Assembly (NCBI GenBank): GCA_017535925.1
Contig: JAFXTD010000042.1
Span: forward strand, 1-47,383
Direction: 5' to 3'
Length of the DNA stretch: 47,383 nucleotides
Source of the DNA: Selenomonadaceae bacterium
GTDB lineage: Bacteria > Bacillota > Negativicutes > Selenomonadales > Selenomonadaceae
The position numbers and the translations under genes are program-made. Below the pieces are notes generated by a model. That model did no database searches. It worked only from the letters and a program-made list of their open reading frames with translations, and was not told where the DNA came from. Every line of letters starts with the position of its first letter. The first letter of the stretch is position 1. Positions 1-47,383 of the stretch are shown here, piece after piece.

Positions 1-138
1 AATCCTGAGGAGCAATCGCTTGCGTTAAACGTTATAGGAGAATAGCCACTCGTTACGAAAAACTTGCCGTAAGATTTCTTGCCTTTATACATGTTGCTTG
101 TATTCTTATCCGGCTTCTTTAATTTATTCAACACACCC
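1..138 (+). mobile_element. IS5-family insertion sequence, 3' end only
   Basis: Frame 3 from about position 9 to the TAA at 120-122 reads like the C-terminus of an IS5-family (IS903-like) DDE transposase, with the typical RRIATRYEKLAVRFLAF segment and a hydrophobic tail. Just downstream, TTTATTCAACACACCC (123-138) resembles an IS903-group terminal inverted repeat, so the element probably ends at about 138. A TGA at 6-8 in the same frame suggests either decay or a frameshift close to the window edge. The left end lies outside the window. The element appears to sit against, or inside, the phage-like pseudogene that follows. Confidence 0.6.
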
Positions 139-1008
139 TAGAATTGAAAGCACTCCTATTCGTTTACAGGCAGGTTTCAATCGCTTGTTCAAAAAGCAAT
201 CGAAGTTACAAAAAATATCAATGGTGGTCAAGGCTACGTTATTACAGCCGAAAGAGGGACAAAAAAAAACGCCTCTGAAAATGGCGAAGGAGAATTGGTT
301 GAAGGGAGCATACCCCGCTCTGCCGCTACCGCCAACGGCACCACTAACACCGTCAGGACAAATGTCTCAACAGGTTCTAACAACAAAGGCGGCGTCAGTT
401 CCAATGCTAATGTGGAAACCAATTCTCCAAGTGAGAGTATATCACAGGGCGAAGGCGAAATCAAATACTCAATAGGCAACAGCAATTCCGGCGAATCACT
501 TACGCAGAAAATCAGGAACAAAGTATCGTCGTGGCTTGACGGCAAGAGACCGAGTGAACGGCGCGGGAAACGAATCACGGATAATCTTCGCAAGCTTAGC
601 AAACACAGAATCCTTTACGGCAATGTGGAAGGCGCAAATGATATTGTCGTTGACCATATGCAGAAACTCATTCAAAGCCGCCGCGCTTATGACCGGGAAA
701 AACTTTTGCCTGTTGTCGGAAAAGAAATCGCAAAAAACCTCAAGCTTAATCCGTCTGCGGAACAAAGCAATTACATCGCCGATTGGCTTTTGACCGGCGC
801 GCTTAACAACACTTCGCCGGAAGCAACGCTGTTTCAAAAGGCAATGCGCGACAATCCCGCACAGGCTGAAATTTTACAGGAGACCCGCGACCTCTTTCAA
901 GAGTTTGCAGATATGTCGGCAAGCGAACGCGTTGGCAGTTCGATTGTAAATCAGCAAGGGAAGTCTTTTTTGGAAAGGCTTGGAGACTTTCGCGGTCGCC
1001 AAACTTAG
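139..1008 (+). pseudogene. Phage/ICE polyvalent-protein relic, fragment 1
   Basis: A continuous frame runs from about 145 to the stop at 1008; an internal ATG at 295 gives a 237-residue open piece. The first part is low-complexity (Ser/Asn/Thr-rich), then comes a helical, charged region (RRAYDREKLLPVVGKEIAKN). This style is typical of the very large polyvalent proteins of phages and integrative elements. The reading frame breaks near a T-run at 964-970 and continues in frame 2. No start codon with an RBS is present, and the 5' end is replaced by the IS remnant. It is interpreted as a dead fragment of a much larger gene. The family assignment rests on general resemblance, not a diagnostic motif. 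Confidence 0.5.
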
Positions 1009-1417
1009 CAAGGAAATGCACGAATACAACCGCGCTCACCCCGAATTGACGGAGCCGCTTGTCCCTTACACTTCCGAAGCGAACGCCGACGCCGTTATCA
1101 AACAGGGCGAAAAGAAATTCGGCGAGGCGCAACAAGATTTGGTTCGATTCTCTAAAATTCTGTTGGCAATGGAGCATGATTCGGGCTTAATAACGGATGA
1201 AATTTTTTCTCGGCTGCTGAAAAGTTGGAAGCATTACGTTCCTATGGCTCAAGTCTTTGACGAAAACGGGCTTTATGCGTATGCGCTTGACGGGCGGCAA
1301 CCTCGACTTTGCGGCAGGCAATATGTTCCGCGACTTGCCCGACGCTTACATTCACAACGACCAACTCGGCAAAAACGTTTTCGTGATAGGTAAGTGCCGC
1401 TAAGGAAGTGGGACGTG
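980..1417 (+). pseudogene. Phage/ICE polyvalent-protein relic, fragment 2
   Basis: This continues fragment 1 after a frameshift. Frame 2 (980 to about 1295) contains KLSKEMHEYNRAHPELTEPL and SWKHYVPMAQVFDENG; the 'YVPM..VFDE' pattern is common in phage polyvalent proteins. A second frameshift near 1290-1299 moves the sensible reading to frame 3, where NLDFAAGNMFRDLPDAYIHN follows, ending at the TAA near 1415. Two frameshifts plus loss of both ends make this a pseudogene. It marks the edge of a former prophage or integrative element next to the core-gene operon on the minus strand. Confidence 0.5.
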
Positions 1418-1444
1418 CAACAGCCCCCGGTTCCTATTCTTTTT

Positions 1445-2152
1445 TTATGCAGATAATTTTTTAAACAGACGCGTCGCCGACCATAAAGAAAGAATTGCAT
1501 AAGCCGATAAGATTAAAATCGACGGCAAGTTAAATCCTTCGCGCAAGAGTTGGCTCGTGTGAGTGAGCGGCAAAATTTCTATCACGAAGCGCACGACCGG
1601 AGGCAGTTCCGCCGTTGAAAAAAATGTTCCGCACAAGAAACTCATCGGCATTAAAAGATACGTGTTGACTTGCGCAAGTTCCTCGTAGGTTTGAACTTTC
1701 AACGCCGCGCAAAAACATATGCCCGCGAAGATTATCGAATTCAAAATTATGACGACAAAAAAATTCAGCGGCTCGGAAAAAAAATTTAAGCTTGCGCCGA
1801 AAATTATCGCGACGCCCAAAATCAGAGCGGTTGAAATCAAAGCCCTCACGACTGCCGAAAAAATTTTCCCGATAACAAAGGCGGCGGGCTCAATCGGCGC
1901 GCTCAAATATTCTTCCAAGCTTTTGTGATAGACGCGTTCGGCGTGGACGGTCGTAACGGACATGTAGCTGACGTTCATGGTGTTCAACGCGATAATGCCG
2001 GGCACGAGGAAATCGAGGTAGCTGCCCGAAGCGAGGTTGATATTTTTTCCGAGCCCCCAACCGAAAGCGACAAGATACAAGACGGGAGTCACGAGCCTCG
2101 ACAAGATAAATTTTTTCAGCCGCCGACGCAAGACAATCCAATCGCGCCACAT
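1445..2152 (-). CDS. ABC-2 type transporter permease
   Basis: 235-residue integral membrane protein of the ABC-2 permease family (NodJ/DrrB-like). It starts MWRDWIVLRRRLKKFILSR, followed by about six hydrophobic segments, including FLVPGIIALNTMNVSYMS and a C-terminal pair. The conserved region around residues 75-95 (VYHKSLEEYLSAPIEP) matches the family's cytoplasmic loop before a helix. Such permeases pair with an ATP-binding subunit to export drugs, polysaccharides or lipids, but no ATPase gene adjoins it here: upstream is a small unknown gene and downstream is phage debris. The ATG at 2152 has no clear RBS and lies just after a heptamer repeat. The partner may be elsewhere or lost. Confidence 0.8.
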   Translation of the reverse strand: MWRDWIVLRRRLKKFILSRLVTPVLYLVAFGWGLGKNINLASGSYLDFLVPGIIALNTMNVSYMSVTTVHAERVYHKSLEEYLSAPIEPAAFVIGKIFSAVVRALISTALILGVAIIFGASLNFFSEPLNFFVVIILNSIIFAGICFCAALKVQTYEELAQVNTYLLMPMSFLCGTFFSTAELPPVVRFVIEILPLTHTSQLLREGFNLPSILILSAYAILSLWSATRLFKKLSA

Positions 2153-2176
2153 GACCGTTAATACATCGTCATAAAA

Positions 2177-2211
2177 ATTCCTAATTCCTAATTCCTCATT
2201 CCTAATTGATT
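2177..2211. repeat. Heptamer tandem repeat (ATTCCTA type)
   Basis: Five 7-bp units: ATTCCTA, ATTCCTA, ATTCCTC, ATTCCTA, ATTGATT. The array lies between the ABC permease start and the end of the 122-residue gene, and it supplies the last codons of that gene (QLGMRN then stop). The same unit set recurs inside mutS2 at 2874-2908. Confidence 0.8.
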
Positions 2212-2556
2212 TTCGAGCCGCTCAATTTCTTTCTTGTGACTTTCAAGCGCGTAGCCGATTCGGATATGCTCTTCCTCTGTGAAGTCGGGATTTTCATACG
2301 CCGCAGAAATTTTTTCAAGCCGCGCTTTGACTTCGGCAAGTTCATCTTCCAAAATGAATTCGTCTTTGAGTGCCAAGCCGTACACCGCAAAAATTTGTTC
2401 GCGGGTCGTTTGATAAAATGAATCCTCGCCCGAAAGTTCTCCGACCAACTTTGCCAACTCCAAAATAATTTCAAGAGGAGGCTTGCCCGCGTTTATCGAT
2501 TCGGTTAATTTTATGCGCAGTTCTTGTGCCGCTCCGAAAAATTTTTCTTCAGCCAA
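2188..2556 (-). CDS. Hypothetical helical protein
   Basis: 122-residue acidic protein, predicted almost entirely helical, with no recognisable domain. The TTG start at 2556 is preceded by AAGGAGAG. It lies 19 bp downstream of mutS2 on the same strand, so it is probably cotranscribed with it. The middle (KISAAYENPDFTEEEHIRIG) and the C-terminus (SHKKEIERLENQ) look like a coiled-coil or linker. The last six residues (LGMRN and neighbours) are encoded by a heptamer repeat, so the original C-terminus may have been altered by the repeat insertion. Function unknown. Confidence 0.6.
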   Translation of the reverse strand: MAEEKFFGAAQELRIKLTESINAGKPPLEIILELAKLVGELSGEDSFYQTTREQIFAVYGLALKDEFILEDELAEVKARLEKISAAYENPDFTEEEHIRIGYALESHKKEIERLENQLGMRN

Positions 2557-2575
2557 AAAAATCTCTCCTTCGAAA

Positions 2576-4969
2576 TCATTTTATCGTGACAAGCGTCGCG
2601 CCGGTGCCGCCCTCGTCTTGGTCGGCGAATTGAAAATTTGAAACGGAATTGTTCCCACGCAGGAAGTCATGGACGCCCTTTCGAAGTGCGCCGGTGCCTT
2701 TGCCGTGAATTATCAAAATTTGCTTGAGTCCGGAAAGTTGAGCGTCGTCGATAAATTTTCCGCAAACCAATTCCGCCTCGTCGACCGTCATGCCGCGAAT
2801 GTCAATGCTCCTTCTAACCGTCGCCGTTTTCTGCATAAGACCGAAGGAACCTCGATTTGACGAATCATTTTTAATTCCTAATTCCTCATTCCTAATTCCT
2901 AATTGATTTTGATTGTGGCTTACAAAGCGGCAAGAGGAAGTTTTAACGGTCGTGCGCATGGCTCCGATTTGAACGCTCAATTCGTCGCCGTCCTTTTCAA
3001 TGGCAAGCACGGTTCCTTTTTGGTCAAGCGGCTTGATATAAACGGTGTCGCCGACGAAAATTTTTTTCTTGTCAATGCGGGTGCCGACGTATTTTTCCGC
3101 GATAATGCCCGTCGCCGAATCAAGTTCCGCCTCGCGTAATTTGTCTCGTGCCTGTTGAATCACTTGCTGCCGACGCTTGACGCCCGCATCGTCGAATTGC
3201 TCCTTGAGTGCGGCGATAATTTCTTCCGCCTCGCGTTTGGTCTCGCGAACCGTTGCCGCCGATTTCTCTTTTGCCTTGCGAATAATTTCGCCTTTTGTCT
3301 TGGCAATTTCGTCGCGCATTTCGGCGATTTTTTTTTCGTGCTTGAGGACTTGTTGTTGACGTTCAAAAATTTCGGCGTTGCGCTGTTCAAAAATCATTCG
3401 TTCCTGCTCAAGCTCGGAAATGACTTGTTCAAAGTTGGCGTGGTCGGCAGTGATTAATTGTTTGGCGCGAAGAATCAAACTTTGAGGCAAGCCCAAGCGT
3501 TGACTGATTGCAAAAGCATTGCTCGCGCCGGGCATACCAATCAGCAGACGATAAGTCGGGCGCAAAGTTTCCGAATCGAATTCGACGCAGGCATTTTCAA
3601 TTCCGTCGGTCGAGTAGGCAAAAGTTTTCAGCTCCGAATAATGAGTTGTGGCGATTGTCGACGCGCCGATTTGCAGAAGGCGTTCGAGGATTGACATTGC
3701 CAAAGCCGCGCCCTCGTCGGGGTCGGTGCCCGCGCCGATTTCGTCAAGCAAAATTAAATCGGTCGAGGTCACGTCGTCGAGGATGGCAACTATTTTTTTC
3801 ATGTGCGCCGAAAAAGTCGAGAGGCTCTGCTCAATCGATTGCTCGTCGCCGATGTCCGCGAAAATATTTGTGAAGACAGAAATTTTTGAGCCGCCCGCCG
3901 CAGGAATGTAAAGCCCCGCTTGTGTCATCAAAGCCAACAGTCCCAAAGTTTTCATGGAAACGGTTTTGCCGCCGGTGTTCGGACCGGTGACGAGGAGCAT
4001 TGAAAATTTTTCGCCAAGCTCAATGTCAATCGGAACGACGCTTGCCGAATCAATCAGCGGGTGCCGCGCAGATTTCAAGTCCGTGAAATTTTCAAGCAGA
4101 GGTTCGGTCGCGTTGAGGTCGCGGGCTAATTTTGCTTTGGCAAAAAGTAAATCGACGTCCGCCAAAATTTTTATGTTGTTGGTGAGTTCGTCGAGATTTT
4201 TTCTGACGGCGTCGCTCAAGTTGCGAAGAATCCTCATGACTTCGTGACGCTCCGCCGCCTCCAATTCCTTGACGCTGTTGTTTAGATTTACGACGGCAAG
4301 CGGTTCGATAAAGACAGTCGCGCCGGTCGCCGATTGGTCGTGAACGATGCCGGGGAATTGCGATTTATATTCAAGCTTGACGGGCAGAACGTAACGGTCG
4401 CCGCGCATGGTGACAATCGCGTCTTGAAAAAATTTTTGCTTGCCCGCGTCGTGAAGGATGTTAAAAATTTCGGTCTTGATTCGGTTTTGAGCACTGCGCA
4501 AATCGCGGCGAATCTTTTGCAGCTCAACGCTTGCCGTGTCGCGAACGGTTCCGTGTTCGTCAATCGCGTTGTCGAGTTGGCGTTCGAGGTTGCCCAAAAT
4601 TTCAATTTCGGTTGCGCGGGCTTTGAGTTGCGGGGCGTCGGCGTCAACTTCCTTGAAAAAAATTTTTACCTGCCGCATGGCGTACATTGTCGAGAGCACG
4701 TCCAAAAGTTCTTCGGCTTCGGCAATACTTCCCAGACGAATTTTCTTGAAAGTTTCGCGAACATCACGAAATCCTCCCAGAGGCGGTGCACTCACTGCGA
4801 AAATTTTTACTGCCTCCGTCGTCAGCGATAAATTTTCTTTGACCGTTTCAAAATCGGCGGCGGGCTCCAATTTTTCGGTAAGCTCCTTTCCGAAATTGCT
4901 CGTCGCGCAGTCCCGAAGCCGCGTCAAAATTTTATCAAACTCAAGCGTCTTGAATGCGTCTTTTATCAT
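2576..4969 (-). CDS. mutS2: Endonuclease MutS2
   Basis: 797 residues, normal length for MutS2, which acts on recombination intermediates and, in Bacillus, in ribosome rescue. The N-terminal core/lever domains run to about residue 320. The ATPase has Walker A LLVTGPNTGGKTVSMKTLG, Walker B DLILLDEIGAGTDPDEG and the signature STFSAHM. A long coiled coil follows (about 510-610), and the C-terminal Smr nuclease domain contains SIDIRGMTVDEAELV and IIHGKGTGALR. The linker before Smr contains NQNQLGIRNEELGIKND, encoded by a heptamer repeat (2874-2908), an insertion not expected in this family. The ATG at 4969 follows AAAGGG. rsmA lies upstream on the same strand. Confidence 0.96.
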   Translation of the reverse strand: MIKDAFKTLEFDKILTRLRDCATSNFGKELTEKLEPAADFETVKENLSLTTEAVKIFAVSAPPLGGFRDVRETFKKIRLGSIAEAEELLDVLSTMYAMRQVKIFFKEVDADAPQLKARATEIEILGNLERQLDNAIDEHGTVRDTASVELQKIRRDLRSAQNRIKTEIFNILHDAGKQKFFQDAIVTMRGDRYVLPVKLEYKSQFPGIVHDQSATGATVFIEPLAVVNLNNSVKELEAAERHEVMRILRNLSDAVRKNLDELTNNIKILADVDLLFAKAKLARDLNATEPLLENFTDLKSARHPLIDSASVVPIDIELGEKFSMLLVTGPNTGGKTVSMKTLGLLALMTQAGLYIPAAGGSKISVFTNIFADIGDEQSIEQSLSTFSAHMKKIVAILDDVTSTDLILLDEIGAGTDPDEGAALAMSILERLLQIGASTIATTHYSELKTFAYSTDGIENACVEFDSETLRPTYRLLIGMPGASNAFAISQRLGLPQSLILRAKQLITADHANFEQVISELEQERMIFEQRNAEIFERQQQVLKHEKKIAEMRDEIAKTKGEIIRKAKEKSAATVRETKREAEEIIAALKEQFDDAGVKRRQQVIQQARDKLREAELDSATGIIAEKYVGTRIDKKKIFVGDTVYIKPLDQKGTVLAIEKDGDELSVQIGAMRTTVKTSSCRFVSHNQNQLGIRNEELGIKNDSSNRGSFGLMQKTATVRRSIDIRGMTVDEAELVCGKFIDDAQLSGLKQILIIHGKGTGALRKGVHDFLRGNNSVSNFQFADQDEGGTGATLVTIK
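2874..2908. repeat. Heptamer tandem repeat inside mutS2
   Basis: Units ATTCCTA, ATTCCTC, ATTCCTA, ATTCCTA, ATTGATT within the mutS2 reading frame. The block is 35 bp and codes on the minus strand for the Gln/Leu/Gly/Ile/Arg/Asn/Glu-rich linker before the Smr domain. The unit set is the same as at 2177-2211 in a slightly different order, which points to a mobile or expanding repeat rather than protein-level selection. Confidence 0.8.
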
Positions 4970-4988
4970 TAAATCAACCCTTTTAATA

Positions 4989-5023
4989 ATTGGGAATTTG
5001 GAATGGGGAATTGGGAATTAATT
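4989..5023. repeat. Heptamer tandem repeat (ATTGGGA type)
   Basis: Units ATTGGGA, ATTTGGA, ATGGGGA, ATTGGGA, ATTAATT in the short gap between rsmA (minus) and the mutS2 start. It is related to the ATTCCCA array at 20908-20935 on the opposite strand. Confidence 0.75.
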
Positions 5024-5036
5024 CGGTAATCATTCC

Positions 5037-5852
5037 TCATTTCAAGTTGACAGAAAGCCTCGCGAATTCTTCAAGGCTCAAAGTTTCGGCGCGCCTTCTG
5101 CAATCGATACCCGACGCCGAAATTTTTTCTTTGCCGAAACAAGCCAAAGAGTTCAGCAAAGTTTTTCGCCGTTGAGCAAAAGCCGTTCGCACGACCTTGA
5201 AAAAAATTTCCTCGTCGACTTCAAAGGGCGGCTTGCGAACGTCACAGACGACAACGGAACTTGTCACTGCAGGCGGCGGCAAAAAAGATTCGGGCGGCAC
5301 GTCGAAGGCGATTCGCGGCTCCGAACGAAACTGAACTGCCACCGACAATGCTCCGTAAATTTTCGAGCCGGGCGCGGCGGTCATGCGTTCGGCAACTTCC
5401 TTTTGTACCATCGTCACGATTTTTGTCACGGGCAAATTTTTTTCAAGCAGCGTCAACAAAATTTGCGTCGTGATGTAATAAGGCAAATTCGCCGCGACTT
5501 TGAAAGAGGTCGGCATGAGTTCGACAAGATTTACTTTTAAGATGTCTCCTTCGACGAGCCGAAAATTTTCGTAGCCGGCAAGCGTTTCCTTGAGCACGGC
5601 AGGTAATTTTTTATCCAGTTCGACAGCAGTGACTTTTGCTCCCGCCTCAAGCAAGCCTTGCGTCAAAGTTCCTATGCCCGCTCCGATTTCCAAAACTTCA
5701 TCGCCTGCAGAAATTTGAGTAGCCTCGACGATTCGCCTCACAACTTCCGCGTCGATTAAAAAATTTTGTCCGAACTTTTTGACTGCCCGCAATTTAAATT
5801 TCTTGAGGATGTGTCGCGTCGCTTGAGGGTCAGCTATCAAAGGGTGTAACAT
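5037..5852 (-). CDS. rsmA: 16S rRNA (A1518/A1519) dimethyltransferase RsmA/KsgA
   Basis: 271 residues. It dimethylates two adjacent adenines in helix 45 of 16S rRNA during 30S maturation. Family hallmarks: KKFGQNFLID near the N-terminus, the SAM-binding EIGAGIGTLTQGLLEAG with acidic ELDKK, and the catalytic NLPYYITTQIL motif; the C-terminal helical domain has FLPPPAVTSSVV. The ATG at 5852 is preceded by GGAGG inside rnmV, and the two genes overlap by 23 bp, the classic Firmicutes rnmV-rsmA pair, so translation is probably coupled. mutS2 lies 67 bp downstream on the same strand. Confidence 0.97.
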   Translation of the reverse strand: MLHPLIADPQATRHILKKFKLRAVKKFGQNFLIDAEVVRRIVEATQISAGDEVLEIGAGIGTLTQGLLEAGAKVTAVELDKKLPAVLKETLAGYENFRLVEGDILKVNLVELMPTSFKVAANLPYYITTQILLTLLEKNLPVTKIVTMVQKEVAERMTAAPGSKIYGALSVAVQFRSEPRIAFDVPPESFLPPPAVTSSVVVCDVRKPPFEVDEEIFFKVVRTAFAQRRKTLLNSLACFGKEKISASGIDCRRRAETLSLEEFARLSVNLK

Positions 5853-6375
5853 TTTTCAAAGCCTCCAAAAATTCTTCGCGGGTCACGCCGTAATTGTTGA
5901 GGCGTCGCACGAAAGTTTTCACGTTGCCGAAGCCGATACCGAGAGCCGCTCCGATTTTGTCGCGAAGTTTGGAACTGTCCTCGCCGCCCGCAAGTTTGAA
6001 TTGAATCATTTCCGCCGCCGTGAATTCTTCACGAGGATTAATCTCAAGCGTGCGGACTTTGCTCAAGGCTTTGCGGATTGATTCGGGGCTTGCCTGTTCG
6101 ACACCGACATCATCATTGGCGGTTGCCTCGTCACGAGGTATGTAAGCGTGCTTGGCTTCGGGAAATTTCTTCGACAAAAATTTTCTGATGTTTTCGCCTG
6201 CCGAATCGGGGTCGGTCAAAATAATTATCCCGCGTTTTTTGTAAGCCGCCGAAATATTTTCAAGTGTCCGCCGCGTGAGGTGAAAGCCGCCCGTCGTAAT
6301 GCATTCCGCCTCGATTGCGCGATTGATTGCGATAACGTCAGCTTTACCCTCGACTATCAAAACTTCTTTCAGCAA
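5830..6375 (-). CDS. rnmV: Ribonuclease M5
   Basis: 181 residues. It matures 5S rRNA precursors. The N-terminal TOPRIM domain shows the metal-binding glutamate in VLIVEGKADV and the DxD pattern in IIILTDPDSAGENIRKFL; the C-terminal part (about 110-181) is the RNase M5-specific region. A TTG start at 6375 with GGGGGAGG upstream fits best. It is preceded by a promoter and by a short hairpin with a T-run (6394-6416) that may attenuate transcription. It overlaps rsmA, its usual partner. Confidence 0.95.
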   Translation of the reverse strand: MLKEVLIVEGKADVIAINRAIEAECITTGGFHLTRRTLENISAAYKKRGIIILTDPDSAGENIRKFLSKKFPEAKHAYIPRDEATANDDVGVEQASPESIRKALSKVRTLEINPREEFTAAEMIQFKLAGGEDSSKLRDKIGAALGIGFGNVKTFVRRLNNYGVTREEFLEALKNVTPFDS

Positions 6376-6393
6376 AAATTTTCCTCCCCCAAA

Positions 6394-6451
6394 AAAAATT
6401 AAACCGCAAATTTCTTCGCGGTCATTATATCATTTGAAAATTTTTTGTCAC
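6394..6451 (-). promoter_or_regulatory. rnmV promoter and short leader hairpin
   Basis: On the minus strand: -35 GTGACA (6446-6451), 16-bp spacer, -10 TATAAT (6424-6429). Directly after the expected start site come an ACCGC/GCGGT hairpin and eight T, then the rnmV RBS GGGGGAGG. Terminator-like hairpin plus RBS is an attenuator-type layout. A similar TGCGGCTTAATTTTTTTT then AGGAGGA block occurs at 7664-7697. Confidence 0.5.
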
Positions 6452-6454
6452 TGA

Positions 6455-7582
6455 TTATAAAGCTCTTTCCTTTGGAACTGCATACAAAACAAGTTCGCCG
6501 GAATTTTTATGATGAGCGAAGTAGCCGGTATATTTTCTCAAATAATAAATGTAGTTGTCCAAAGTCGATTGCAAGAATCGAGGAATGTCAAGAATGTCTT
6601 CTTTAAAATGATAGACGCAAACGGCAATGACGGGGCGATCGGTTTTAATGATATTTTTCATGGCTTGGAGCAAATTCAATTCCGCGCCCTCGATATCGGC
6701 GTTGAGGAACGTACATTTGTTGCCTGCCAAAATTTTTTCAAAGTCGGTCGCCTTGTCAATGATTTCGTTAATCGGCTCAACAAGTTCACGCTTTTCAGGC
6801 GGCAAGCTTGACAAATTCCCAAGCAAAGTATTGTAAATATTCCCGTCGCCCTCGAAGGCGTAAATTTTTTTCGGCTTAAAGTCAAAGCTCAAATAAGCAA
6901 AGAGTGTGTCGCCGATGTTCGCGCCGCAATTTATCCAACATTCGCCGTCGAGGTGTTTGTAAAGCCTTTCGTATTTGCCGCCGAAAAAATATTTCCAACG
7001 CGTCGGATTGTGTTCGCCTTTATAAACGCAATTCGTGACGAAAGTTTCAATGTAATGATACAACGTTTGCTTTGAAGTTTCGTCGACAAGAGAATCGAAC
7101 AATTCCATAAGCTCCGCCTTGTGTGACGGATAGAAAAACATTTTGTCGACATCGAAGCGTTCATGTCTGAAAATTATTGCCTTTCTTTCATTCGGCGAAA
7201 TGAAATGAACGGCAAGCGGCTTGAGCAATATCATTGTATCATTCCAAAAAGTTTGTGCGTTATCAATCGAATAATCCTGCGGTGCCACGAAAAAAATCTT
7301 ACGCGGTGTTTTATCGTTGAGTAGAGATTCGGGCGAAATAATTTCCACGTCGTCAACTTTTTGAAAAGCTTTCGGAGCGGCGCAAACAACCTTGCAAACA
7401 TTTAAATCCCAACTCTTGAAGAGACGAATGTAAGCATGTAAATCATTTTCTGCCCAAAGATAAACACTGGCATTTTTCATCACTGCAATTGAAACCGATA
7501 TAAGCAATTCGCCGCTCATGGCGAAATTTTCTTCGACGCGGGTGCTTTCGAGCATTTCAAGCATTTTGTTGCGTAAATTCAA
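6455..7582 (-). CDS. FkbM-family SAM-dependent methyltransferase
   Basis: 375 residues. The C-terminal half (about 215-340) is an FkbM-type methyltransferase: WINCGANIGDTLFAYLSFD is the SAM-binding GxNxG motif, IYAFEGDG the acidic loop, and FLNADIEGAELNLLQAM the diagnostic FkbM D-x-E-G segment. These enzymes O-methylate sugars or lipids, often in cell-surface or secondary metabolism. The N-terminal 200 residues are a separate unknown domain, possibly substrate-binding. The TTG start at 7582 is preceded by GAGGAGG. It is monocistronic, between the 126-residue gene upstream and the rnmV promoter downstream. The substrate cannot be deduced. Confidence 0.8.
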   Translation of the reverse strand: MNLRNKMLEMLESTRVEENFAMSGELLISVSIAVMKNASVYLWAENDLHAYIRLFKSWDLNVCKVVCAAPKAFQKVDDVEIISPESLLNDKTPRKIFFVAPQDYSIDNAQTFWNDTMILLKPLAVHFISPNERKAIIFRHERFDVDKMFFYPSHKAELMELFDSLVDETSKQTLYHYIETFVTNCVYKGEHNPTRWKYFFGGKYERLYKHLDGECWINCGANIGDTLFAYLSFDFKPKKIYAFEGDGNIYNTLLGNLSSLPPEKRELVEPINEIIDKATDFEKILAGNKCTFLNADIEGAELNLLQAMKNIIKTDRPVIAVCVYHFKEDILDIPRFLQSTLDNYIYYLRKYTGYFAHHKNSGELVLYAVPKERAL

Positions 7583-7663
7583 AGAGATTCCTCCTCAAAA
7601 ATATTTATAACTTTAAAGCACGACAAAAGCTTAAAAAATTTTGAGAAACTTTAGCGAGCGTTG

Positions 7664-7697
7664 TCCTCCTAAAAAAAATTAAGCCGCAAAGCGCGGC
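7664..7697 (-). terminator. Terminator followed by an RBS-like GGAGGA
   Basis: On the minus strand GCCGC/GCGGC pair around GCTTT, followed by TTAATTTTTTTT. It lies just downstream of the 126-residue gene and is a weak but plausible terminator. AGGAGGA follows immediately, with no ORF, duplicating the layout ahead of rnmV. Confidence 0.45.
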
Positions 7698-7718
7698 GGG
7701 TAAGAAAAAATTTATCGA

Positions 7719-8099
7719 TTAAATTTCTTCCAAGTCTTCGGGATGCTTTTTGATATAATCGCGGTACTTGTTGTATTCGTCTTCGAAGGATTTGTCTTCG
7801 GAGGCGGCAAGTTGGAAAGACATCATTGCGACCGCCATGATTCGGGCGATTTCGTGAGCCTCGAAAGTCTCAACCAAGCGGGAAATTGTGCGCGCCGTTT
7901 CGTCAAGCAATTCTTGGTCATCTGCGGCGAAACGATTCAAAAGGAGCATGTCGAACATTTGTTGTTCCAATGCCGACCAGCCGAGTGCAATGCCTGCATT
8001 GGAATGCGGGATTCGATCGTGGACGTTAAAGTCTGAACCGTCGCCCCCTATTTCCGGAATATAAACCTCATCTTCATCTTCAAAACGCGGTCTTAGCAT
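7719..8099 (-). CDS. Hypothetical acidic protein
   Basis: 126 residues from the ATG at 8099, chosen because GGGGG lies at the right distance and because the upstream in-frame extension is low-quality sequence reading into the divergent promoter. The N-terminus is acidic (FEDEDEVYIPEIGGDGSDF). The C-terminal 80 residues are helical (LLDETARTISRLVETFEAHE; FEDEYNKYRDYIKKHPEDL). No family recognised. It is divergent from the 8191 gene and separated from the FkbM gene by a terminator-like hairpin. Cytosolic by appearance. Confidence 0.6.
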   Translation of the reverse strand: MLRPRFEDEDEVYIPEIGGDGSDFNVHDRIPHSNAGIALGWSALEQQMFDMLLLNRFAADDQELLDETARTISRLVETFEAHEIARIMAVAMMSFQLAASEDKSFEDEYNKYRDYIKKHPEDLEEI

Positions 8100-8190
8100 A
8101 CAGAACCCCCCAGAAAAAATTATTGAAAAATACGTCGAAGTTATTGTACTATAAGAAGCGTCGAAATGTAAAGTAAAGCGGGAGGTCGTC

Positions 8191-8640
8191 ATGCAAAAAA
8201 TTTTGTTGGGAGTGGGCATTGCGCTGATTCTGTTTGGAATTTTCGGCGCGAGTTACACTTGGCATTATGACCACCGCGAGGCAGAGACTCTGGACAAATA
8301 TGCGACGACGGATTTTCAAGTCGGGCGTGACGTTGACGGAAATTGGGAAAGCGCGACGTTAAGTCTTTGGGATTATCGCTACGACAAGGCTCAACTTTTA
8401 AATACGGTTATCGTTTTCACGGACGGCGCACCTTGGGAAATCGAAGCCGTCACGAAACAAACCGCAAAAGGTTTGCGCAACGAGAACAAATTATTTTTCC
8501 ACTTCCCGAAGTCGAGCCTCAAGGATTTGCTTTTGGCGAAAGAGATTCGCGTGAAATTTTTTTACGACAACGGGCAATCGATTGACTTGCCTTTGAGCAG
8601 AAAAGATTTGCTTGCGTGGCAGAGGAAGTTGCGTTGGTAA
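8191..8640 (+). CDS. Small membrane-anchored protein, unknown function
   Basis: 149 residues, ATG at 8191 preceded by GGGAGGTCGTC. Residues 1-22 (KILLGVGIALILFGIFGASY) form one hydrophobic segment, either a signal anchor or an uncleaved signal peptide. The rest is a soluble domain with alternating strands (LLNTVIVFTDGAPWEIEAV; IRVKFFYDNGQSIDLPL) that would lie outside the membrane. No family recognised. It is divergent from the 126-residue gene, sharing a ~90-bp intergenic region. Downstream lies the relic riboswitch region on the opposite strand. Confidence 0.65.
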   Translation: MQKILLGVGIALILFGIFGASYTWHYDHREAETLDKYATTDFQVGRDVDGNWESATLSLWDYRYDKAQLLNTVIVFTDGAPWEIEAVTKQTAKGLRNENKLFFHFPKSSLKDLLLAKEIRVKFFYDNGQSIDLPLSRKDLLAWQRKLRW

Positions 8641-8792
8641 AAAAATTACTCCTGCCAAAGCGACGGGAGCCGCTGATTCCTCAGCAATGAAATGTATGAG
8701 CAATGCCTCTCCGTTATGGAGAAAACTTTTCGCCAAAAGAAACGAACAAAAGAAAAACGCCCTGATTGCGGGCGCAGGCAAAAACCAAAATC
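8641..8792. other. Non-coding stretch with AAAAGAAA-type element
   Basis: No supportable gene. The segment around 8725-8760 (CTTTTCGCCAAAAGAAACG, AACAAAAGAAAAACGCC) resembles the core of the MITE-like element at 20754-20806, which suggests a degenerate copy of a dispersed element. Open frames here are short and unsupported. Confidence 0.35.
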
Positions 8793-8827
8793 ATTACGCA
8801 TTGCGCATTACGCATTACGCATTGAAT
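8793..8827. repeat. Heptamer tandem repeat (ATTACGC type)
   Basis: Units ATTACGC, ATTGCGC, ATTACGC, ATTACGC, ATTGAAT. On the minus strand it begins directly at the ATG that follows the relic riboswitch's RBS, so it occupies the place where the regulated gene should start. Confidence 0.8.
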
Positions 8828-8864
8828 TTAATCTCCTCCCTGTCACTCGCAGGTCAAACGGTGA

Positions 8865-9030
8865 TTGTCAATCGAGCAGTTCTCCCGACTTCGGCTCAAT
8901 GTTCCTCTGCGCCTTCCCAAGTTTCCTCAGTGACATAACTTATGCAGAGTCGCTCCCCGCTACGGTGACGTGATCGTTCCGGCATTTGACCGGATTCCCT
9001 ATTGAGGCTTGCGCCACTCGACCCAATCGA
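8865..9030 (-). ncRNA. Cobalamin riboswitch, apparently without a target gene
   Basis: Read on the minus strand, the region carries the ordered hallmarks of an adenosylcobalamin riboswitch: GCCTCAATAGGGAATCCGG, then CGTCACCGTAGCGGGGAGCG, the B12-box-like GTCACTGAGG (8925-8934), GGGAAGGCGC (8909-8918), and GAGCCGAAGTCGGGAGAAC. The ends pair as GTCGAG (9017-9022) with CTCGAT (8871-8876), forming P1. Some positions deviate from consensus (GAACTGC instead of GACCTGC, GTCACTG instead of GCCACTG), suggesting decay. Downstream on this strand a CCTG/CAGG hairpin leads into GGGAGGAG and an ATG, but no ORF follows, only the heptamer array and then sequence antisense to the 8191 gene. Confidence 0.75.
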
Positions 9031-9088
9031 TATGAAATTTTCAACGCGCCTATTTTCCTGCAAATCGCCGCGTTTGTCAATAAAAATC

Positions 9089-9117
9089 TTGACAGCGATA
9101 AAATTTTTGTGTTAGAC
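9089..9117 (+). promoter_or_regulatory. rplS promoter
   Basis: TTGACA (9089-9094), 17-bp spacer, TTAGAC (9112-9117). The ~65-nt leader before the rplS RBS contains GGCGTTCC...GAACGTC complementarity, which could be an L19-type autoregulatory leader, though that is only suggestive. Confidence 0.55.
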
Positions 9118-9186
9118 TTTGCAAGCTTAAAAGGCGTTCCTCGGCGTGCGGGCAAGAACGTCGGACAAAGATGGGAGGACTTGAAA

Positions 9187-9537
9187 TTGAATATTATCGA
9201 ACTCATTGAGAAGGAACAACTGCGCGACAACATTCCGCAATTCGCGCCGGGCGATACCGTTCGTGTTCATGCAAAAATCGTCGAAGGCAACCGCGAACGC
9301 ATTCAGATTTTTGAAGGCGTCGTTATCGGTCGTCAAGGAAGCGGCGTGCGCGAAATGTTCACCGTCCGCAAAATTTCTTACGGCGTCGGTGTCGAAAGAT
9401 TATTCCCCGTGCATTCGCCTCGCGTCGAAAAAATTGAAGTCGTTCGTCGCGGCGCGGTTCGTCGTGCCAAGCTTTACTATCTGCGTAAGCTCACGGGCAA
9501 GGCGGCTCGTATCAAAGAGAAGAAACCCAAGAAATAA
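9187..9537 (+). CDS. rplS: 50S ribosomal protein L19
   Basis: 116 residues, normal length for L19, which sits at the 30S-50S interface. The TTG at 9187 is the best start: it gives the conserved N-terminus (M)[13 protein letters not shown], with GGGAGGA eight bases upstream. Family signatures follow: [49 protein letters not shown] and the basic [19 protein letters not shown]. It stands alone here; rimM and trmD, its usual neighbours, are not present. A clear terminator follows. Confidence 0.96.
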
Positions 9538-9550
9538 TTTTGACTTTTCA

Positions 9551-9578
9551 CGTCGTGCAATCTGCGCGGCGTTTTTTT
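9551..9578 (+). terminator. rplS terminator
   Basis: CGTCGTGC / GCGCGGCG stem (8 bp with two G-U pairs), 5-nt loop, then seven T. It lies 13 bp after the rplS stop. Confidence 0.75.
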
Positions 9579-9579
9579 A

Positions 9580-9607
9580 TTGAAAAGTTTGTTTGGCACA
9601 TTATAAT
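9580..9607 (+). promoter_or_regulatory. Promoter of the Tat hydrolase cluster
   Basis: TTGAAA (9580-9585), 16-bp spacer, TATAAT (9602-9607), about 30 bases before the amidohydrolase start. It begins directly after the rplS terminator. Confidence 0.65.
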
Positions 9608-9638
9608 ATCATCTGAACTTTTGAAAGGACGTGATGTT

Positions 9639-11381
9639 ATGTTCAAAGGACTAACCCGAAGAGAATTCATCAAGGCAGCGTCGTTGGCGGCGTTGTCAAT
9701 GACGTTTCCTGTTGAAGTTTTCGCGGCGAATAAAACTGACGCCGACCTCGTTGTTTACGGAAAGATTTTCACTTCCGAAGGCAATCGAATTGTCGAAGCG
9801 TTCGCAGTCAAGGACGGCAAGTTTGTTTATGTGGGCGACAAAGCCGGAGCCAAAGCTTTTATCAAAAAAGGCAAAACGGAAATTATCGACCACACCGGCA
9901 AGGGGCTTGTCATGCCCTCGTGCGGCAACGGTCACGCGCATTATTCTATGGGTCATTCCATCCAAGCAGTCGGAACGATTATTGACAGGGAAGATGATGT
10001 GAATAAGTTTTTGACGGAAATCGTTCCCGCTGCAGTCAAGAAGGCAAGAGAGACAAACGCAACGGCTATCTTCGGCTTCGGCTGGAATATGATGACCTTC
10101 CCGAAAAATATGCCTACGCGCCAACAGTTAGATGCTATTTGCAGTGATATTCCGATTTACTTCGCGGACGAGGAAGGACACAAAGGTTTGGCGAATACGA
10201 TTTGCCTTGTCAACGCGGGAATTATGTCGAAAGACGGCACCGTACTCATGAAAGAAATTCGCGGCGGCGAAATTGTTTTTGGCTCCGACGGAACTCCCAC
10301 CGGTTTTCTTAAGGAACAGGCGGGAACTTACGTGCGTTCCTTCCTTGACAATGAAAGCCTCTACACCGTCGACATAGCAAGAACAACCCTCGACAAAGTT
10401 CAGGAGCAGTTGTTGTCAGAAGGCTACACGATGTACCTCGACGGCTGGTCTACCGTTTTCAATAACGACAATTTCTATAAAGCCGCTCATCAAATGGACA
10501 ACGCCGGCGATATGAAATTTGTCTTGGGCTTGACTTACGAAATCGAAAGCTGGATGGATGTTGACGCAACATTGGCAAAAGCAGTCGACGCCAAGAAATA
10601 CACTTCCACACGCGTGAAGCCGAACTGGATAAAACTTTTCATGGACGGCACGGTTGAAAGCGGCACGGGTTTTGTTGAGCCGCTCTATCCCGACGGGCAT
10701 CAAGGCATTCCCAACTGGTCGGAAGAGGAATTGACATATATAACTCGCAAGGCTAATGCAAACGGTTTGATAATGCACGTACATGTCATGGGCAACAAGG
10801 GCGTCAATCGCGCCGTCAACGCTTACGTCAACGGCGGCAAAGATGAAATGCGCAATACACTGGTGCATGTGTATGGCGTCCTTCCTTCAGATTATAAGCG
10901 CATGGCAGACCACAATATCTACGTCACCGAAGGTATGCTTTGGCATCACGCCGACGATGAATTGCAAGCGGAGTTGCTTGAAATTCTTCCCGAAGGCATG
11001 AAGGACAAAGGCTATCCCATGAAGTCATACTTCGATAACGGAGTCAACGTCTCCTCGCATTCGGATTTTCCCGCATTGAGCGGCAGTCCCGACGACCCCT
11101 TCGGCATTATGGAAATTGCTTTGACCGGCGTCTATCACGGCGAAAAAGGTAAGCCTTGGGATACGGACGAACTTGTCACACGCGAACAGGCTCTCAACGC
11201 TCTGACTATCGCCGTCGCAAAGCAAATGTTCCTTGAAAACGAACGCGGCAGTATCAAAACGGGCAAATACGCCGACTTCCTCCTCGTTAACAAAGACGTT
11301 TTGTCTTGCCCCGTGAAAGAGATTCACACTGCCAACCCCCAAGCGACCTACTTCGAAGGTGAGAAAGTTTTTTCAATGTAA
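9639..11381 (+). CDS. Tat-exported amidohydrolase (YtcJ-like), copy 1
   Basis: 580 residues from the ATG at 9639 (AAAGGACGTG upstream). The N-terminus is a twin-arginine signal: LTRREFIKAASLAALSMTFP, with a likely cleavage after VFA. The mature protein is an amidohydrolase family 3 enzyme of the YtcJ type, a metal-dependent hydrolase acting on C-N bonds: GNGHAHYSMG holds the HxH metal ligands, WIKLFMDGTVESGTG the central strand, MHVHVMGNKGVNRAV a further His motif, SSHSDFPALSGSPDDPFG the metal-binding Asp, and GSIKTGKYADFLLVNKDV the C-terminal beta sandwich. Next comes an esterase gene 12 bp downstream. Substrate unknown; export of a usually cytosolic family is noteworthy. Confidence 0.88.
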   Translation: MFKGLTRREFIKAASLAALSMTFPVEVFAANKTDADLVVYGKIFTSEGNRIVEAFAVKDGKFVYVGDKAGAKAFIKKGKTEIIDHTGKGLVMPSCGNGHAHYSMGHSIQAVGTIIDREDDVNKFLTEIVPAAVKKARETNATAIFGFGWNMMTFPKNMPTRQQLDAICSDIPIYFADEEGHKGLANTICLVNAGIMSKDGTVLMKEIRGGEIVFGSDGTPTGFLKEQAGTYVRSFLDNESLYTVDIARTTLDKVQEQLLSEGYTMYLDGWSTVFNNDNFYKAAHQMDNAGDMKFVLGLTYEIESWMDVDATLAKAVDAKKYTSTRVKPNWIKLFMDGTVESGTGFVEPLYPDGHQGIPNWSEEELTYITRKANANGLIMHVHVMGNKGVNRAVNAYVNGGKDEMRNTLVHVYGVLPSDYKRMADHNIYVTEGMLWHHADDELQAELLEILPEGMKDKGYPMKSYFDNGVNVSSHSDFPALSGSPDDPFGIMEIALTGVYHGEKGKPWDTDELVTREQALNALTIAVAKQMFLENERGSIKTGKYADFLLVNKDVLSCPVKEIHTANPQATYFEGEKVFSM

Positions 11382-11393
11382 GGAGATAATTTT

Positions 11394-12941
11394 ATGTCAA
11401 ACTTAACGCGCAGAGACTTTATCAAGATGACATCGGCGGCGGCGTTGGCAATGGCTTTTCCCGTCAACGTCTTCGCGGCGGACGACTGCACCGCCAAAAC
11501 TCGTTACGGCACGTTCAAGGGCTTTGTCGACGAAAATGGCGTAAAAACGTGGCTGGGCATTCCCTACGCTCAACCGCCCGTCGGCAAACTGCGCTGGCAG
11601 GCTCCCCAACCGCTCAAACCGACCAACAAGACCTTTGACGCGAAAAAATTCGGCTTCAGAGCTGTTCAAATTTACGATGAAAAAGGCATATCTCAAATGC
11701 CGGAAAGCGAAGACTGCTTGACGTTAAACATTTGGACACGCGGCGCAGGAAAAAATTTGCCCGTCATGTTTTTCATTCACGGCGGAGCTTTTGCCTTTGA
11801 AAGTGCAAGCGACCCGCTTTATTACGGCAATAATTTTGCGGCGGCTAATGATGTCGTTTTGGTAAGTTTTGATTATCGAATGAACGTTTTCGGCTTCATG
11901 AACTTCGCAAGCATTGATTCTTCGTTTGAGGACAGCGGCTATCTCGCCTTGAAAGACCAAGTTGCGGCTTTGAAGTGGGTTAAGGAAAATATCGCGGCGT
12001 TCGGCGGCAATCCCGACAACATTACGGTTTTCGGCGAAAGTGCCGGCGCGGTTTTAACTATGTTGCTGACGGTCACGCCCGGTGCCAAAGGTCTTTTCGA
12101 TAAAGCAATTCCTCAATCGGGCTCGTTATTTTTTTACAATGAACCGCAACAATCCGCCCGACTCGCCGAAGAGTTCATGGAAATGAACGGCGCGAAAAAC
12201 ATGCGCGACCTCATGAAAAAATCCACCGACGAACTCAAAAATGTTTACACAAAACTTGCAGAGGCTCGCGGTTTCAGTCTGACGGATTTTATGCCGACTT
12301 GCGACGGAAAATTTTTACCTCGTGACCCTGTGCAAGCACTCAAAGACGGTGCGGCTCGCGGCATTAAAATTTTAACGGGGACTACCGCTGACGAATGGCG
12401 TTGCTTCCTGTTGGCGGCTGAAAACTTATTTGAAATATTCCGCGAAGAGCCGGAAAAAAATTCTCCGATTCTTGCAAGATACAAAGCACACACTCCGCAG
12501 GAAATTTATCGCACGTGGCTCAACGGGCGTCCCGATAATGATGACACTTACGGCGACTTTGCAACGCAGTTGGATTGGCGCGTCGGGCAAGAGTTGACGG
12601 CTGAATATCAATCGGCTTACGACGATGTTTATTATTATTTGTTCAGTGAGCAGTCTCCGATTGAAATTTTGCGTTCGTGCCATGCCGTCGACTTGCCGTT
12701 TACCTTCAACAATCCCGATGACCTTTATCCGAATCCTCCGCAGAATCTCGTCAAGAAAGTTCAAACGACGTGGACGGCTTTTGCAACGACGGGCAACCCG
12801 AACAACGAAACCATTCCGCATTGGGAAAAATATTCCGCCGGCAATCGTCAAACAATGGAGCTGAACTCAAAAGGTTGCGTCTGCCACAAAGACTTGAACA
12901 CTCAAAACTTAAATTCACTGCGCTACGTCTACGAAAATTAA
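11394..12941 (+). CDS. Tat-exported type B carboxylesterase, copy 1
   Basis: 515 residues. Twin-arginine signal (LTRRDFIKMTSAAALAMAFP). The mature part is an alpha/beta-hydrolase of the carboxylesterase type B (PnbA-like) family: GIPYAQPPVGKLRWQAP, SEDCLTLNIWT, oxyanion-hole MFFIHGGAF, nucleophile FGESAGAVLT, and the His-bearing SCHAVDLPFTFNNP. It hydrolyses ester bonds of small or plant-derived substrates outside the cytoplasm. It lies in a same-strand run with amidohydrolase copy 1 (12 bp upstream) and esterase copy 2 (13 bp downstream), so an operon is likely. The C-terminus carries a conserved GCVCHKDLN motif. Confidence 0.9.
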   Translation: MSNLTRRDFIKMTSAAALAMAFPVNVFAADDCTAKTRYGTFKGFVDENGVKTWLGIPYAQPPVGKLRWQAPQPLKPTNKTFDAKKFGFRAVQIYDEKGISQMPESEDCLTLNIWTRGAGKNLPVMFFIHGGAFAFESASDPLYYGNNFAAANDVVLVSFDYRMNVFGFMNFASIDSSFEDSGYLALKDQVAALKWVKENIAAFGGNPDNITVFGESAGAVLTMLLTVTPGAKGLFDKAIPQSGSLFFYNEPQQSARLAEEFMEMNGAKNMRDLMKKSTDELKNVYTKLAEARGFSLTDFMPTCDGKFLPRDPVQALKDGAARGIKILTGTTADEWRCFLLAAENLFEIFREEPEKNSPILARYKAHTPQEIYRTWLNGRPDNDDTYGDFATQLDWRVGQELTAEYQSAYDDVYYYLFSEQSPIEILRSCHAVDLPFTFNNPDDLYPNPPQNLVKKVQTTWTAFATTGNPNNETIPHWEKYSAGNRQTMELNSKGCVCHKDLNTQNLNSLRYVYEN

Positions 12942-12954
12942 AGGAAGTGATGTT

Positions 12955-14541
12955 ATGTCAAACTTAACGCGCAGAGACTTCATCAAGGCGACATCAATGG
13001 CGGCTCTTGCCTTCGCGGCGACGGGTCTGCCAATCGACAACAAAGTTTTTGCGGCAGATAATTGCACAGTGAAAACTCGTTACGGAACATTTAACGGCTT
13101 TGTCGACAAGCAAGGCGTAAAAACTTGGCTCGGCATTCCCTACGCTCAACCGCCCGTCGGAAATCTTCGCTGGCAAGCTCCTCAACCGCTTAAACCGTCC
13201 AATAAAACTTTCGACGCGAAAAAATTCGGCTTTACGGCTTGTCAAGAAATTGACGAGAATGAAGGAGCCTCTTTAAGCCCGCAAAGTGAAGATTGCTTGA
13301 CGCTAAACATCTGGAAACGTAGCGAAAAGAAAAATTTGCCCGTCATGGTTTTCATTTATGGTGGTTCATTTGTCGGCGGCGGTTCAACTGACCCGCTTTA
13401 TTACGGAAGCAATTTTGCGGCGGCTAATGACGTTGTAATCGTCACGATTAACTATCGGTTGAACATTTTCGGCTTTATGAACTTCGCGGCGATTGACCCA
13501 ACTTTTGAGGACTGCGGCGGCTATCTCGGAATGAAAGACCAAATCGCTTCTTTGAAGTGGATTAAGGAAAATATCGCCGAATTTGGCGGAAATCCCGATA
13601 ATGTTACTGTTTTTGGCGAAAGTGCCGGTTCAATTTCAACTATGATGCTGACAATTATCCCTGCGGCAAAAAATTTGTTCCAAAAAGCAATTCCGCAGTC
13701 CGGTAATTCGTACATGTACAATACTCCGGAATATTCCGCCCAACTCGCAGAAATGTTTATGAATTTGAGCGGCACGAGAAAAATGAGCGACCTGCTGAAA
13801 AAATCTACCGCCGAACTCAAAAATATTTACGTTGAACTTACTAAAATTCGCCCTTCCAATTATTCAAGTGACTATATGGTAACTTGTGACGGAAAATTTA
13901 TCCCTCTTGACCCGTTTAAGGCGTTAAATGAAGGCGGAGCACGCGGAATTAAATTGATGACCGGTACTAACGCTGACGAATGGCATTACTGGTTACTGTA
14001 CAATGAAAACTTTTTTGAAATGTTCCGCGAAGTCAATCATGAAAAAATTTCTCCGGTCATACGTCACTATAAAGAACGCACTTCGCGCACTCCGGAAGAA
14101 ATTTATAAAGCGTGGCTGAAAAATCGTCCCGACACCGAAGAAAATTACATGGATTTCGTAAATCAAGTGGATTGGCGCGTCGGACAAGAATTGGCAGCGG
14201 AATATCAATCGAAATTTGAAGATGTTTATTTTTATCTGTTCAGTGAACCGTCGTCGAATGAAAAATTGCGTTCATGCCACTCGATTGACTTACCGTATAC
14301 CTTCAACAATCCCGACAAAGACCTTGAATTGAATCCAAAGCTCAATCTTGTAAGGGTTATTCAATCGTCGTGGGCAGCTTTCGCGGCTACCGGCAATCCG
14401 AATAACAAATTTATTCCTCACTGGGAAAAATATTCCGTCGGCAATCGTCAAACAATGGAGCTGAACTCAAAAGGTTGCGTCTGCCACAAAGACTTGAACA
14501 TGCAAAACCTCAACGCCTTGCGCTACGTCTATGAAAGCTAA
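12955..14541 (+). CDS. Tat-exported type B carboxylesterase, copy 2
   Basis: 528 residues, clearly paralogous to the gene just upstream, with an almost identical Tat signal start (MSNLTRRDFIK). Motifs: GIPYAQPPVGNLRWQAP, SEDCLTLNIWK, oxyanion-hole VFIYGGSFVGGG (Tyr for His, as in cholinesterases), nucleophile FGESAGSIST, and SCHSIDLPYTFNNP. The last ~80 bp are nearly identical in DNA to copy 1, although the rest is diverged, which hints at gene conversion. A terminator follows at once. Role as for copy 1; the pair may differ in substrate range. Confidence 0.9.
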   Translation: MSNLTRRDFIKATSMAALAFAATGLPIDNKVFAADNCTVKTRYGTFNGFVDKQGVKTWLGIPYAQPPVGNLRWQAPQPLKPSNKTFDAKKFGFTACQEIDENEGASLSPQSEDCLTLNIWKRSEKKNLPVMVFIYGGSFVGGGSTDPLYYGSNFAAANDVVIVTINYRLNIFGFMNFAAIDPTFEDCGGYLGMKDQIASLKWIKENIAEFGGNPDNVTVFGESAGSISTMMLTIIPAAKNLFQKAIPQSGNSYMYNTPEYSAQLAEMFMNLSGTRKMSDLLKKSTAELKNIYVELTKIRPSNYSSDYMVTCDGKFIPLDPFKALNEGGARGIKLMTGTNADEWHYWLLYNENFFEMFREVNHEKISPVIRHYKERTSRTPEEIYKAWLKNRPDTEENYMDFVNQVDWRVGQELAAEYQSKFEDVYFYLFSEPSSNEKLRSCHSIDLPYTFNNPDKDLELNPKLNLVRVIQSSWAAFAATGNPNNKFIPHWEKYSVGNRQTMELNSKGCVCHKDLNMQNLNALRYVYES

Positions 14542-14544
14542 AAA

Positions 14545-14573
14545 ATCCCTTCGGCAAGCGTCGGAGGGATTTG
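14545..14573 (+). terminator. Terminator after esterase copy 2 (CCCTTCGGC family)
   Basis: ATCCCTTCGGC pairs with GTCGGAGGGAT around a 4-nt loop. It is the first member of a recurring family of near-identical terminators in this window (also 17113, 17659, 33132, 33664, 34021). The T-run is poor. Confidence 0.65.
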
Positions 14574-14575
14574 CA

Positions 14576-14603
14576 TTGTCAAAAAAATTTTTTCTGCTAA
14601 ATT
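14576..14603 (+). promoter_or_regulatory. Promoter of amidohydrolase copy 2
   Basis: TTGTCA (14576-14581), 16-bp A/T-tract spacer ending CTGC, TAAATT (14598-14603). Terminator plus promoter closely resemble the block ahead of the first double-glycine peptide gene at 17113-17172. Confidence 0.6.
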
Positions 14604-14635
14604 TGTAATCAACCGTAATTTTGGAGGAGTTTATT

Positions 14636-16384
14636 ATGATTAAAGATTTAACCCGCAGAGAATTTATCAAAACAGCGTCGATGGCGGCGTTGGCAATGAT
14701 GGTTCCCGTTGAAGTTTTCGCGGCGAATAAGACCGACGCCGACCTCGTTGTTTACGGAAAAATTTTCACTTCCGAAGGCAATCAAATCGTTGAGGCTTTC
14801 GCAGTCAAGGACGGCAAATTCGTCTACGTCGGCGACAAAACCGGAGCCAAAGCTTTTATCAAAAAGGGCAAAACGGAAGTCATTGACTACACCGGCAAGG
14901 GGCTTGTCATGCCCGCCTGCGGCAACGGTCACGCCCATTACCTGTCCGCTTATGCCGTAAAATCATTCGGCACAATGATTGACTATGATGACGACGTTAA
15001 AAAGTTCATGACGGAAATCGTTCCCTCTACTGTCAAGAAGGCAAGAGAGACCGGCGCAAAAGCTGTATACGGCATGGGCTGGGAGTACGAAAAATTTAAA
15101 GCCAATCTGCCGACCCGTCAACAGTTGGATGCGATTTGTAGTGATATTCCAATGTACTTCGCCGACGAGGAAAATCATAAATCGCTGGTGAATACCCTTT
15201 TGCTGGTCAAGGCAGGCGTTATGGCGGAAGACGGCACTGTTCTCAAAAAAGCCGATGATATACGCGGCGGCGAAATCGTCTTCGGTGCTGACGGCACTCC
15301 GACAGGTTTTCTTAAGGAGCAAGCCTCAACTTACGTGCGCTCCTTCTTGGATAATGAAAGCCTCTTTAACGTCGACATGGCGAAAGCAACCTTGGCAAAA
15401 GTTCAAGAGCAGCTGTTGTCCGAAGGCTACACGATGTATCTTGACGGCTACTCAACCTATTTCTTCAACGACGTTTATTATCAAGCGGCTCAACAGTTTG
15501 AAAAGAGCGGCGATATGCATTTCGTCTTGGGCTTCACCTACGAAATTGACAGCTGGATGAACCTTGACGAGAAATTGGCAAAAGCCGCTGACGCAAAAAA
15601 ATTCGAGTCCTCGAAAGTAAAGCCGAAATGGATAAAACTTTTCATGGACGGCACTGTTGAAAGCGGCACGGGCTTCATTGACCCTGTGTATCTTGACGGG
15701 CATCAGGGTATCGTCAACTGGACGGAAGAGGAAATTACCGACATCACTCGCAAGGCAAATGAAAAAGGTTTGACGATGCACATACACGCGCTCGGCAACG
15801 CGGGCGTCAATCGCGTCGTCAATTCATACATAAACGGCGGCAAGCCCGAAATGCGCAATACGGTTGTCCACTTGCGCAACGTCAACGAGCCCGACTACAA
15901 GCGCATAGCAGACAATAACATTTATGTCACCTCCGGCATGATTTGGCACCACGCATCCAATGAACAAGCCGAGGATTATAAAACCACGCTCCCCGGAAAA
16001 ATGGCATACGAAGGCTATCCTATGAAATCTTTTTTCGATAACGGCATTCCAGTGTCCTTCCACACGGATTATCCTGCCTTGAGCAACAGCCCCGACGATC
16101 CTTTCGGAATTATTGAAACTGCATTGACGGGCGTCTGTTACTTTGAAGGCGGCGACCCTTGGTGGACTGAAGAACTCGTCACCCGCGAACAGGCTCTTAC
16201 CGCAATGACAATCGGTTGCGCTAAGCAAATGTTCCTTGAAAACGAACGCGGCAGTATCAAATCGGGCAAATACGCCGACTTCCTCCTCGTTACCAAAGAT
16301 GTTCTGACTTGTCCCGTGACGGAAATTCATACCGCAAAAACTGCGGCGACTTACTTTGAAGGTAAAAAAGTTTTCTCTATGTAA
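14636..16384 (+). CDS. Tat-exported amidohydrolase (YtcJ-like), copy 2
   Basis: 582 residues from the ATG at 14636 (GGAGG upstream). Paralogue of the 9639 gene with the same Tat signal (LTRREFIKTASMAALAMMVP). Motifs are retained: GNGHAHYLSAY (HxH), WIKLFMDGTVESGTG, MHIHALGNAGVNRVV, SFHTDYPALSNSPDDPFG and GSIKSGKYADFLLVTKDV. It has its own promoter, unlike the esterases, and it mirrors copy 1 on the other side of the esterase pair. Together the four genes look like a duplicated two-gene module for periplasmic or surface degradation of a compound with amide and ester linkages; the substrate is unknown. Confidence 0.88.
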   Translation: MIKDLTRREFIKTASMAALAMMVPVEVFAANKTDADLVVYGKIFTSEGNQIVEAFAVKDGKFVYVGDKTGAKAFIKKGKTEVIDYTGKGLVMPACGNGHAHYLSAYAVKSFGTMIDYDDDVKKFMTEIVPSTVKKARETGAKAVYGMGWEYEKFKANLPTRQQLDAICSDIPMYFADEENHKSLVNTLLLVKAGVMAEDGTVLKKADDIRGGEIVFGADGTPTGFLKEQASTYVRSFLDNESLFNVDMAKATLAKVQEQLLSEGYTMYLDGYSTYFFNDVYYQAAQQFEKSGDMHFVLGFTYEIDSWMNLDEKLAKAADAKKFESSKVKPKWIKLFMDGTVESGTGFIDPVYLDGHQGIVNWTEEEITDITRKANEKGLTMHIHALGNAGVNRVVNSYINGGKPEMRNTVVHLRNVNEPDYKRIADNNIYVTSGMIWHHASNEQAEDYKTTLPGKMAYEGYPMKSFFDNGIPVSFHTDYPALSNSPDDPFGIIETALTGVCYFEGGDPWWTEELVTREQALTAMTIGCAKQMFLENERGSIKSGKYADFLLVTKDVLTCPVTEIHTAKTAATYFEGKKVFSM

Positions 16385-16411
16385 AAGAAGTAAAAGTTTC
16401 AGCAGCGTTTC

Positions 16412-16440
16412 TTGACCGATATAACAAAAAATAATAAACT
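16412..16440 (+). promoter_or_regulatory. Promoter of the 16483 gene
   Basis: TTGACC (16412-16417), 17-bp spacer, TAAACT (16435-16440). Confidence 0.45.
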
Positions 16441-16482
16441 GTGCTCGGTTATCATAAAAAATTTTTTGGGAGGGAAAACTCT

Positions 16483-17076
16483 ATGAGAAAGTTTGTTGCA
16501 ACGGTGTTAAGCTTGTTTGTCATGGCGTTCGCGACGGTGTGTTTCGCCGAGACTTACGAGATGACTTACGAGGCACGAAACTTCACCGAAGGTCTGAAAA
16601 ACGACCAAGCTTTTTCGGAAACTTTTAGCACTCCTCACGGACTTCTCAAGGTTCAGGCGCGTAAACTTTTGCAGTCGAAAAGCGAAAACCGGTTGCATTT
16701 CATCGTTTGGCTTGACGAGAATCGTCTTGACGACGCGCACTATCCGAAAGTGAATTACGGCTACACATTACGCGTATTCAAGAATACTTCCAATTCCGAG
16801 TTGTTTTATTCGCTTGAATCGATCGACCGCGCAATGCTTTTCGGCTATTCGCCCGCCAACAAGAAATTGGAAATCTATATCGACAGCATGAACTACGCGC
16901 ACGAAAACGGAGCATATCCTTACATTGTGGCATTGAAGAACGGCGATTTGATTTTGGCGTTTGAAAAATCGGGCAAGAGCAAGCGTTATCGTTTCAACTG
17001 GGATGCCAAAAAGAATTGGTTCAGTTATTCCGACCTCGGAGCGGGTTGGTCTTCCATAAACAAAGACAAGCAATAA
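16483..17076 (+). CDS. Secreted protein of unknown function
   Basis: 197 residues. The ATG at 16483 follows GGGAGGG and gives a good Sec signal peptide (RKFVATVLSLFVMAFATVCF, cleavage after CFA). The mature part is soluble, rich in aromatic and charged residues (YEMTYEARNFTEGL; NRLHFIVWLDENRLDD; KSKRYRFNWDAKKNWFSY) and has no recognised domain. It carries its own promoter, and a strong terminator follows at 17113, so it appears to be expressed alone. Its position beside the Tat hydrolases may be coincidental. Confidence 0.7.
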   Translation: MRKFVATVLSLFVMAFATVCFAETYEMTYEARNFTEGLKNDQAFSETFSTPHGLLKVQARKLLQSKSENRLHFIVWLDENRLDDAHYPKVNYGYTLRVFKNTSNSELFYSLESIDRAMLFGYSPANKKLEIYIDSMNYAHENGAYPYIVALKNGDLILAFEKSGKSKRYRFNWDAKKNWFSYSDLGAGWSSINKDKQ

Positions 17077-17112
17077 GCTGACAAGTTTTGCCTCTATATC
17101 TTGAAAGCTAAA

Positions 17113-17140
17113 AAGCCCTTCGGCGAACGTCGGAGGGCTT
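17113..17140 (+). terminator. Terminator after the secreted protein (CCCTTCGGC family)
   Basis: AAGCCCTTCGGC / GTCGGAGGGCTT stem. Same family as 14545, 33132, 33664 and 34021; the promoter of peptide gene 1 follows directly. Confidence 0.75.
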
Positions 17141-17144
17141 TACA

Positions 17145-17232
17145 TTGCAAAAAAATTTTTTTCTGCTATAATGCGTAACGAAATCGGAAATCTGACGTAT
17201 AAAGTAAAGAAAACAATTTGGAGGTTGATAAT
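17145..17232 (+). promoter_or_regulatory. Promoter and conserved 5' leader, peptide gene 1
   Basis: TTGCAA (17145-17150), 16-bp A/T-tract spacer, TATAAT (17167-17172), then a ~60-nt leader with GCGTAACGAAATCGG, ACGTATAAAG and AGAAAACAATTTGGAGG. Leader blocks in the same order precede the peptide genes at 32788, 33281 and 33787. Confidence 0.75.
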
Positions 17233-17616
17233 ATGGCAGAGGAAGGCAAAATCGCGGACGAAATGCTTAGTGAAGAAGACCTCGATAATGTTACGGGCGG
17301 TACGATAGCGGAAACAGCAGCGGACAGTTTTGCATTGTACAGACGCGGCTTAACGGATAAAGCATACGTCGGAAGTGAGCGCACTCGCAGAGTTATTAAC
17401 TTTAGAGGAAACGAGTACAAAGATCACGGCGGGCTTTTCAAGCCAAATGAATATTATGATAAGGCAGGCAATCTTACAAGCCGCGAAAATTTTTGGAAAG
17501 AATTCGATATGCAAAATCAAACGGAACCGGTTCCGGTTTCAGATGTAATTAAAGAAAAATTAGCTCCCAAAGAAGGTTCTCTCGTAATGGGCGGCTTGGT
17601 TTTATGTCCTACTTAA
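17233..17616 (+). CDS. Double-glycine leader peptide, member 1
   Basis: 127 residues, ATG at 17233 with TTGGAGG upstream. The first ~22 residues form a leader ending MLSEEDLDNVTGG, matching the double-glycine leaders of exported bacteriocin and Nif11-type peptide precursors. The core opens with ETAADSFALYRRGL and contains YKDHGGLFKPNEYYDKAGN then REnFWK(E/N)FD, both shared with the 32788 product. It has an extra 28-residue C-terminal extension. Such leaders are usually cleaved by C39-type ABC exporters, none of which is seen here. It lies alone between the secreted-protein gene and DUF445 copy 1. Whether the product is a toxin, a signal or an unmodified exported protein is open. Confidence 0.75.
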   Translation: MAEEGKIADEMLSEEDLDNVTGGTIAETAADSFALYRRGLTDKAYVGSERTRRVINFRGNEYKDHGGLFKPNEYYDKAGNLTSRENFWKEFDMQNQTEPVPVSDVIKEKLAPKEGSLVMGGLVLCPT

Positions 17617-17658
17617 AAAAGATTAATCGGTAATAAAAATCGTCTCGGCAGTAAAAAA

Positions 17659-17692
17659 ATCCCTTCGGCGTCAAGTCGACGGGATTTTTTTT
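17659..17692 (+). terminator. Terminator after peptide gene 1
   Basis: AATCCCTTCGGC...GTCGACGGGATT stem with an imperfect centre, followed by eight T. A variant of the CCCTTCGGC terminator family. Confidence 0.7.
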
Positions 17693-17766
17693 GCCTGAAA
17701 ATTTTTTGAAGACAGCGCGCCCGATTCGTGATAAAATAATTTTGACAGATGGAGGTGAAAATTTTT

Positions 17767-19152
17767 TTGGAAAATAAAACGAAGGCGACGGCGACCTTGG
17801 CGGCAAGTGCTTTGTGTGCAGTTTCGACACTGCCGGAAATTTCGCCGCTGAAATTTATTTTGACGGGTGCGACGGGCGGATTTGTTTTGGGACTTTTTAA
17901 TCACGGATTTTTGGCGGCGACAATCGGCGGTATGGCTGACTGGTTCGGCGTGACGGCTCTTTTTCGCAAGCCGCTCGGAATAAGTTTCCACACAGAAATT
18001 TTAAGACGCAATCGCGGGCGAATCATGGATGCCATCGTCGAATTCGTCGGCACCGATTTGCTCAACACGAAAAATATTATGGAGACCGTTCACGACGAAA
18101 ACACCGCGCAACTTTTGATTGACTACTTCGAACAAAACAAAGGGCGCGCCAAAACCAAAATCCTCGTGCGGGAAATTATCGGCGAACTTTTTAGCGGACT
18201 CGATACGCAAAAAATTTCTCGGAGCGTTGCGCCGATTCTTGAAAACGAAATTAAAAACCTCGACGCGGAAAAACTTTTCGACGCCGTGTTAAAGGTCGTC
18301 AAGAGCGACAAGCACAGCCGAAAAATTTTAATCACGCTTTTTGACACGGGGCATAAAATTCTTCGCAGCCCTCACATGCAAGAGGAGATTCTCAAAAAGA
18401 TAACCGAACTGCGCGAGGCTTACGAAGGCGATTCGGCGGGGCGTGCGCTTGTGTTGAGTTCAATGGACTTGACCGACGAAAAAATTTTGAACATTTTAAA
18501 TGAAACGGTTGAGAAAAAAATCAGCGACGCGGAAAAAGTTCTCAACACGACGGGCGCGCTCGTCGACAGCGACACGGCGAACGCGGCGGACGAAATGATT
18601 AAAATGTTCGGCGGCTTCGTGAACCGGGCGGCGGGCAGCCTCAATACAAAAAAATTTCTCAACGACTTGATGAAACTTTTCCTGCAAAAATTCGATACGG
18701 AAAATTTCATCAAGACGTGGCTCGATGTGAATGTCAAAGGCGAAACCGACCCGAAGATTTTGGAAAAGCTTCGTCGACAACAGGCAGCCAATCCGAAGTC
18801 AACGCGCATTGTCGAAGTCGAACGCAAGCCCGTCATTTGGAAAGAGTCGATTGATTATCTCGTTGACGCGAAGATTGACGAATTCATTAAGGACGAAAAA
18901 CTTCAGAAGAATTTCGACAAGCTCATAAAAGATTTCATTGAGAATTTGCTTGAAGAATATCGCGGGCAAATTCCGCAAATGATTCGCGAACGGCTCGACA
19001 AGTTCAGCGACGACGAACTGACGGAATTTGTCGAAAGTCACGTGGCTGACGATTTGCAGATGATTCGAATCAACGGCTCGATTTGCGGCGGCTTGGTCGG
19101 CATGTTCCTTTTTATCGTTTCGCAACTTATCGAACACATTGCCTGCAGGTAA
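17767..19152 (+). CDS. DUF445 family membrane protein, copy 1
   Basis: About 461 residues. The TTG at 17767 is preferred because GGAGGTG lies 11 bases upstream, while the ATG at 17749 overlaps that RBS. Features of DUF445: an N-terminal hydrophobic pair (TGATGGFVLGLFNHGFLAAT) with GGMADWFGVTALFRKPLG, a long helical cytoplasmic or periplasmic body (about 90-430), and a C-terminal ending INGSICGGLVGMFLFIVSQL, a second membrane anchor. The family's function is not established; envelope scaffolding has been suggested. A second, diverged copy lies at 20954, with a Tat FAD oxidoreductase gene between them. Confidence 0.85.
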   Translation: MENKTKATATLAASALCAVSTLPEISPLKFILTGATGGFVLGLFNHGFLAATIGGMADWFGVTALFRKPLGISFHTEILRRNRGRIMDAIVEFVGTDLLNTKNIMETVHDENTAQLLIDYFEQNKGRAKTKILVREIIGELFSGLDTQKISRSVAPILENEIKNLDAEKLFDAVLKVVKSDKHSRKILITLFDTGHKILRSPHMQEEILKKITELREAYEGDSAGRALVLSSMDLTDEKILNILNETVEKKISDAEKVLNTTGALVDSDTANAADEMIKMFGGFVNRAAGSLNTKKFLNDLMKLFLQKFDTENFIKTWLDVNVKGETDPKILEKLRRQQAANPKSTRIVEVERKPVIWKESIDYLVDAKIDEFIKDEKLQKNFDKLIKDFIENLLEEYRGQIPQMIRERLDKFSDDELTEFVESHVADDLQMIRINGSICGGLVGMFLFIVSQLIEHIACR

Positions 19153-19183
19153 CTCTAAAAAATTTTCAGGGAAGTGATAAACA

Positions 19184-20674
19184 GTGGCACAAGGATTTTC
19201 AATTCCGATTTCACGGCGCGACCTTTTGAAATTGGCGGGCGTGACGGCTGCGGGGGTCGTCTTGAGCGGCTCGACCGAATTAAATCATGCGGAGGCAACA
19301 AAAAATTTTTCGGGCTCGTCGATAAAATATGCGGATAAAAAAATTCCCGTCCTCTGCTCGGTCGACGTTTGCATTTGCGGCGGAGGATCTTCGGGCACGG
19401 CGGCGGCTGTCAATGCGGCTCGCAACGGAGCAAAAACTCTTTTAATCGAACGCGGCATTGCTCTCGGCGGGCTTGGAGTTTTGGGTTGCGTCTATCCCTT
19501 CATGGACACGCACGCGCCCGATTCCGATACGCCTTACCTTGTCGAATTGAAAAATCGTCTTCGCGCAAAAGGCATTGACCCCTTCGACGGTGTCACTCAA
19601 CAGACGTGGCACAATCCCGAAGTTTTGGCTGAAATTCATGATGAGATGTGTGCTGAAGCCGGCGTCGACGTTTTATATCAAACTGTCCTCGTTGATGCGC
19701 TTGCCGGCGGAGGAAAAATTTCAACGGTGATAGTTCAAACGATAGCCGGGCTTGCGGCGATTAAGGCGAAAATTTTTATCGACGCGACGGGCGACGCTTA
19801 CCTTGCACGAAATGTCGGTGTCGATTACGAACGCGGCTACGAAAAAACCGGCAACAATCAGCCGTTGAGTTTCCGTTTCGAAATGGGCGGCATTGATACT
19901 CAAAAACTTTATCAATATGTGGCGATTGATTTGCAAGAGGACTGGTGCAAGTCAAAGCTGCCGTATTTTGAAATAGCGGAGGCAATGCACAGAAAGCAAC
20001 GTTACAAATTGGAAGAATTCATGGCTCGCGGAGTCGAAAGCGGCGAAATTACTCAAGACGAGGCGGAGTACATGCAAGGCTACACGATTATCGGCAAGAA
20101 CGGAGTAATGAGCATGAACTGCCCCGAAATTCCCGTGAAGTTCAGCGCGACAGACCCCGTCAGTTACAGCAAGGCGGTTTCCTTCGGGCGAAAGATGATG
20201 CGCGACATTGCCCGCTATCTGATTAAACATTTGCCCGGCTTTGAGAACGCTTTTATCAGCCGCGAGGCAGTCATGCTCGGTGCACGCGAATCTTGGCGCA
20301 TTAAAGGAAAATATTATCTTGTGGAAGACGACTATCACAATCAAAGCCGCTTCCCCGATGCCGTCTGCCGCACAGCTTGGTTTATCGACGCGCACGGCGA
20401 AAAAGTTTCCGAAAAACTTCCCAAGGGCGGCTATTACGAAATTCCTTATCGCTCGCTTATCACGGATAAAATTTCAAACTTAATCGTCGTCGGCAGATGT
20501 ATCAGCGCGAGTTTCATTTTGCAGGCGTCAATGAGGATTCAGGCGACTTGTGCAAGTATCGGTGAGGCGGCGGGCATTGCGGCGGCTTACGGCTTGAAAA
20601 ATAATATCGCAGTCAACGCGATTGATTGGGCAAGTCTTCCCGCCAAAATTCGCAGCTATGTCAGTGCAGGTTGA
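19184..20674 (+). CDS. Tat-exported FAD-dependent oxidoreductase
   Basis: 496 residues from the GTG at 19184 (GGGAAGTG upstream). N-terminal twin-arginine signal ISRRDLLKLAGVTAAGVVLS. The mature protein is of the FAD_oxidored type: dinucleotide-binding VDVCICGGGSSGTAAAVNA with the acidic LLIERG end, a second FAD-contact IFIDATGDAYLARNVGVDY, and the C-terminal LIVVGRCISASFILQASMRI plus ATCASIGEAAGIAAAYG. Relatives act as flavin dehydrogenases or reductases on unknown organic substrates. It is 31 bp downstream of DUF445 copy 1 and may be cotranscribed. The substrate is unknown; exported Tat flavoproteins are common in anaerobic respiration. Confidence 0.88.
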   Translation: MAQGFSIPISRRDLLKLAGVTAAGVVLSGSTELNHAEATKNFSGSSIKYADKKIPVLCSVDVCICGGGSSGTAAAVNAARNGAKTLLIERGIALGGLGVLGCVYPFMDTHAPDSDTPYLVELKNRLRAKGIDPFDGVTQQTWHNPEVLAEIHDEMCAEAGVDVLYQTVLVDALAGGGKISTVIVQTIAGLAAIKAKIFIDATGDAYLARNVGVDYERGYEKTGNNQPLSFRFEMGGIDTQKLYQYVAIDLQEDWCKSKLPYFEIAEAMHRKQRYKLEEFMARGVESGEITQDEAEYMQGYTIIGKNGVMSMNCPEIPVKFSATDPVSYSKAVSFGRKMMRDIARYLIKHLPGFENAFISREAVMLGARESWRIKGKYYLVEDDYHNQSRFPDAVCRTAWFIDAHGEKVSEKLPKGGYYEIPYRSLITDKISNLIVVGRCISASFILQASMRIQATCASIGEAAGIAAAYGLKNNIAVNAIDWASLPAKIRSYVSAG

Positions 20675-20688
20675 GCTGTCCGGAACTA

Positions 20689-20905
20689 GGGGCTGTTGGT
20701 AAATTAAATCGTCGGCTTCGATTAAACGTTTCAAAGACTTTTATTTTTTAAATCTACTTTTCTTTTGCGGCGCCCAAAAGAAAAGTAGCAAAAGAAAAGG
20801 GCGTTGACCGCTATAAAACCTTCCAGGTTTTAAGTCGCGGCGGCCGCACGTCCATGTGCGGCCGGGTTTTCACCAACCGCTATTGTCGATTTTACCAACA
20901 GCCCC
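20689..20905. mobile_element. MITE-like non-coding element with terminal inverted repeats
   Basis: Fifteen-bp perfect inverted termini, GGGGCTGTTGGTAAA (20689-20703) and its complement (20891-20905), flanked on both sides by TA (20687-20688 and 20906-20907), a possible target duplication. There is no ORF inside. The interior holds three hairpins: CTACTTTTCTTTTG / CAAAAGAAAAGTAG (20754-20767 with 20775-20788), AAAACC/GGTTTT near 20816-20831, and CGGCCGCAC / GTGCGGCCG near 20841-20864. The ends resemble those of IS5/ISL2- or IS630-like elements. The right end abuts a heptamer repeat. Confidence 0.7.
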
Positions 20906-20907
20906 TA

Positions 20908-20935
20908 ATTCCCAATTCCCCATTCCCAATTGATA
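20908..20935. repeat. Heptamer tandem repeat (ATTCCCA type)
   Basis: Units ATTCCCA, ATTCCCC, ATTCCCA, ATTGATA, directly right of the MITE-like element and just upstream of DUF445 copy 2. Confidence 0.75.
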
Positions 20936-20953
20936 GAAGGGTCGTGAAAAAAT

Positions 20954-22231
20954 TTGAACAGATGGAACACGGCGGACACGACTTTACTTTGCGCGGCGTT
21001 GTGTTTTTTAATGGCGGTCGGATTCAAAATCACATTTCCCGGCAACGTCATTGCAGAAGGATTTTTATTCGTGACGGAGGCGGCACTCGTCGGCGGGATA
21101 GCTGACTGGTTCGCGGTGACTGCCCTCTTCAAAAAGCCGTTGGGTTTTTCGTTTCATACGGCGATACTTCCTCGACGCAGAAAAGATTTCATCAAGGCTT
21201 CGGTCGTTATGGTTCAGCAGGAATTTTTTTCGCGGCGTTCGATTTTCAAAAAGCTCGGTGACTTCAAACTCATGCCGCGTATCGTCGAATACCTCGCCAA
21301 AGATTCAACGCGCAAGATGATTGTCGACGAACTTTTTAACGTCGTGAAAAAATATGTTGCCGCTCAAAACAAAGAGACGCGCTCCAAGTCGATTGCCAAT
21401 GAATTGCGCCGAATTTTACGCGATATTCCCGCGCAAGGTTTGATTGAAGATTTCGGCTCGCACTTCAAACGCAACGACAAGGACAGAGAAATTTTTATCG
21501 GTATCGTCAAAGCAATGCGCAAGACCGCTGCCAAGCCCGAAACTTGCGATAAACTTCAAGCGATTTTGGAAGAATACGCCAATGAAAAAACCAAAAACAT
21601 GGGCGGCTTTTCGATTTTAATGGCGGGGCTCGCGCAGATGCTTGACCTCGTGAACTTCGAGGAAGCGGCAAGGATTATGCAAATTCAGTTGTTGAAACTC
21701 CTCGACGAACTCGCCGGCAATACTCAAATTCATCGCCGCACGCTCAACGAATGCCGCTTGAAAATTTCCGAACTGACCGATACGCCCGAATTCAAAGACT
21801 TGGTCGAACGGATTCAAATCGACGCCGCAACTGCCTTGCCGCTCGAAGAGGCGATTGAACTTGCGCTGATTCATTTGGAAAATCAACTTCGCGCTCCCGA
21901 TTCAAAAAATCTCGGCGGGCTTTTGAAGAAACTTTTCAACGAAGAATACGACAGACTTTTGAAATTTTTGAACGAGGACACCGCCGCCAAAGCCGCCTTT
22001 GAAAAATTTATCGACGAATTGACTGCGCGGGCGGCTCTTCATGCTCAACCGCTGGTCGGAGTCGTCGCGAAGTCCGCGCTTGACAAATTGACGGAGGAGC
22101 AGCTGAACAATCTGGTTTACGACAAGGCGGAGCAAGATTTTATTTGGATTCGGCTCAACGGCTCGATAGTCGGTTCGTTCGTCGGCTTGGCTATTTTCAT
22201 TTTGCTGAAGGCGGCGGGGTTGAGCGTATGA
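20954..22231 (+). CDS. DUF445 family membrane protein, copy 2
   Basis: 425 residues. The TTG at 20954 is the only plausible start after an in-frame stop at 20945; GAAGGG lies 12-14 bases upstream. The N-terminal membrane region is followed by GGIADWFAVTALFKKPLGFS, the family signature, then a long helical body and a C-terminal LNGSIVGSFVGLAIFILLKA anchor. It shares the architecture of copy 1 but is clearly diverged. It overlaps murI by 4 bp (ATGA), so translation of the two is probably coupled, tying this unknown family to cell-wall synthesis. Confidence 0.85.
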   Translation: MNRWNTADTTLLCAALCFLMAVGFKITFPGNVIAEGFLFVTEAALVGGIADWFAVTALFKKPLGFSFHTAILPRRRKDFIKASVVMVQQEFFSRRSIFKKLGDFKLMPRIVEYLAKDSTRKMIVDELFNVVKKYVAAQNKETRSKSIANELRRILRDIPAQGLIEDFGSHFKRNDKDREIFIGIVKAMRKTAAKPETCDKLQAILEEYANEKTKNMGGFSILMAGLAQMLDLVNFEEAARIMQIQLLKLLDELAGNTQIHRRTLNECRLKISELTDTPEFKDLVERIQIDAATALPLEEAIELALIHLENQLRAPDSKNLGGLLKKLFNEEYDRLLKFLNEDTAAKAAFEKFIDELTARAALHAQPLVGVVAKSALDKLTEEQLNNLVYDKAEQDFIWIRLNGSIVGSFVGLAIFILLKAAGLSV

Positions 22232-23010
22232 AGATTGCTTTTTTTGATTCAGGTATCGGCGGCTTGAGCGTCTTGCATCACGCAATGAAAGTTTTGCCGC
22301 AGGAGGAATTTATTTTTTTCGCTGACGAGGACAACGTTCCCTACGGCACGAAATCACCCGAAGAAGTCTTGCGCTTTGTCGACGAGGCGTTCAGATTTTT
22401 AATCGCGCAGGAAGTCGGAGCAATCGTCGTGGCATGCAACACGGCAACCTCGGTGGCGGTGAAAGCCATGCGCGAAAAATATTCTTTGCCGATAATCGGA
22501 ATGGAGCCGGCTTTGAAAGTTGCGTTGGACGCCTTCCCGAATCGAAAAGTTTTGGTGGCGGCGACGGCGATAACAATCACGGGCAAAAAAATTTTCAAGC
22601 TGATAAAAAAAATTCACGCAGAAAATTTCGCGGAGCTCAAAGCTTTGTCGAAGCTCGTCGAATTTGCGGAGCGACAAGAATTTGTTTCGGCGGCAGTGGA
22701 AAAATATTTGCGCGAGGAGCTTGCGGCTTACGACTTTGAAAAATTTTCGTCACTGGTCTTGGGTTGCACGCACTTCAATTATTTCAAGGACACGTTCAGA
22801 AAAATTTTGCCGCCGCATGTAAAAATCTTGGACGGGAACGCCGGCACCGTCAACGAACTCATAAGACGAACGAATTTAAAATCGTCACTAACCACTAACC
22901 GCTATCCACTGACCACTTACTATTCGGGTCGGAAAGTTGAGGACGCGGCGGAACTTTTGCGCTTGAAAAAATTTTTGCAACGGCTCGACGAAATGGAGAC
23001 GATAATTTAG
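22228..23010 (+). CDS. murI: Glutamate racemase
   Basis: 260 residues. It makes D-glutamate for peptidoglycan in the cytosol. The start at 22228 overlaps the DUF445 stop and gives the standard N-terminus MKIAFFDSGIGGLSVLHHA. Both catalytic cysteines are present: VACNTATS and VLGCTHFNYF. ADEDNVPYGTKS is the usual substrate loop. Near the C-terminus the residues LTTNRYPLTTYY are encoded by a heptamer repeat (22886-22920) that looks inserted into the gene but preserves the frame. gph follows 72 bp downstream. Confidence 0.95.
   Translation: MKIAFFDSGIGGLSVLHHAMKVLPQEEFIFFADEDNVPYGTKSPEEVLRFVDEAFRFLIAQEVGAIVVACNTATSVAVKAMREKYSLPIIGMEPALKVALDAFPNRKVLVAATAITITGKKIFKLIKKIHAENFAELKALSKLVEFAERQEFVSAAVEKYLREELAAYDFEKFSSLVLGCTHFNYFKDTFRKILPPHVKILDGNAGTVNELIRRTNLKSSLTTNRYPLTTYYSGRKVEDAAELLRLKKFLQRLDEMETII
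22886..22920. repeat. Heptamer tandem repeat inside murI
   Basis: Units CACTAAC, CACTAAC, CGCTATC, CACTGAC, CACTTAC, in frame near the murI 3' end. The complement of CACTAAC appears as GTTAGTG in the array just after the gene (23010-23044). Confidence 0.75.
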
Positions 23011-23044
23011 CTGTTAGCTGTTAGCTGTTAGTGGTTAGTGGTTA
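23010..23044. repeat. Heptamer tandem repeat (GCTGTTA / GTGGTTA type)
   Basis: Units GCTGTTA three times, then GTGGTTA twice, starting at the last base of the murI stop codon and filling half of the gap to gph. Confidence 0.8.
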
Positions 23045-23082
23045 GAAACTAGTTCCCGGTTCCTACAAAAGAAGGCGATACA

Positions 23083-23739
23083 ATGAAAATTTACAAGGCG
23101 GCGATTTTCGACATGGACGGCACGCTCGTCGATACCCTTGCCGATTTGCACGACAGCGTGAACGAAATGCTTGAGCATTACAATTTCCCGTTGCGCACGC
23201 TCGACGAGGTCAGGCAATTCGTCGGCAACGGAGCACGCAAATTGATGATTCGCAGCTTGCCCGCCGATAAGATTGATTTTGTCGACGAGGCTTTGAATTT
23301 TTACAACGGCTGCTACGCCCGCAACTGTCTGAAAAAAGTCAAGCCCTACGAAGGAATCATGGAGTTCCTCGCGGCTTTGGAGGCAAAAAAAATTCCGCTC
23401 GGTATCTGCACGAACAAGCAGCACTTCGCGGCGGTTGCCATTGCCGAAAAAATTCTTGCGCCGATAAAATTTTCTTACGTCAGCGGAGACGAACCCGGTC
23501 TGCCTCGCAAGCCCGATCCGACTCGTGCTTTGGAAGGTGCAAAAAAATTTTCCGTCGCGGCGGAGGACGTTGCTTACTTCGGCGATACGGCGGTTGATAT
23601 GGAAACTGCAAACAACGCCGGCTTCTTGGCTGTCGGTGTGACTTGGGGTTTTCGTCCGCGCAGTGAACTTGTCAAAAGCGGCGCAAAAATTATCGTCGAC
23701 CGCCCCCAAGAAATTTTGGAACGAATCATTTTCGGCTGA
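23083..23739 (+). CDS. gph: Phosphoglycolate phosphatase-like HAD hydrolase
   Basis: 218 residues. HAD superfamily subclass I phosphatase: motif I FDMDGTLVDT with the nucleophilic Asp, cap domain about residues 15-85, motif II GICTNK, motif III lysine in GLPRKPDPT, and motif IV AYFGDTAVDME. This arrangement is typical of phosphoglycolate phosphatases that remove 2-phosphoglycolate, but related enzymes act on other small phosphates, so the symbol is tentative. The ATG at 23083 follows AGAAGGCG. Its 3' end overlaps the convergent PLD/ATPase pseudogene by 14 bp. Confidence 0.85.
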   Translation: MKIYKAAIFDMDGTLVDTLADLHDSVNEMLEHYNFPLRTLDEVRQFVGNGARKLMIRSLPADKIDFVDEALNFYNGCYARNCLKKVKPYEGIMEFLAALEAKKIPLGICTNKQHFAAVAIAEKILAPIKFSYVSGDEPGLPRKPDPTRALEGAKKFSVAAEDVAYFGDTAVDMETANNAGFLAVGVTWGFRPRSELVKSGAKIIVDRPQEILERIIFG

Positions 23740-24169
23740 ACAAGGAAAAAATTTTTTGCAAGAAATTTTTATCGTCCGTCAAAGATACGCGGGCGATTTT
23801 TTTTATTTCGGAAAGTTTCATCGTCACGATATTGCCGACGATATTTTTTTCCGTCGAGGGCGGCAATTCCGATTCGAGGATATCGGAAACTTTTTGGCGA
23901 GTTTTTTGGTCGAGGTTCGACAAATCGATTATCAGCTGATTTTTTCTTGCGTTGACGGAAAAACTTTTCGGGGAGAATTCAAAAAGATTTTCTATCGTGC
24001 CGACCGCTTGTTCGGATTTCATTTTTTCGCCGAGATAATCTTCCCAAGAAAAAATTTTTAATTCGGGCGGAACGTCGAAGCCTTGCTCACGAAAAATTTC
24101 TGTCAACGTCTCTGAAGAAATTTTAAAAATATCGGGTCGCCAATTGTTTCGTGGCAATGTCCTCGTCAA
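23726..24169 (-). pseudogene. PLD/ATPase gene, C-terminal fragment
   Basis: Third piece of a broken ~610-codon gene (23726-25541). The frame is shifted by one relative to the ATPase piece; the reading likely passes near 24150 from DEDIATKQ into WRPDIFKISSETLTEIFREQ. About 130 residues, mixed helical, with DYLGEKMKSEQAVGTIENLF and MKLSEIKKIARVSLTDDKNF, no known motif. It has no RBS of its own, so independent translation is unlikely. It ends inside the convergent gph gene. Confidence 0.6.
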
Positions 24170-24602
24170 GCTGATTTTTTATCGTGAAGACGACGACGCG
24201 CTTTGAAATTTCCTGCCGCAGATGGTCGGCGTCGTTGCTCGTGAAAATAAACGTGCCGTGGTCAAGAATCTTTCCGTTTATCAAAGAGCTGTCGTCCTTG
24301 ACGAATTCTTTCATGTATTGCAAATTTCTGTTCGTCACGTCGTCAATCAAAATCGGGCAACCTTTAATCGTCAGCTTGAAACTTTCAATCTTACTCGGCG
24401 CGGTGTCCTTAGCCGAAATCGTCGGGAGCACTCGGTCGAACATCAGCTTTTGTCCGGTTGCAACGATTGAAGATTTGCCTCCGTTTTTGCCGCCGCGCAA
24501 AATCATGTACATCGGAAAAGTTTTGCCGGTGGAATTGGCGGGAAGAATTCGGTTGTAAAAATATCTTAACCTCGCAAAGAACGGAGAGGCGAACATGTAC
24601 AA
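24123..24602 (-). pseudogene. PLD/ATPase gene, P-loop ATPase fragment
   Basis: Second piece. It is in the same frame as the PLD piece and separated from it only by a TAG codon (24612-24614). It contains Walker A RGGKNGGKSS, a Walker B-like CPILIDDVTN, and FTSNDADHLRQEISKRVVVF, which resembles sensor and arginine-finger regions of AAA+/SF3-like NTPases. Without a start or RBS it would be translated only by stop-codon readthrough. The nearest recognisable type is an AAA+ ATPase; the exact family is unknown. Confidence 0.6.
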
Positions 24603-24611
24603 AATAATTTT

Positions 24612-25541
24612 CTAATAATAAATTTTGAGGTTGGCACTGTCGCCCGTGAAAATATCTGCGCCGTTCACGTAATCGATTAAATTTTTTATGTCGTTGCGAA
24701 TTTCTTCGGCAGGCGGATTCAAATTCCAAAGTTCATCGTTCAGCGAAGCCGTCCGCGTGTCAAAATTCAAAACGAATTCCGGGGCTGTGGCGCGTTTTTC
24801 ATTTTGTATGGCGAGGCTTTTCTCTTGAGCGGTCTTCATGACTTTTTTCATGGCGATAATTTTTTCGGCGTTTATCAGAGTTTTTCCCTCCGCGTTCGAA
24901 TGAATCCCGACTTCCTTAAAAATCTTTCGGAAATTTTCTGCCGTCGTTCGTTGCGCGAAAAGATATGTTGCCTCCTCTTTTGATTCGGGCGGCAATTCGT
25001 GAACGACCTTGAAAACTTTTTTTACGCTGACGATTTCTTTCAGCGCGGGCAAGCCTTCAAGATTTGTGCCGTCCTCTTTGAGCGGGCGGGCGTCAACTCC
25101 AATCTCGTCTGAAGAATTTTTTCTGACTTCCTCGAAGACGTTCAGATAATCTTCGTAAGCTTCGGGCTCGTCCATCACGACGAAATTTTCTTTCTGCCGC
25201 ATTTGCCAAGCATTGGCAGAAAAATTCGCCGACGACAAAATAACTCGATAACGCCCGTCATTTGACTTCATAAGATAAATTTTCGCGTGCACTCTGTATG
25301 TCACATAGAATTTAAATTTTTGCTCCTTAATCATCTTTCGCAGAAAAGAATTTTCGCTGACGTACTCGACGGCATATTTTTGCAAAGCCAACAGCTCGGC
25401 AAAATCTGCAGTGACTTGTTGCGGGCTGCCGATTAATTTCATGAAGTGTTCGACCTGATTAATCCCCGCCGAAAAAGTCACGGCTCGCAATTCGTTGAAG
25501 CCTTTGAACAAATCTCCGAGTCCCGAAAATTTTTTCTTCAT
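24612..25541 (-). CDS. PLD-like nuclease domain protein, truncated by a stop codon
   Basis: 309 residues from the ATG at 25541 (GAGAGG upstream). Residues about 60-180 form a phospholipase D-like fold: YRVHAKIYLMKS gives the HxK motif, followed by RVILSSANFSANAW, the usual (S/G)SaN stretch. PLD-fold proteins of this type are often nucleases in restriction or defence contexts. The frame stops at TAG 24612 but continues in frame into a P-loop ATPase, then after a frameshift into a C-terminal domain, so the ancestral protein was probably a ~610-residue PLD-ATPase. Only this N-terminal part can be made. A terminator lies upstream, so it needs its own promoter, not clearly seen. Confidence 0.65.
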   Translation of the reverse strand: MKKKFSGLGDLFKGFNELRAVTFSAGINQVEHFMKLIGSPQQVTADFAELLALQKYAVEYVSENSFLRKMIKEQKFKFYVTYRVHAKIYLMKSNDGRYRVILSSANFSANAWQMRQKENFVVMDEPEAYEDYLNVFEEVRKNSSDEIGVDARPLKEDGTNLEGLPALKEIVSVKKVFKVVHELPPESKEEATYLFAQRTTAENFRKIFKEVGIHSNAEGKTLINAEKIIAMKKVMKTAQEKSLAIQNEKRATAPEFVLNFDTRTASLNDELWNLNPPAEEIRNDIKNLIDYVNGADIFTGDSANLKIYY

Positions 25542-25563
25542 GACGATACCTCTCAAAGCAAAC

Positions 25564-25600
25564 AAAAAGCCCGCGAAGTTTTCAAAACCTCACGAGCTTT
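25564..25600 (-). terminator. Terminator after the STAS / 113-residue gene pair
   Basis: A long stem with only three non-Watson-Crick positions: AAAGCTCGTGAGGTTTT with AAAACTTCGCGGGCTTT (minus strand), followed by TTTTTGTTT. It sits between the 113-residue gene and the PLD gene. Confidence 0.75.
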
Positions 25601-25603
25601 TAT

Positions 25604-25945
25604 TCAAATGGCGATTGAATTTCCCTGCGCGTCAATCGGTTCGGTCAAGAGAAACAACGCGCTCAAGTCGACGTGAAAAATTACGGTGTATTCGTCCTCG
25701 TCGTCGTCTTCGCCGTTGAATTTGTTGCTGTACAGAAGAGACGCCGCGTGGCAATAATCGTTGACTTGGTCGCCGAAAGCATTTACCTTCTTGCTGCAAA
25801 TCGGCTCAAGGAATTTAAAGATTGTGCCCGCCGGAAAAATCCCGTCGATGAAAACTTTTTCGGGCAGGAAAGAATTGTCCTCGACGAAAGGTATCGCGAC
25901 CTTCGAACGCAGAAAAAGATTTTCAAAGTTCAAATTTTTAATCAT
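25604..25945 (-). CDS. Hypothetical protein
   Basis: 113 residues, ATG at 25945 with GAGGTGACACA upstream, nine bases after the STAS gene, so the two likely form an operon ended by the 25564 terminator. The protein is soluble, with an acidic run (NGEDDDEDEYTVIFHVD) and one Cys pair region (PICSKKVNAFGDQVNDYCHA). No domain recognised. An adaptor or partner of the STAS protein is possible from context only. Confidence 0.6.
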   Translation of the reverse strand: MIKNLNFENLFLRSKVAIPFVEDNSFLPEKVFIDGIFPAGTIFKFLEPICSKKVNAFGDQVNDYCHAASLLYSNKFNGEDDDEDEYTVIFHVDLSALFLLTEPIDAQGNSIAI

Positions 25946-25954
25946 TGTGTCACC

Positions 25955-26284
25955 TCAAAAGCTCACGGAAAATTTTGTTTTCTTGTCCTCGTCAATCGTG
26001 AGGAAGTTGGCAAAGCCCGTCATGTCCAAGACCTCGCGGACGTTATCGCGGATGTTGCGAATCCTCATTGCGCCCTGCCTGTCCATTCGTTTTTGCATTT
26101 TGAGCAAAGTGCGCAAGCCCGCAGAGGAAATATATTCCAAGTCTGCGAGGTCAACCGTCAAGTCGGTCACGCTTGCGAGAGACGCGCTCAAATTTTTGTC
26201 AAGCTCAAGGGCAGTGACGGCGTCGAGGCGCCCGCTGATGTAAACCGTCAAAGCAGAGCCTTCCGAAACTTTTTTTATCTCCAT
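25955..26284 (-). CDS. STAS-domain protein (anti-sigma factor antagonist-like)
   Basis: 109 residues, a single STAS domain as in SpoIIAA/RsbV: LTVYISGRLDAVTALELDKN, VDLADLEYISSAGLRTLL with the phosphorylatable Ser pair, and FLTIDEDKKT at the end. Such proteins bind an anti-sigma kinase and are switched by serine phosphorylation. No kinase or sigma factor lies nearby. GGAG lies upstream of the ATG at 26284. Its promoter (TTGACG, 18 bp, TACAAT at 26316-26345, minus) overlaps that of the divergent flavodiiron gene. Confidence 0.85.
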   Translation of the reverse strand: MEIKKVSEGSALTVYISGRLDAVTALELDKNLSASLASVTDLTVDLADLEYISSAGLRTLLKMQKRMDRQGAMRIRNIRDNVREVLDMTGFANFLTIDEDKKTKFSVSF

Positions 26285-26315
26285 GAAAAAATCTCCTCTC
26301 TTAATTCTTGCGGCG

Positions 26316-26357
26316 ATTGTAGCAAAATTTGTAACGGCGCGTCAAGTGTGCTAAGAT
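26316..26357. promoter_or_regulatory. Overlapping divergent promoters, STAS gene and flavodiiron gene
   Basis: Minus: TTGACG (26340-26345), 18-bp spacer, TACAAT (26316-26321). Plus: TTGTAA (26329-26334), 17-bp spacer, TAAGAT (26352-26357) with an extended TG. The -35 and spacer regions interleave, so the two promoters probably exclude each other. Confidence 0.6.
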
Positions 26358-26386
26358 TGACGAAAATTTTTCGGGAGGTTTTTGAA

Positions 26387-27565
26387 ATGATGAACAACTG
26401 CAAGGCGATTGAGATTGGCGAAAAAATTTTTTGGACAGGCGCGGTCGATTGGTCGATGAGAAATTTTCACGGCTACGAAACTTCACGCGGCTCAACTTAC
26501 AACGCTTACCTTATCCTCGACGAAAAAATTGCGTTGATTGACACGGCGAAGATTGATTTCAAAGACGAGCTCCTCGCGAGGATTTCTTCCGTCGTCGACC
26601 CCGCGCAGATTGATGTTATCGTTTCAAGCCACGTCGAGCCCGACCATTCCGGTTCGCTCAAGGAAGTTGCCGCCCTCGCTCCCCAAGCCGAAATTATCAC
26701 AACGAATCCCAACGGCTTGAAAGGTTTGACGAATCGTTACGGCAAGTTGAATTATCATGCAGTCAAGGCGGGCGATGAAATTTCTCTCGGCAAGCGCACG
26801 TTGAAATTTGTTCCGACGCCCATGCTTCATTGGCCTGATTCAATGGTGACTTATTGCCCCGAAGAAAAAATTTTATTTTCAAACGACGCTTTCGGCGAAC
26901 ACCTCGCAACCTCTCTGCGCTTCGACGACGAAAATAATTTGGAAACGATTTTGCGCGAGGCGAAAAAATATTACGCGAACATTTTAATGCCCTTCGGCAA
27001 GCAGGCACAAACCGCGCTTAAAGCTCTGGGCAATTTGGAAATTAAAATGATTGCAACCGGACACGGAGTCATTTGGCGGACGCATATCGATAAAATTCTT
27101 GACTGCTACAAAAAATGGAGCGCGGGCGAAGTCGAGGAACGGGCGGTTGTTGTTTTCGACAGCATGTGGCATTCGACGGAAATTCTTGCCCGAACGATAA
27201 CCGAAGCTTTTGCCAAACGAGGTATCCCTGCCGCTTACTACGACATAAAGAAAAATGCCCTTTCGGACATTGTCACCGATATTTTCACGAGCAAATACCT
27301 CGCGGTCGGTTCCCCGACGATTAACAATCAAATGATGCCGACGATTGCCGCGTTCCTTTGCTACTTGAAAGGCTTGCGTCCCGTGAATCATAAGGCGTTC
27401 GCGTTCGGCAGCTACGGCTGGGGCGGGCAAAGTATCGGCTTGGTTGAAGACGAACTCAAGGCGGCGGGTTTCGAAATTATCCTCGACAAAGTCCGCGTGC
27501 AAAATCTTCCGACGACTCAACAGCTTGAAGACCTCACGGAAAAAATTTCGGCACTCGACTTGTAA
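26387..27565 (+). CDS. fprA: Flavodiiron protein (A-type flavoprotein, FprA-like)
   Basis: 392 residues from the ATG at 26387 (GGGAGG upstream); the in-frame sequence before it is antisense to other genes. N-terminal metallo-beta-lactamase-like diiron domain: SSHVEPDHSG supplies HxExDH, with further ligands in TPMLHWPDSM, FSNDAFGEH and ATGHGVIWR. C-terminal flavodoxin domain from about 255: VFDSMWHSTEILARTI binds FMN, and GSYGWGGQSIGLV is typical. These enzymes reduce O2 to water (or NO to N2O) in anaerobes. No fused rubredoxin. The divergent neighbour is a STAS gene. Confidence 0.93.
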   Translation: MMNNCKAIEIGEKIFWTGAVDWSMRNFHGYETSRGSTYNAYLILDEKIALIDTAKIDFKDELLARISSVVDPAQIDVIVSSHVEPDHSGSLKEVAALAPQAEIITTNPNGLKGLTNRYGKLNYHAVKAGDEISLGKRTLKFVPTPMLHWPDSMVTYCPEEKILFSNDAFGEHLATSLRFDDENNLETILREAKKYYANILMPFGKQAQTALKALGNLEIKMIATGHGVIWRTHIDKILDCYKKWSAGEVEERAVVVFDSMWHSTEILARTITEAFAKRGIPAAYYDIKKNALSDIVTDIFTSKYLAVGSPTINNQMMPTIAAFLCYLKGLRPVNHKAFAFGSYGWGGQSIGLVEDELKAAGFEIILDKVRVQNLPTTQQLEDLTEKISALDL

Positions 27566-27579
27566 GAGAGGTGAACGAC

Positions 27580-29112
27580 TTGCCCGAATTGCAATGGGAA
27601 GGTAAACGCGACGCCGTCAATGTCGCAAAAAATATTCCTGCACATCTGCTTGAATTTGATTCGGCTTCAAGCTTCGGCGACGCGGAAAATTTAATCGTGC
27701 AGGGCGATAATCTTCTCGTAATGAAAGCTCTCTTGCCGCGATACAAAAATCGGGTGCGTTGCATTTACATCGATCCGCCGTACAATACACACTCTGCCTT
27801 TGAACATTACAACGATAATTTTGAGCACTCCGCTTGGCTCAACTTAATGTATCCGCGTCTTGAACTTCTGCGCGAATTTTTATCAGACGACGGCGCAATT
27901 TTTATTTCTATCGACGACGGAGAGGTTCACTATCTCAAAGTCATTTGTGATGAAATTTTCGGCAGAAAAAATTTTGTCGCGCAACTCGTTTGGGAAAAAA
28001 AGAAAAAAGGCGCGTTCCTTTCAAAGACCGTGACGAACGTCAAAGAATATATTCTCGTTTACTGCCAAGCAATGGATTCGTTCGGCGGGCTCATCGGCGA
28101 GGTAAATCGTTCACCCGAAACTTATCCGTGCGTAAAAACTACTAACCCGCGTGGTGTAAGAATTATTCCACGTGAAATTCCGAGCAGGTTCAAAGAAAAA
28201 AATTATCGCATTGCCGCAAATACGAGAGCTGGGGACGGCAACCTAGAAATGATATTTTTGGATGAAGCCATTATCGAAAACGGTATCTTGCAGAACAACC
28301 CACGCGTTGAAAGCAATTGGATTTATCAACAAAGTTTGCTTGATGAATATGCGTCGAGAGGTGAACTCTTTATAACAAGCGGCTTGAATTTGCGTCGAAT
28401 GGTAAGCACGCCGCGAATAAAAATGCTCAAAGATTTACTTCTGCGTGTTGGCAACGACGGAAAGTCGGAAAGCGTCTTCACTTATGACGAAAATTTGAAT
28501 CATGGAGGTTGGGGCACGAACGAAGACGCTAACGAAGAACTTCATAAAATTTTTGGCAAGCAATATGTTTTTGAGTTTTCCAAGCCGTCACGTTTGATTG
28601 CCAAATTGATTCAGTCAATCACCGATAAAAATTCTATCGTGCTTGACGCCTTCGCAGGCAGCGGGACGACGGCACATGCTGTCATAAATTTAAACGCCTC
28701 TGACGGCGGCGAGCGCAAATTCATATTGATAGAGGAAAAAGAATATTGCAAGACAATCACGGCGGAGCGCGTCAAGAGAGTCGGCGGCAACTTCAAATTT
28801 GCACGGCTCGGCGAAAAACTTTTCACGACGGACGGCACGATAAATCCTCGTGTGACTGCAGAGGACTTGGCGGCGCATATTTGGTTTACTCGAACGGGCA
28901 CGGCTCTTGCGGAAAATTTTTCTCTGCCGCTGATAGGAATTCACACGGGCTCGGCGATTTATCTTTTGGAAAATATTTTGACCAGAGAAATTTTCAACGA
29001 GTTACCGATTTTCGACGGGCAGAAAATAATTTACGGGGTGGCATGCAGATTGAGTGAGGATTTTCTTCACGATAACAAAATTATTTTCAAACATCTGCCG
29101 AAAAAAATTTAG
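27580..29112 (+). CDS. Type III-like adenine-specific DNA methyltransferase
   Basis: 510 residues. The TTG at 27580 is preferred (GAGAGG eight bases upstream); it follows fprA by 14 bp. Beta-class N6-adenine methyltransferase order: catalytic motif IV CIYIDPPYNTHSAFEHYNDN early, target region in the middle, SAM-binding motif I LDAFAGSGTTAHAV late, then ILIEEKEYC. This is the layout of type III Mod subunits. No res (helicase-nuclease) gene lies next to it, so it is either an orphan methyltransferase or a remnant partner of the broken PLD/ATPase gene 2 kb upstream on the other strand, which is speculative. It overlaps the convergent CAP gene by 4 bp. Confidence 0.88.
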   Translation: MPELQWEGKRDAVNVAKNIPAHLLEFDSASSFGDAENLIVQGDNLLVMKALLPRYKNRVRCIYIDPPYNTHSAFEHYNDNFEHSAWLNLMYPRLELLREFLSDDGAIFISIDDGEVHYLKVICDEIFGRKNFVAQLVWEKKKKGAFLSKTVTNVKEYILVYCQAMDSFGGLIGEVNRSPETYPCVKTTNPRGVRIIPREIPSRFKEKNYRIAANTRAGDGNLEMIFLDEAIIENGILQNNPRVESNWIYQQSLLDEYASRGELFITSGLNLRRMVSTPRIKMLKDLLLRVGNDGKSESVFTYDENLNHGGWGTNEDANEELHKIFGKQYVFEFSKPSRLIAKLIQSITDKNSIVLDAFAGSGTTAHAVINLNASDGGERKFILIEEKEYCKTITAERVKRVGGNFKFARLGEKLFTTDGTINPRVTAEDLAAHIWFTRTGTALAENFSLPLIGIHTGSAIYLLENILTREIFNELPIFDGQKIIYGVACRLSEDFLHDNKIIFKHLPKKI

Positions 29113-29609
29113 CCGCGAAAATGTTGCACCCAATAGTGCTTGTACTTTGAATCGGCTCGATAATAATAGACAACGCCAAGCTCCGTGTATTGCTTGTTCA
29201 AAATGTTGTCGCGGTGAGTTTTTGAATCCATCCAAGCTTGAACGACTTGCTTTGGTGTGGTTTGACCGCCCGCCAAATTTTCTCCGAGTATGTGTCCGCG
29301 ATTGGGCATTGCAGTGAAACATTTCGTTCCGTTCGGGCGCGTGTGAGAAAATTTCTGCGGCAACTCAACCGCTCTGACGTAAGCACTTGCCGCCAAATCT
29401 TTTGCAAAGACCAGCGGATTGGCTCCGACTTTTGCCCGCTCCTTGTTCACCAAGCGCAATACTTCCATCGGGAAATTTTCTGTCGCTGCCTTTTGATTCC
29501 AACGAGCCTCGTCATTCACGACGATTACTTTTTGCGCCGCCGAAGCGTCAGTGAAATTCATTGTTGCAACCAAAAAGACTATCGCAACGCTCAAGAAAAA
29601 TTTTTTCAC
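29109..29609 (-). CDS. Secreted CAP-domain protein
   Basis: 166 residues from the GTG at 29609 (GAGGTGA five bases upstream). N-terminal signal peptide (KKFFLSVAIVFLVATMNF, cleavage after ASA). The CAP/SCP domain spans about residues 45-165: EVLRLVNKERAKVGANPLVF, SAYVRAVELPQKFSHTRPNG, GENLAGGQTTPKQVVQAWM and LGVVYYYRADSKYKHYWVQ are all typical. Bacterial CAP proteins are extracellular or periplasmic, with mostly unknown roles. It is convergent with the methyltransferase gene and divergent from the TAXI lipoprotein gene. Confidence 0.88.
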   Translation of the reverse strand: MKKFFLSVAIVFLVATMNFTDASAAQKVIVVNDEARWNQKAATENFPMEVLRLVNKERAKVGANPLVFAKDLAASAYVRAVELPQKFSHTRPNGTKCFTAMPNRGHILGENLAGGQTTPKQVVQAWMDSKTHRDNILNKQYTELGVVYYYRADSKYKHYWVQHFRG

Positions 29610-29680
29610 GTCAATCACCTCGCTGAAATTTTATTCGTTCAATCTTAACCGCGCCTTAATCGTAATGCAAAAAATAAATC

Positions 29681-29710
29681 TTGTCGACACAACGTGGCTT
29701 GTGATATAAT
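29681..29710 (+). promoter_or_regulatory. Promoter of the TAXI lipoprotein gene
   Basis: TTGTCG (29681-29686), 18-bp spacer, TATAAT (29705-29710) with an extended TGA just before it. Confidence 0.6.
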
Positions 29711-29756
29711 TCGCCCGAAAAAATTTTTCCGCACTTTTCGAGAGGAGTGTTTCAAA

Positions 29757-30713
29757 ATGAGGTTGCCAAAAATTTTTAAGCGGGTCGTAACTGCCGTTTG
29801 TGCATTGGCATTGGCAGTTGGTGTCGCGGGTTGCGGCGGCGGAGAGAAAGAACAATTTATCAACATCGCAACCGGCGGCACGGCAGGCACTTATTATCCT
29901 ATCGGCGGAGCAATTGCCGAAGTCTTGAACAAAAACGGTATGAACGCTTCCGCACAATCTACCGGCGCGTCCGTCGCCAATATCAACATGCTCAAGGATA
30001 AACAAGTTGAGCTTGCAATCGTTCAGAATGACATAACTTATTACGCAGTCAACGGCGAGGAAATGTTCAAAGACACCGGCAAGATAGAAAATCTCAACGC
30101 CATCGCCTCGCTTTATCCCGAAACTTGCCAATTCGTTGTCCGTGAAGATTCGGGCATTAAAAGCATCAGCGACTTGAAAGGCAAACGCGTTGCAGTCGGT
30201 GCGGCAGGTTCCGGCGCGGAAGCCAACGCCCGCCAAATTCTTGAGGCTTACGGTCTCACTTATGACGACGTTAATGAACAATTCCTTTCCTTCGCCGAAG
30301 GTTCTTATGCCCTCAAAGACGGCACGGTTGATGCGGCGTTCGTGACGGCGGGTTATCCCACTGCTTCCGTACAAGACATCGCCTCGCAAAACAAGATTCG
30401 CCTCTTGTCGGTCGGCGACGAGCAAATCAAAAAACTTTCCGAGAAATATCCTTTCTACACCAAGACAACCGTTCCTGCAGGCACCTATCAAGGTTTCGAC
30501 GAGGAAATCCAAACCGTCAGCGTCATGGCTATCCTCATTGCCAATGACAAAATCGACGCGGCTCTCGGCGAAAAACTCACCAAGGCTATCTTCGACAACT
30601 TGGACAAAATCGCGGCGGCTCACTCCGCAGGCAAAAACATAACCAAAGACGGCGCGCTCAAAGGTCTTGACTTCATCAAAATGAACGAAGGCGCAACCAA
30701 AGTTCTCAAATAA
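29757..30713 (+). CDS. TAXI-family TRAP solute-binding lipoprotein
   Basis: 318 residues, ATG at 29757 after GAGAGGAG. Lipoprotein signal: VVTAVCALALAVGVAGCGGG, lipobox VAGC. The mature part is a TAXI-type binding protein: NIATGGTAGTYYPIGGAIAE is the family start, followed by AIVQNDITYYAVNG and VGAAGSGAEANARQILEAYG. These periplasmic proteins feed substrates such as glutamate or dicarboxylates to TRAP permeases. No permease gene is in the window (a structured intergenic region follows), so the partner must be elsewhere. Confidence 0.92.
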   Translation: MRLPKIFKRVVTAVCALALAVGVAGCGGGEKEQFINIATGGTAGTYYPIGGAIAEVLNKNGMNASAQSTGASVANINMLKDKQVELAIVQNDITYYAVNGEEMFKDTGKIENLNAIASLYPETCQFVVREDSGIKSISDLKGKRVAVGAAGSGAEANARQILEAYGLTYDDVNEQFLSFAEGSYALKDGTVDAAFVTAGYPTASVQDIASQNKIRLLSVGDEQIKKLSEKYPFYTKTTVPAGTYQGFDEEIQTVSVMAILIANDKIDAALGEKLTKAIFDNLDKIAAAHSAGKNITKDGALKGLDFIKMNEGATKVLK

Positions 30714-30719
30714 TTTTCC

Positions 30720-30748
30720 TTGCAAAAAATTTTTTCGGCTGTTATAAT
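30720..30748 (+). promoter_or_regulatory. Strong promoter of the structured RNA candidate
   Basis: TTGCAA (30720-30725), 17-bp A/T-tract spacer, TATAAT (30743-30748) with an extended TGT. It starts immediately after the TAXI gene and points to the hairpin region 30753-30927. Confidence 0.65.
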
Positions 30749-30754
30749 GCATGT

Positions 30755-30927
30755 GATAACGAAAGATAAGAATTCGCCCATGGTTATCACCCGAGACGCA
30801 AAAAAATCCCCCGAGTAAGTCTGTTGGAGCAGACCCTCGGGGGTTGCGTCGCTTAAAACGCATTTACGGCTCAGTCACAATTACAAATTCGATAAGCCCG
30901 CTTACGATTGCGGGCTCAATTTTTTTT
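30755..30927 (+). ncRNA. Candidate structured RNA or leader with terminator
   Basis: About 173 nt between a strong promoter and an intrinsic terminator. Hairpin 1: GTGATAAC (30753-30760) with GTTATCAC (30783-30790). Hairpin 2, long: GACGCAA (30795-30801) with TTGCGTC (30844-30850), CCCCCGAG (30808-30815) with CTCGGGGG (30836-30843), and GTCTG (30819-30823) with CAGAC (30830-30834) around TTGGAG. Terminator: AGCCCGC / GCGGGCT (30895-30916) then eight T. It matches no riboswitch or 6S pattern that I recognise. It could be a free small RNA or an attenuated leader of the 30937 gene. Confidence 0.5.
30895..30927 (+). terminator. Terminator directly before the 30937 RBS
   Basis: AGCCCGC / GCGGGCT with an 8-nt loop and eight T (30920-30927); GGAGG of the next gene follows immediately. 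It ends the RNA candidate or attenuates the methyltransferase gene. Confidence 0.75.
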
Positions 30928-30936
30928 GGAGGAAAT

Positions 30937-31734
30937 ATGGCAAGTTTCATTGTGACGACGACACGCAAGCCCGATTCCGCTCAAGAAAATTTTGCTGAAG
31001 AAATTTCTTTGAAGCTCGGCGGAAAATTTTTGAGGCGTGAGGATTTTTCTTTCGACACGCTCAAAAAAATTCACGGCGTCGAAAATATTTTGCTTGTCAA
31101 AAAAAATTCGTTGAGTATCGTGACGGAGGAAGGCGAATTATTTTTTCATCCGAACACCGCACACTTGAGGATAAAAAATCTGCGCGGCGGCGAGGGCGAC
31201 CGATTGATTGACGCGCTGAAAATTTCCGAAGGCTCAAAAGTTTTGGATTGCACGCTCGGTTTAGGTTCCGATGCCGTTGTCGAAAGTTTTATCGTCGGTT
31301 CAAAAGGCAAAGTCGTTGCGCTTGAAATTAATCCGCTCATTTTCGAGGTCGTAAGTCACGGCTTGAAAAATTTTTCCGAAGACAGCCCGCATATCTTGGA
31401 GGCAATGCGTCGCGTTGAAGTTGTTCACGCCGATTGCAAAGACTTTCTCAAAACTTGCGCGGAAAATTCTTTCGACGTTGTTTATTTCGATCCGATGTTT
31501 CGTCACCCGATAAAAAAAAGTTCGGGGCTCAATCCGATTCGCCCGCTTGCCGATAATCGCCCGTTGACCGAAGAAATTATCCGTGACGCTTGTCGCGTTG
31601 CAAAATTTCGCGTCGTCATGAAGGAACATTCGGGCAGCGCGGAGTTTGAACGGCTCGGCTTTAAAATTCTTGACGGAGGAAAATACAGTTCCGTTGCCTT
31701 CGGCGCGATTGACAAGACTTATCGCCTCTTGTAG
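30937..31734 (+). CDS. RsmJ-like SAM-dependent methyltransferase
   Basis: 265 residues, ATG at 30937 with GGAGG. Resembles the PF04445/RsmJ group of 16S rRNA guanine methyltransferases: N-terminal SFIVTTTRKPDSAQ, SAM-binding KVLDCTLGLGSDAVVESF and ALEINPLI, then the catalytic-loop segment VVYFDPMFRHPIKKSSGLNP. The substrate in Firmicutes homologues is less certain than in E. coli RsmJ. A terminator lies upstream, so expression may depend on readthrough or attenuation. The CitE-like lyase gene starts 28 bp downstream and may be cotranscribed. Confidence 0.8.
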   Translation: MASFIVTTTRKPDSAQENFAEEISLKLGGKFLRREDFSFDTLKKIHGVENILLVKKNSLSIVTEEGELFFHPNTAHLRIKNLRGGEGDRLIDALKISEGSKVLDCTLGLGSDAVVESFIVGSKGKVVALEINPLIFEVVSHGLKNFSEDSPHILEAMRRVEVVHADCKDFLKTCAENSFDVVYFDPMFRHPIKKSSGLNPIRPLADNRPLTEEIIRDACRVAKFRVVMKEHSGSAEFERLGFKILDGGKYSSVAFGAIDKTYRLL

Positions 31735-31762
31735 AATCAAAAAAAATTTTCGGAGGCTTTAA

Positions 31763-32707
31763 ATGTTTGACAAAGAAGTTTTGCAGTACAAGGTCGGCGG
31801 CTTGCTGTACATGCCGGCTTTTCAAAAAAATATCGTCAAAAAAATCGCAGAAAAAAAATTGCCGCACTTGACATCAGCGGCTTTTTGTTTGGAAGATTCG
31901 ATACGTGACGAGGCACTCGACGAGGCGGAGGCGTCGTTGAAAATAATTTTGCGGGAGCTTGAAGGCTTGGAAAATTTGCCGCTCGTGTTCGTGAGGATTC
32001 GTTCGCCGCGTCACTTGGAAATGTTTCATGAAGAAATCGGTTCGCGCTCAAAAATTTTGACGGGCTACATCTTGCCGAAAGTCGACATGCAAAACGTCGG
32101 AGCTTTTATCGGCTTGGCGAAGCAAATAAATCTTCCTATCATGCCCACGCTCGAAACCAATCGCGTTGCAAGTCTTCTGACACGCCGCACGGAACTTTTA
32201 TCGCTCAAGCAGGCTCTCGACGAAATAAAATCGATCGTGCTCAATATTCGCGTCGGCGTCAACGATTTTTGCCGGCTGTACGGTTTGCGCCGCAATGTCA
32301 ATCAGACGATTTACGATATCGGAATTGTTCGCGACGTGTTGACGGATATTTTGAATGTCTTCGCGAAAGATTATGTTGTTGCCGGCGCGGTGTGGAATTT
32401 TTTCGGCGGAGAACTTTGGGCTGACGGCTTGCGAAAAGAAATTTCCTTCGACAAAGTGAACGGCTTTATCGGCAAGACGGCGATTCATCCCGCGCAGTTA
32501 CCGATTATCTTCGACGGCATGAAAGTTTCCAAAATCGACTTCGACGACGCGAATCAAATTTTGAATTGGCAATCGGAAACTCACGGCGTTATAAAATCTT
32601 CCGACGGCTCGCGCATGAACGAGGTTAAGTGTCATTTGAATTGGGCGCGGCGCATTAAAATTCTCGGCGAACTTTACGGAGTCGTTGACAAATCCGATTT
32701 GACGTAG
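31763..32707 (+). CDS. CitE/HpcH-type C-C bond lyase of the Ter-linked cluster
   Basis: 314 residues, ATG at 31763 after GGAGG. TIM-barrel lyase of the HpcH/HpaI/CitE type (C-C_Bond_Lyase family): VGGLLYMPAFQKNI, SAAFCLEDSIRDEALDEAE with the acidic metal ligand, LVFVRIRSPRHLEMF, GYILPKVDMQNV, and GFIGKTAIHPAQLPII, the conserved C-terminal block. In tellurite-resistance-associated (Ter) operons such a lyase occurs with PRTase-TRSP, StiP/PELOTA and HAD genes, all present downstream here, in a proposed pathway for a nucleoside-like metabolite. Three peptide genes separate it from the rest. The promoter -35 of peptide gene 2 overlaps its stop. Confidence 0.85.
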   Translation: MFDKEVLQYKVGGLLYMPAFQKNIVKKIAEKKLPHLTSAAFCLEDSIRDEALDEAEASLKIILRELEGLENLPLVFVRIRSPRHLEMFHEEIGSRSKILTGYILPKVDMQNVGAFIGLAKQINLPIMPTLETNRVASLLTRRTELLSLKQALDEIKSIVLNIRVGVNDFCRLYGLRRNVNQTIYDIGIVRDVLTDILNVFAKDYVVAGAVWNFFGGELWADGLRKEISFDKVNGFIGKTAIHPAQLPIIFDGMKVSKIDFDDANQILNWQSETHGVIKSSDGSRMNEVKCHLNWARRIKILGELYGVVDKSDLT

Positions 32708-32787
32708 AAAATTTTTTTGCTAGAATATGTAACGAAATCGGATTTGGAACGTATAAGCTATAGAAAACAATTTGGAGGTTGATAAAA
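32699..32787 (+). promoter_or_regulatory. Promoter and conserved 5' leader, peptide gene 2
   Basis: TTGACG (32699-32704), 16-bp A/T-tract spacer, TAGAAT (32721-32726), then the shared leader: GTAACGAAATCGGATTT, ACGTATAAG, AGAAAACAATTTGGAGG. The -35 overlaps the end of the lyase gene. Confidence 0.75.
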
Positions 32788-33096
32788 ATGTCAAAGGAAA
32801 TTTTGAAAGACGAAATCTTGAGTGAAGACGAACTCGACGGCGTGGCGGGCGGCACCAGGCTCGAAACATTCGCCGACGGCAACGAACTTTACAAACGCGG
32901 ACTTATTAGCGCGGATGACGCATTGTGTTCGGCACCCGTGCGCGACAAGCTTCACAACATGGGTTACGGCGGCTACAAAGACAACGGCGGCATAATTAAC
33001 GGCAACATTTACACCGACAAAAGCGGCAACACGATTACCCGCGAACAATTCTGGAAAAATTTCGACGCTGAAAACGGAACCAAGATTATCCGCTGA
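32788..33096 (+). CDS. Double-glycine leader peptide, member 2
   Basis: 102 residues, ATG at 32788. Leader SKEILKDEILSEDELDGVAGG, cleavage expected after GG. The core (80 residues) shares with member 1 the order ETfAD..LYKRGL, YKDNGGIINGNIYTDKSGN and TREQFWKNFD, so both encode the same small domain rather than random tails. No Cys-rich or Ser/Thr-rich lanthipeptide-like core is seen; it has a single Cys. Own promoter, own terminator. It sits between the lyase and PRTase genes of the Ter-linked cluster. Confidence 0.75.
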   Translation: MSKEILKDEILSEDELDGVAGGTRLETFADGNELYKRGLISADDALCSAPVRDKLHNMGYGGYKDNGGIINGNIYTDKSGNTITREQFWKNFDAENGTKIIR

Positions 33097-33131
33097 TTAA
33101 ATTCTGTATTTGAAACGCAAAATGAATCCAA

Positions 33132-33162
33132 AAAGCCCTTCGGCACATGTCGGAGGGTTTTT
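33132..33162 (+). terminator. Terminator after peptide gene 2
   Basis: AAGCCCTTCGGC / GTCGGAGGGTTTTT, CCCTTCGGC family, followed by T-rich sequence. Confidence 0.8.
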
Positions 33163-33165
33163 GCA

Positions 33166-33182
33166 ATTAGGAATTAGGAATG
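33166..33182. repeat. Short heptamer repeat (ATTAGGA type)
   Basis: Two ATTAGGA units plus a partial third, between the terminator of peptide gene 2 and the promoter of peptide gene 3. Same unit as the ATTCCTA arrays on the opposite strand. Confidence 0.6.
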
Positions 33183-33191
33183 GAAAAATCT

Positions 33192-33280
33192 TTGACAGTG
33201 AAAAATTTTTTTGCTAAAGTGTGTAACGAAATCTGATTTGAAACGTATAAGTTGCAGAAAACAAATTGGAGGCTGATATT
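33192..33280 (+). promoter_or_regulatory. Promoter and conserved 5' leader, peptide gene 3
   Basis: TTGACA (33192-33197), 17-bp A/T-tract spacer, TAAAGT (33215-33220) with an extended TGC, then GTAACGAAATCTGATTT, ACGTATAAG and AGAAAACAAATTGGAGG. The AAATCnGATTT palindrome is a candidate operator. Confidence 0.8.
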
Positions 33281-33640
33281 ATGGCTGATGAAAAGAAATT
33301 CGCGGACGAAGTGATGAGCGACAACGAACTTGACGGTGTGGCGGGCGGTAATTGCTACGAAACAGCAGATGACAGCCGCTTTTTGAACAGTTTGAACGGT
33401 TCTACAGACCGCTACGGTGCCCCAAGAATTTATTTTACAGGTGAGGCTACAAGGGAATCAATTCAAGGTGCTTGGGCGAAAGTCGGCATATATGCCAAAA
33501 TCAAAAAAAATTATATTCCAAGCAACGGAACAAGCAACGAATATTATCTTAACGGGCAGCAAATCACGCAGGAAGAGGCTCGTCAGCATGCAATGAACGT
33601 CACAGGGCACTATATGAGCGAATCTGATTGGAAATGGTAA
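33281..33640 (+). CDS. Double-glycine leader peptide, member 3
   Basis: 119 residues, ATG at 33281. Leader ADEKKFADEVMSDNELDGVAGG. The core begins NCYETADDSRFLNSLNGS, sharing the ETA.DS..L motif at the same place as the other members, but the rest diverges: KIKKNYIPSNGTSNEYYLNG then ITQEEARQHAMNVTGHYM. EYYLNGQQITQEEA may be a distant version of the EYYDKAGN...REnF block. Own promoter and terminator. The divergence between tandem copies fits an accessory, diversifying gene family. Confidence 0.72.
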   Translation: MADEKKFADEVMSDNELDGVAGGNCYETADDSRFLNSLNGSTDRYGAPRIYFTGEATRESIQGAWAKVGIYAKIKKNYIPSNGTSNEYYLNGQQITQEEARQHAMNVTGHYMSESDWKW

Positions 33641-33663
33641 AAAAATCGTCACGGCAGTAAAAA

Positions 33664-33694
33664 AAGCCCTTCGGCTAGTGTCGAGGGGTTTTTT
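33664..33694 (+). terminator. Terminator after peptide gene 3
   Basis: AAGCCCTTCGGC / GTCGAGGGGTT then six T; CCCTTCGGC family. The next promoter's -35 starts three bases later. Confidence 0.75.
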
Positions 33695-33696
33695 CG

Positions 33697-33786
33697 TTGA
33701 CTGCGGAAAATTTTTTTGCTAAAGTGTGTAACGAAATCGGATTTTCGACGTATAAGCGATAGAAAACAAATTGGAGGTTGATAATT
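33697..33786 (+). promoter_or_regulatory. Promoter and conserved 5' leader, peptide gene 4
   Basis: TTGACT (33697-33702), 17-bp A/T-tract spacer, TAAAGT (33720-33725) with an extended TGC, then GTAACGAAATCGGATTT, ACGTATAAG and AGAAAACAAATTGGAGG. Confidence 0.8.
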
Positions 33787-33978
33787 ATGGCAGACGAAAA
33801 AATTTTGAAGGATAAAGGCTTGAAAGACGAAAAAATCTTGAAAGACGAACTCTTGAGCGAGGAAGAACTCGACAAAGTCGCGGGCGGTGCACCTAGTAAA
33901 ATGTTTGAACAAAATCCGAACACCGCCAACGATTCAAATCTGCTTAGTAATTTGGGGGGAAGTTGGTGGACAAAATAA
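33787..33978 (+). CDS. Double-glycine leader peptide, member 4 (short)
   Basis: 63 residues, ATG at 33787. The leader is longer than in the other members and internally repetitive (KILKDKGLKDEKILKDELLS), ending EEELDKVAGG. Only ~29 residues follow, with NTANDSNLLSNLGGS corresponding to the ETA.DS..L start of the other cores and then WWTK. It is either a naturally short precursor peptide or a copy truncated in its core. Own promoter and terminator, identical in style to members 2 and 3. Confidence 0.68.
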   Translation: MADEKILKDKGLKDEKILKDELLSEEELDKVAGGAPSKMFEQNPNTANDSNLLSNLGGSWWTK

Positions 33979-34020
33979 GATAACCAACAAAAACGCGGCG
34001 GACGGTCGCAATCGGTAAAA

Positions 34021-34053
34021 AAAGCCCTTCGGCGCATGGTCGGAGGGCTTTTT
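34021..34053 (+). terminator. Terminator after peptide gene 4
   Basis: AAGCCCTTCGGC / GTCGGAGGGCTTTTT; CCCTTCGGC family, three bases before the next -35. Confidence 0.8.
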
Positions 34054-34055
34054 CG

Positions 34056-34084
34056 TTGACGGCGAAAAAATTTCTTGATAAAGT
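34056..34084 (+). promoter_or_regulatory. Promoter of the PRTase-StiP-HAD genes
   Basis: TTGACG (34056-34061), 17-bp A/T-tract spacer, TAAAGT (34079-34084) with an extended TGA. The promoter matches those of the peptide genes, but the conserved leader is missing: the RBS GGAGG (34091-34095) comes almost at the expected transcription start. Confidence 0.65.
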
Positions 34085-34103
34085 GTGTTCGGAGGCGATT
34101 TTG

Positions 34104-35198
34104 TTGAAAATTTTCAGAGCTGAAGATGTTTTGCGCGTCGCCAAAAGATTAAACAACACGCGGCGAAATTATTTGCTGGTCAATCCGTTGCAGGGAAAGC
34201 ATTTGCCCGTAAAACCTTCCGCCGCGCTCGAAATGATGAACGCTCTCGGCTTGAAGGTCGCGGAAAAATTTTCGGAAGCAAGATTGGTTATCGGCTTCGC
34301 GGAAACGGCAACGGCAATCGGAGCGGTCGTCGCGAAAAATTTATCGGACGAATGCTTTTATCTTCAGACGACGCGGGAAAATTTTTCGGGCAAGTTCATA
34401 GAATTTTTGGAGGAGCACTCTCACGCGCCCGAACAAAAAATTTTCGCCGAAAATCTTTCCGAGCTGATTAATCGAACGCACGAAATTATTTTTGTCGACG
34501 ACGAACTTTCGACCGGCAAAACTCTCTTGAACATCGTCCGCCAACTCAAAAATGAATTTCCCGCGCTCAACGATAAAAAAATCTGCGCGGCGTCGATAAT
34601 CAATCGCTTGTCGGAAGAAAATCTTGCGGCATTGGCGGCGGAAAATATTTCTTGCGTTTGGCTCGTCAAGCTCAATCAAAATTTCGATGCGGAAAAATTT
34701 TCTGTCGAGGCGGCAAGCAAAGTCAATCACGTTGAAAAAAATTTTACGTTGCATGAAAAATTTTTTACGGTTGATGCGAGGCGCGGCGTCAAAATCGGCG
34801 AATACTTTGCTCAATGCGCTGAACTTGGAAATTTTATCGTCGAACTTTTAAAGCGCGAGAACATTTCGGGCGAAATTTTGATTATCGGCACGGAAGAATT
34901 CATGTTGCCCGCGATTGTTGCAGGTCGTCGGCTTGAGTCGGAAAATTTTTCTTGCGTCACGCATTCGACGACGCGCAGTCCGATTGGCATTTGCAAAGAA
35001 AAAAATTATCCGATTCGCGAAGGCTTCAAGCTCCGAAGTTTTTATGATTCGACGCGCACGACTTTTATTTACAACTTGAAATTTTATGACGCGGCGATTA
35101 TCGTGACGAACGCCGAAAATTTTTCTGACGGCTTGGAAGATTTGATTGCCGCGCTTGAAGTTCACGGCGTCGAAAAAATTTTTATCGTGAGGTGTTGA
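34104..35198 (+). CDS. Phosphoribosyltransferase with TRSP domain (Ter-linked)
   Basis: 364 residues. The TTG at 34104 is chosen (GGAGG eight bases upstream). The N-terminal half is an orotate-type PRTase (PRTase_2): YLLVNPLQGKHLPVKP, VIGFAETATAIGAVVA and the PRPP-binding IIFVDDELSTGKTLLNIV. The C-terminal half is the TRSP domain, recognisable by HSTTRSPIG followed by IREGFKLRSFYDSTRTTFIY. This fusion is characteristic of the Ter-associated biosynthetic gene set. StiP follows after one base. Proposed role: attaching a ribose-phosphate to a base-like precursor (inference from published comparative genomics). Confidence 0.88.
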   Translation: MKIFRAEDVLRVAKRLNNTRRNYLLVNPLQGKHLPVKPSAALEMMNALGLKVAEKFSEARLVIGFAETATAIGAVVAKNLSDECFYLQTTRENFSGKFIEFLEEHSHAPEQKIFAENLSELINRTHEIIFVDDELSTGKTLLNIVRQLKNEFPALNDKKICAASIINRLSEENLAALAAENISCVWLVKLNQNFDAEKFSVEAASKVNHVEKNFTLHEKFFTVDARRGVKIGEYFAQCAELGNFIVELLKRENISGEILIIGTEEFMLPAIVAGRRLESENFSCVTHSTTRSPIGICKEKNYPIREGFKLRSFYDSTRTTFIYNLKFYDAAIIVTNAENFSDGLEDLIAALEVHGVEKIFIVRC

Positions 35199-35199
35199 A

Positions 35200-36246
35200 A
35201 TGTTCGGGATTTATCGGGCGCAAGACGTAACGATTTTATTAAAAGACATCAGCGGGCTTGTAAAACCTCTTCCAACCGCCGAACGAGAAAAATTGATTCA
35301 AGCGGGGCGACACTATTCGGAAATGTTGCCGATTGAATACGAGCCTTCGGAAAAATATTTGCAAGCCTACTTCGACGCGCTCAAGCGTTATTCAAAAATC
35401 ACTGCCGCCTCCGTTGCAAGCGTCTCCGAAAAAATTTTCCTCAACAAAGGAAAAAAAATTGTGCTTGTGTCTTTGGCGAGGGCGGGCACTCCGATTGGAA
35501 TTTTGATTAAACATTACCTTGAGCAAAAATTTTCCTGCGCGGTCAATCATTACACGATTTCGATTATTCGCGGCGTCGGTATCGACAAGAACGCCGTCAA
35601 TTTTATTTTGAAACGTCACAAGCCCGAAGAGATTCAATTTGTCGACGGCTGGACGGGCAAGGGCGCAATTCAACGCGAACTTTCCAAAGCAATGAAAGAT
35701 TTTCCGAACGTTGACGCGGGCTTGGCTGTTTTGAGTGACCCTGCCGGCGTTGCGAAATTTTGCGGCACTTACGAGGATTTTTTAATCGCAAGCTCTTGTT
35801 TGAATTCGACGGTTTCGGGTTTGTTGAGCCGAACTTTTTTGCGAAGCGACATTATCGGTGCGGAGGACTTTCACGGCGCGGCTTTTTATTCTGAACTCGT
35901 CGACAAAGATTTGACTTATCAATTTATCGACGCCATCGAAAAAAATTTTGACGCCTTGCCCGCAATAAAAAATTCCGCCGTCGAAAAGAACAGCGGACTT
36001 GCCGAAGTCAAACGAATCGCCGCAGATTTTTCAATCGCCGACATAAATTTAATCAAGCCCGGTATCGGTGAGACAACGCGGGTTTTACTTCGCCGCCTGC
36101 CGCAAAAAATTTTGGTTCGGAGCCTGAACGATGAGAATTTGGAACATTTATATCAGCTTGCAAAGGAGAAGGGCGCGCCGCTTGAAATTTATCCGCTGAA
36201 AAATTACAAGGCTTGCGGATTGATTCGGCGGCTTGCAGATAATTGA
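35200..36246 (+). CDS. StiP-family PRTase-like protein with PELOTA domain
   Basis: 348 residues, ATG at 35200. The body is the StiP ('cysteine protease StiP')/PRTase_1 family: FDALKRYSKITAASVASVSE, VLVSLARAGTPIGILIKHYL and the PRPP-loop IQFVDGWTGKGAIQREL. The C-terminal ~70 residues (NLIKPGIGETTRVLLRRLPQ, then KEKGAPLEIYPLKNYKACGL) look like the PELOTA RNA-binding-like domain often fused here. It is translationally packed between PRTase-TRSP (1 bp upstream) and the HAD gene (1 bp downstream). Biochemical activity is unproven; context supports a nucleotide-like metabolite pathway. Confidence 0.87.
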   Translation: MFGIYRAQDVTILLKDISGLVKPLPTAEREKLIQAGRHYSEMLPIEYEPSEKYLQAYFDALKRYSKITAASVASVSEKIFLNKGKKIVLVSLARAGTPIGILIKHYLEQKFSCAVNHYTISIIRGVGIDKNAVNFILKRHKPEEIQFVDGWTGKGAIQRELSKAMKDFPNVDAGLAVLSDPAGVAKFCGTYEDFLIASSCLNSTVSGLLSRTFLRSDIIGAEDFHGAAFYSELVDKDLTYQFIDAIEKNFDALPAIKNSAVEKNSGLAEVKRIAADFSIADINLIKPGIGETTRVLLRRLPQKILVRSLNDENLEHLYQLAKEKGAPLEIYPLKNYKACGLIRRLADN

Positions 36247-36247
36247 C

Positions 36248-36952
36248 ATGAAAATTTTATTCGCCTGCGATTTGGACAACACGTTGATTCATTCCTACAA
36301 AAAATTTCGTGCGGGAGATATTTGCGTTGAAATTTACGACGGGCGCGAACAAAGTTTCATTTCACCCGAAGCCCTCGACCTGCTCAAGACGATTGCCGCG
36401 AAAATTTTTTTTGTGCCTTTGACGACACGTTCAATCGCTCAATATCGGAGAATTTTTTGGACGGAGGATTTTTTTCCGAGCTTGGCTGTCGTCGCGAACG
36501 GAGCTTATCTTTTGGACGGCGATAATCAAGAAAATTTTTTGCGTGAAGTCGTCGTGCCTCACGAGGAGGAGCTGAAAACTTTGCAGGAAAAATTTTCCGA
36601 CAATCCCGCGTTCAATATCTGCCGCATTGTCGACGAAAGCTTTTTGTTTTTGAAGTGCCGTGACGACCTCGACGCCGATAAAATTTCTTTCGACACGAGC
36701 TTGACCGTTCAACGCTTCGGGAAAAAAATTTATCTCTTCCCGCCGAAACTCAACAAGGGCGAGGCATTAAAATTGCTGACAAAAAAATTTTCGCCCGATA
36801 AAATTTTCTGCGCGGGCGATTCGGAAATCGATTTGTCGATGCTTGAGCTTGCTGACGTTGCCTTTGCTCCAAAAAATCTTTGCGGAAAAAAATTTGTCTG
36901 CTTCGAAACCGCCGAAGAATTTTTGAAACGAATCGCGGAGGAATTTTTATGA
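36248..36952 (+). CDS. HAD-family phosphatase (Ter-linked)
   Basis: 234 residues. Start ATG at 36248, one base after the StiP stop. HAD superfamily, Cof-like: motif I FACDLDNTLIHS, motif II FVPLTTRSIAQYRRI, motif III lysine in PPKLNKGEALKL, motif IV IFCAGDSEIDLSMLELAD. In Ter-type clusters a HAD phosphoesterase is thought to dephosphorylate the product. It overlaps the next gene by 4 bp (ATGA). Confidence 0.87.
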   Translation: MKILFACDLDNTLIHSYKKFRAGDICVEIYDGREQSFISPEALDLLKTIAAKIFFVPLTTRSIAQYRRIFWTEDFFPSLAVVANGAYLLDGDNQENFLREVVVPHEEELKTLQEKFSDNPAFNICRIVDESFLFLKCRDDLDADKISFDTSLTVQRFGKKIYLFPPKLNKGEALKLLTKKFSPDKIFCAGDSEIDLSMLELADVAFAPKNLCGKKFVCFETAEEFLKRIAEEFL

Positions 36953-37386
36953 TTGACATTGCTAATATGATTTTGGCTGTTATCGGATGCATTTTCTTTT
37001 TGCCGGGCGTCTTCGCTCTTTTTAAAATGCTGACGAAGGCAAGGACACGCCTCCTTGATATGGTCGACGGCGATTTTTTGGCGTTCCTATCGCTGATTGT
37101 TTTTGTGCTCGTTCTTATCGCGGCGTCCGCTTACTGGATTTTCAGCAGTATCGACTTCGAGGCAGCGAGGAGTTTCAGAAAATATATCCACGGCTTCGCG
37201 GAAACGTATTTGTTTGAAGGCACGCTTTGCCTCTTGCTTACATACGGCTTTGCAAAAATCAATCCCGCCAAATTGAACGGGCGCGTTCAAATGAGCAGCG
37301 GCAAAAGGTCGCTTGTCATTGTGTTCGGAATTTTTTTCGGACTGCTTGCAATTTTTCTCGGCTTGAAAAAAATTATTGGCGGCTGA
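36949..37386 (+). CDS. Small integral membrane protein
   Basis: 145 residues, with about four transmembrane segments: NMILAVIGCIFFLPGVFALF, FLSLIVFVLVLIAASAYWIF, LFEGTLCLLLTYGFAKI and LVIVFGIFFGLLAIFLGL. No recognised family. The ATG overlaps the HAD stop (ATGA), GGAGG upstream, so it is the last gene of the PRTase-StiP-HAD operon; a bidirectional-looking terminator follows. It could anchor or export the pathway product, which is inference from position alone. Confidence 0.65.
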   Translation: MIDIANMILAVIGCIFFLPGVFALFKMLTKARTRLLDMVDGDFLAFLSLIVFVLVLIAASAYWIFSSIDFEAARSFRKYIHGFAETYLFEGTLCLLLTYGFAKINPAKLNGRVQMSSGKRSLVIVFGIFFGLLAIFLGLKKIIGG

Positions 37387-37398
37387 CAAAAAAAATTT

Positions 37399-37427
37399 CC
37401 TCCGTAAAATTTTTCGGAGGATTTTTT
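37399..37427 (+). terminator. Terminator of the Ter-linked operon
   Basis: CCTCCG / CGGAGG with a 10-nt A/T loop, then six T. It lies between convergent genes; the minus-strand T-run is also usable, so it may serve the kinase gene too. Confidence 0.7.
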
Positions 37428-38718
37428 ATTTCTTCAAGTTTGTTTTGAGTTCGACGGTAAATTTTGTGCCTTCGCCGAGTTTGGAGGCGACAGAAATTTT
37501 TCCTTCGTGAAGTTTGACAATTTCCGACGCAATCGCCAAGCCCAAACCGTTGCCGCCCATTTCACGACTGCGAGCTTTGTCGACGCGATAGAACCGTTCA
37601 AAAACTTTGTCCAAATCTTCGGGCGCGATACCGATACCGCTGTCCATGACGGCGAAGACCACACGGGCGTTGTTGACGCTTTCCAATCTGACGAGCACCG
37701 CGCCGTCTTCGGGCGTGTATTTAATCGCGTTGTCGACGAGGATTATCGCGAGCTGTTTAATCTTCTGTTCGTCGGCGGTAATCATGACTTTAACAAAATT
37801 TTCGCCCGCGAGGCGGATATTTTTTTTCTCGGCAATGGGCGTCATCGTTCGGATAACTTGCTTTAAAATTTCCGTCAAGTCGAGCCGCTGAATTTTGACT
37901 TTGAGAGCATTGTTGTCACTTCGGGCGACCATGAGCAAATCGCTGACGAGGTTTGTCATTTTTTTGACTTCGCTTTTCAAATCCTCAAGCACTTGACGCA
38001 GGAAAGGATTTTCAATCGAGGGGTCTGCCAAAAGCAAATCAGCCGAAGCCATGACGACTGCAAGTGGCGTTCTCAATTCGTGCGAAGCATCCGCCGCGAA
38101 TTGTTTCTGCTTGTCGTAAGCCTCTTTGAGCGGAACGAGTGCCCTGCCCGCCATGTAATAGCCGATTGCCGACGCGATTAACAGCGCGACAAAGCCCAAG
38201 ACAATTTGCGCGTAGGTTGCCTTCTGCAAGCCGGAATAAAGCGCGGTGACATCTTTGCCGACGTAAAGCGTTTGAACCGTTTTATCCGAGACGATTTTTT
38301 TTGAAGTCATCATCACGGTTGAAAGTTGTCCGGTTTCGTTCGTGTGCTGAAAGACTTCGACTTCGCCCTCGTCAATGCTCCAGCTTTCGATAGTGTCAAG
38401 CACGAATTGTTCCAAGCGGAAAGATGCCCGCTCAAAGCGAATGAGTTGCTTGTTGTCGTTGAAGATGTAAAAAAATAATCTGTCGTTGACGCTCTTGTAG
38501 TAGCGATTTTCGTCAATGGTGAGGGAGGGATTTTGCAAATAAAAAGTTTGCGTTTCTGCGACACCGTTTGCCGCGTCCGAAAGTTCCTGCGCCTGTTCGG
38601 AAAACATTGACCAGTTCATTGCCATGTGCACGACGAAAATTATCAACGCCAGAAAAAGGCTCATTATCAGCGCGTAAGCAAAGGCAAGTTGCCGCCGACT
38701 GCGCCCGAAAATTTCCAT
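37426..38718 (-). CDS. Sensor histidine kinase
   Basis: 430 residues. Two transmembrane segments (about 15-35: LIMSLFLALIIFVVHMAM; about 165-190: IVLGFVALLIASAIGYYMAG) frame a ~130-residue extracytoplasmic sensor of unknown type. Then the dimerisation/phosphoacceptor H-box AADASHELRTPLAVVMAS, N-box IILVDNAIKYTPEDG, and ATP-lid motifs VMDSGIGIAPEDL and MGGNGLGLAIASEI. No HAMP stretch is obvious. It is six bases downstream of the response regulator gene and surely cotranscribed. Signal unknown. Confidence 0.93.
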   Translation of the reverse strand: MEIFGRSRRQLAFAYALIMSLFLALIIFVVHMAMNWSMFSEQAQELSDAANGVAETQTFYLQNPSLTIDENRYYKSVNDRLFFYIFNDNKQLIRFERASFRLEQFVLDTIESWSIDEGEVEVFQHTNETGQLSTVMMTSKKIVSDKTVQTLYVGKDVTALYSGLQKATYAQIVLGFVALLIASAIGYYMAGRALVPLKEAYDKQKQFAADASHELRTPLAVVMASADLLLADPSIENPFLRQVLEDLKSEVKKMTNLVSDLLMVARSDNNALKVKIQRLDLTEILKQVIRTMTPIAEKKNIRLAGENFVKVMITADEQKIKQLAIILVDNAIKYTPEDGAVLVRLESVNNARVVFAVMDSGIGIAPEDLDKVFERFYRVDKARSREMGGNGLGLAIASEIVKLHEGKISVASKLGEGTKFTVELKTNLKK

Positions 38719-38724
38719 AAGTGT

Positions 38725-39402
38725 TTATGCCTCAAGTCGATAGCCGATACCGCGAACGGTTTTAATTGCAATGCTGCCGTCGTCAACCTCCATTAGCTTC
38801 TTGCGCAAAATTTTCATGTAAGAGTCGATGTTGTTGGAGGTAATGTCGCGTTCGAGCCCCCAAATGCGGTCGAGGATAATATCGCGGGGCACGACGACTC
38901 CGAGATTTTGTGCAAGCAGGTCGAATATTTGAAATTCACGCGGCGAAAGTTGAATGACTTGATCTTTGCGCATGAGGACTTTGGTTGTGCGGTTGAGTGT
39001 GAAGGCACCGATTTCGATAACTTCCTGCTGAATTTTTTGCGTGGAACGCCTGCCGAGTGCGCGAAGTCTTGCCAAAAGTTCATCGAATTCAAACGGCTTG
39101 ACAAGATAATCGTCCGCGCCCGCGTCGAGCCCCATTACTCTGTCTTCGACGGTGTCTTTGGCGGTGAGCATGATAATCGCCCGTTCGTAGCCCGCCTCGC
39201 GCAGCTGCCGGCAAGCCTCAAGCCCGCTGACGTTTGGCATCATCCAATCCAAAATCAAAATGTCGTACTCCGAATACATTGCGTATTCAAAAATGTCCGC
39301 GCCGTTTGTTATCCATTCGACGTTGAATTTATTCTGCACGAGCATGTACTCAATCAATTTGCCGAGCCGGCTGTCGTCTTCGGCAAGCAGAATTCTCATC
39401 AT
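38725..39402 (-). CDS. OmpR/PhoB-family response regulator
   Basis: 225 residues. Receiver domain: LLAEDDSRLGKLIEYML (acidic pair), phosphoacceptor in ILILDWMMPNVSGLEA, MLTAKD and the lysine of DDYLVKPFEFDELLARLR. C-terminal winged helix: VIQLSPREFQIFDLLAQNLG and MEVDDGSIAIKTVRGIGYRL. Start MM at 39402, GGGAG upstream. Its promoter (39433-39461) is nearly identical to that of the ABC transporter two genes upstream on the same strand, suggesting shared or auto-regulation. Confidence 0.94.
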   Translation of the reverse strand: MMRILLAEDDSRLGKLIEYMLVQNKFNVEWITNGADIFEYAMYSEYDILILDWMMPNVSGLEACRQLREAGYERAIIMLTAKDTVEDRVMGLDAGADDYLVKPFEFDELLARLRALGRRSTQKIQQEVIEIGAFTLNRTTKVLMRKDQVIQLSPREFQIFDLLAQNLGVVVPRDIILDRIWGLERDITSNNIDSYMKILRKKLMEVDDGSIAIKTVRGIGYRLEA

Positions 39403-39432
39403 CTGTTGTCACTCCCGAAAAATTTTTTCATG

Positions 39433-39461
39433 ATTATAACATGTAATTTTTAAAAGCACAA
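39433..39461 (-). promoter_or_regulatory. Promoter of the response regulator/kinase operon
   Basis: Minus strand: TTGTGC (39456-39461), 17-bp spacer, TATAAT (39433-39438). The ~55-bp surroundings match the ABC transporter promoter at 41240-41268 almost base for base. Confidence 0.75.
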
Positions 39462-39492
39462 TTTAACGGGCGCAAATTTCACAGCGTCAAAT

Positions 39493-39528
39493 AAAAAAGC
39501 CCTGACTTTCGTCAAGGTTAATTTTCTT
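39493..39528 (-). terminator. Terminator after the ABC transporter gene
   Basis: Minus strand: AACCTTGAC / GTCAGGGcTTTTTT hairpin with a GAAA loop, just after the ABC transporter stop. Confidence 0.6.
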
Positions 39529-39529
39529 T

Positions 39530-41209
39530 TCAAATTGTCCTTAACTTCCAACTGCCGCCGCTTAAATTTAATTCTTTGTCGTGCAGTGCGAAAAGAGTTG
39601 AACGATGACCCACGCTTACAATTCCGGCGTTCGGCAAATGTTTTCTTATTAAGTCGTACATGATTTTTTCTCGCGGCTCGTCCAATGCCGAAGTTGATTC
39701 GTCCAAGAAAATCCAATTCGGCTTGAACAAAAGCACTCGCGCAAATGCAATCCGCTGTTGTTCGCCCAATGAAAGTATCCTGCTCCAATCGTCTGTTTCG
39801 TCGAGCCTGTCTGTGAATTTTTCCAAATCCGTCAAGCGCAAAACTTCTTTGATTTTTTCGTCCGAATCAGATTCAGCTTCAAGCGGATAATAAATCGTTT
39901 GGCGTAAAGTTCCGAGCGGCAAATACGGGTGTTGCGATAAAAATAATTTCCCGACTTTTCCGGACGAGAAAATTTTTCCGCTGCCGAAAGGCCATATTCC
40001 CGAAATTGTTCGGAGCAAAGTCGATTTTCCGCAACCGGAGCCGCCGGTAATCAAAAGCCGCGTGCCCCGCGTCAATTCGATATTGCAATCTTTCAGCAAA
40101 GTTTGACCGTTCGGCAAAGCAACTTGTAAATTTTCCGCAGAAAAATTTTCGTCGGGAACTTTGATTTGTTCGACTTCACTTTTAATCGAAAGAGCCTTTT
40201 CCATGTTGTCGGTGAACTCGGAAAGACGGCGCACAACCGATGCCAATGCCGCCAAAGATTCATAAGCGTCTACAAAAAAGTTCAAGGAATTTCTCAGCTG
40301 TTCAAATGCGGCGATGGTTTCCATTAAGCCGCCAAATTGAATTTCTCCCGAAAAAAATTTCGGCGTGGCAACTATTATCGGCGCGACGTTCCCGACCTGC
40401 CCGTAAGAATTTGTGTAAAAGTCCAACAGCTTATTTCGCCGCATAAGTTTCCAATAATTTGAAATGACGTTCGCAAAATGCTCTTGAAAATTTTTCTTCT
40501 CGACCTCTTCGCCGCCGTAAAAGGCAATGCTCTCCGAATTTTCACGGACACGCATCATGCTGAAACGAAAATCCGCCTCGTAACGTTGCTGATTAAAATT
40601 CAGCGGTATGAGTTCGCGACCGATAATGTGCGTCAAAAAAGTTCCGACAGCTGCGTAAATCAAACAGCACCAAACCATATAGCCCTGAATTTCCACGCCG
40701 AAAATTTCTATCGCGCCGGACAATTCCCATAACACGGCGGCAAATGCAAACAAACTTGCCAGCCTTCGAGTAATTCCGCTCAAAAGTGACATCGTTATCG
40801 CGACAAATTGTTCAATGTCTTCGGAAATTCGCTGGTCGGGGTTATCGGTTTTGCCGCCCGAAACTTGTATTCGATAATAAGCCTGATTTTTCATCCACTT
40901 ATCAACGTATTGCGTCGTCATCCATGTACGCCATTTTATATGCAACATTTTTGTCAAGTAAACCATGTAGGTTGCAATCAACGTGAACACCGCCGCCAAA
41001 ATTATAAATTCCGACAGCTTTGACCAAAAAGTTGCCAAGTCTCGATTTTCCAAGACATTAAAAAATTCTCCGTTCCAATGAACGACCCGAACTTCAATCG
41101 CGACCATTGCCAAATTCATCGCAATCACTATGACGAAAAGTCCGCGCGCCTTCCATTTTTCTTCGGAGCACCAATAGCCCTTGAAAAGTTTCCAAAATGC
41201 TTTAATCAT
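39530..41209 (-). CDS. ABC transporter, fused permease/ATPase (YddA/SbmA-like)
   Basis: 559 residues from the ATG at 41209 (GGAAGTG upstream). The N-terminal ~330 residues form a membrane domain like SbmA/BacA and ABCD-type transporters: LFVIVIAMNLAMVAIEVRVV, WRTWMTTQYVDKWMKNQAYY, NPDQRISEDIEQFVAITMSL (EAA-like element), FRFSMMRVRENSESIAFYGG. The C-terminal ATPase has Walker A LLITGGSGCGKSTLLRTISG, signature ILSLGEQQRIAFARVLL and Walker B WIFLDESTSALDEP. Members move peptides or vitamins such as cobalamin. Its promoter copies that of the adjacent two-component operon. Confidence 0.9.
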   Translation of the reverse strand: MIKAFWKLFKGYWCSEEKWKARGLFVIVIAMNLAMVAIEVRVVHWNGEFFNVLENRDLATFWSKLSEFIILAAVFTLIATYMVYLTKMLHIKWRTWMTTQYVDKWMKNQAYYRIQVSGGKTDNPDQRISEDIEQFVAITMSLLSGITRRLASLFAFAAVLWELSGAIEIFGVEIQGYMVWCCLIYAAVGTFLTHIIGRELIPLNFNQQRYEADFRFSMMRVRENSESIAFYGGEEVEKKNFQEHFANVISNYWKLMRRNKLLDFYTNSYGQVGNVAPIIVATPKFFSGEIQFGGLMETIAAFEQLRNSLNFFVDAYESLAALASVVRRLSEFTDNMEKALSIKSEVEQIKVPDENFSAENLQVALPNGQTLLKDCNIELTRGTRLLITGGSGCGKSTLLRTISGIWPFGSGKIFSSGKVGKLFLSQHPYLPLGTLRQTIYYPLEAESDSDEKIKEVLRLTDLEKFTDRLDETDDWSRILSLGEQQRIAFARVLLFKPNWIFLDESTSALDEPREKIMYDLIRKHLPNAGIVSVGHRSTLFALHDKELNLSGGSWKLRTI

Positions 41210-41239
41210 CAATTTATCACTTCCGAAAATTTTTTCGTT

Positions 41240-41268
41240 ATTATAACAAGTGATTTTCGAAAGCACAA
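41240..41268 (-). promoter_or_regulatory. Promoter of the ABC transporter gene
   Basis: Minus strand: TTGTGC (41263-41268), 17-bp spacer, TATAAT (41240-41245). Near-duplicate of 39433-39461. Confidence 0.75.
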
Positions 41269-41275
41269 TTCGCGG

Positions 41276-41304
41276 TTGCTATTGGCGGCGGCAACTTTTA
41301 TAAT
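41276..41304 (+). promoter_or_regulatory. Promoter of the 41332 gene
   Basis: TTGCTA (41276-41281), 17-bp spacer, TATAAT (41299-41304), divergent from the ABC transporter promoter. Confidence 0.6.
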
Positions 41305-41331
41305 GGAGAAAATTTTTTTGGAGGAATTTTT

Positions 41332-42000
41332 TTGAAGGACGAGACCAAAAATAAAATCGCCGCGCAGATTGAGGAAATTCATTTCGGAGAAGATTTGTCC
41401 GCCGAACTTGAAGGCTTCGCGCTGAAAAAAATCTTCGCGGTCGACGACGACAAATTTATTTTTTTCAGCTATGCAAATGACGCCGCTCACTGCGCCTTGA
41501 CGACTTACTTTCACGAAGAAACGATGGAGTTTAAAGTTCGGCAGAAAATCGGCTTGACGGAATTTTGCTTGACGAAATTTTTTACGGAAGACTTCGCACA
41601 TTTCAAAGAGATGCTTGACGCGGAACTTGACGACGCGATAAAAAATCTGCGCTACTTCAAAAATAAAAAGCCGAATCGTTTTCTGCGCGAAAAAAAAATC
41701 GACACGTGGACTTACGGTTTGGAATTGCCCGCGACGCTTGAAGGCTTCGAACTTTTCATAAGCCCCGCCGCGCCCGTCGAAGTCACGAACGGTTCCTTTA
41801 TCGTCATAAACTACGCCGACTTTTCAATCAACAGCGACTTTGTCATTTACTACAACATTTACAATGACGAATTCGGCGGCGAGTCCAGAATCAACGGCGC
41901 GCCGCATGTCACCTACGCTTTCGACGCGAAGACTTTGGAAGACTTGGAGGACAAGCTCAAAAAAAATTTGGTCGACGAACTTAAGGCAATCAGAAAATAA
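41332..42000 (+). CDS. Hypothetical acidic protein
   Basis: 222 residues, TTG start at 41332 with GGAGG upstream. Acidic and soluble, with two similarly styled halves: IFAVDDDKFIFFSYANDAAH in the first and GSFIVINYADFSINSDFVIY in the second, which may reflect an internal duplication. No family recognised. Divergent from the ABC transporter and followed by a strong bidirectional terminator, so it is monocistronic. Confidence 0.65.
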   Translation: MKDETKNKIAAQIEEIHFGEDLSAELEGFALKKIFAVDDDKFIFFSYANDAAHCALTTYFHEETMEFKVRQKIGLTEFCLTKFFTEDFAHFKEMLDAELDDAIKNLRYFKNKKPNRFLREKKIDTWTYGLELPATLEGFELFISPAAPVEVTNGSFIVINYADFSINSDFVIYYNIYNDEFGGESRINGAPHVTYAFDAKTLEDLEDKLKKNLVDELKAIRK

Positions 42001-42004
42001 AAAA

Positions 42005-42039
42005 ATCCCGTCGAAAAAAATCGACGGGATAATTTTTTT
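42005..42039. terminator. Bidirectional terminator
   Basis: ATCCCGTCG / CGACGGGAT with an A-rich loop; T-runs on both strands. It separates the convergent 41332 and oadA-like genes. Confidence 0.8.
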
Positions 42040-42051
42040 GCGAGGAAAATT

Positions 42052-43440
42052 TTATCCTCTCTTGTAAGCCGTGACTTGCTTGTAATGTTTCTTGAAAAAT
42101 TCTTCGGCGACTTGCGGGAAGAGCGCGTAGCTCAAAACGTCTTCGTCGGTCGGATTGAGGAAGCCTTTGTTGATGAGTTCGTCTTTGAACTGCGCGAAGG
42201 TCTCACCTTTGGCGTCTTCAATCGAGCAATCCTCAATAATTTGGTCTTCGGGAACTTTGAGCGTCTCTGTGATAAATTTGCGGTCAACGGGCACGGGCGT
42301 GCGTCCGAATTTGCCGCGAACCATATCTTTGAATTCGTTGGGAACCATCTTGTAACGTTCGCCCGCCATGACGTTAAAGGTTGCCATAGTTCCGACGATT
42401 TGGCTGGACGGAGTGACGAGCGGCGGATAACCGGCATCAGCGCGAACACGAGGCATTTCGTCGAGGAGGTCTTGATATTTATCTTCCATGCCCGCCTCTT
42501 TGAGTTGGTTGGCGAGGTTAGACAACATGCCGCCGGGAATTTGGAAGTCGAGAACATTGACGTTAATATCGAAGTAGCCTTTGAGCCCGAACTCTTCGAT
42601 GAGTTCCTTTTTGACGCCGAGGAAATGTTTTGCAATCGGAGTCATTGCTTGACGGTCGAGCCCGGTATCGCGTTCGTGACCTTTTAACATTGCGACGATT
42701 GTTTCCGTGCAAGGTTGGGAAGTATCGCTTGCGAGAGGACTCAATGCGCAGTCGACAATGTCAACGCCCGCCTCAATCGCTTTGAGGTAAGTGGCATGAC
42801 CGAAGCCGGAGGTGCAATGCGTGTGAAGTTCAACGGGAATATCCAAGCCGGCTTTGAGTTTCTTGACGAGGTCGTCTGCGGCATACGGCGCGAGCAATCC
42901 CGACATATCTTTGATACAAACGGAGTGGCAACCCATTTCCTGCAACTCTTTGGCAAGTTCGACGAACATTTCATTCGTATGAACGGGACTAATCGTGTAG
43001 ACGAGGCAACCTTGAACTTCGGGCTTTTCGGGGCAGGCAAGAGCGGCTTTAATCGCAACGCGCAAATTGCGAACGTCGTTAAGGGCGTCGAAAATTCTGA
43101 ATACGCCTATGCCGTGAGCCGAGGCATGCTGAACGAATTTTTCCACAACGTCATTTGAATAGTGATTGTAGCCGAGAAGATTTTGTCCGCGCAAGAGCAT
43201 TTGAATCGGCGTGTTCTTGAGGTTTGCTTTGAGTTTGTCGAGGCGTTCCCAAGGGTCTTCGTCCAAAAATCTCAAGCAGCTGTCGAAAGTCGCGCCGCCC
43301 CATGCTTCCAGAGCTTTATAACCGATTTTGTCGAGGCTTGCAAGCATCGGCTCCATTTGACGATAACGCATACGAGTGGCAAGCAGCGATTGATGCCCGT
43401 CGCGCAAGACTGTTTCCATAATTTGAAGCGGTTTCGCCAT
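42052..43440 (-). CDS. oadA: Oxaloacetate decarboxylase alpha / transcarboxylase 5S-like carboxyltransferase
   Basis: 462 residues, ATG at 43440 after AGGAGGG. DRE-TIM carboxyltransferase: ETVLRDGHQSLLATRMRYRQ (metal-binding Asp), WGGATFDSCLRFLDEDPWER, MLLRGQNLLGYNHYSNDVV, VCIKDMSGLLAPYAADDL and VELHTHCTSGFGHATYLKAI with the His pair. It ends at about the point where OadA or PycB would continue into a biotinyl domain, so biotin must be carried by a separate subunit, as in the 5S subunit of transcarboxylase. It would move carboxyl groups between oxaloacetate/pyruvate and biotin, feeding fermentation or sodium pumping. No biotin carrier or membrane subunit is adjacent. Confidence 0.88.
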   Translation of the reverse strand: MAKPLQIMETVLRDGHQSLLATRMRYRQMEPMLASLDKIGYKALEAWGGATFDSCLRFLDEDPWERLDKLKANLKNTPIQMLLRGQNLLGYNHYSNDVVEKFVQHASAHGIGVFRIFDALNDVRNLRVAIKAALACPEKPEVQGCLVYTISPVHTNEMFVELAKELQEMGCHSVCIKDMSGLLAPYAADDLVKKLKAGLDIPVELHTHCTSGFGHATYLKAIEAGVDIVDCALSPLASDTSQPCTETIVAMLKGHERDTGLDRQAMTPIAKHFLGVKKELIEEFGLKGYFDINVNVLDFQIPGGMLSNLANQLKEAGMEDKYQDLLDEMPRVRADAGYPPLVTPSSQIVGTMATFNVMAGERYKMVPNEFKDMVRGKFGRTPVPVDRKFITETLKVPEDQIIEDCSIEDAKGETFAQFKDELINKGFLNPTDEDVLSYALFPQVAEEFFKKHYKQVTAYKRG

Positions 43441-43464
43441 AAATACACCCTCCTAAAAAATTTT

Positions 43465-43508
43465 GTAACGTTTGCAACGATTATAGATTTTATTTATTGC
43501 AATGTCAA
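43465..43508 (-). promoter_or_regulatory. oadA-like gene promoter with possible operator
   Basis: Minus strand: TTGACA (43503-43508), 17-bp spacer, TATAAT (43480-43485), both boxes perfect consensus. The near-palindrome CGTTGCAAACG overlaps the start site (43469-43479) and could bind a repressor. Confidence 0.75.
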
Positions 43509-43677
43509 TCGGCGCGTTGAAATTTATAAATGAAACTTATCTTACCATTTAAAAAACCTCCTGCAACATTTTACAATTCCTCGCCGAAAAATTTTCTCTT
43601 CAACGCCCAAAATTAATCATAAAGTCATAACGTTAAAGCAATCGTTCGGATTAAAATATCACGGGAGGTGTCAAGTC

Positions 43678-44481
43678 ATGGACAATATTCAACTCGTCGA
43701 TATTTTTTTCGTCGATAAGGAATACAGCCGCAAGCACCCGCACATGATTCATCGTCACGCGGAGGTTTTGGAGCTTTTGTACATTGCCTCCGAAAGCGGC
43801 AGATATTTGGTCGGCAATTACGAATACGCGGTGACGGCAGGCGATTTTATAATTTGCAACGCGAACATTCCTCACGGCGAAGATCCTTTTCAAGAACATC
43901 ACATTCAAACTTATTGCTTGGTATTGACGGGCGCGAAGTTGGAACTTGCCGAAGATGAACGCCCGATTATTTCACTTGGCAAGGAAAATCCTTTCGGCTC
44001 TCTTTTGCCCGGCGTTTATCAAATGTTTCACAAAAAAGAAGGCTACTCGGAAGTTTGTCGACATTTTGCAATCGGCATTTATTTTTTGTTGCAGAGAATG
44101 TTAATTGAGCGCAATGCAAATCCGAATCCGCTAAGGCAAAAGCGCGAGCGATTGGTTTATAAAATCTTGGATTATCTGAACGAACATTACGCGGAGAATT
44201 TGACGTTGGAAAAAATCAGCGCGGAATTTTATATCAGCAAATCGAATTTATCGCATACGTTTAAAAAGGAAACGGGCTTATCGCCGATTCAATACATGAT
44301 GCAAAGACGAATCGGCGAGGCGCAGAGTCTCTTGGTTGAAACGTCGTTGGCGATTCGTGAAATCGAAGACAGACTTGGCTTTAACGACAGCGCGCATTTC
44401 TCGAAGATGTTCAAAAAATGCGTGGGCGTGACACCGAAAGAATATCGCAAACATTTTTCGGAGCGGCGGCGGCGAAAATGA
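43678..44481 (+). CDS. AraC-family transcriptional regulator
   Basis: 267 residues, ATG at 43678 after GGGAGGTG. N-terminal cupin-like sensing domain with MIHRHAEVLELLYIASESG and AGDFIICNANIPHGEDPF; C-terminal pair of helix-turn-helix motifs: NLTLEKISAEFYISKSNLSH and IREIEDRLGFNDSAHFSKMF, then FKKCVGVTPKEYRKHF, the AraC signature. It lies upstream of an inositol dehydrogenase and sugar transporter gene on the same strand and probably senses a sugar or polyol for them. Confidence 0.9.
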   Translation: MDNIQLVDIFFVDKEYSRKHPHMIHRHAEVLELLYIASESGRYLVGNYEYAVTAGDFIICNANIPHGEDPFQEHHIQTYCLVLTGAKLELAEDERPIISLGKENPFGSLLPGVYQMFHKKEGYSEVCRHFAIGIYFLLQRMLIERNANPNPLRQKRERLVYKILDYLNEHYAENLTLEKISAEFYISKSNLSHTFKKETGLSPIQYMMQRRIGEAQSLLVETSLAIREIEDRLGFNDSAHFSKMFKKCVGVTPKEYRKHFSERRRRK

Positions 44482-44615
44482 CTGCACGATTTTACAACGG
44501 CAAATAAAAAAATGTTACCGCGCTTGACAAATTCGGCACGATAACCATAACGCTTCCGCGAAAAAGTCTATACAATCTGCACATGTAAAAAATTTTTTTT
44601 CGGGAGGAAGTTATC

Positions 44616-45623
44616 ATGGCAGATTTGAAACTCGGCTTAATCGGAACGGGCGCAATCGGTCGCACGCACATTGAGCGAATCAACACCAAGTTGCAGGGCG
44701 CAAAAGTCGTTGCCGTCTCTGATGCCTTCGCGGAGGCCGTCAAGCGCGTTGCCGAAAAGTACGGTTGCAAATTCTTCGCAACCGGCGAGGAACTAATCAA
44801 CGACAAAGACATTGACGCAATTATCGTGACGACTGCGGACGCTTATCACGCCCAATACGTCAAAGCGGCAATCGTTTCAGGCAAATATGTTTTCTGCGAA
44901 AAACCGTTGGCACCGGAAGCGTCGGTCTGCAAAGAAATCGTCGATATGGAAATGGCAGGCGGCAAAAGGCTCGTGCAAGTCGGATTCATGCGTCGCTACG
45001 ACTACGGCTATCGTCAGTTGAAAAAATTAATCGCTGAAAAAACTTACGGTGAACCGCTTATGTTGCACTGCGCTCACCGCAACCCGACGGTGCCCGAAAG
45101 CTACGATACGCCCATGGCTGTCGAAAACTCAATGATTCACGAAATTGACGTATTGCGTTGGTTGCTCGGCGAGGATTATGTTGCGGCTGAAGTCGTCTTC
45201 CCGAAGAAAACTCGTCACGCTCACGAAAGACTTCAAGACCCGCAAGTTATGCGTCTTTGGACAAAATCGGGCGTACTTATTGACGTTGAGGCGTTCGTCT
45301 GCGCGGGCTACGGCTACGATATTAAATGCGAGGTCTGTTGCGAAGACGGAATCTTGAATTTGCCCGAACCTTCCAATGCAATGATTCGCACGAATGCTTC
45401 CCGCGTCTATCCGATTTGCAAAGATTGGAGCGACCGCTTCATTCAAGCCTATGACGATGAGTTCCAAGAATGGATAAACAGCGTCAAAGCCGGCAAGCTT
45501 GAAGGACCTTCAGCATGGGACGGATACGCCGGACAAATTACAGCTGCTGCCGCGTCGAAGGCTCGTGACACTCAAACGAAAGTTGCCGTCGAAATTCCTC
45601 CTACACCCGACTTTTACAAATAA
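44616..45623 (+). CDS. iolG: Inositol 2-dehydrogenase-like Gfo/Idh/MocA oxidoreductase
   Basis: 335 residues, ATG at 44616 after GGGAGGAAG. NAD-binding Rossmann start KLGLIGTGAIGRTHIERI, the YVFCEKPLAPEASV motif with the catalytic Lys, and NSMIHEIDVLRWLLGEDY with the active-site His-Asp, typical of myo-inositol 2-dehydrogenases. Such enzymes oxidise inositol (or other cyclitols or sugars) as the first catabolic step. The sugar porter fragment and a sugar isomerase start downstream support a cyclitol or sugar locus, with the AraC gene as likely regulator. Function assignment to inositol is probable, not certain. Confidence 0.82.
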   Translation: MADLKLGLIGTGAIGRTHIERINTKLQGAKVVAVSDAFAEAVKRVAEKYGCKFFATGEELINDKDIDAIIVTTADAYHAQYVKAAIVSGKYVFCEKPLAPEASVCKEIVDMEMAGGKRLVQVGFMRRYDYGYRQLKKLIAEKTYGEPLMLHCAHRNPTVPESYDTPMAVENSMIHEIDVLRWLLGEDYVAAEVVFPKKTRHAHERLQDPQVMRLWTKSGVLIDVEAFVCAGYGYDIKCEVCCEDGILNLPEPSNAMIRTNASRVYPICKDWSDRFIQAYDDEFQEWINSVKAGKLEGPSAWDGYAGQITAAAASKARDTQTKVAVEIPPTPDFYK

Positions 45624-45658
45624 GAAAAAAATCCGCGCATATTGAGACGCGGGAAAAA

Positions 45659-45759
45659 TTTTATCCGTTAGATTAGGGTCAACGCAATCGATGACGGGCA
45701 ATCGGGAACGGTTGCCCTCGTCGATACGTTAGACCGAGCATTTATCCGTTGGATTAGAG
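45659..45759 (+). repeat. Direct repeat pair around a hairpin
   Basis: TTTATCCGTTAGATTAGGG (about 45660-45678) and TTTATCCGTTGGATTAGAG (45741-45759), 82 bp apart. Between them GGGCAA pairs with TTGCCC (45697-45716 region) inside a larger GAC...GTC stem. The repeat lies in the gap before the transporter gene, the second copy just upstream of its RBS GGGAGG. Confidence 0.6.
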
Positions 45760-45772
45760 GGAGGCATAAAAA

Positions 45773-46447
45773 ATGAGTGGGGAACAAATCAGTCCGGAGG
45801 CGAAGTCGTTTGTTAGAACAGTCATGATAACCGCGACATTCGGCGGTTTGCTGTTCGGCTACGATACGGGCGTTGTCAACGGAGCACTTCCGTTTATGGC
45901 GGCAGAAGACCAACTGAATTTAACACCGCAACTTGAAGGCTTTGTAGTCAGTGCACTTTTGGTCGGAGCGGCAATCGGTTCGGTGACGGGCGGGCGTATT
46001 GCAGACGCAATGGGTCGGCGCAAGATGATTTTGATTTTGGCAGTAATCTTTTTCTGCGCGGCAATGGGTTGCACGTTGGCACCTGCCGTTGAAGTCATGA
46101 TACCCTGCAGATTTTTATTGGGCTTGGCAGTCGGCGGCGCGTCGGTTACGGTTCCGGTTTACCTCGCTGAAGTTTCACCGGCAGACAGACGCGGACGCAT
46201 GGTTACTCAAAACGAATTGATGATTGTCACGGGACAATTTCTTGCTTACCTTTGCAACGCGGTCTTGAGTGTCTCACTTGAACACGTCGGCAACGGCGTT
46301 TGGCGTTATATGTTATCGGTGGCGGCACTTCCTGCAATATTATTGTTCTTCGGAATGATAAAAATGCCTGAAAGCCCTCGCCGGATGGCTCTTAAAGGTC
46401 ACTTCGACGACGCGCTTAAACAATATCCAAATAACTTCTGCCTTTGA
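45773..46447 (+). pseudogene. Sugar-porter MFS transporter, N-terminal half only
   Basis: 224 codons from the ATG at 45773 (GGGAGG upstream). Start of a sugar porter of the IolT/XylE type: GGLLFGYDTGVVNGALPFMA (TM1), GSVTGGRIADAMGRRKMILI (the G-R-x-D-x-G-R-R/K loop), GLAVGGASVTVPVYLAEVSP and MPESPRRMALKG after TM6. Normal members have ~460 residues and 12 helices; this one keeps only six. At about 46414 the sequence passes into the 3' end of the convergent HNH gene, and the last residues (YPNNFCL) come from its antisense. The second half is absent from the window, so the product is probably non-functional. Confidence 0.75.
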
Positions 46448-47081
46448 CTATGTTGCGCACAGTTTCTTCGCTGACATGAAACTTTCTTGCCAATGCACAG
46501 ACGCCGAAAGTGTAACTGCTTTTGACGTAATTGCGCCGAATCTCGCGAACTTGGTCAGGCGTAAGCTTAGCGGAATGATTTTTGGAACCTTTTGGAACTT
46601 TTGACAAGCTCAATTTGAAAGCGTGGTTGATATTTTCCTCGCTGGTCATCCATTCGAGATTCTCAACACGATTATTGGTTTTGTCGCCGTCGATGTGATT
46701 TACTTGCGGCTTATTTTCTGGATTCGGAATAAACGCCGCCGCCACGAGCCGATGAATTAAACAGTTTTGGGACGCACCGCTTTTGTACAATCTGAGACGA
46801 AGATAACCTTCAGTCACTTTGTTAGCCTTGAGGATTTTCGGTTCTTCATCGAAGAAACTTTTTACACGACCGAGATTGCTGACTTGATAGCGACCGTCGT
46901 AGCTGATAACGTCGCGCCACACTTCCCCGTTCAAGTCGTTGATATCGAGTGAGTAGTAGGAACCGCGCTTTCCCGTGTTTTTCCTGTCAATCATTGCGAC
47001 TACGGTTTTAATGGCTTTACGTTCCGTAGCCGCCAAGTTGGAAATTTTGAGCAGGATGTCTCTTGCGTCAAGGATAGTCAT
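46416..47081 (-). CDS. HNH homing endonuclease (NUMOD4-type)
   Basis: 221 residues, ATG at 47081 with AAAGGAG. A NUMOD4 motif (GEVWRDVISYDGRYQVSNLG, then RVKSF) precedes an HNH core: IHRLVAAAFIPNPENKPQVN with HIDGDKTNNRVENLEWMT, and the C-terminus has a helix-turn-helix (TFGVCALARKFHVSEETVRN) for DNA recognition. This layout is that of free-standing or intron-linked homing endonucleases of phages and mobile elements. The gene's 3' end overlaps the truncated transporter. Its promoter (TTGACC, 17 bp, TAAATT; 47185-47213) is followed by a ~100-nt leader with an inverted repeat. Confidence 0.85.
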   Translation of the reverse strand: MTILDARDILLKISNLAATERKAIKTVVAMIDRKNTGKRGSYYSLDINDLNGEVWRDVISYDGRYQVSNLGRVKSFFDEEPKILKANKVTEGYLRLRLYKSGASQNCLIHRLVAAAFIPNPENKPQVNHIDGDKTNNRVENLEWMTSEENINHAFKLSLSKVPKGSKNHSAKLTPDQVREIRRNYVKSSYTFGVCALARKFHVSEETVRNIVKGRSYLDIV

Positions 47082-47107
47082 AAAAATCGCTCCTTTGTGC
47101 TTGACGC

Positions 47108-47157
47108 AGCACGCCGAAACGCTTACAATCAGAAAAACGATTTGACTTGGCGTTTCG
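47108..47157 (-). other. Inverted repeat in the HNH gene leader
   Basis: GCACGCCGAAACGC (about 47108-47121) and GGCGTTTCGTGTGC (about 47144-47157) are near-complementary, with ~22 bp between. It lies in the untranslated leader of the endonuclease gene and could be an RNA hairpin or an element end. Confidence 0.4.
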
Positions 47158-47184
47158 TGTGCCTTTAGATTTTTTGACGAAACT

Positions 47185-47213
47185 AATTTAGCACAAAGCG
47201 GGCGACAGGTCAA
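47185..47213 (-). promoter_or_regulatory. Promoter of the HNH endonuclease gene
   Basis: Minus strand: TTGACC (47208-47213), 17-bp spacer, TAAATT (47185-47190) with an extended TGC. Confidence 0.65.
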
Positions 47214-47237
47214 TTTTTTGTTGGGAGGTTTATTGAA

Positions 47238-47383
47238 ATGAAACTTTCAATCTGCTCGGATGTTTTCGGGAAAATTCCGTTTGGCGACATGCTCGACAAA
47301 GTCAAAGCTTACGGCATTGGTGCAGTTGAAATCACGACAGGCGGCTGGGGCGGTTGTCATTACGTTCCCGCGGCTCGTGACCT
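47238..47383 (+). CDS. Sugar phosphate isomerase/epimerase, N-terminal part
   Basis: The ATG at 47238 follows GGGAGG and the frame stays open to the window end (48 codons). MKLSICSDVFGKIPFGDMLD and GIGAVEITTGGWGGCHYVPA resemble the beginning of xylose-isomerase-like TIM-barrel enzymes (IolE/IolH and relatives) found in inositol and sugar catabolism. This fits the upstream inositol dehydrogenase and transporter genes. Without the rest of the protein the exact activity cannot be given. Confidence 0.7.
   Translation, partial: MKLSICSDVFGKIPFGDMLDKVKAYGIGAVEITTGGWGGCHYVPAARD

Follow-up and report, generated by a model that had tools for sequence, protein, structure and literature searches.

Proteins with double-glycine (GG) leaders that leave through an NHLM exporter are already known, as in the NHLP/Nif11-NHLM systems (TIGR03793, TIGR03798; TIGR03794, TIGR03796, TIGR03797), and the CTB family bacteriocins (NF038167) are a further group with similar leaders. 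Dedicated control of exported products has its own precedents. The sigma factors of the Clostridium TcdR/UviA group are dedicated to toxins and bacteriocins, methanobactin genes reportedly place an ECF sigma factor beside a peptide natural product, and FlgM is the exported anti-sigma factor of flagella. A literature search returned no paper in which scattered cargo genes of NHLM type occur together with an ECF sigma factor of their own, its promoter legible in the DNA, and with a leader-imitating protein next to that sigma factor, and the main text of the Quinella genome paper (PMC9585023) contains none of the words bacteriocin, Nif11, lantibiotic or sigma factor. What is new here is the proposed ECF regulon, a core family modelled as a folded domain and a leader imitation that ends in AAG.

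The window, i.e. the whole stretch of 47,383 nucleotides from a Quinella-like Selenomonadaceae bacterium of the rumen that was analyzed, holds four GG-leader genes. They probably belong to a dispersed, ECF-controlled regulon of GG cargo for an NHLM exporter, with proposed feedback by a small AAG protein. As in NHLP/Nif11-NHLM systems, three exporter genes score over their cut-offs and a Nif11 leader occurs in one regulon member of a relative (35.4 bits, cut-off 32.3), which ties the set to NHLM-type substrates. Unlike in those systems, the window leaders are short and the four window proteins lack any match to TIGR03793 or TIGR03798 at E up to 10, the cores are mostly modelled as a folded domain, and ECF control and the AAG protein come in addition. 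The leader region of the window proteins resembles the CTB family model (E 0.0002 to 0.04), but the scores of 14-22 bits stay below the cut-off of 32 and the match is limited to the leader plus the initial residues of the core. With the TcdR/UviA group the locus shares a special sigma factor for an exported product and differs from it by many scattered genes, the NHLM exporter and the adjacent leader imitation. Methanobactin is made from one operon as a modified peptide, whereas here a dispersed regulon encodes unmodified-looking proteins. The likeness to FlgM is confined to the proposed logic of a sigma regulator meeting an export machine; the exporter is a different one, and the AAG protein is known only by its adjacency, its shared promoter and its leader imitation. 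The features of the four cassettes are as follows.

17154..17164, + strand: A/T tract (UP-like) of cassette 1, positioned by site profile and sequence
17174..17202, + strand: ECF-type promoter of cassette 1 (CGTAAC-N16-CGTATAA), block search with 1 mismatch
17233..17616, + strand: cassette 1, 127-aa GG-leader protein, leader end LSEEDLDNVTGG, core from 17302 (sequence, ORF)
17654..17690, + strand: hairpin terminator of cassette 1, fold -18.4 kcal/mol
32708..32718, + strand: A/T tract (UP-like) of cassette 2, from sequence and site profile
32728..32756, + strand: ECF-type promoter of cassette 2, block search with 0 mismatches
32788..33096, + strand: cassette 2, 102-aa GG-leader protein, leader end LSEDELDGVAGG, core from 32854 (sequence, ORF)
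33131..33162, + strand: hairpin terminator of cassette 2, fold -20.2 kcal/mol
33222..33250, + strand: ECF-type promoter of cassette 3, block search with 0 mismatches
33281..33640, + strand: cassette 3, 119-aa GG-leader protein, leader end MSDNELDGVAGG, core from 33350, predicted to form a small domain (sequence, ORF, model)
33661..33694, + strand: hairpin terminator of cassette 3, fold -21.5 kcal/mol
33727..33755, + strand: ECF-type promoter of cassette 4, block search with 0 mismatches
33787..33978, + strand: cassette 4, 63-aa GG-leader protein, leader end LSEEELDKVAGG, short core from 33889 (sequence, ORF)
34019..34053, + strand: hairpin terminator of cassette 4, fold -23.9 kcal/mol

A sequence-only reading of this DNA had placed the four double-glycine genes and their common upstream sequence correctly, as coordinates and open reading frames agree. 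The leaders comprise 22 to 34 residues with the double glycine at the end, and the block TGTAACGAAATCNGA-N6-ACGTATAA, common to all four genes, lies 30-31 bases 5' of each start codon. One hairpin terminator per cassette had also been described and is borne out by the CCCTTCGGC hairpins 3' of all four genes, with predicted folds between -18.4 and -23.9 kcal/mol; a terminator scanner run over 32650-34150 reported none of the three cassette hairpins there, probably because the stem absorbs the T run. The proposed common core start, ETA.DS..L, applies to the genes at 33281 and 17233 and not to those at 32788 (ETFADGNEL) and 33787 (absent).

The family is real and larger than originally described. 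In the entire genome (2.59 Mb in 76 contigs, with a completeness of 91%), the shared block was found 12 times on seven contigs at up to three mismatches, compared to no match in the reversed control, and a GG-leader gene follows at all 12 sites; a protein search of the whole genome gave nine matches on six contigs. A looser block pattern yielded 15 sites against one control match, namely the same 12, a copy on contig C57 with a decayed block and a stop codon inside the leader, a site at C24:109316 and one at the stop codon of the ECF sigma gene on contig C56. The last of these precedes a gene for a 63-aa protein. The search for further cassettes that had been suggested as a check thus returned 12 cassettes on seven contigs plus a decayed copy. 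In the copy on C44 the promoter is intact and the core looks frameshifted, the core on C25 is hydrophobic and rich in glycine, and that on C45 measures 24 residues; the latter two indicate that cores vary while promoter and leader stay. The view of a diversifying double-glycine family is upheld by leaders averaging 54% identity (12 own genes) compared to 26% for long cores (15 pairs), and when relatives are included the averages are 58% and 24%, respectively (a sample of 1500 pairs, in 773 of which both cores are long).

The most fitting reading of the shared block is a promoter for an ECF sigma factor, with the motif TGTAAC-16 bp-CGTATAA preceded by an A/T tract. The boxes TGTAAC and CGTATAA are separated by 16 bases and conserved at 97-100% per base across 122 distinct sites of the own genome and others, and the spacer carries 0.12 to 1.35 bits, except for two invariant A after its first base; the sites were selected by pattern, so the conservation within the block is partly built in. 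Two conserved elements lie outside the search pattern: the upstream A/T tract AAAAWTTTTTT, with at most two changes in 114 of 123 sites, and a CAGAAAA stretch downstream of the block. We take the two boxes to resemble SigW/SigX-type ECF promoters and the A/T tract, presumably, an UP element. The exact promoter is present in 17 of 28 genus genomes, with up to 27 sites per genome and a total of 204 matches compared to three in the reversed control, and drops to chance level outside the genus. Scoring of 144 sites, from the own genome and from 73 regions of 16 other genomes fetched for holding the block, placed 122 before a GG-leader protein, five before the small protein and 17 before neither (the own C56 site fell outside the filter of the script). 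By reading, the 17 include two Sec-type secreted proteins, four cargo genes with a missed or cut start, three sites without a readable ORF and eight that are unexplained or due to chance.

Six sigma-70 genes are encoded in the genome, five of which match RpoD, RpoD-like (two), FliA/WhiG and SigH models. The remaining one, at C56:6099-6641, is of ECF type and encodes 181 aa with sigma regions 2 and 4 (PF04542, 66.5 bits; PF04545, 51.4 bits; PF08281, 50 bits); its best subfamily models are ECF ones, at scores below the equivalog cut-offs. A block instance begins within its own stop codon, and a block lies 3' of the sigma gene in 13 of 13 orthologs at 72-100% identity, own gene included, when each box may carry one change and the spacer may measure 15-17 bases. 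It is found within 18 bases of the stop in 12 of them and at +141 in one, with a spacer of 16 in 11 and of 17 in two. Sigma relatives occur in 28 of 41 genus genomes. Among the distant sigma loci, 11 of 17 were parsed: nine are without a site, one has a degenerate site at the stop and another has two degenerate sites further off. An alpha-amylase-family gene lies near the ECF sigma gene in the own genome, and a genome search for the zinc-binding anti-sigma domain zf-HC2 (PF13490) gave no match (E up to 0.1).

Block and sigma factor also co-occur. In 37 genus genomes, with presence and absence compiled by hand, a sigma factor of at least 57% identity and the block are distributed as 13 with both, four with the block only, three with sigma only and 17 with neither (p=0.0002); at 70% identity the counts are 10/7/1/19 (p = 0.0007), and for the exact promoter in 17 shared genomes 8/1/0/8 (p=0.0004), all p values being guides only because the genomes are related and incomplete. 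The four of 17 block-bearing genomes without a close sigma factor and the three sigma-bearing ones without the block count against the proposed regulon, as do the 17 scored sites that lead to neither product, the overlap with sigma-A-like promoters, the separate contigs of sigma factor and exporter, and the lacking association of block and ABC1 described below. Taken with the linkage at the stop codon, the co-occurrence suggests that the ECF sigma factor reads the block promoters.

A different form of control, a sigma-A promoter with an RNA leader, had been implied as the defining one by the sequence-only reading. Sigma-70-like hexamers are present at 32699, 33192 and 33697, and 32650-34150 holds seven sigma-70-like sites compared to 2.1 +/- 1.6 in shuffles. 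Of 118 cassettes, 51 have TTGACA-like and TANNNT hexamers at a 17-base spacing just 5' of the block and 74 have TANNNT, and the sequence within and 3' of the block is conserved, as would suit an RNA element transcribed from a sigma-A promoter. Such an element is nevertheless improbable: the block RNA shows no folding beyond that of shuffles by single base (mean z 0.24 for the first 60 of the 118 sites), an Rfam search of the window gave no match in the block and only a cobalamin riboswitch at 8858-9036, TGTAAC would fall at or before the start site and yet is 97-100% kept, and 13 small-protein promoters, by reading, keep the block without TTGACA or TANNNT. Sigma-A control with an RNA leader is not supported as the defining one, as the conserved block fits an ECF promoter instead; the sigma-A-like promoter overlapping the block in those 51 cassettes means that two promoters may act at one place. 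This overlapping promoter could even be the real start and the block the site of another transcription factor, with which the ECF sigma factor merely co-travels, and co-occurrence alone cannot separate such a site from a sigma promoter. We consider this quite unlikely, given that the two boxes keep a fixed spacing and form no palindrome, that they presumably resemble SigW/SigX-type promoters, and that the block recurs at the stop codon of the sigma gene itself in 13/13 close orthologs.

The statement that no exporter lies in the window holds for the window itself, but an NHLM exporter with a C39 peptidase sits elsewhere in the genome, and the search for a C39 transporter, also proposed as a check, found its ABC1 over the curated cut-off. 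The genes form a row at C24:315-8893, in which a TolC-family protein (below the cut-off of its model) and an RND-type adaptor are accompanied by HlyD (240.3 bits, cut-off 156.2), ABC1 with the C39 peptidase (978.7, cut-off 853.3) and ABC2 (745.7, cut-off 709.4). Sigma factor and exporter are on separate contigs in this genome, and no block was found 5' of its exporter. In the genus, ABC1 is over the cut-off in 26 of 41 genomes with 36 matches, ten of which have an ECF gene within 5 kb by coordinates; the ECF gene directly follows ABC2 in four genomes and lies beyond TolC in three. ABC1 is associated with an ECF match (19/3/4/11, p = 0.0004, one weak ECF match left out) but not with the block (11/6/11/9, p=0.74), which suggests that several sigma types accompany NHLM exporters, each with its own promoters. 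The ABC1 of the own genome probably cuts the window leaders.

At the scored sites, cores measure 15-52 or 77-104 aa, apart from a single one of 64 aa, and most belong to the long class. Models of the long core show a pair of helices, then three short strands and a last helix (pLDDT 92.8 and pTM 0.86 from 55 sequences; pLDDT 93.5 and pTM 0.84 from 51). As far as the models go, this core is a small, confidently predicted domain without annotation: no Pfam family and no confident fold match in Pfam, PDB or a viral library were found. No RiPP modifying enzyme stood out among the ORFs listed for the window and for C24:1-12000.

Whether the cargo consists of ordinary class II bacteriocins or microcins has to be weighed against these data. 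GG leaders, a C39 exporter and diverging cores are what such peptides would have, the C25 and C45 cores look bacteriocin-like, and TIGR01847 is over its cut-off in one relative. Conversely, many cores span 77-104 aa and are modelled as a folded domain, the window genes reach the cut-off of no model, and a non-systematic look beside the window cassettes noticed no immunity gene, so that this identity appears possible but doubtful. As to the route of export, a second type I system, a HlyB-type pair at C24:66-73 kb, has both members over the cut-offs of PF03412 and of the HlyB model. On inspection, neither has the Cys that is part of the ABC1 motif TECGAAS, and hence they should not cut after GG, and in relatives it is the NHLM ABC1 that the ECF gene adjoins; export of the cargo by this pair is very unlikely.

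Directly after the sigma gene and under the same promoter type, a conserved protein of ~63 aa is encoded, whose imitation of the leader ends with AAG and not GG. It follows sigma in 13 of 13 close orthologs, one locus having two copies. An alignment of 15 members has DFS, S, LL, R, LD and A-A-G in common, and one further copy has VAAAS. The second half, EEMSLEELDxVAAAG, imitates the end of the cargo leader, (M/L)SxEELDxVAGG, without the GG, and the first half gave no Pfam or NCBIfam match at E up to 1. A profile of the protein matched 102 of 380 genomes of the class in 14 of 102 genera, and the matches are confined to the family of the window except for a weak one (E 2e-4). We propose that the small protein couples sigma to the exporter. 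More tentatively, it may be an exporter-sensing sigma regulator, a type I/NHLM analogue of FlgM, that would occupy the C39 site of ABC1 with a poorly cleaved or uncleaved leader, so that its binding, release or export would report free export capacity. In a variant of this idea, its short tail would be released as a pheromone.

In the proposed regulon, the ECF sigma factor would take RNA polymerase to TGTAAC-N16-CGTATAA promoters behind the A/T tract, and each promoter would give a short single-gene mRNA ending in a hairpin. The C39 peptidase of the NHLM ABC1 would then cut the leader after GG, and the core would exit via ABC1/ABC2, HlyD and the TolC-family channel. The cores, which diverge, would in many cases be a small folded domain and in some be short, and the AAG protein would probably feed back on sigma through contact with the exporter. 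The readable promoter allows the cargo set to be listed from DNA alone, and the set hints at a coordinated, export-tagged arsenal that may sense its own export. If the small protein does sense the exporter, secretion-coupled sigma control would extend beyond flagella.

A tie of the peptides to a Ter-type pathway, which had been suggested by the neighbourhood, found little to sustain it: only four of the 12 cassettes are on the window contig and three of the 12 beside Ter-type genes. In the fetched flanks of 126 loci from relatives, Ter-type genes (two of three tested) were found near only one locus, which belongs to a near-identical genome, and the association looks incidental. The Ter-type set itself, in the surroundings at 31763-36952, comprises C-C lyase, PRTase_2/TRSP, StiP/PELOTA and HAD genes.

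The double-glycine leader also stands on an unusual protein, the PTS phosphocarrier HPr (PF00381, 99.5 bits) encoded at locus L080:3001-3339 (+), with CGTATAA and CAGAAAA found upstream of its gene; an export leader seems to have been captured by this cytosolic protein. Block promoters (TGTAAC-N16-CGTATAA) at L166:794 (+) and L223:2102 (-) each precede a protein with a Sec-type signal and without a double-glycine leader, and these two proteins resemble each other. A glycine-rich RTX-like protein (named by eye) ends just ahead of the 50-aa C45 cassette:

L038:2536-2688 (-), C45 cassette
L038:2856-3347 (-), glycine-rich RTX-like protein

The gene of ABC1, the exporter transporter with a C39 peptidase, is broken near residue 500 in three genomes:

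L248:2737-4946, interrupted ABC1
G010:C7:52047-54177, interrupted ABC1
G023:C20:3584-5197, interrupted ABC1

Close to more distant ECF genes adjoining NHLM exporters (L244, L245 and L247), a small AAG-ending protein is encoded, and its upstream sequences vary.

Within the window, the PRTase gene is preceded by a sigma-70-like promoter (34056-34084, +), whose A/T tract is similar to that of the cassettes but which is without the ECF block. LTRREFIK-type N-termini recur across a row of two amidohydrolase-like and two esterase-like genes (9540-16384, +; names by eye). One riboswitch was recorded:

8858-9036 (-), cobalamin riboswitch, 74 bits
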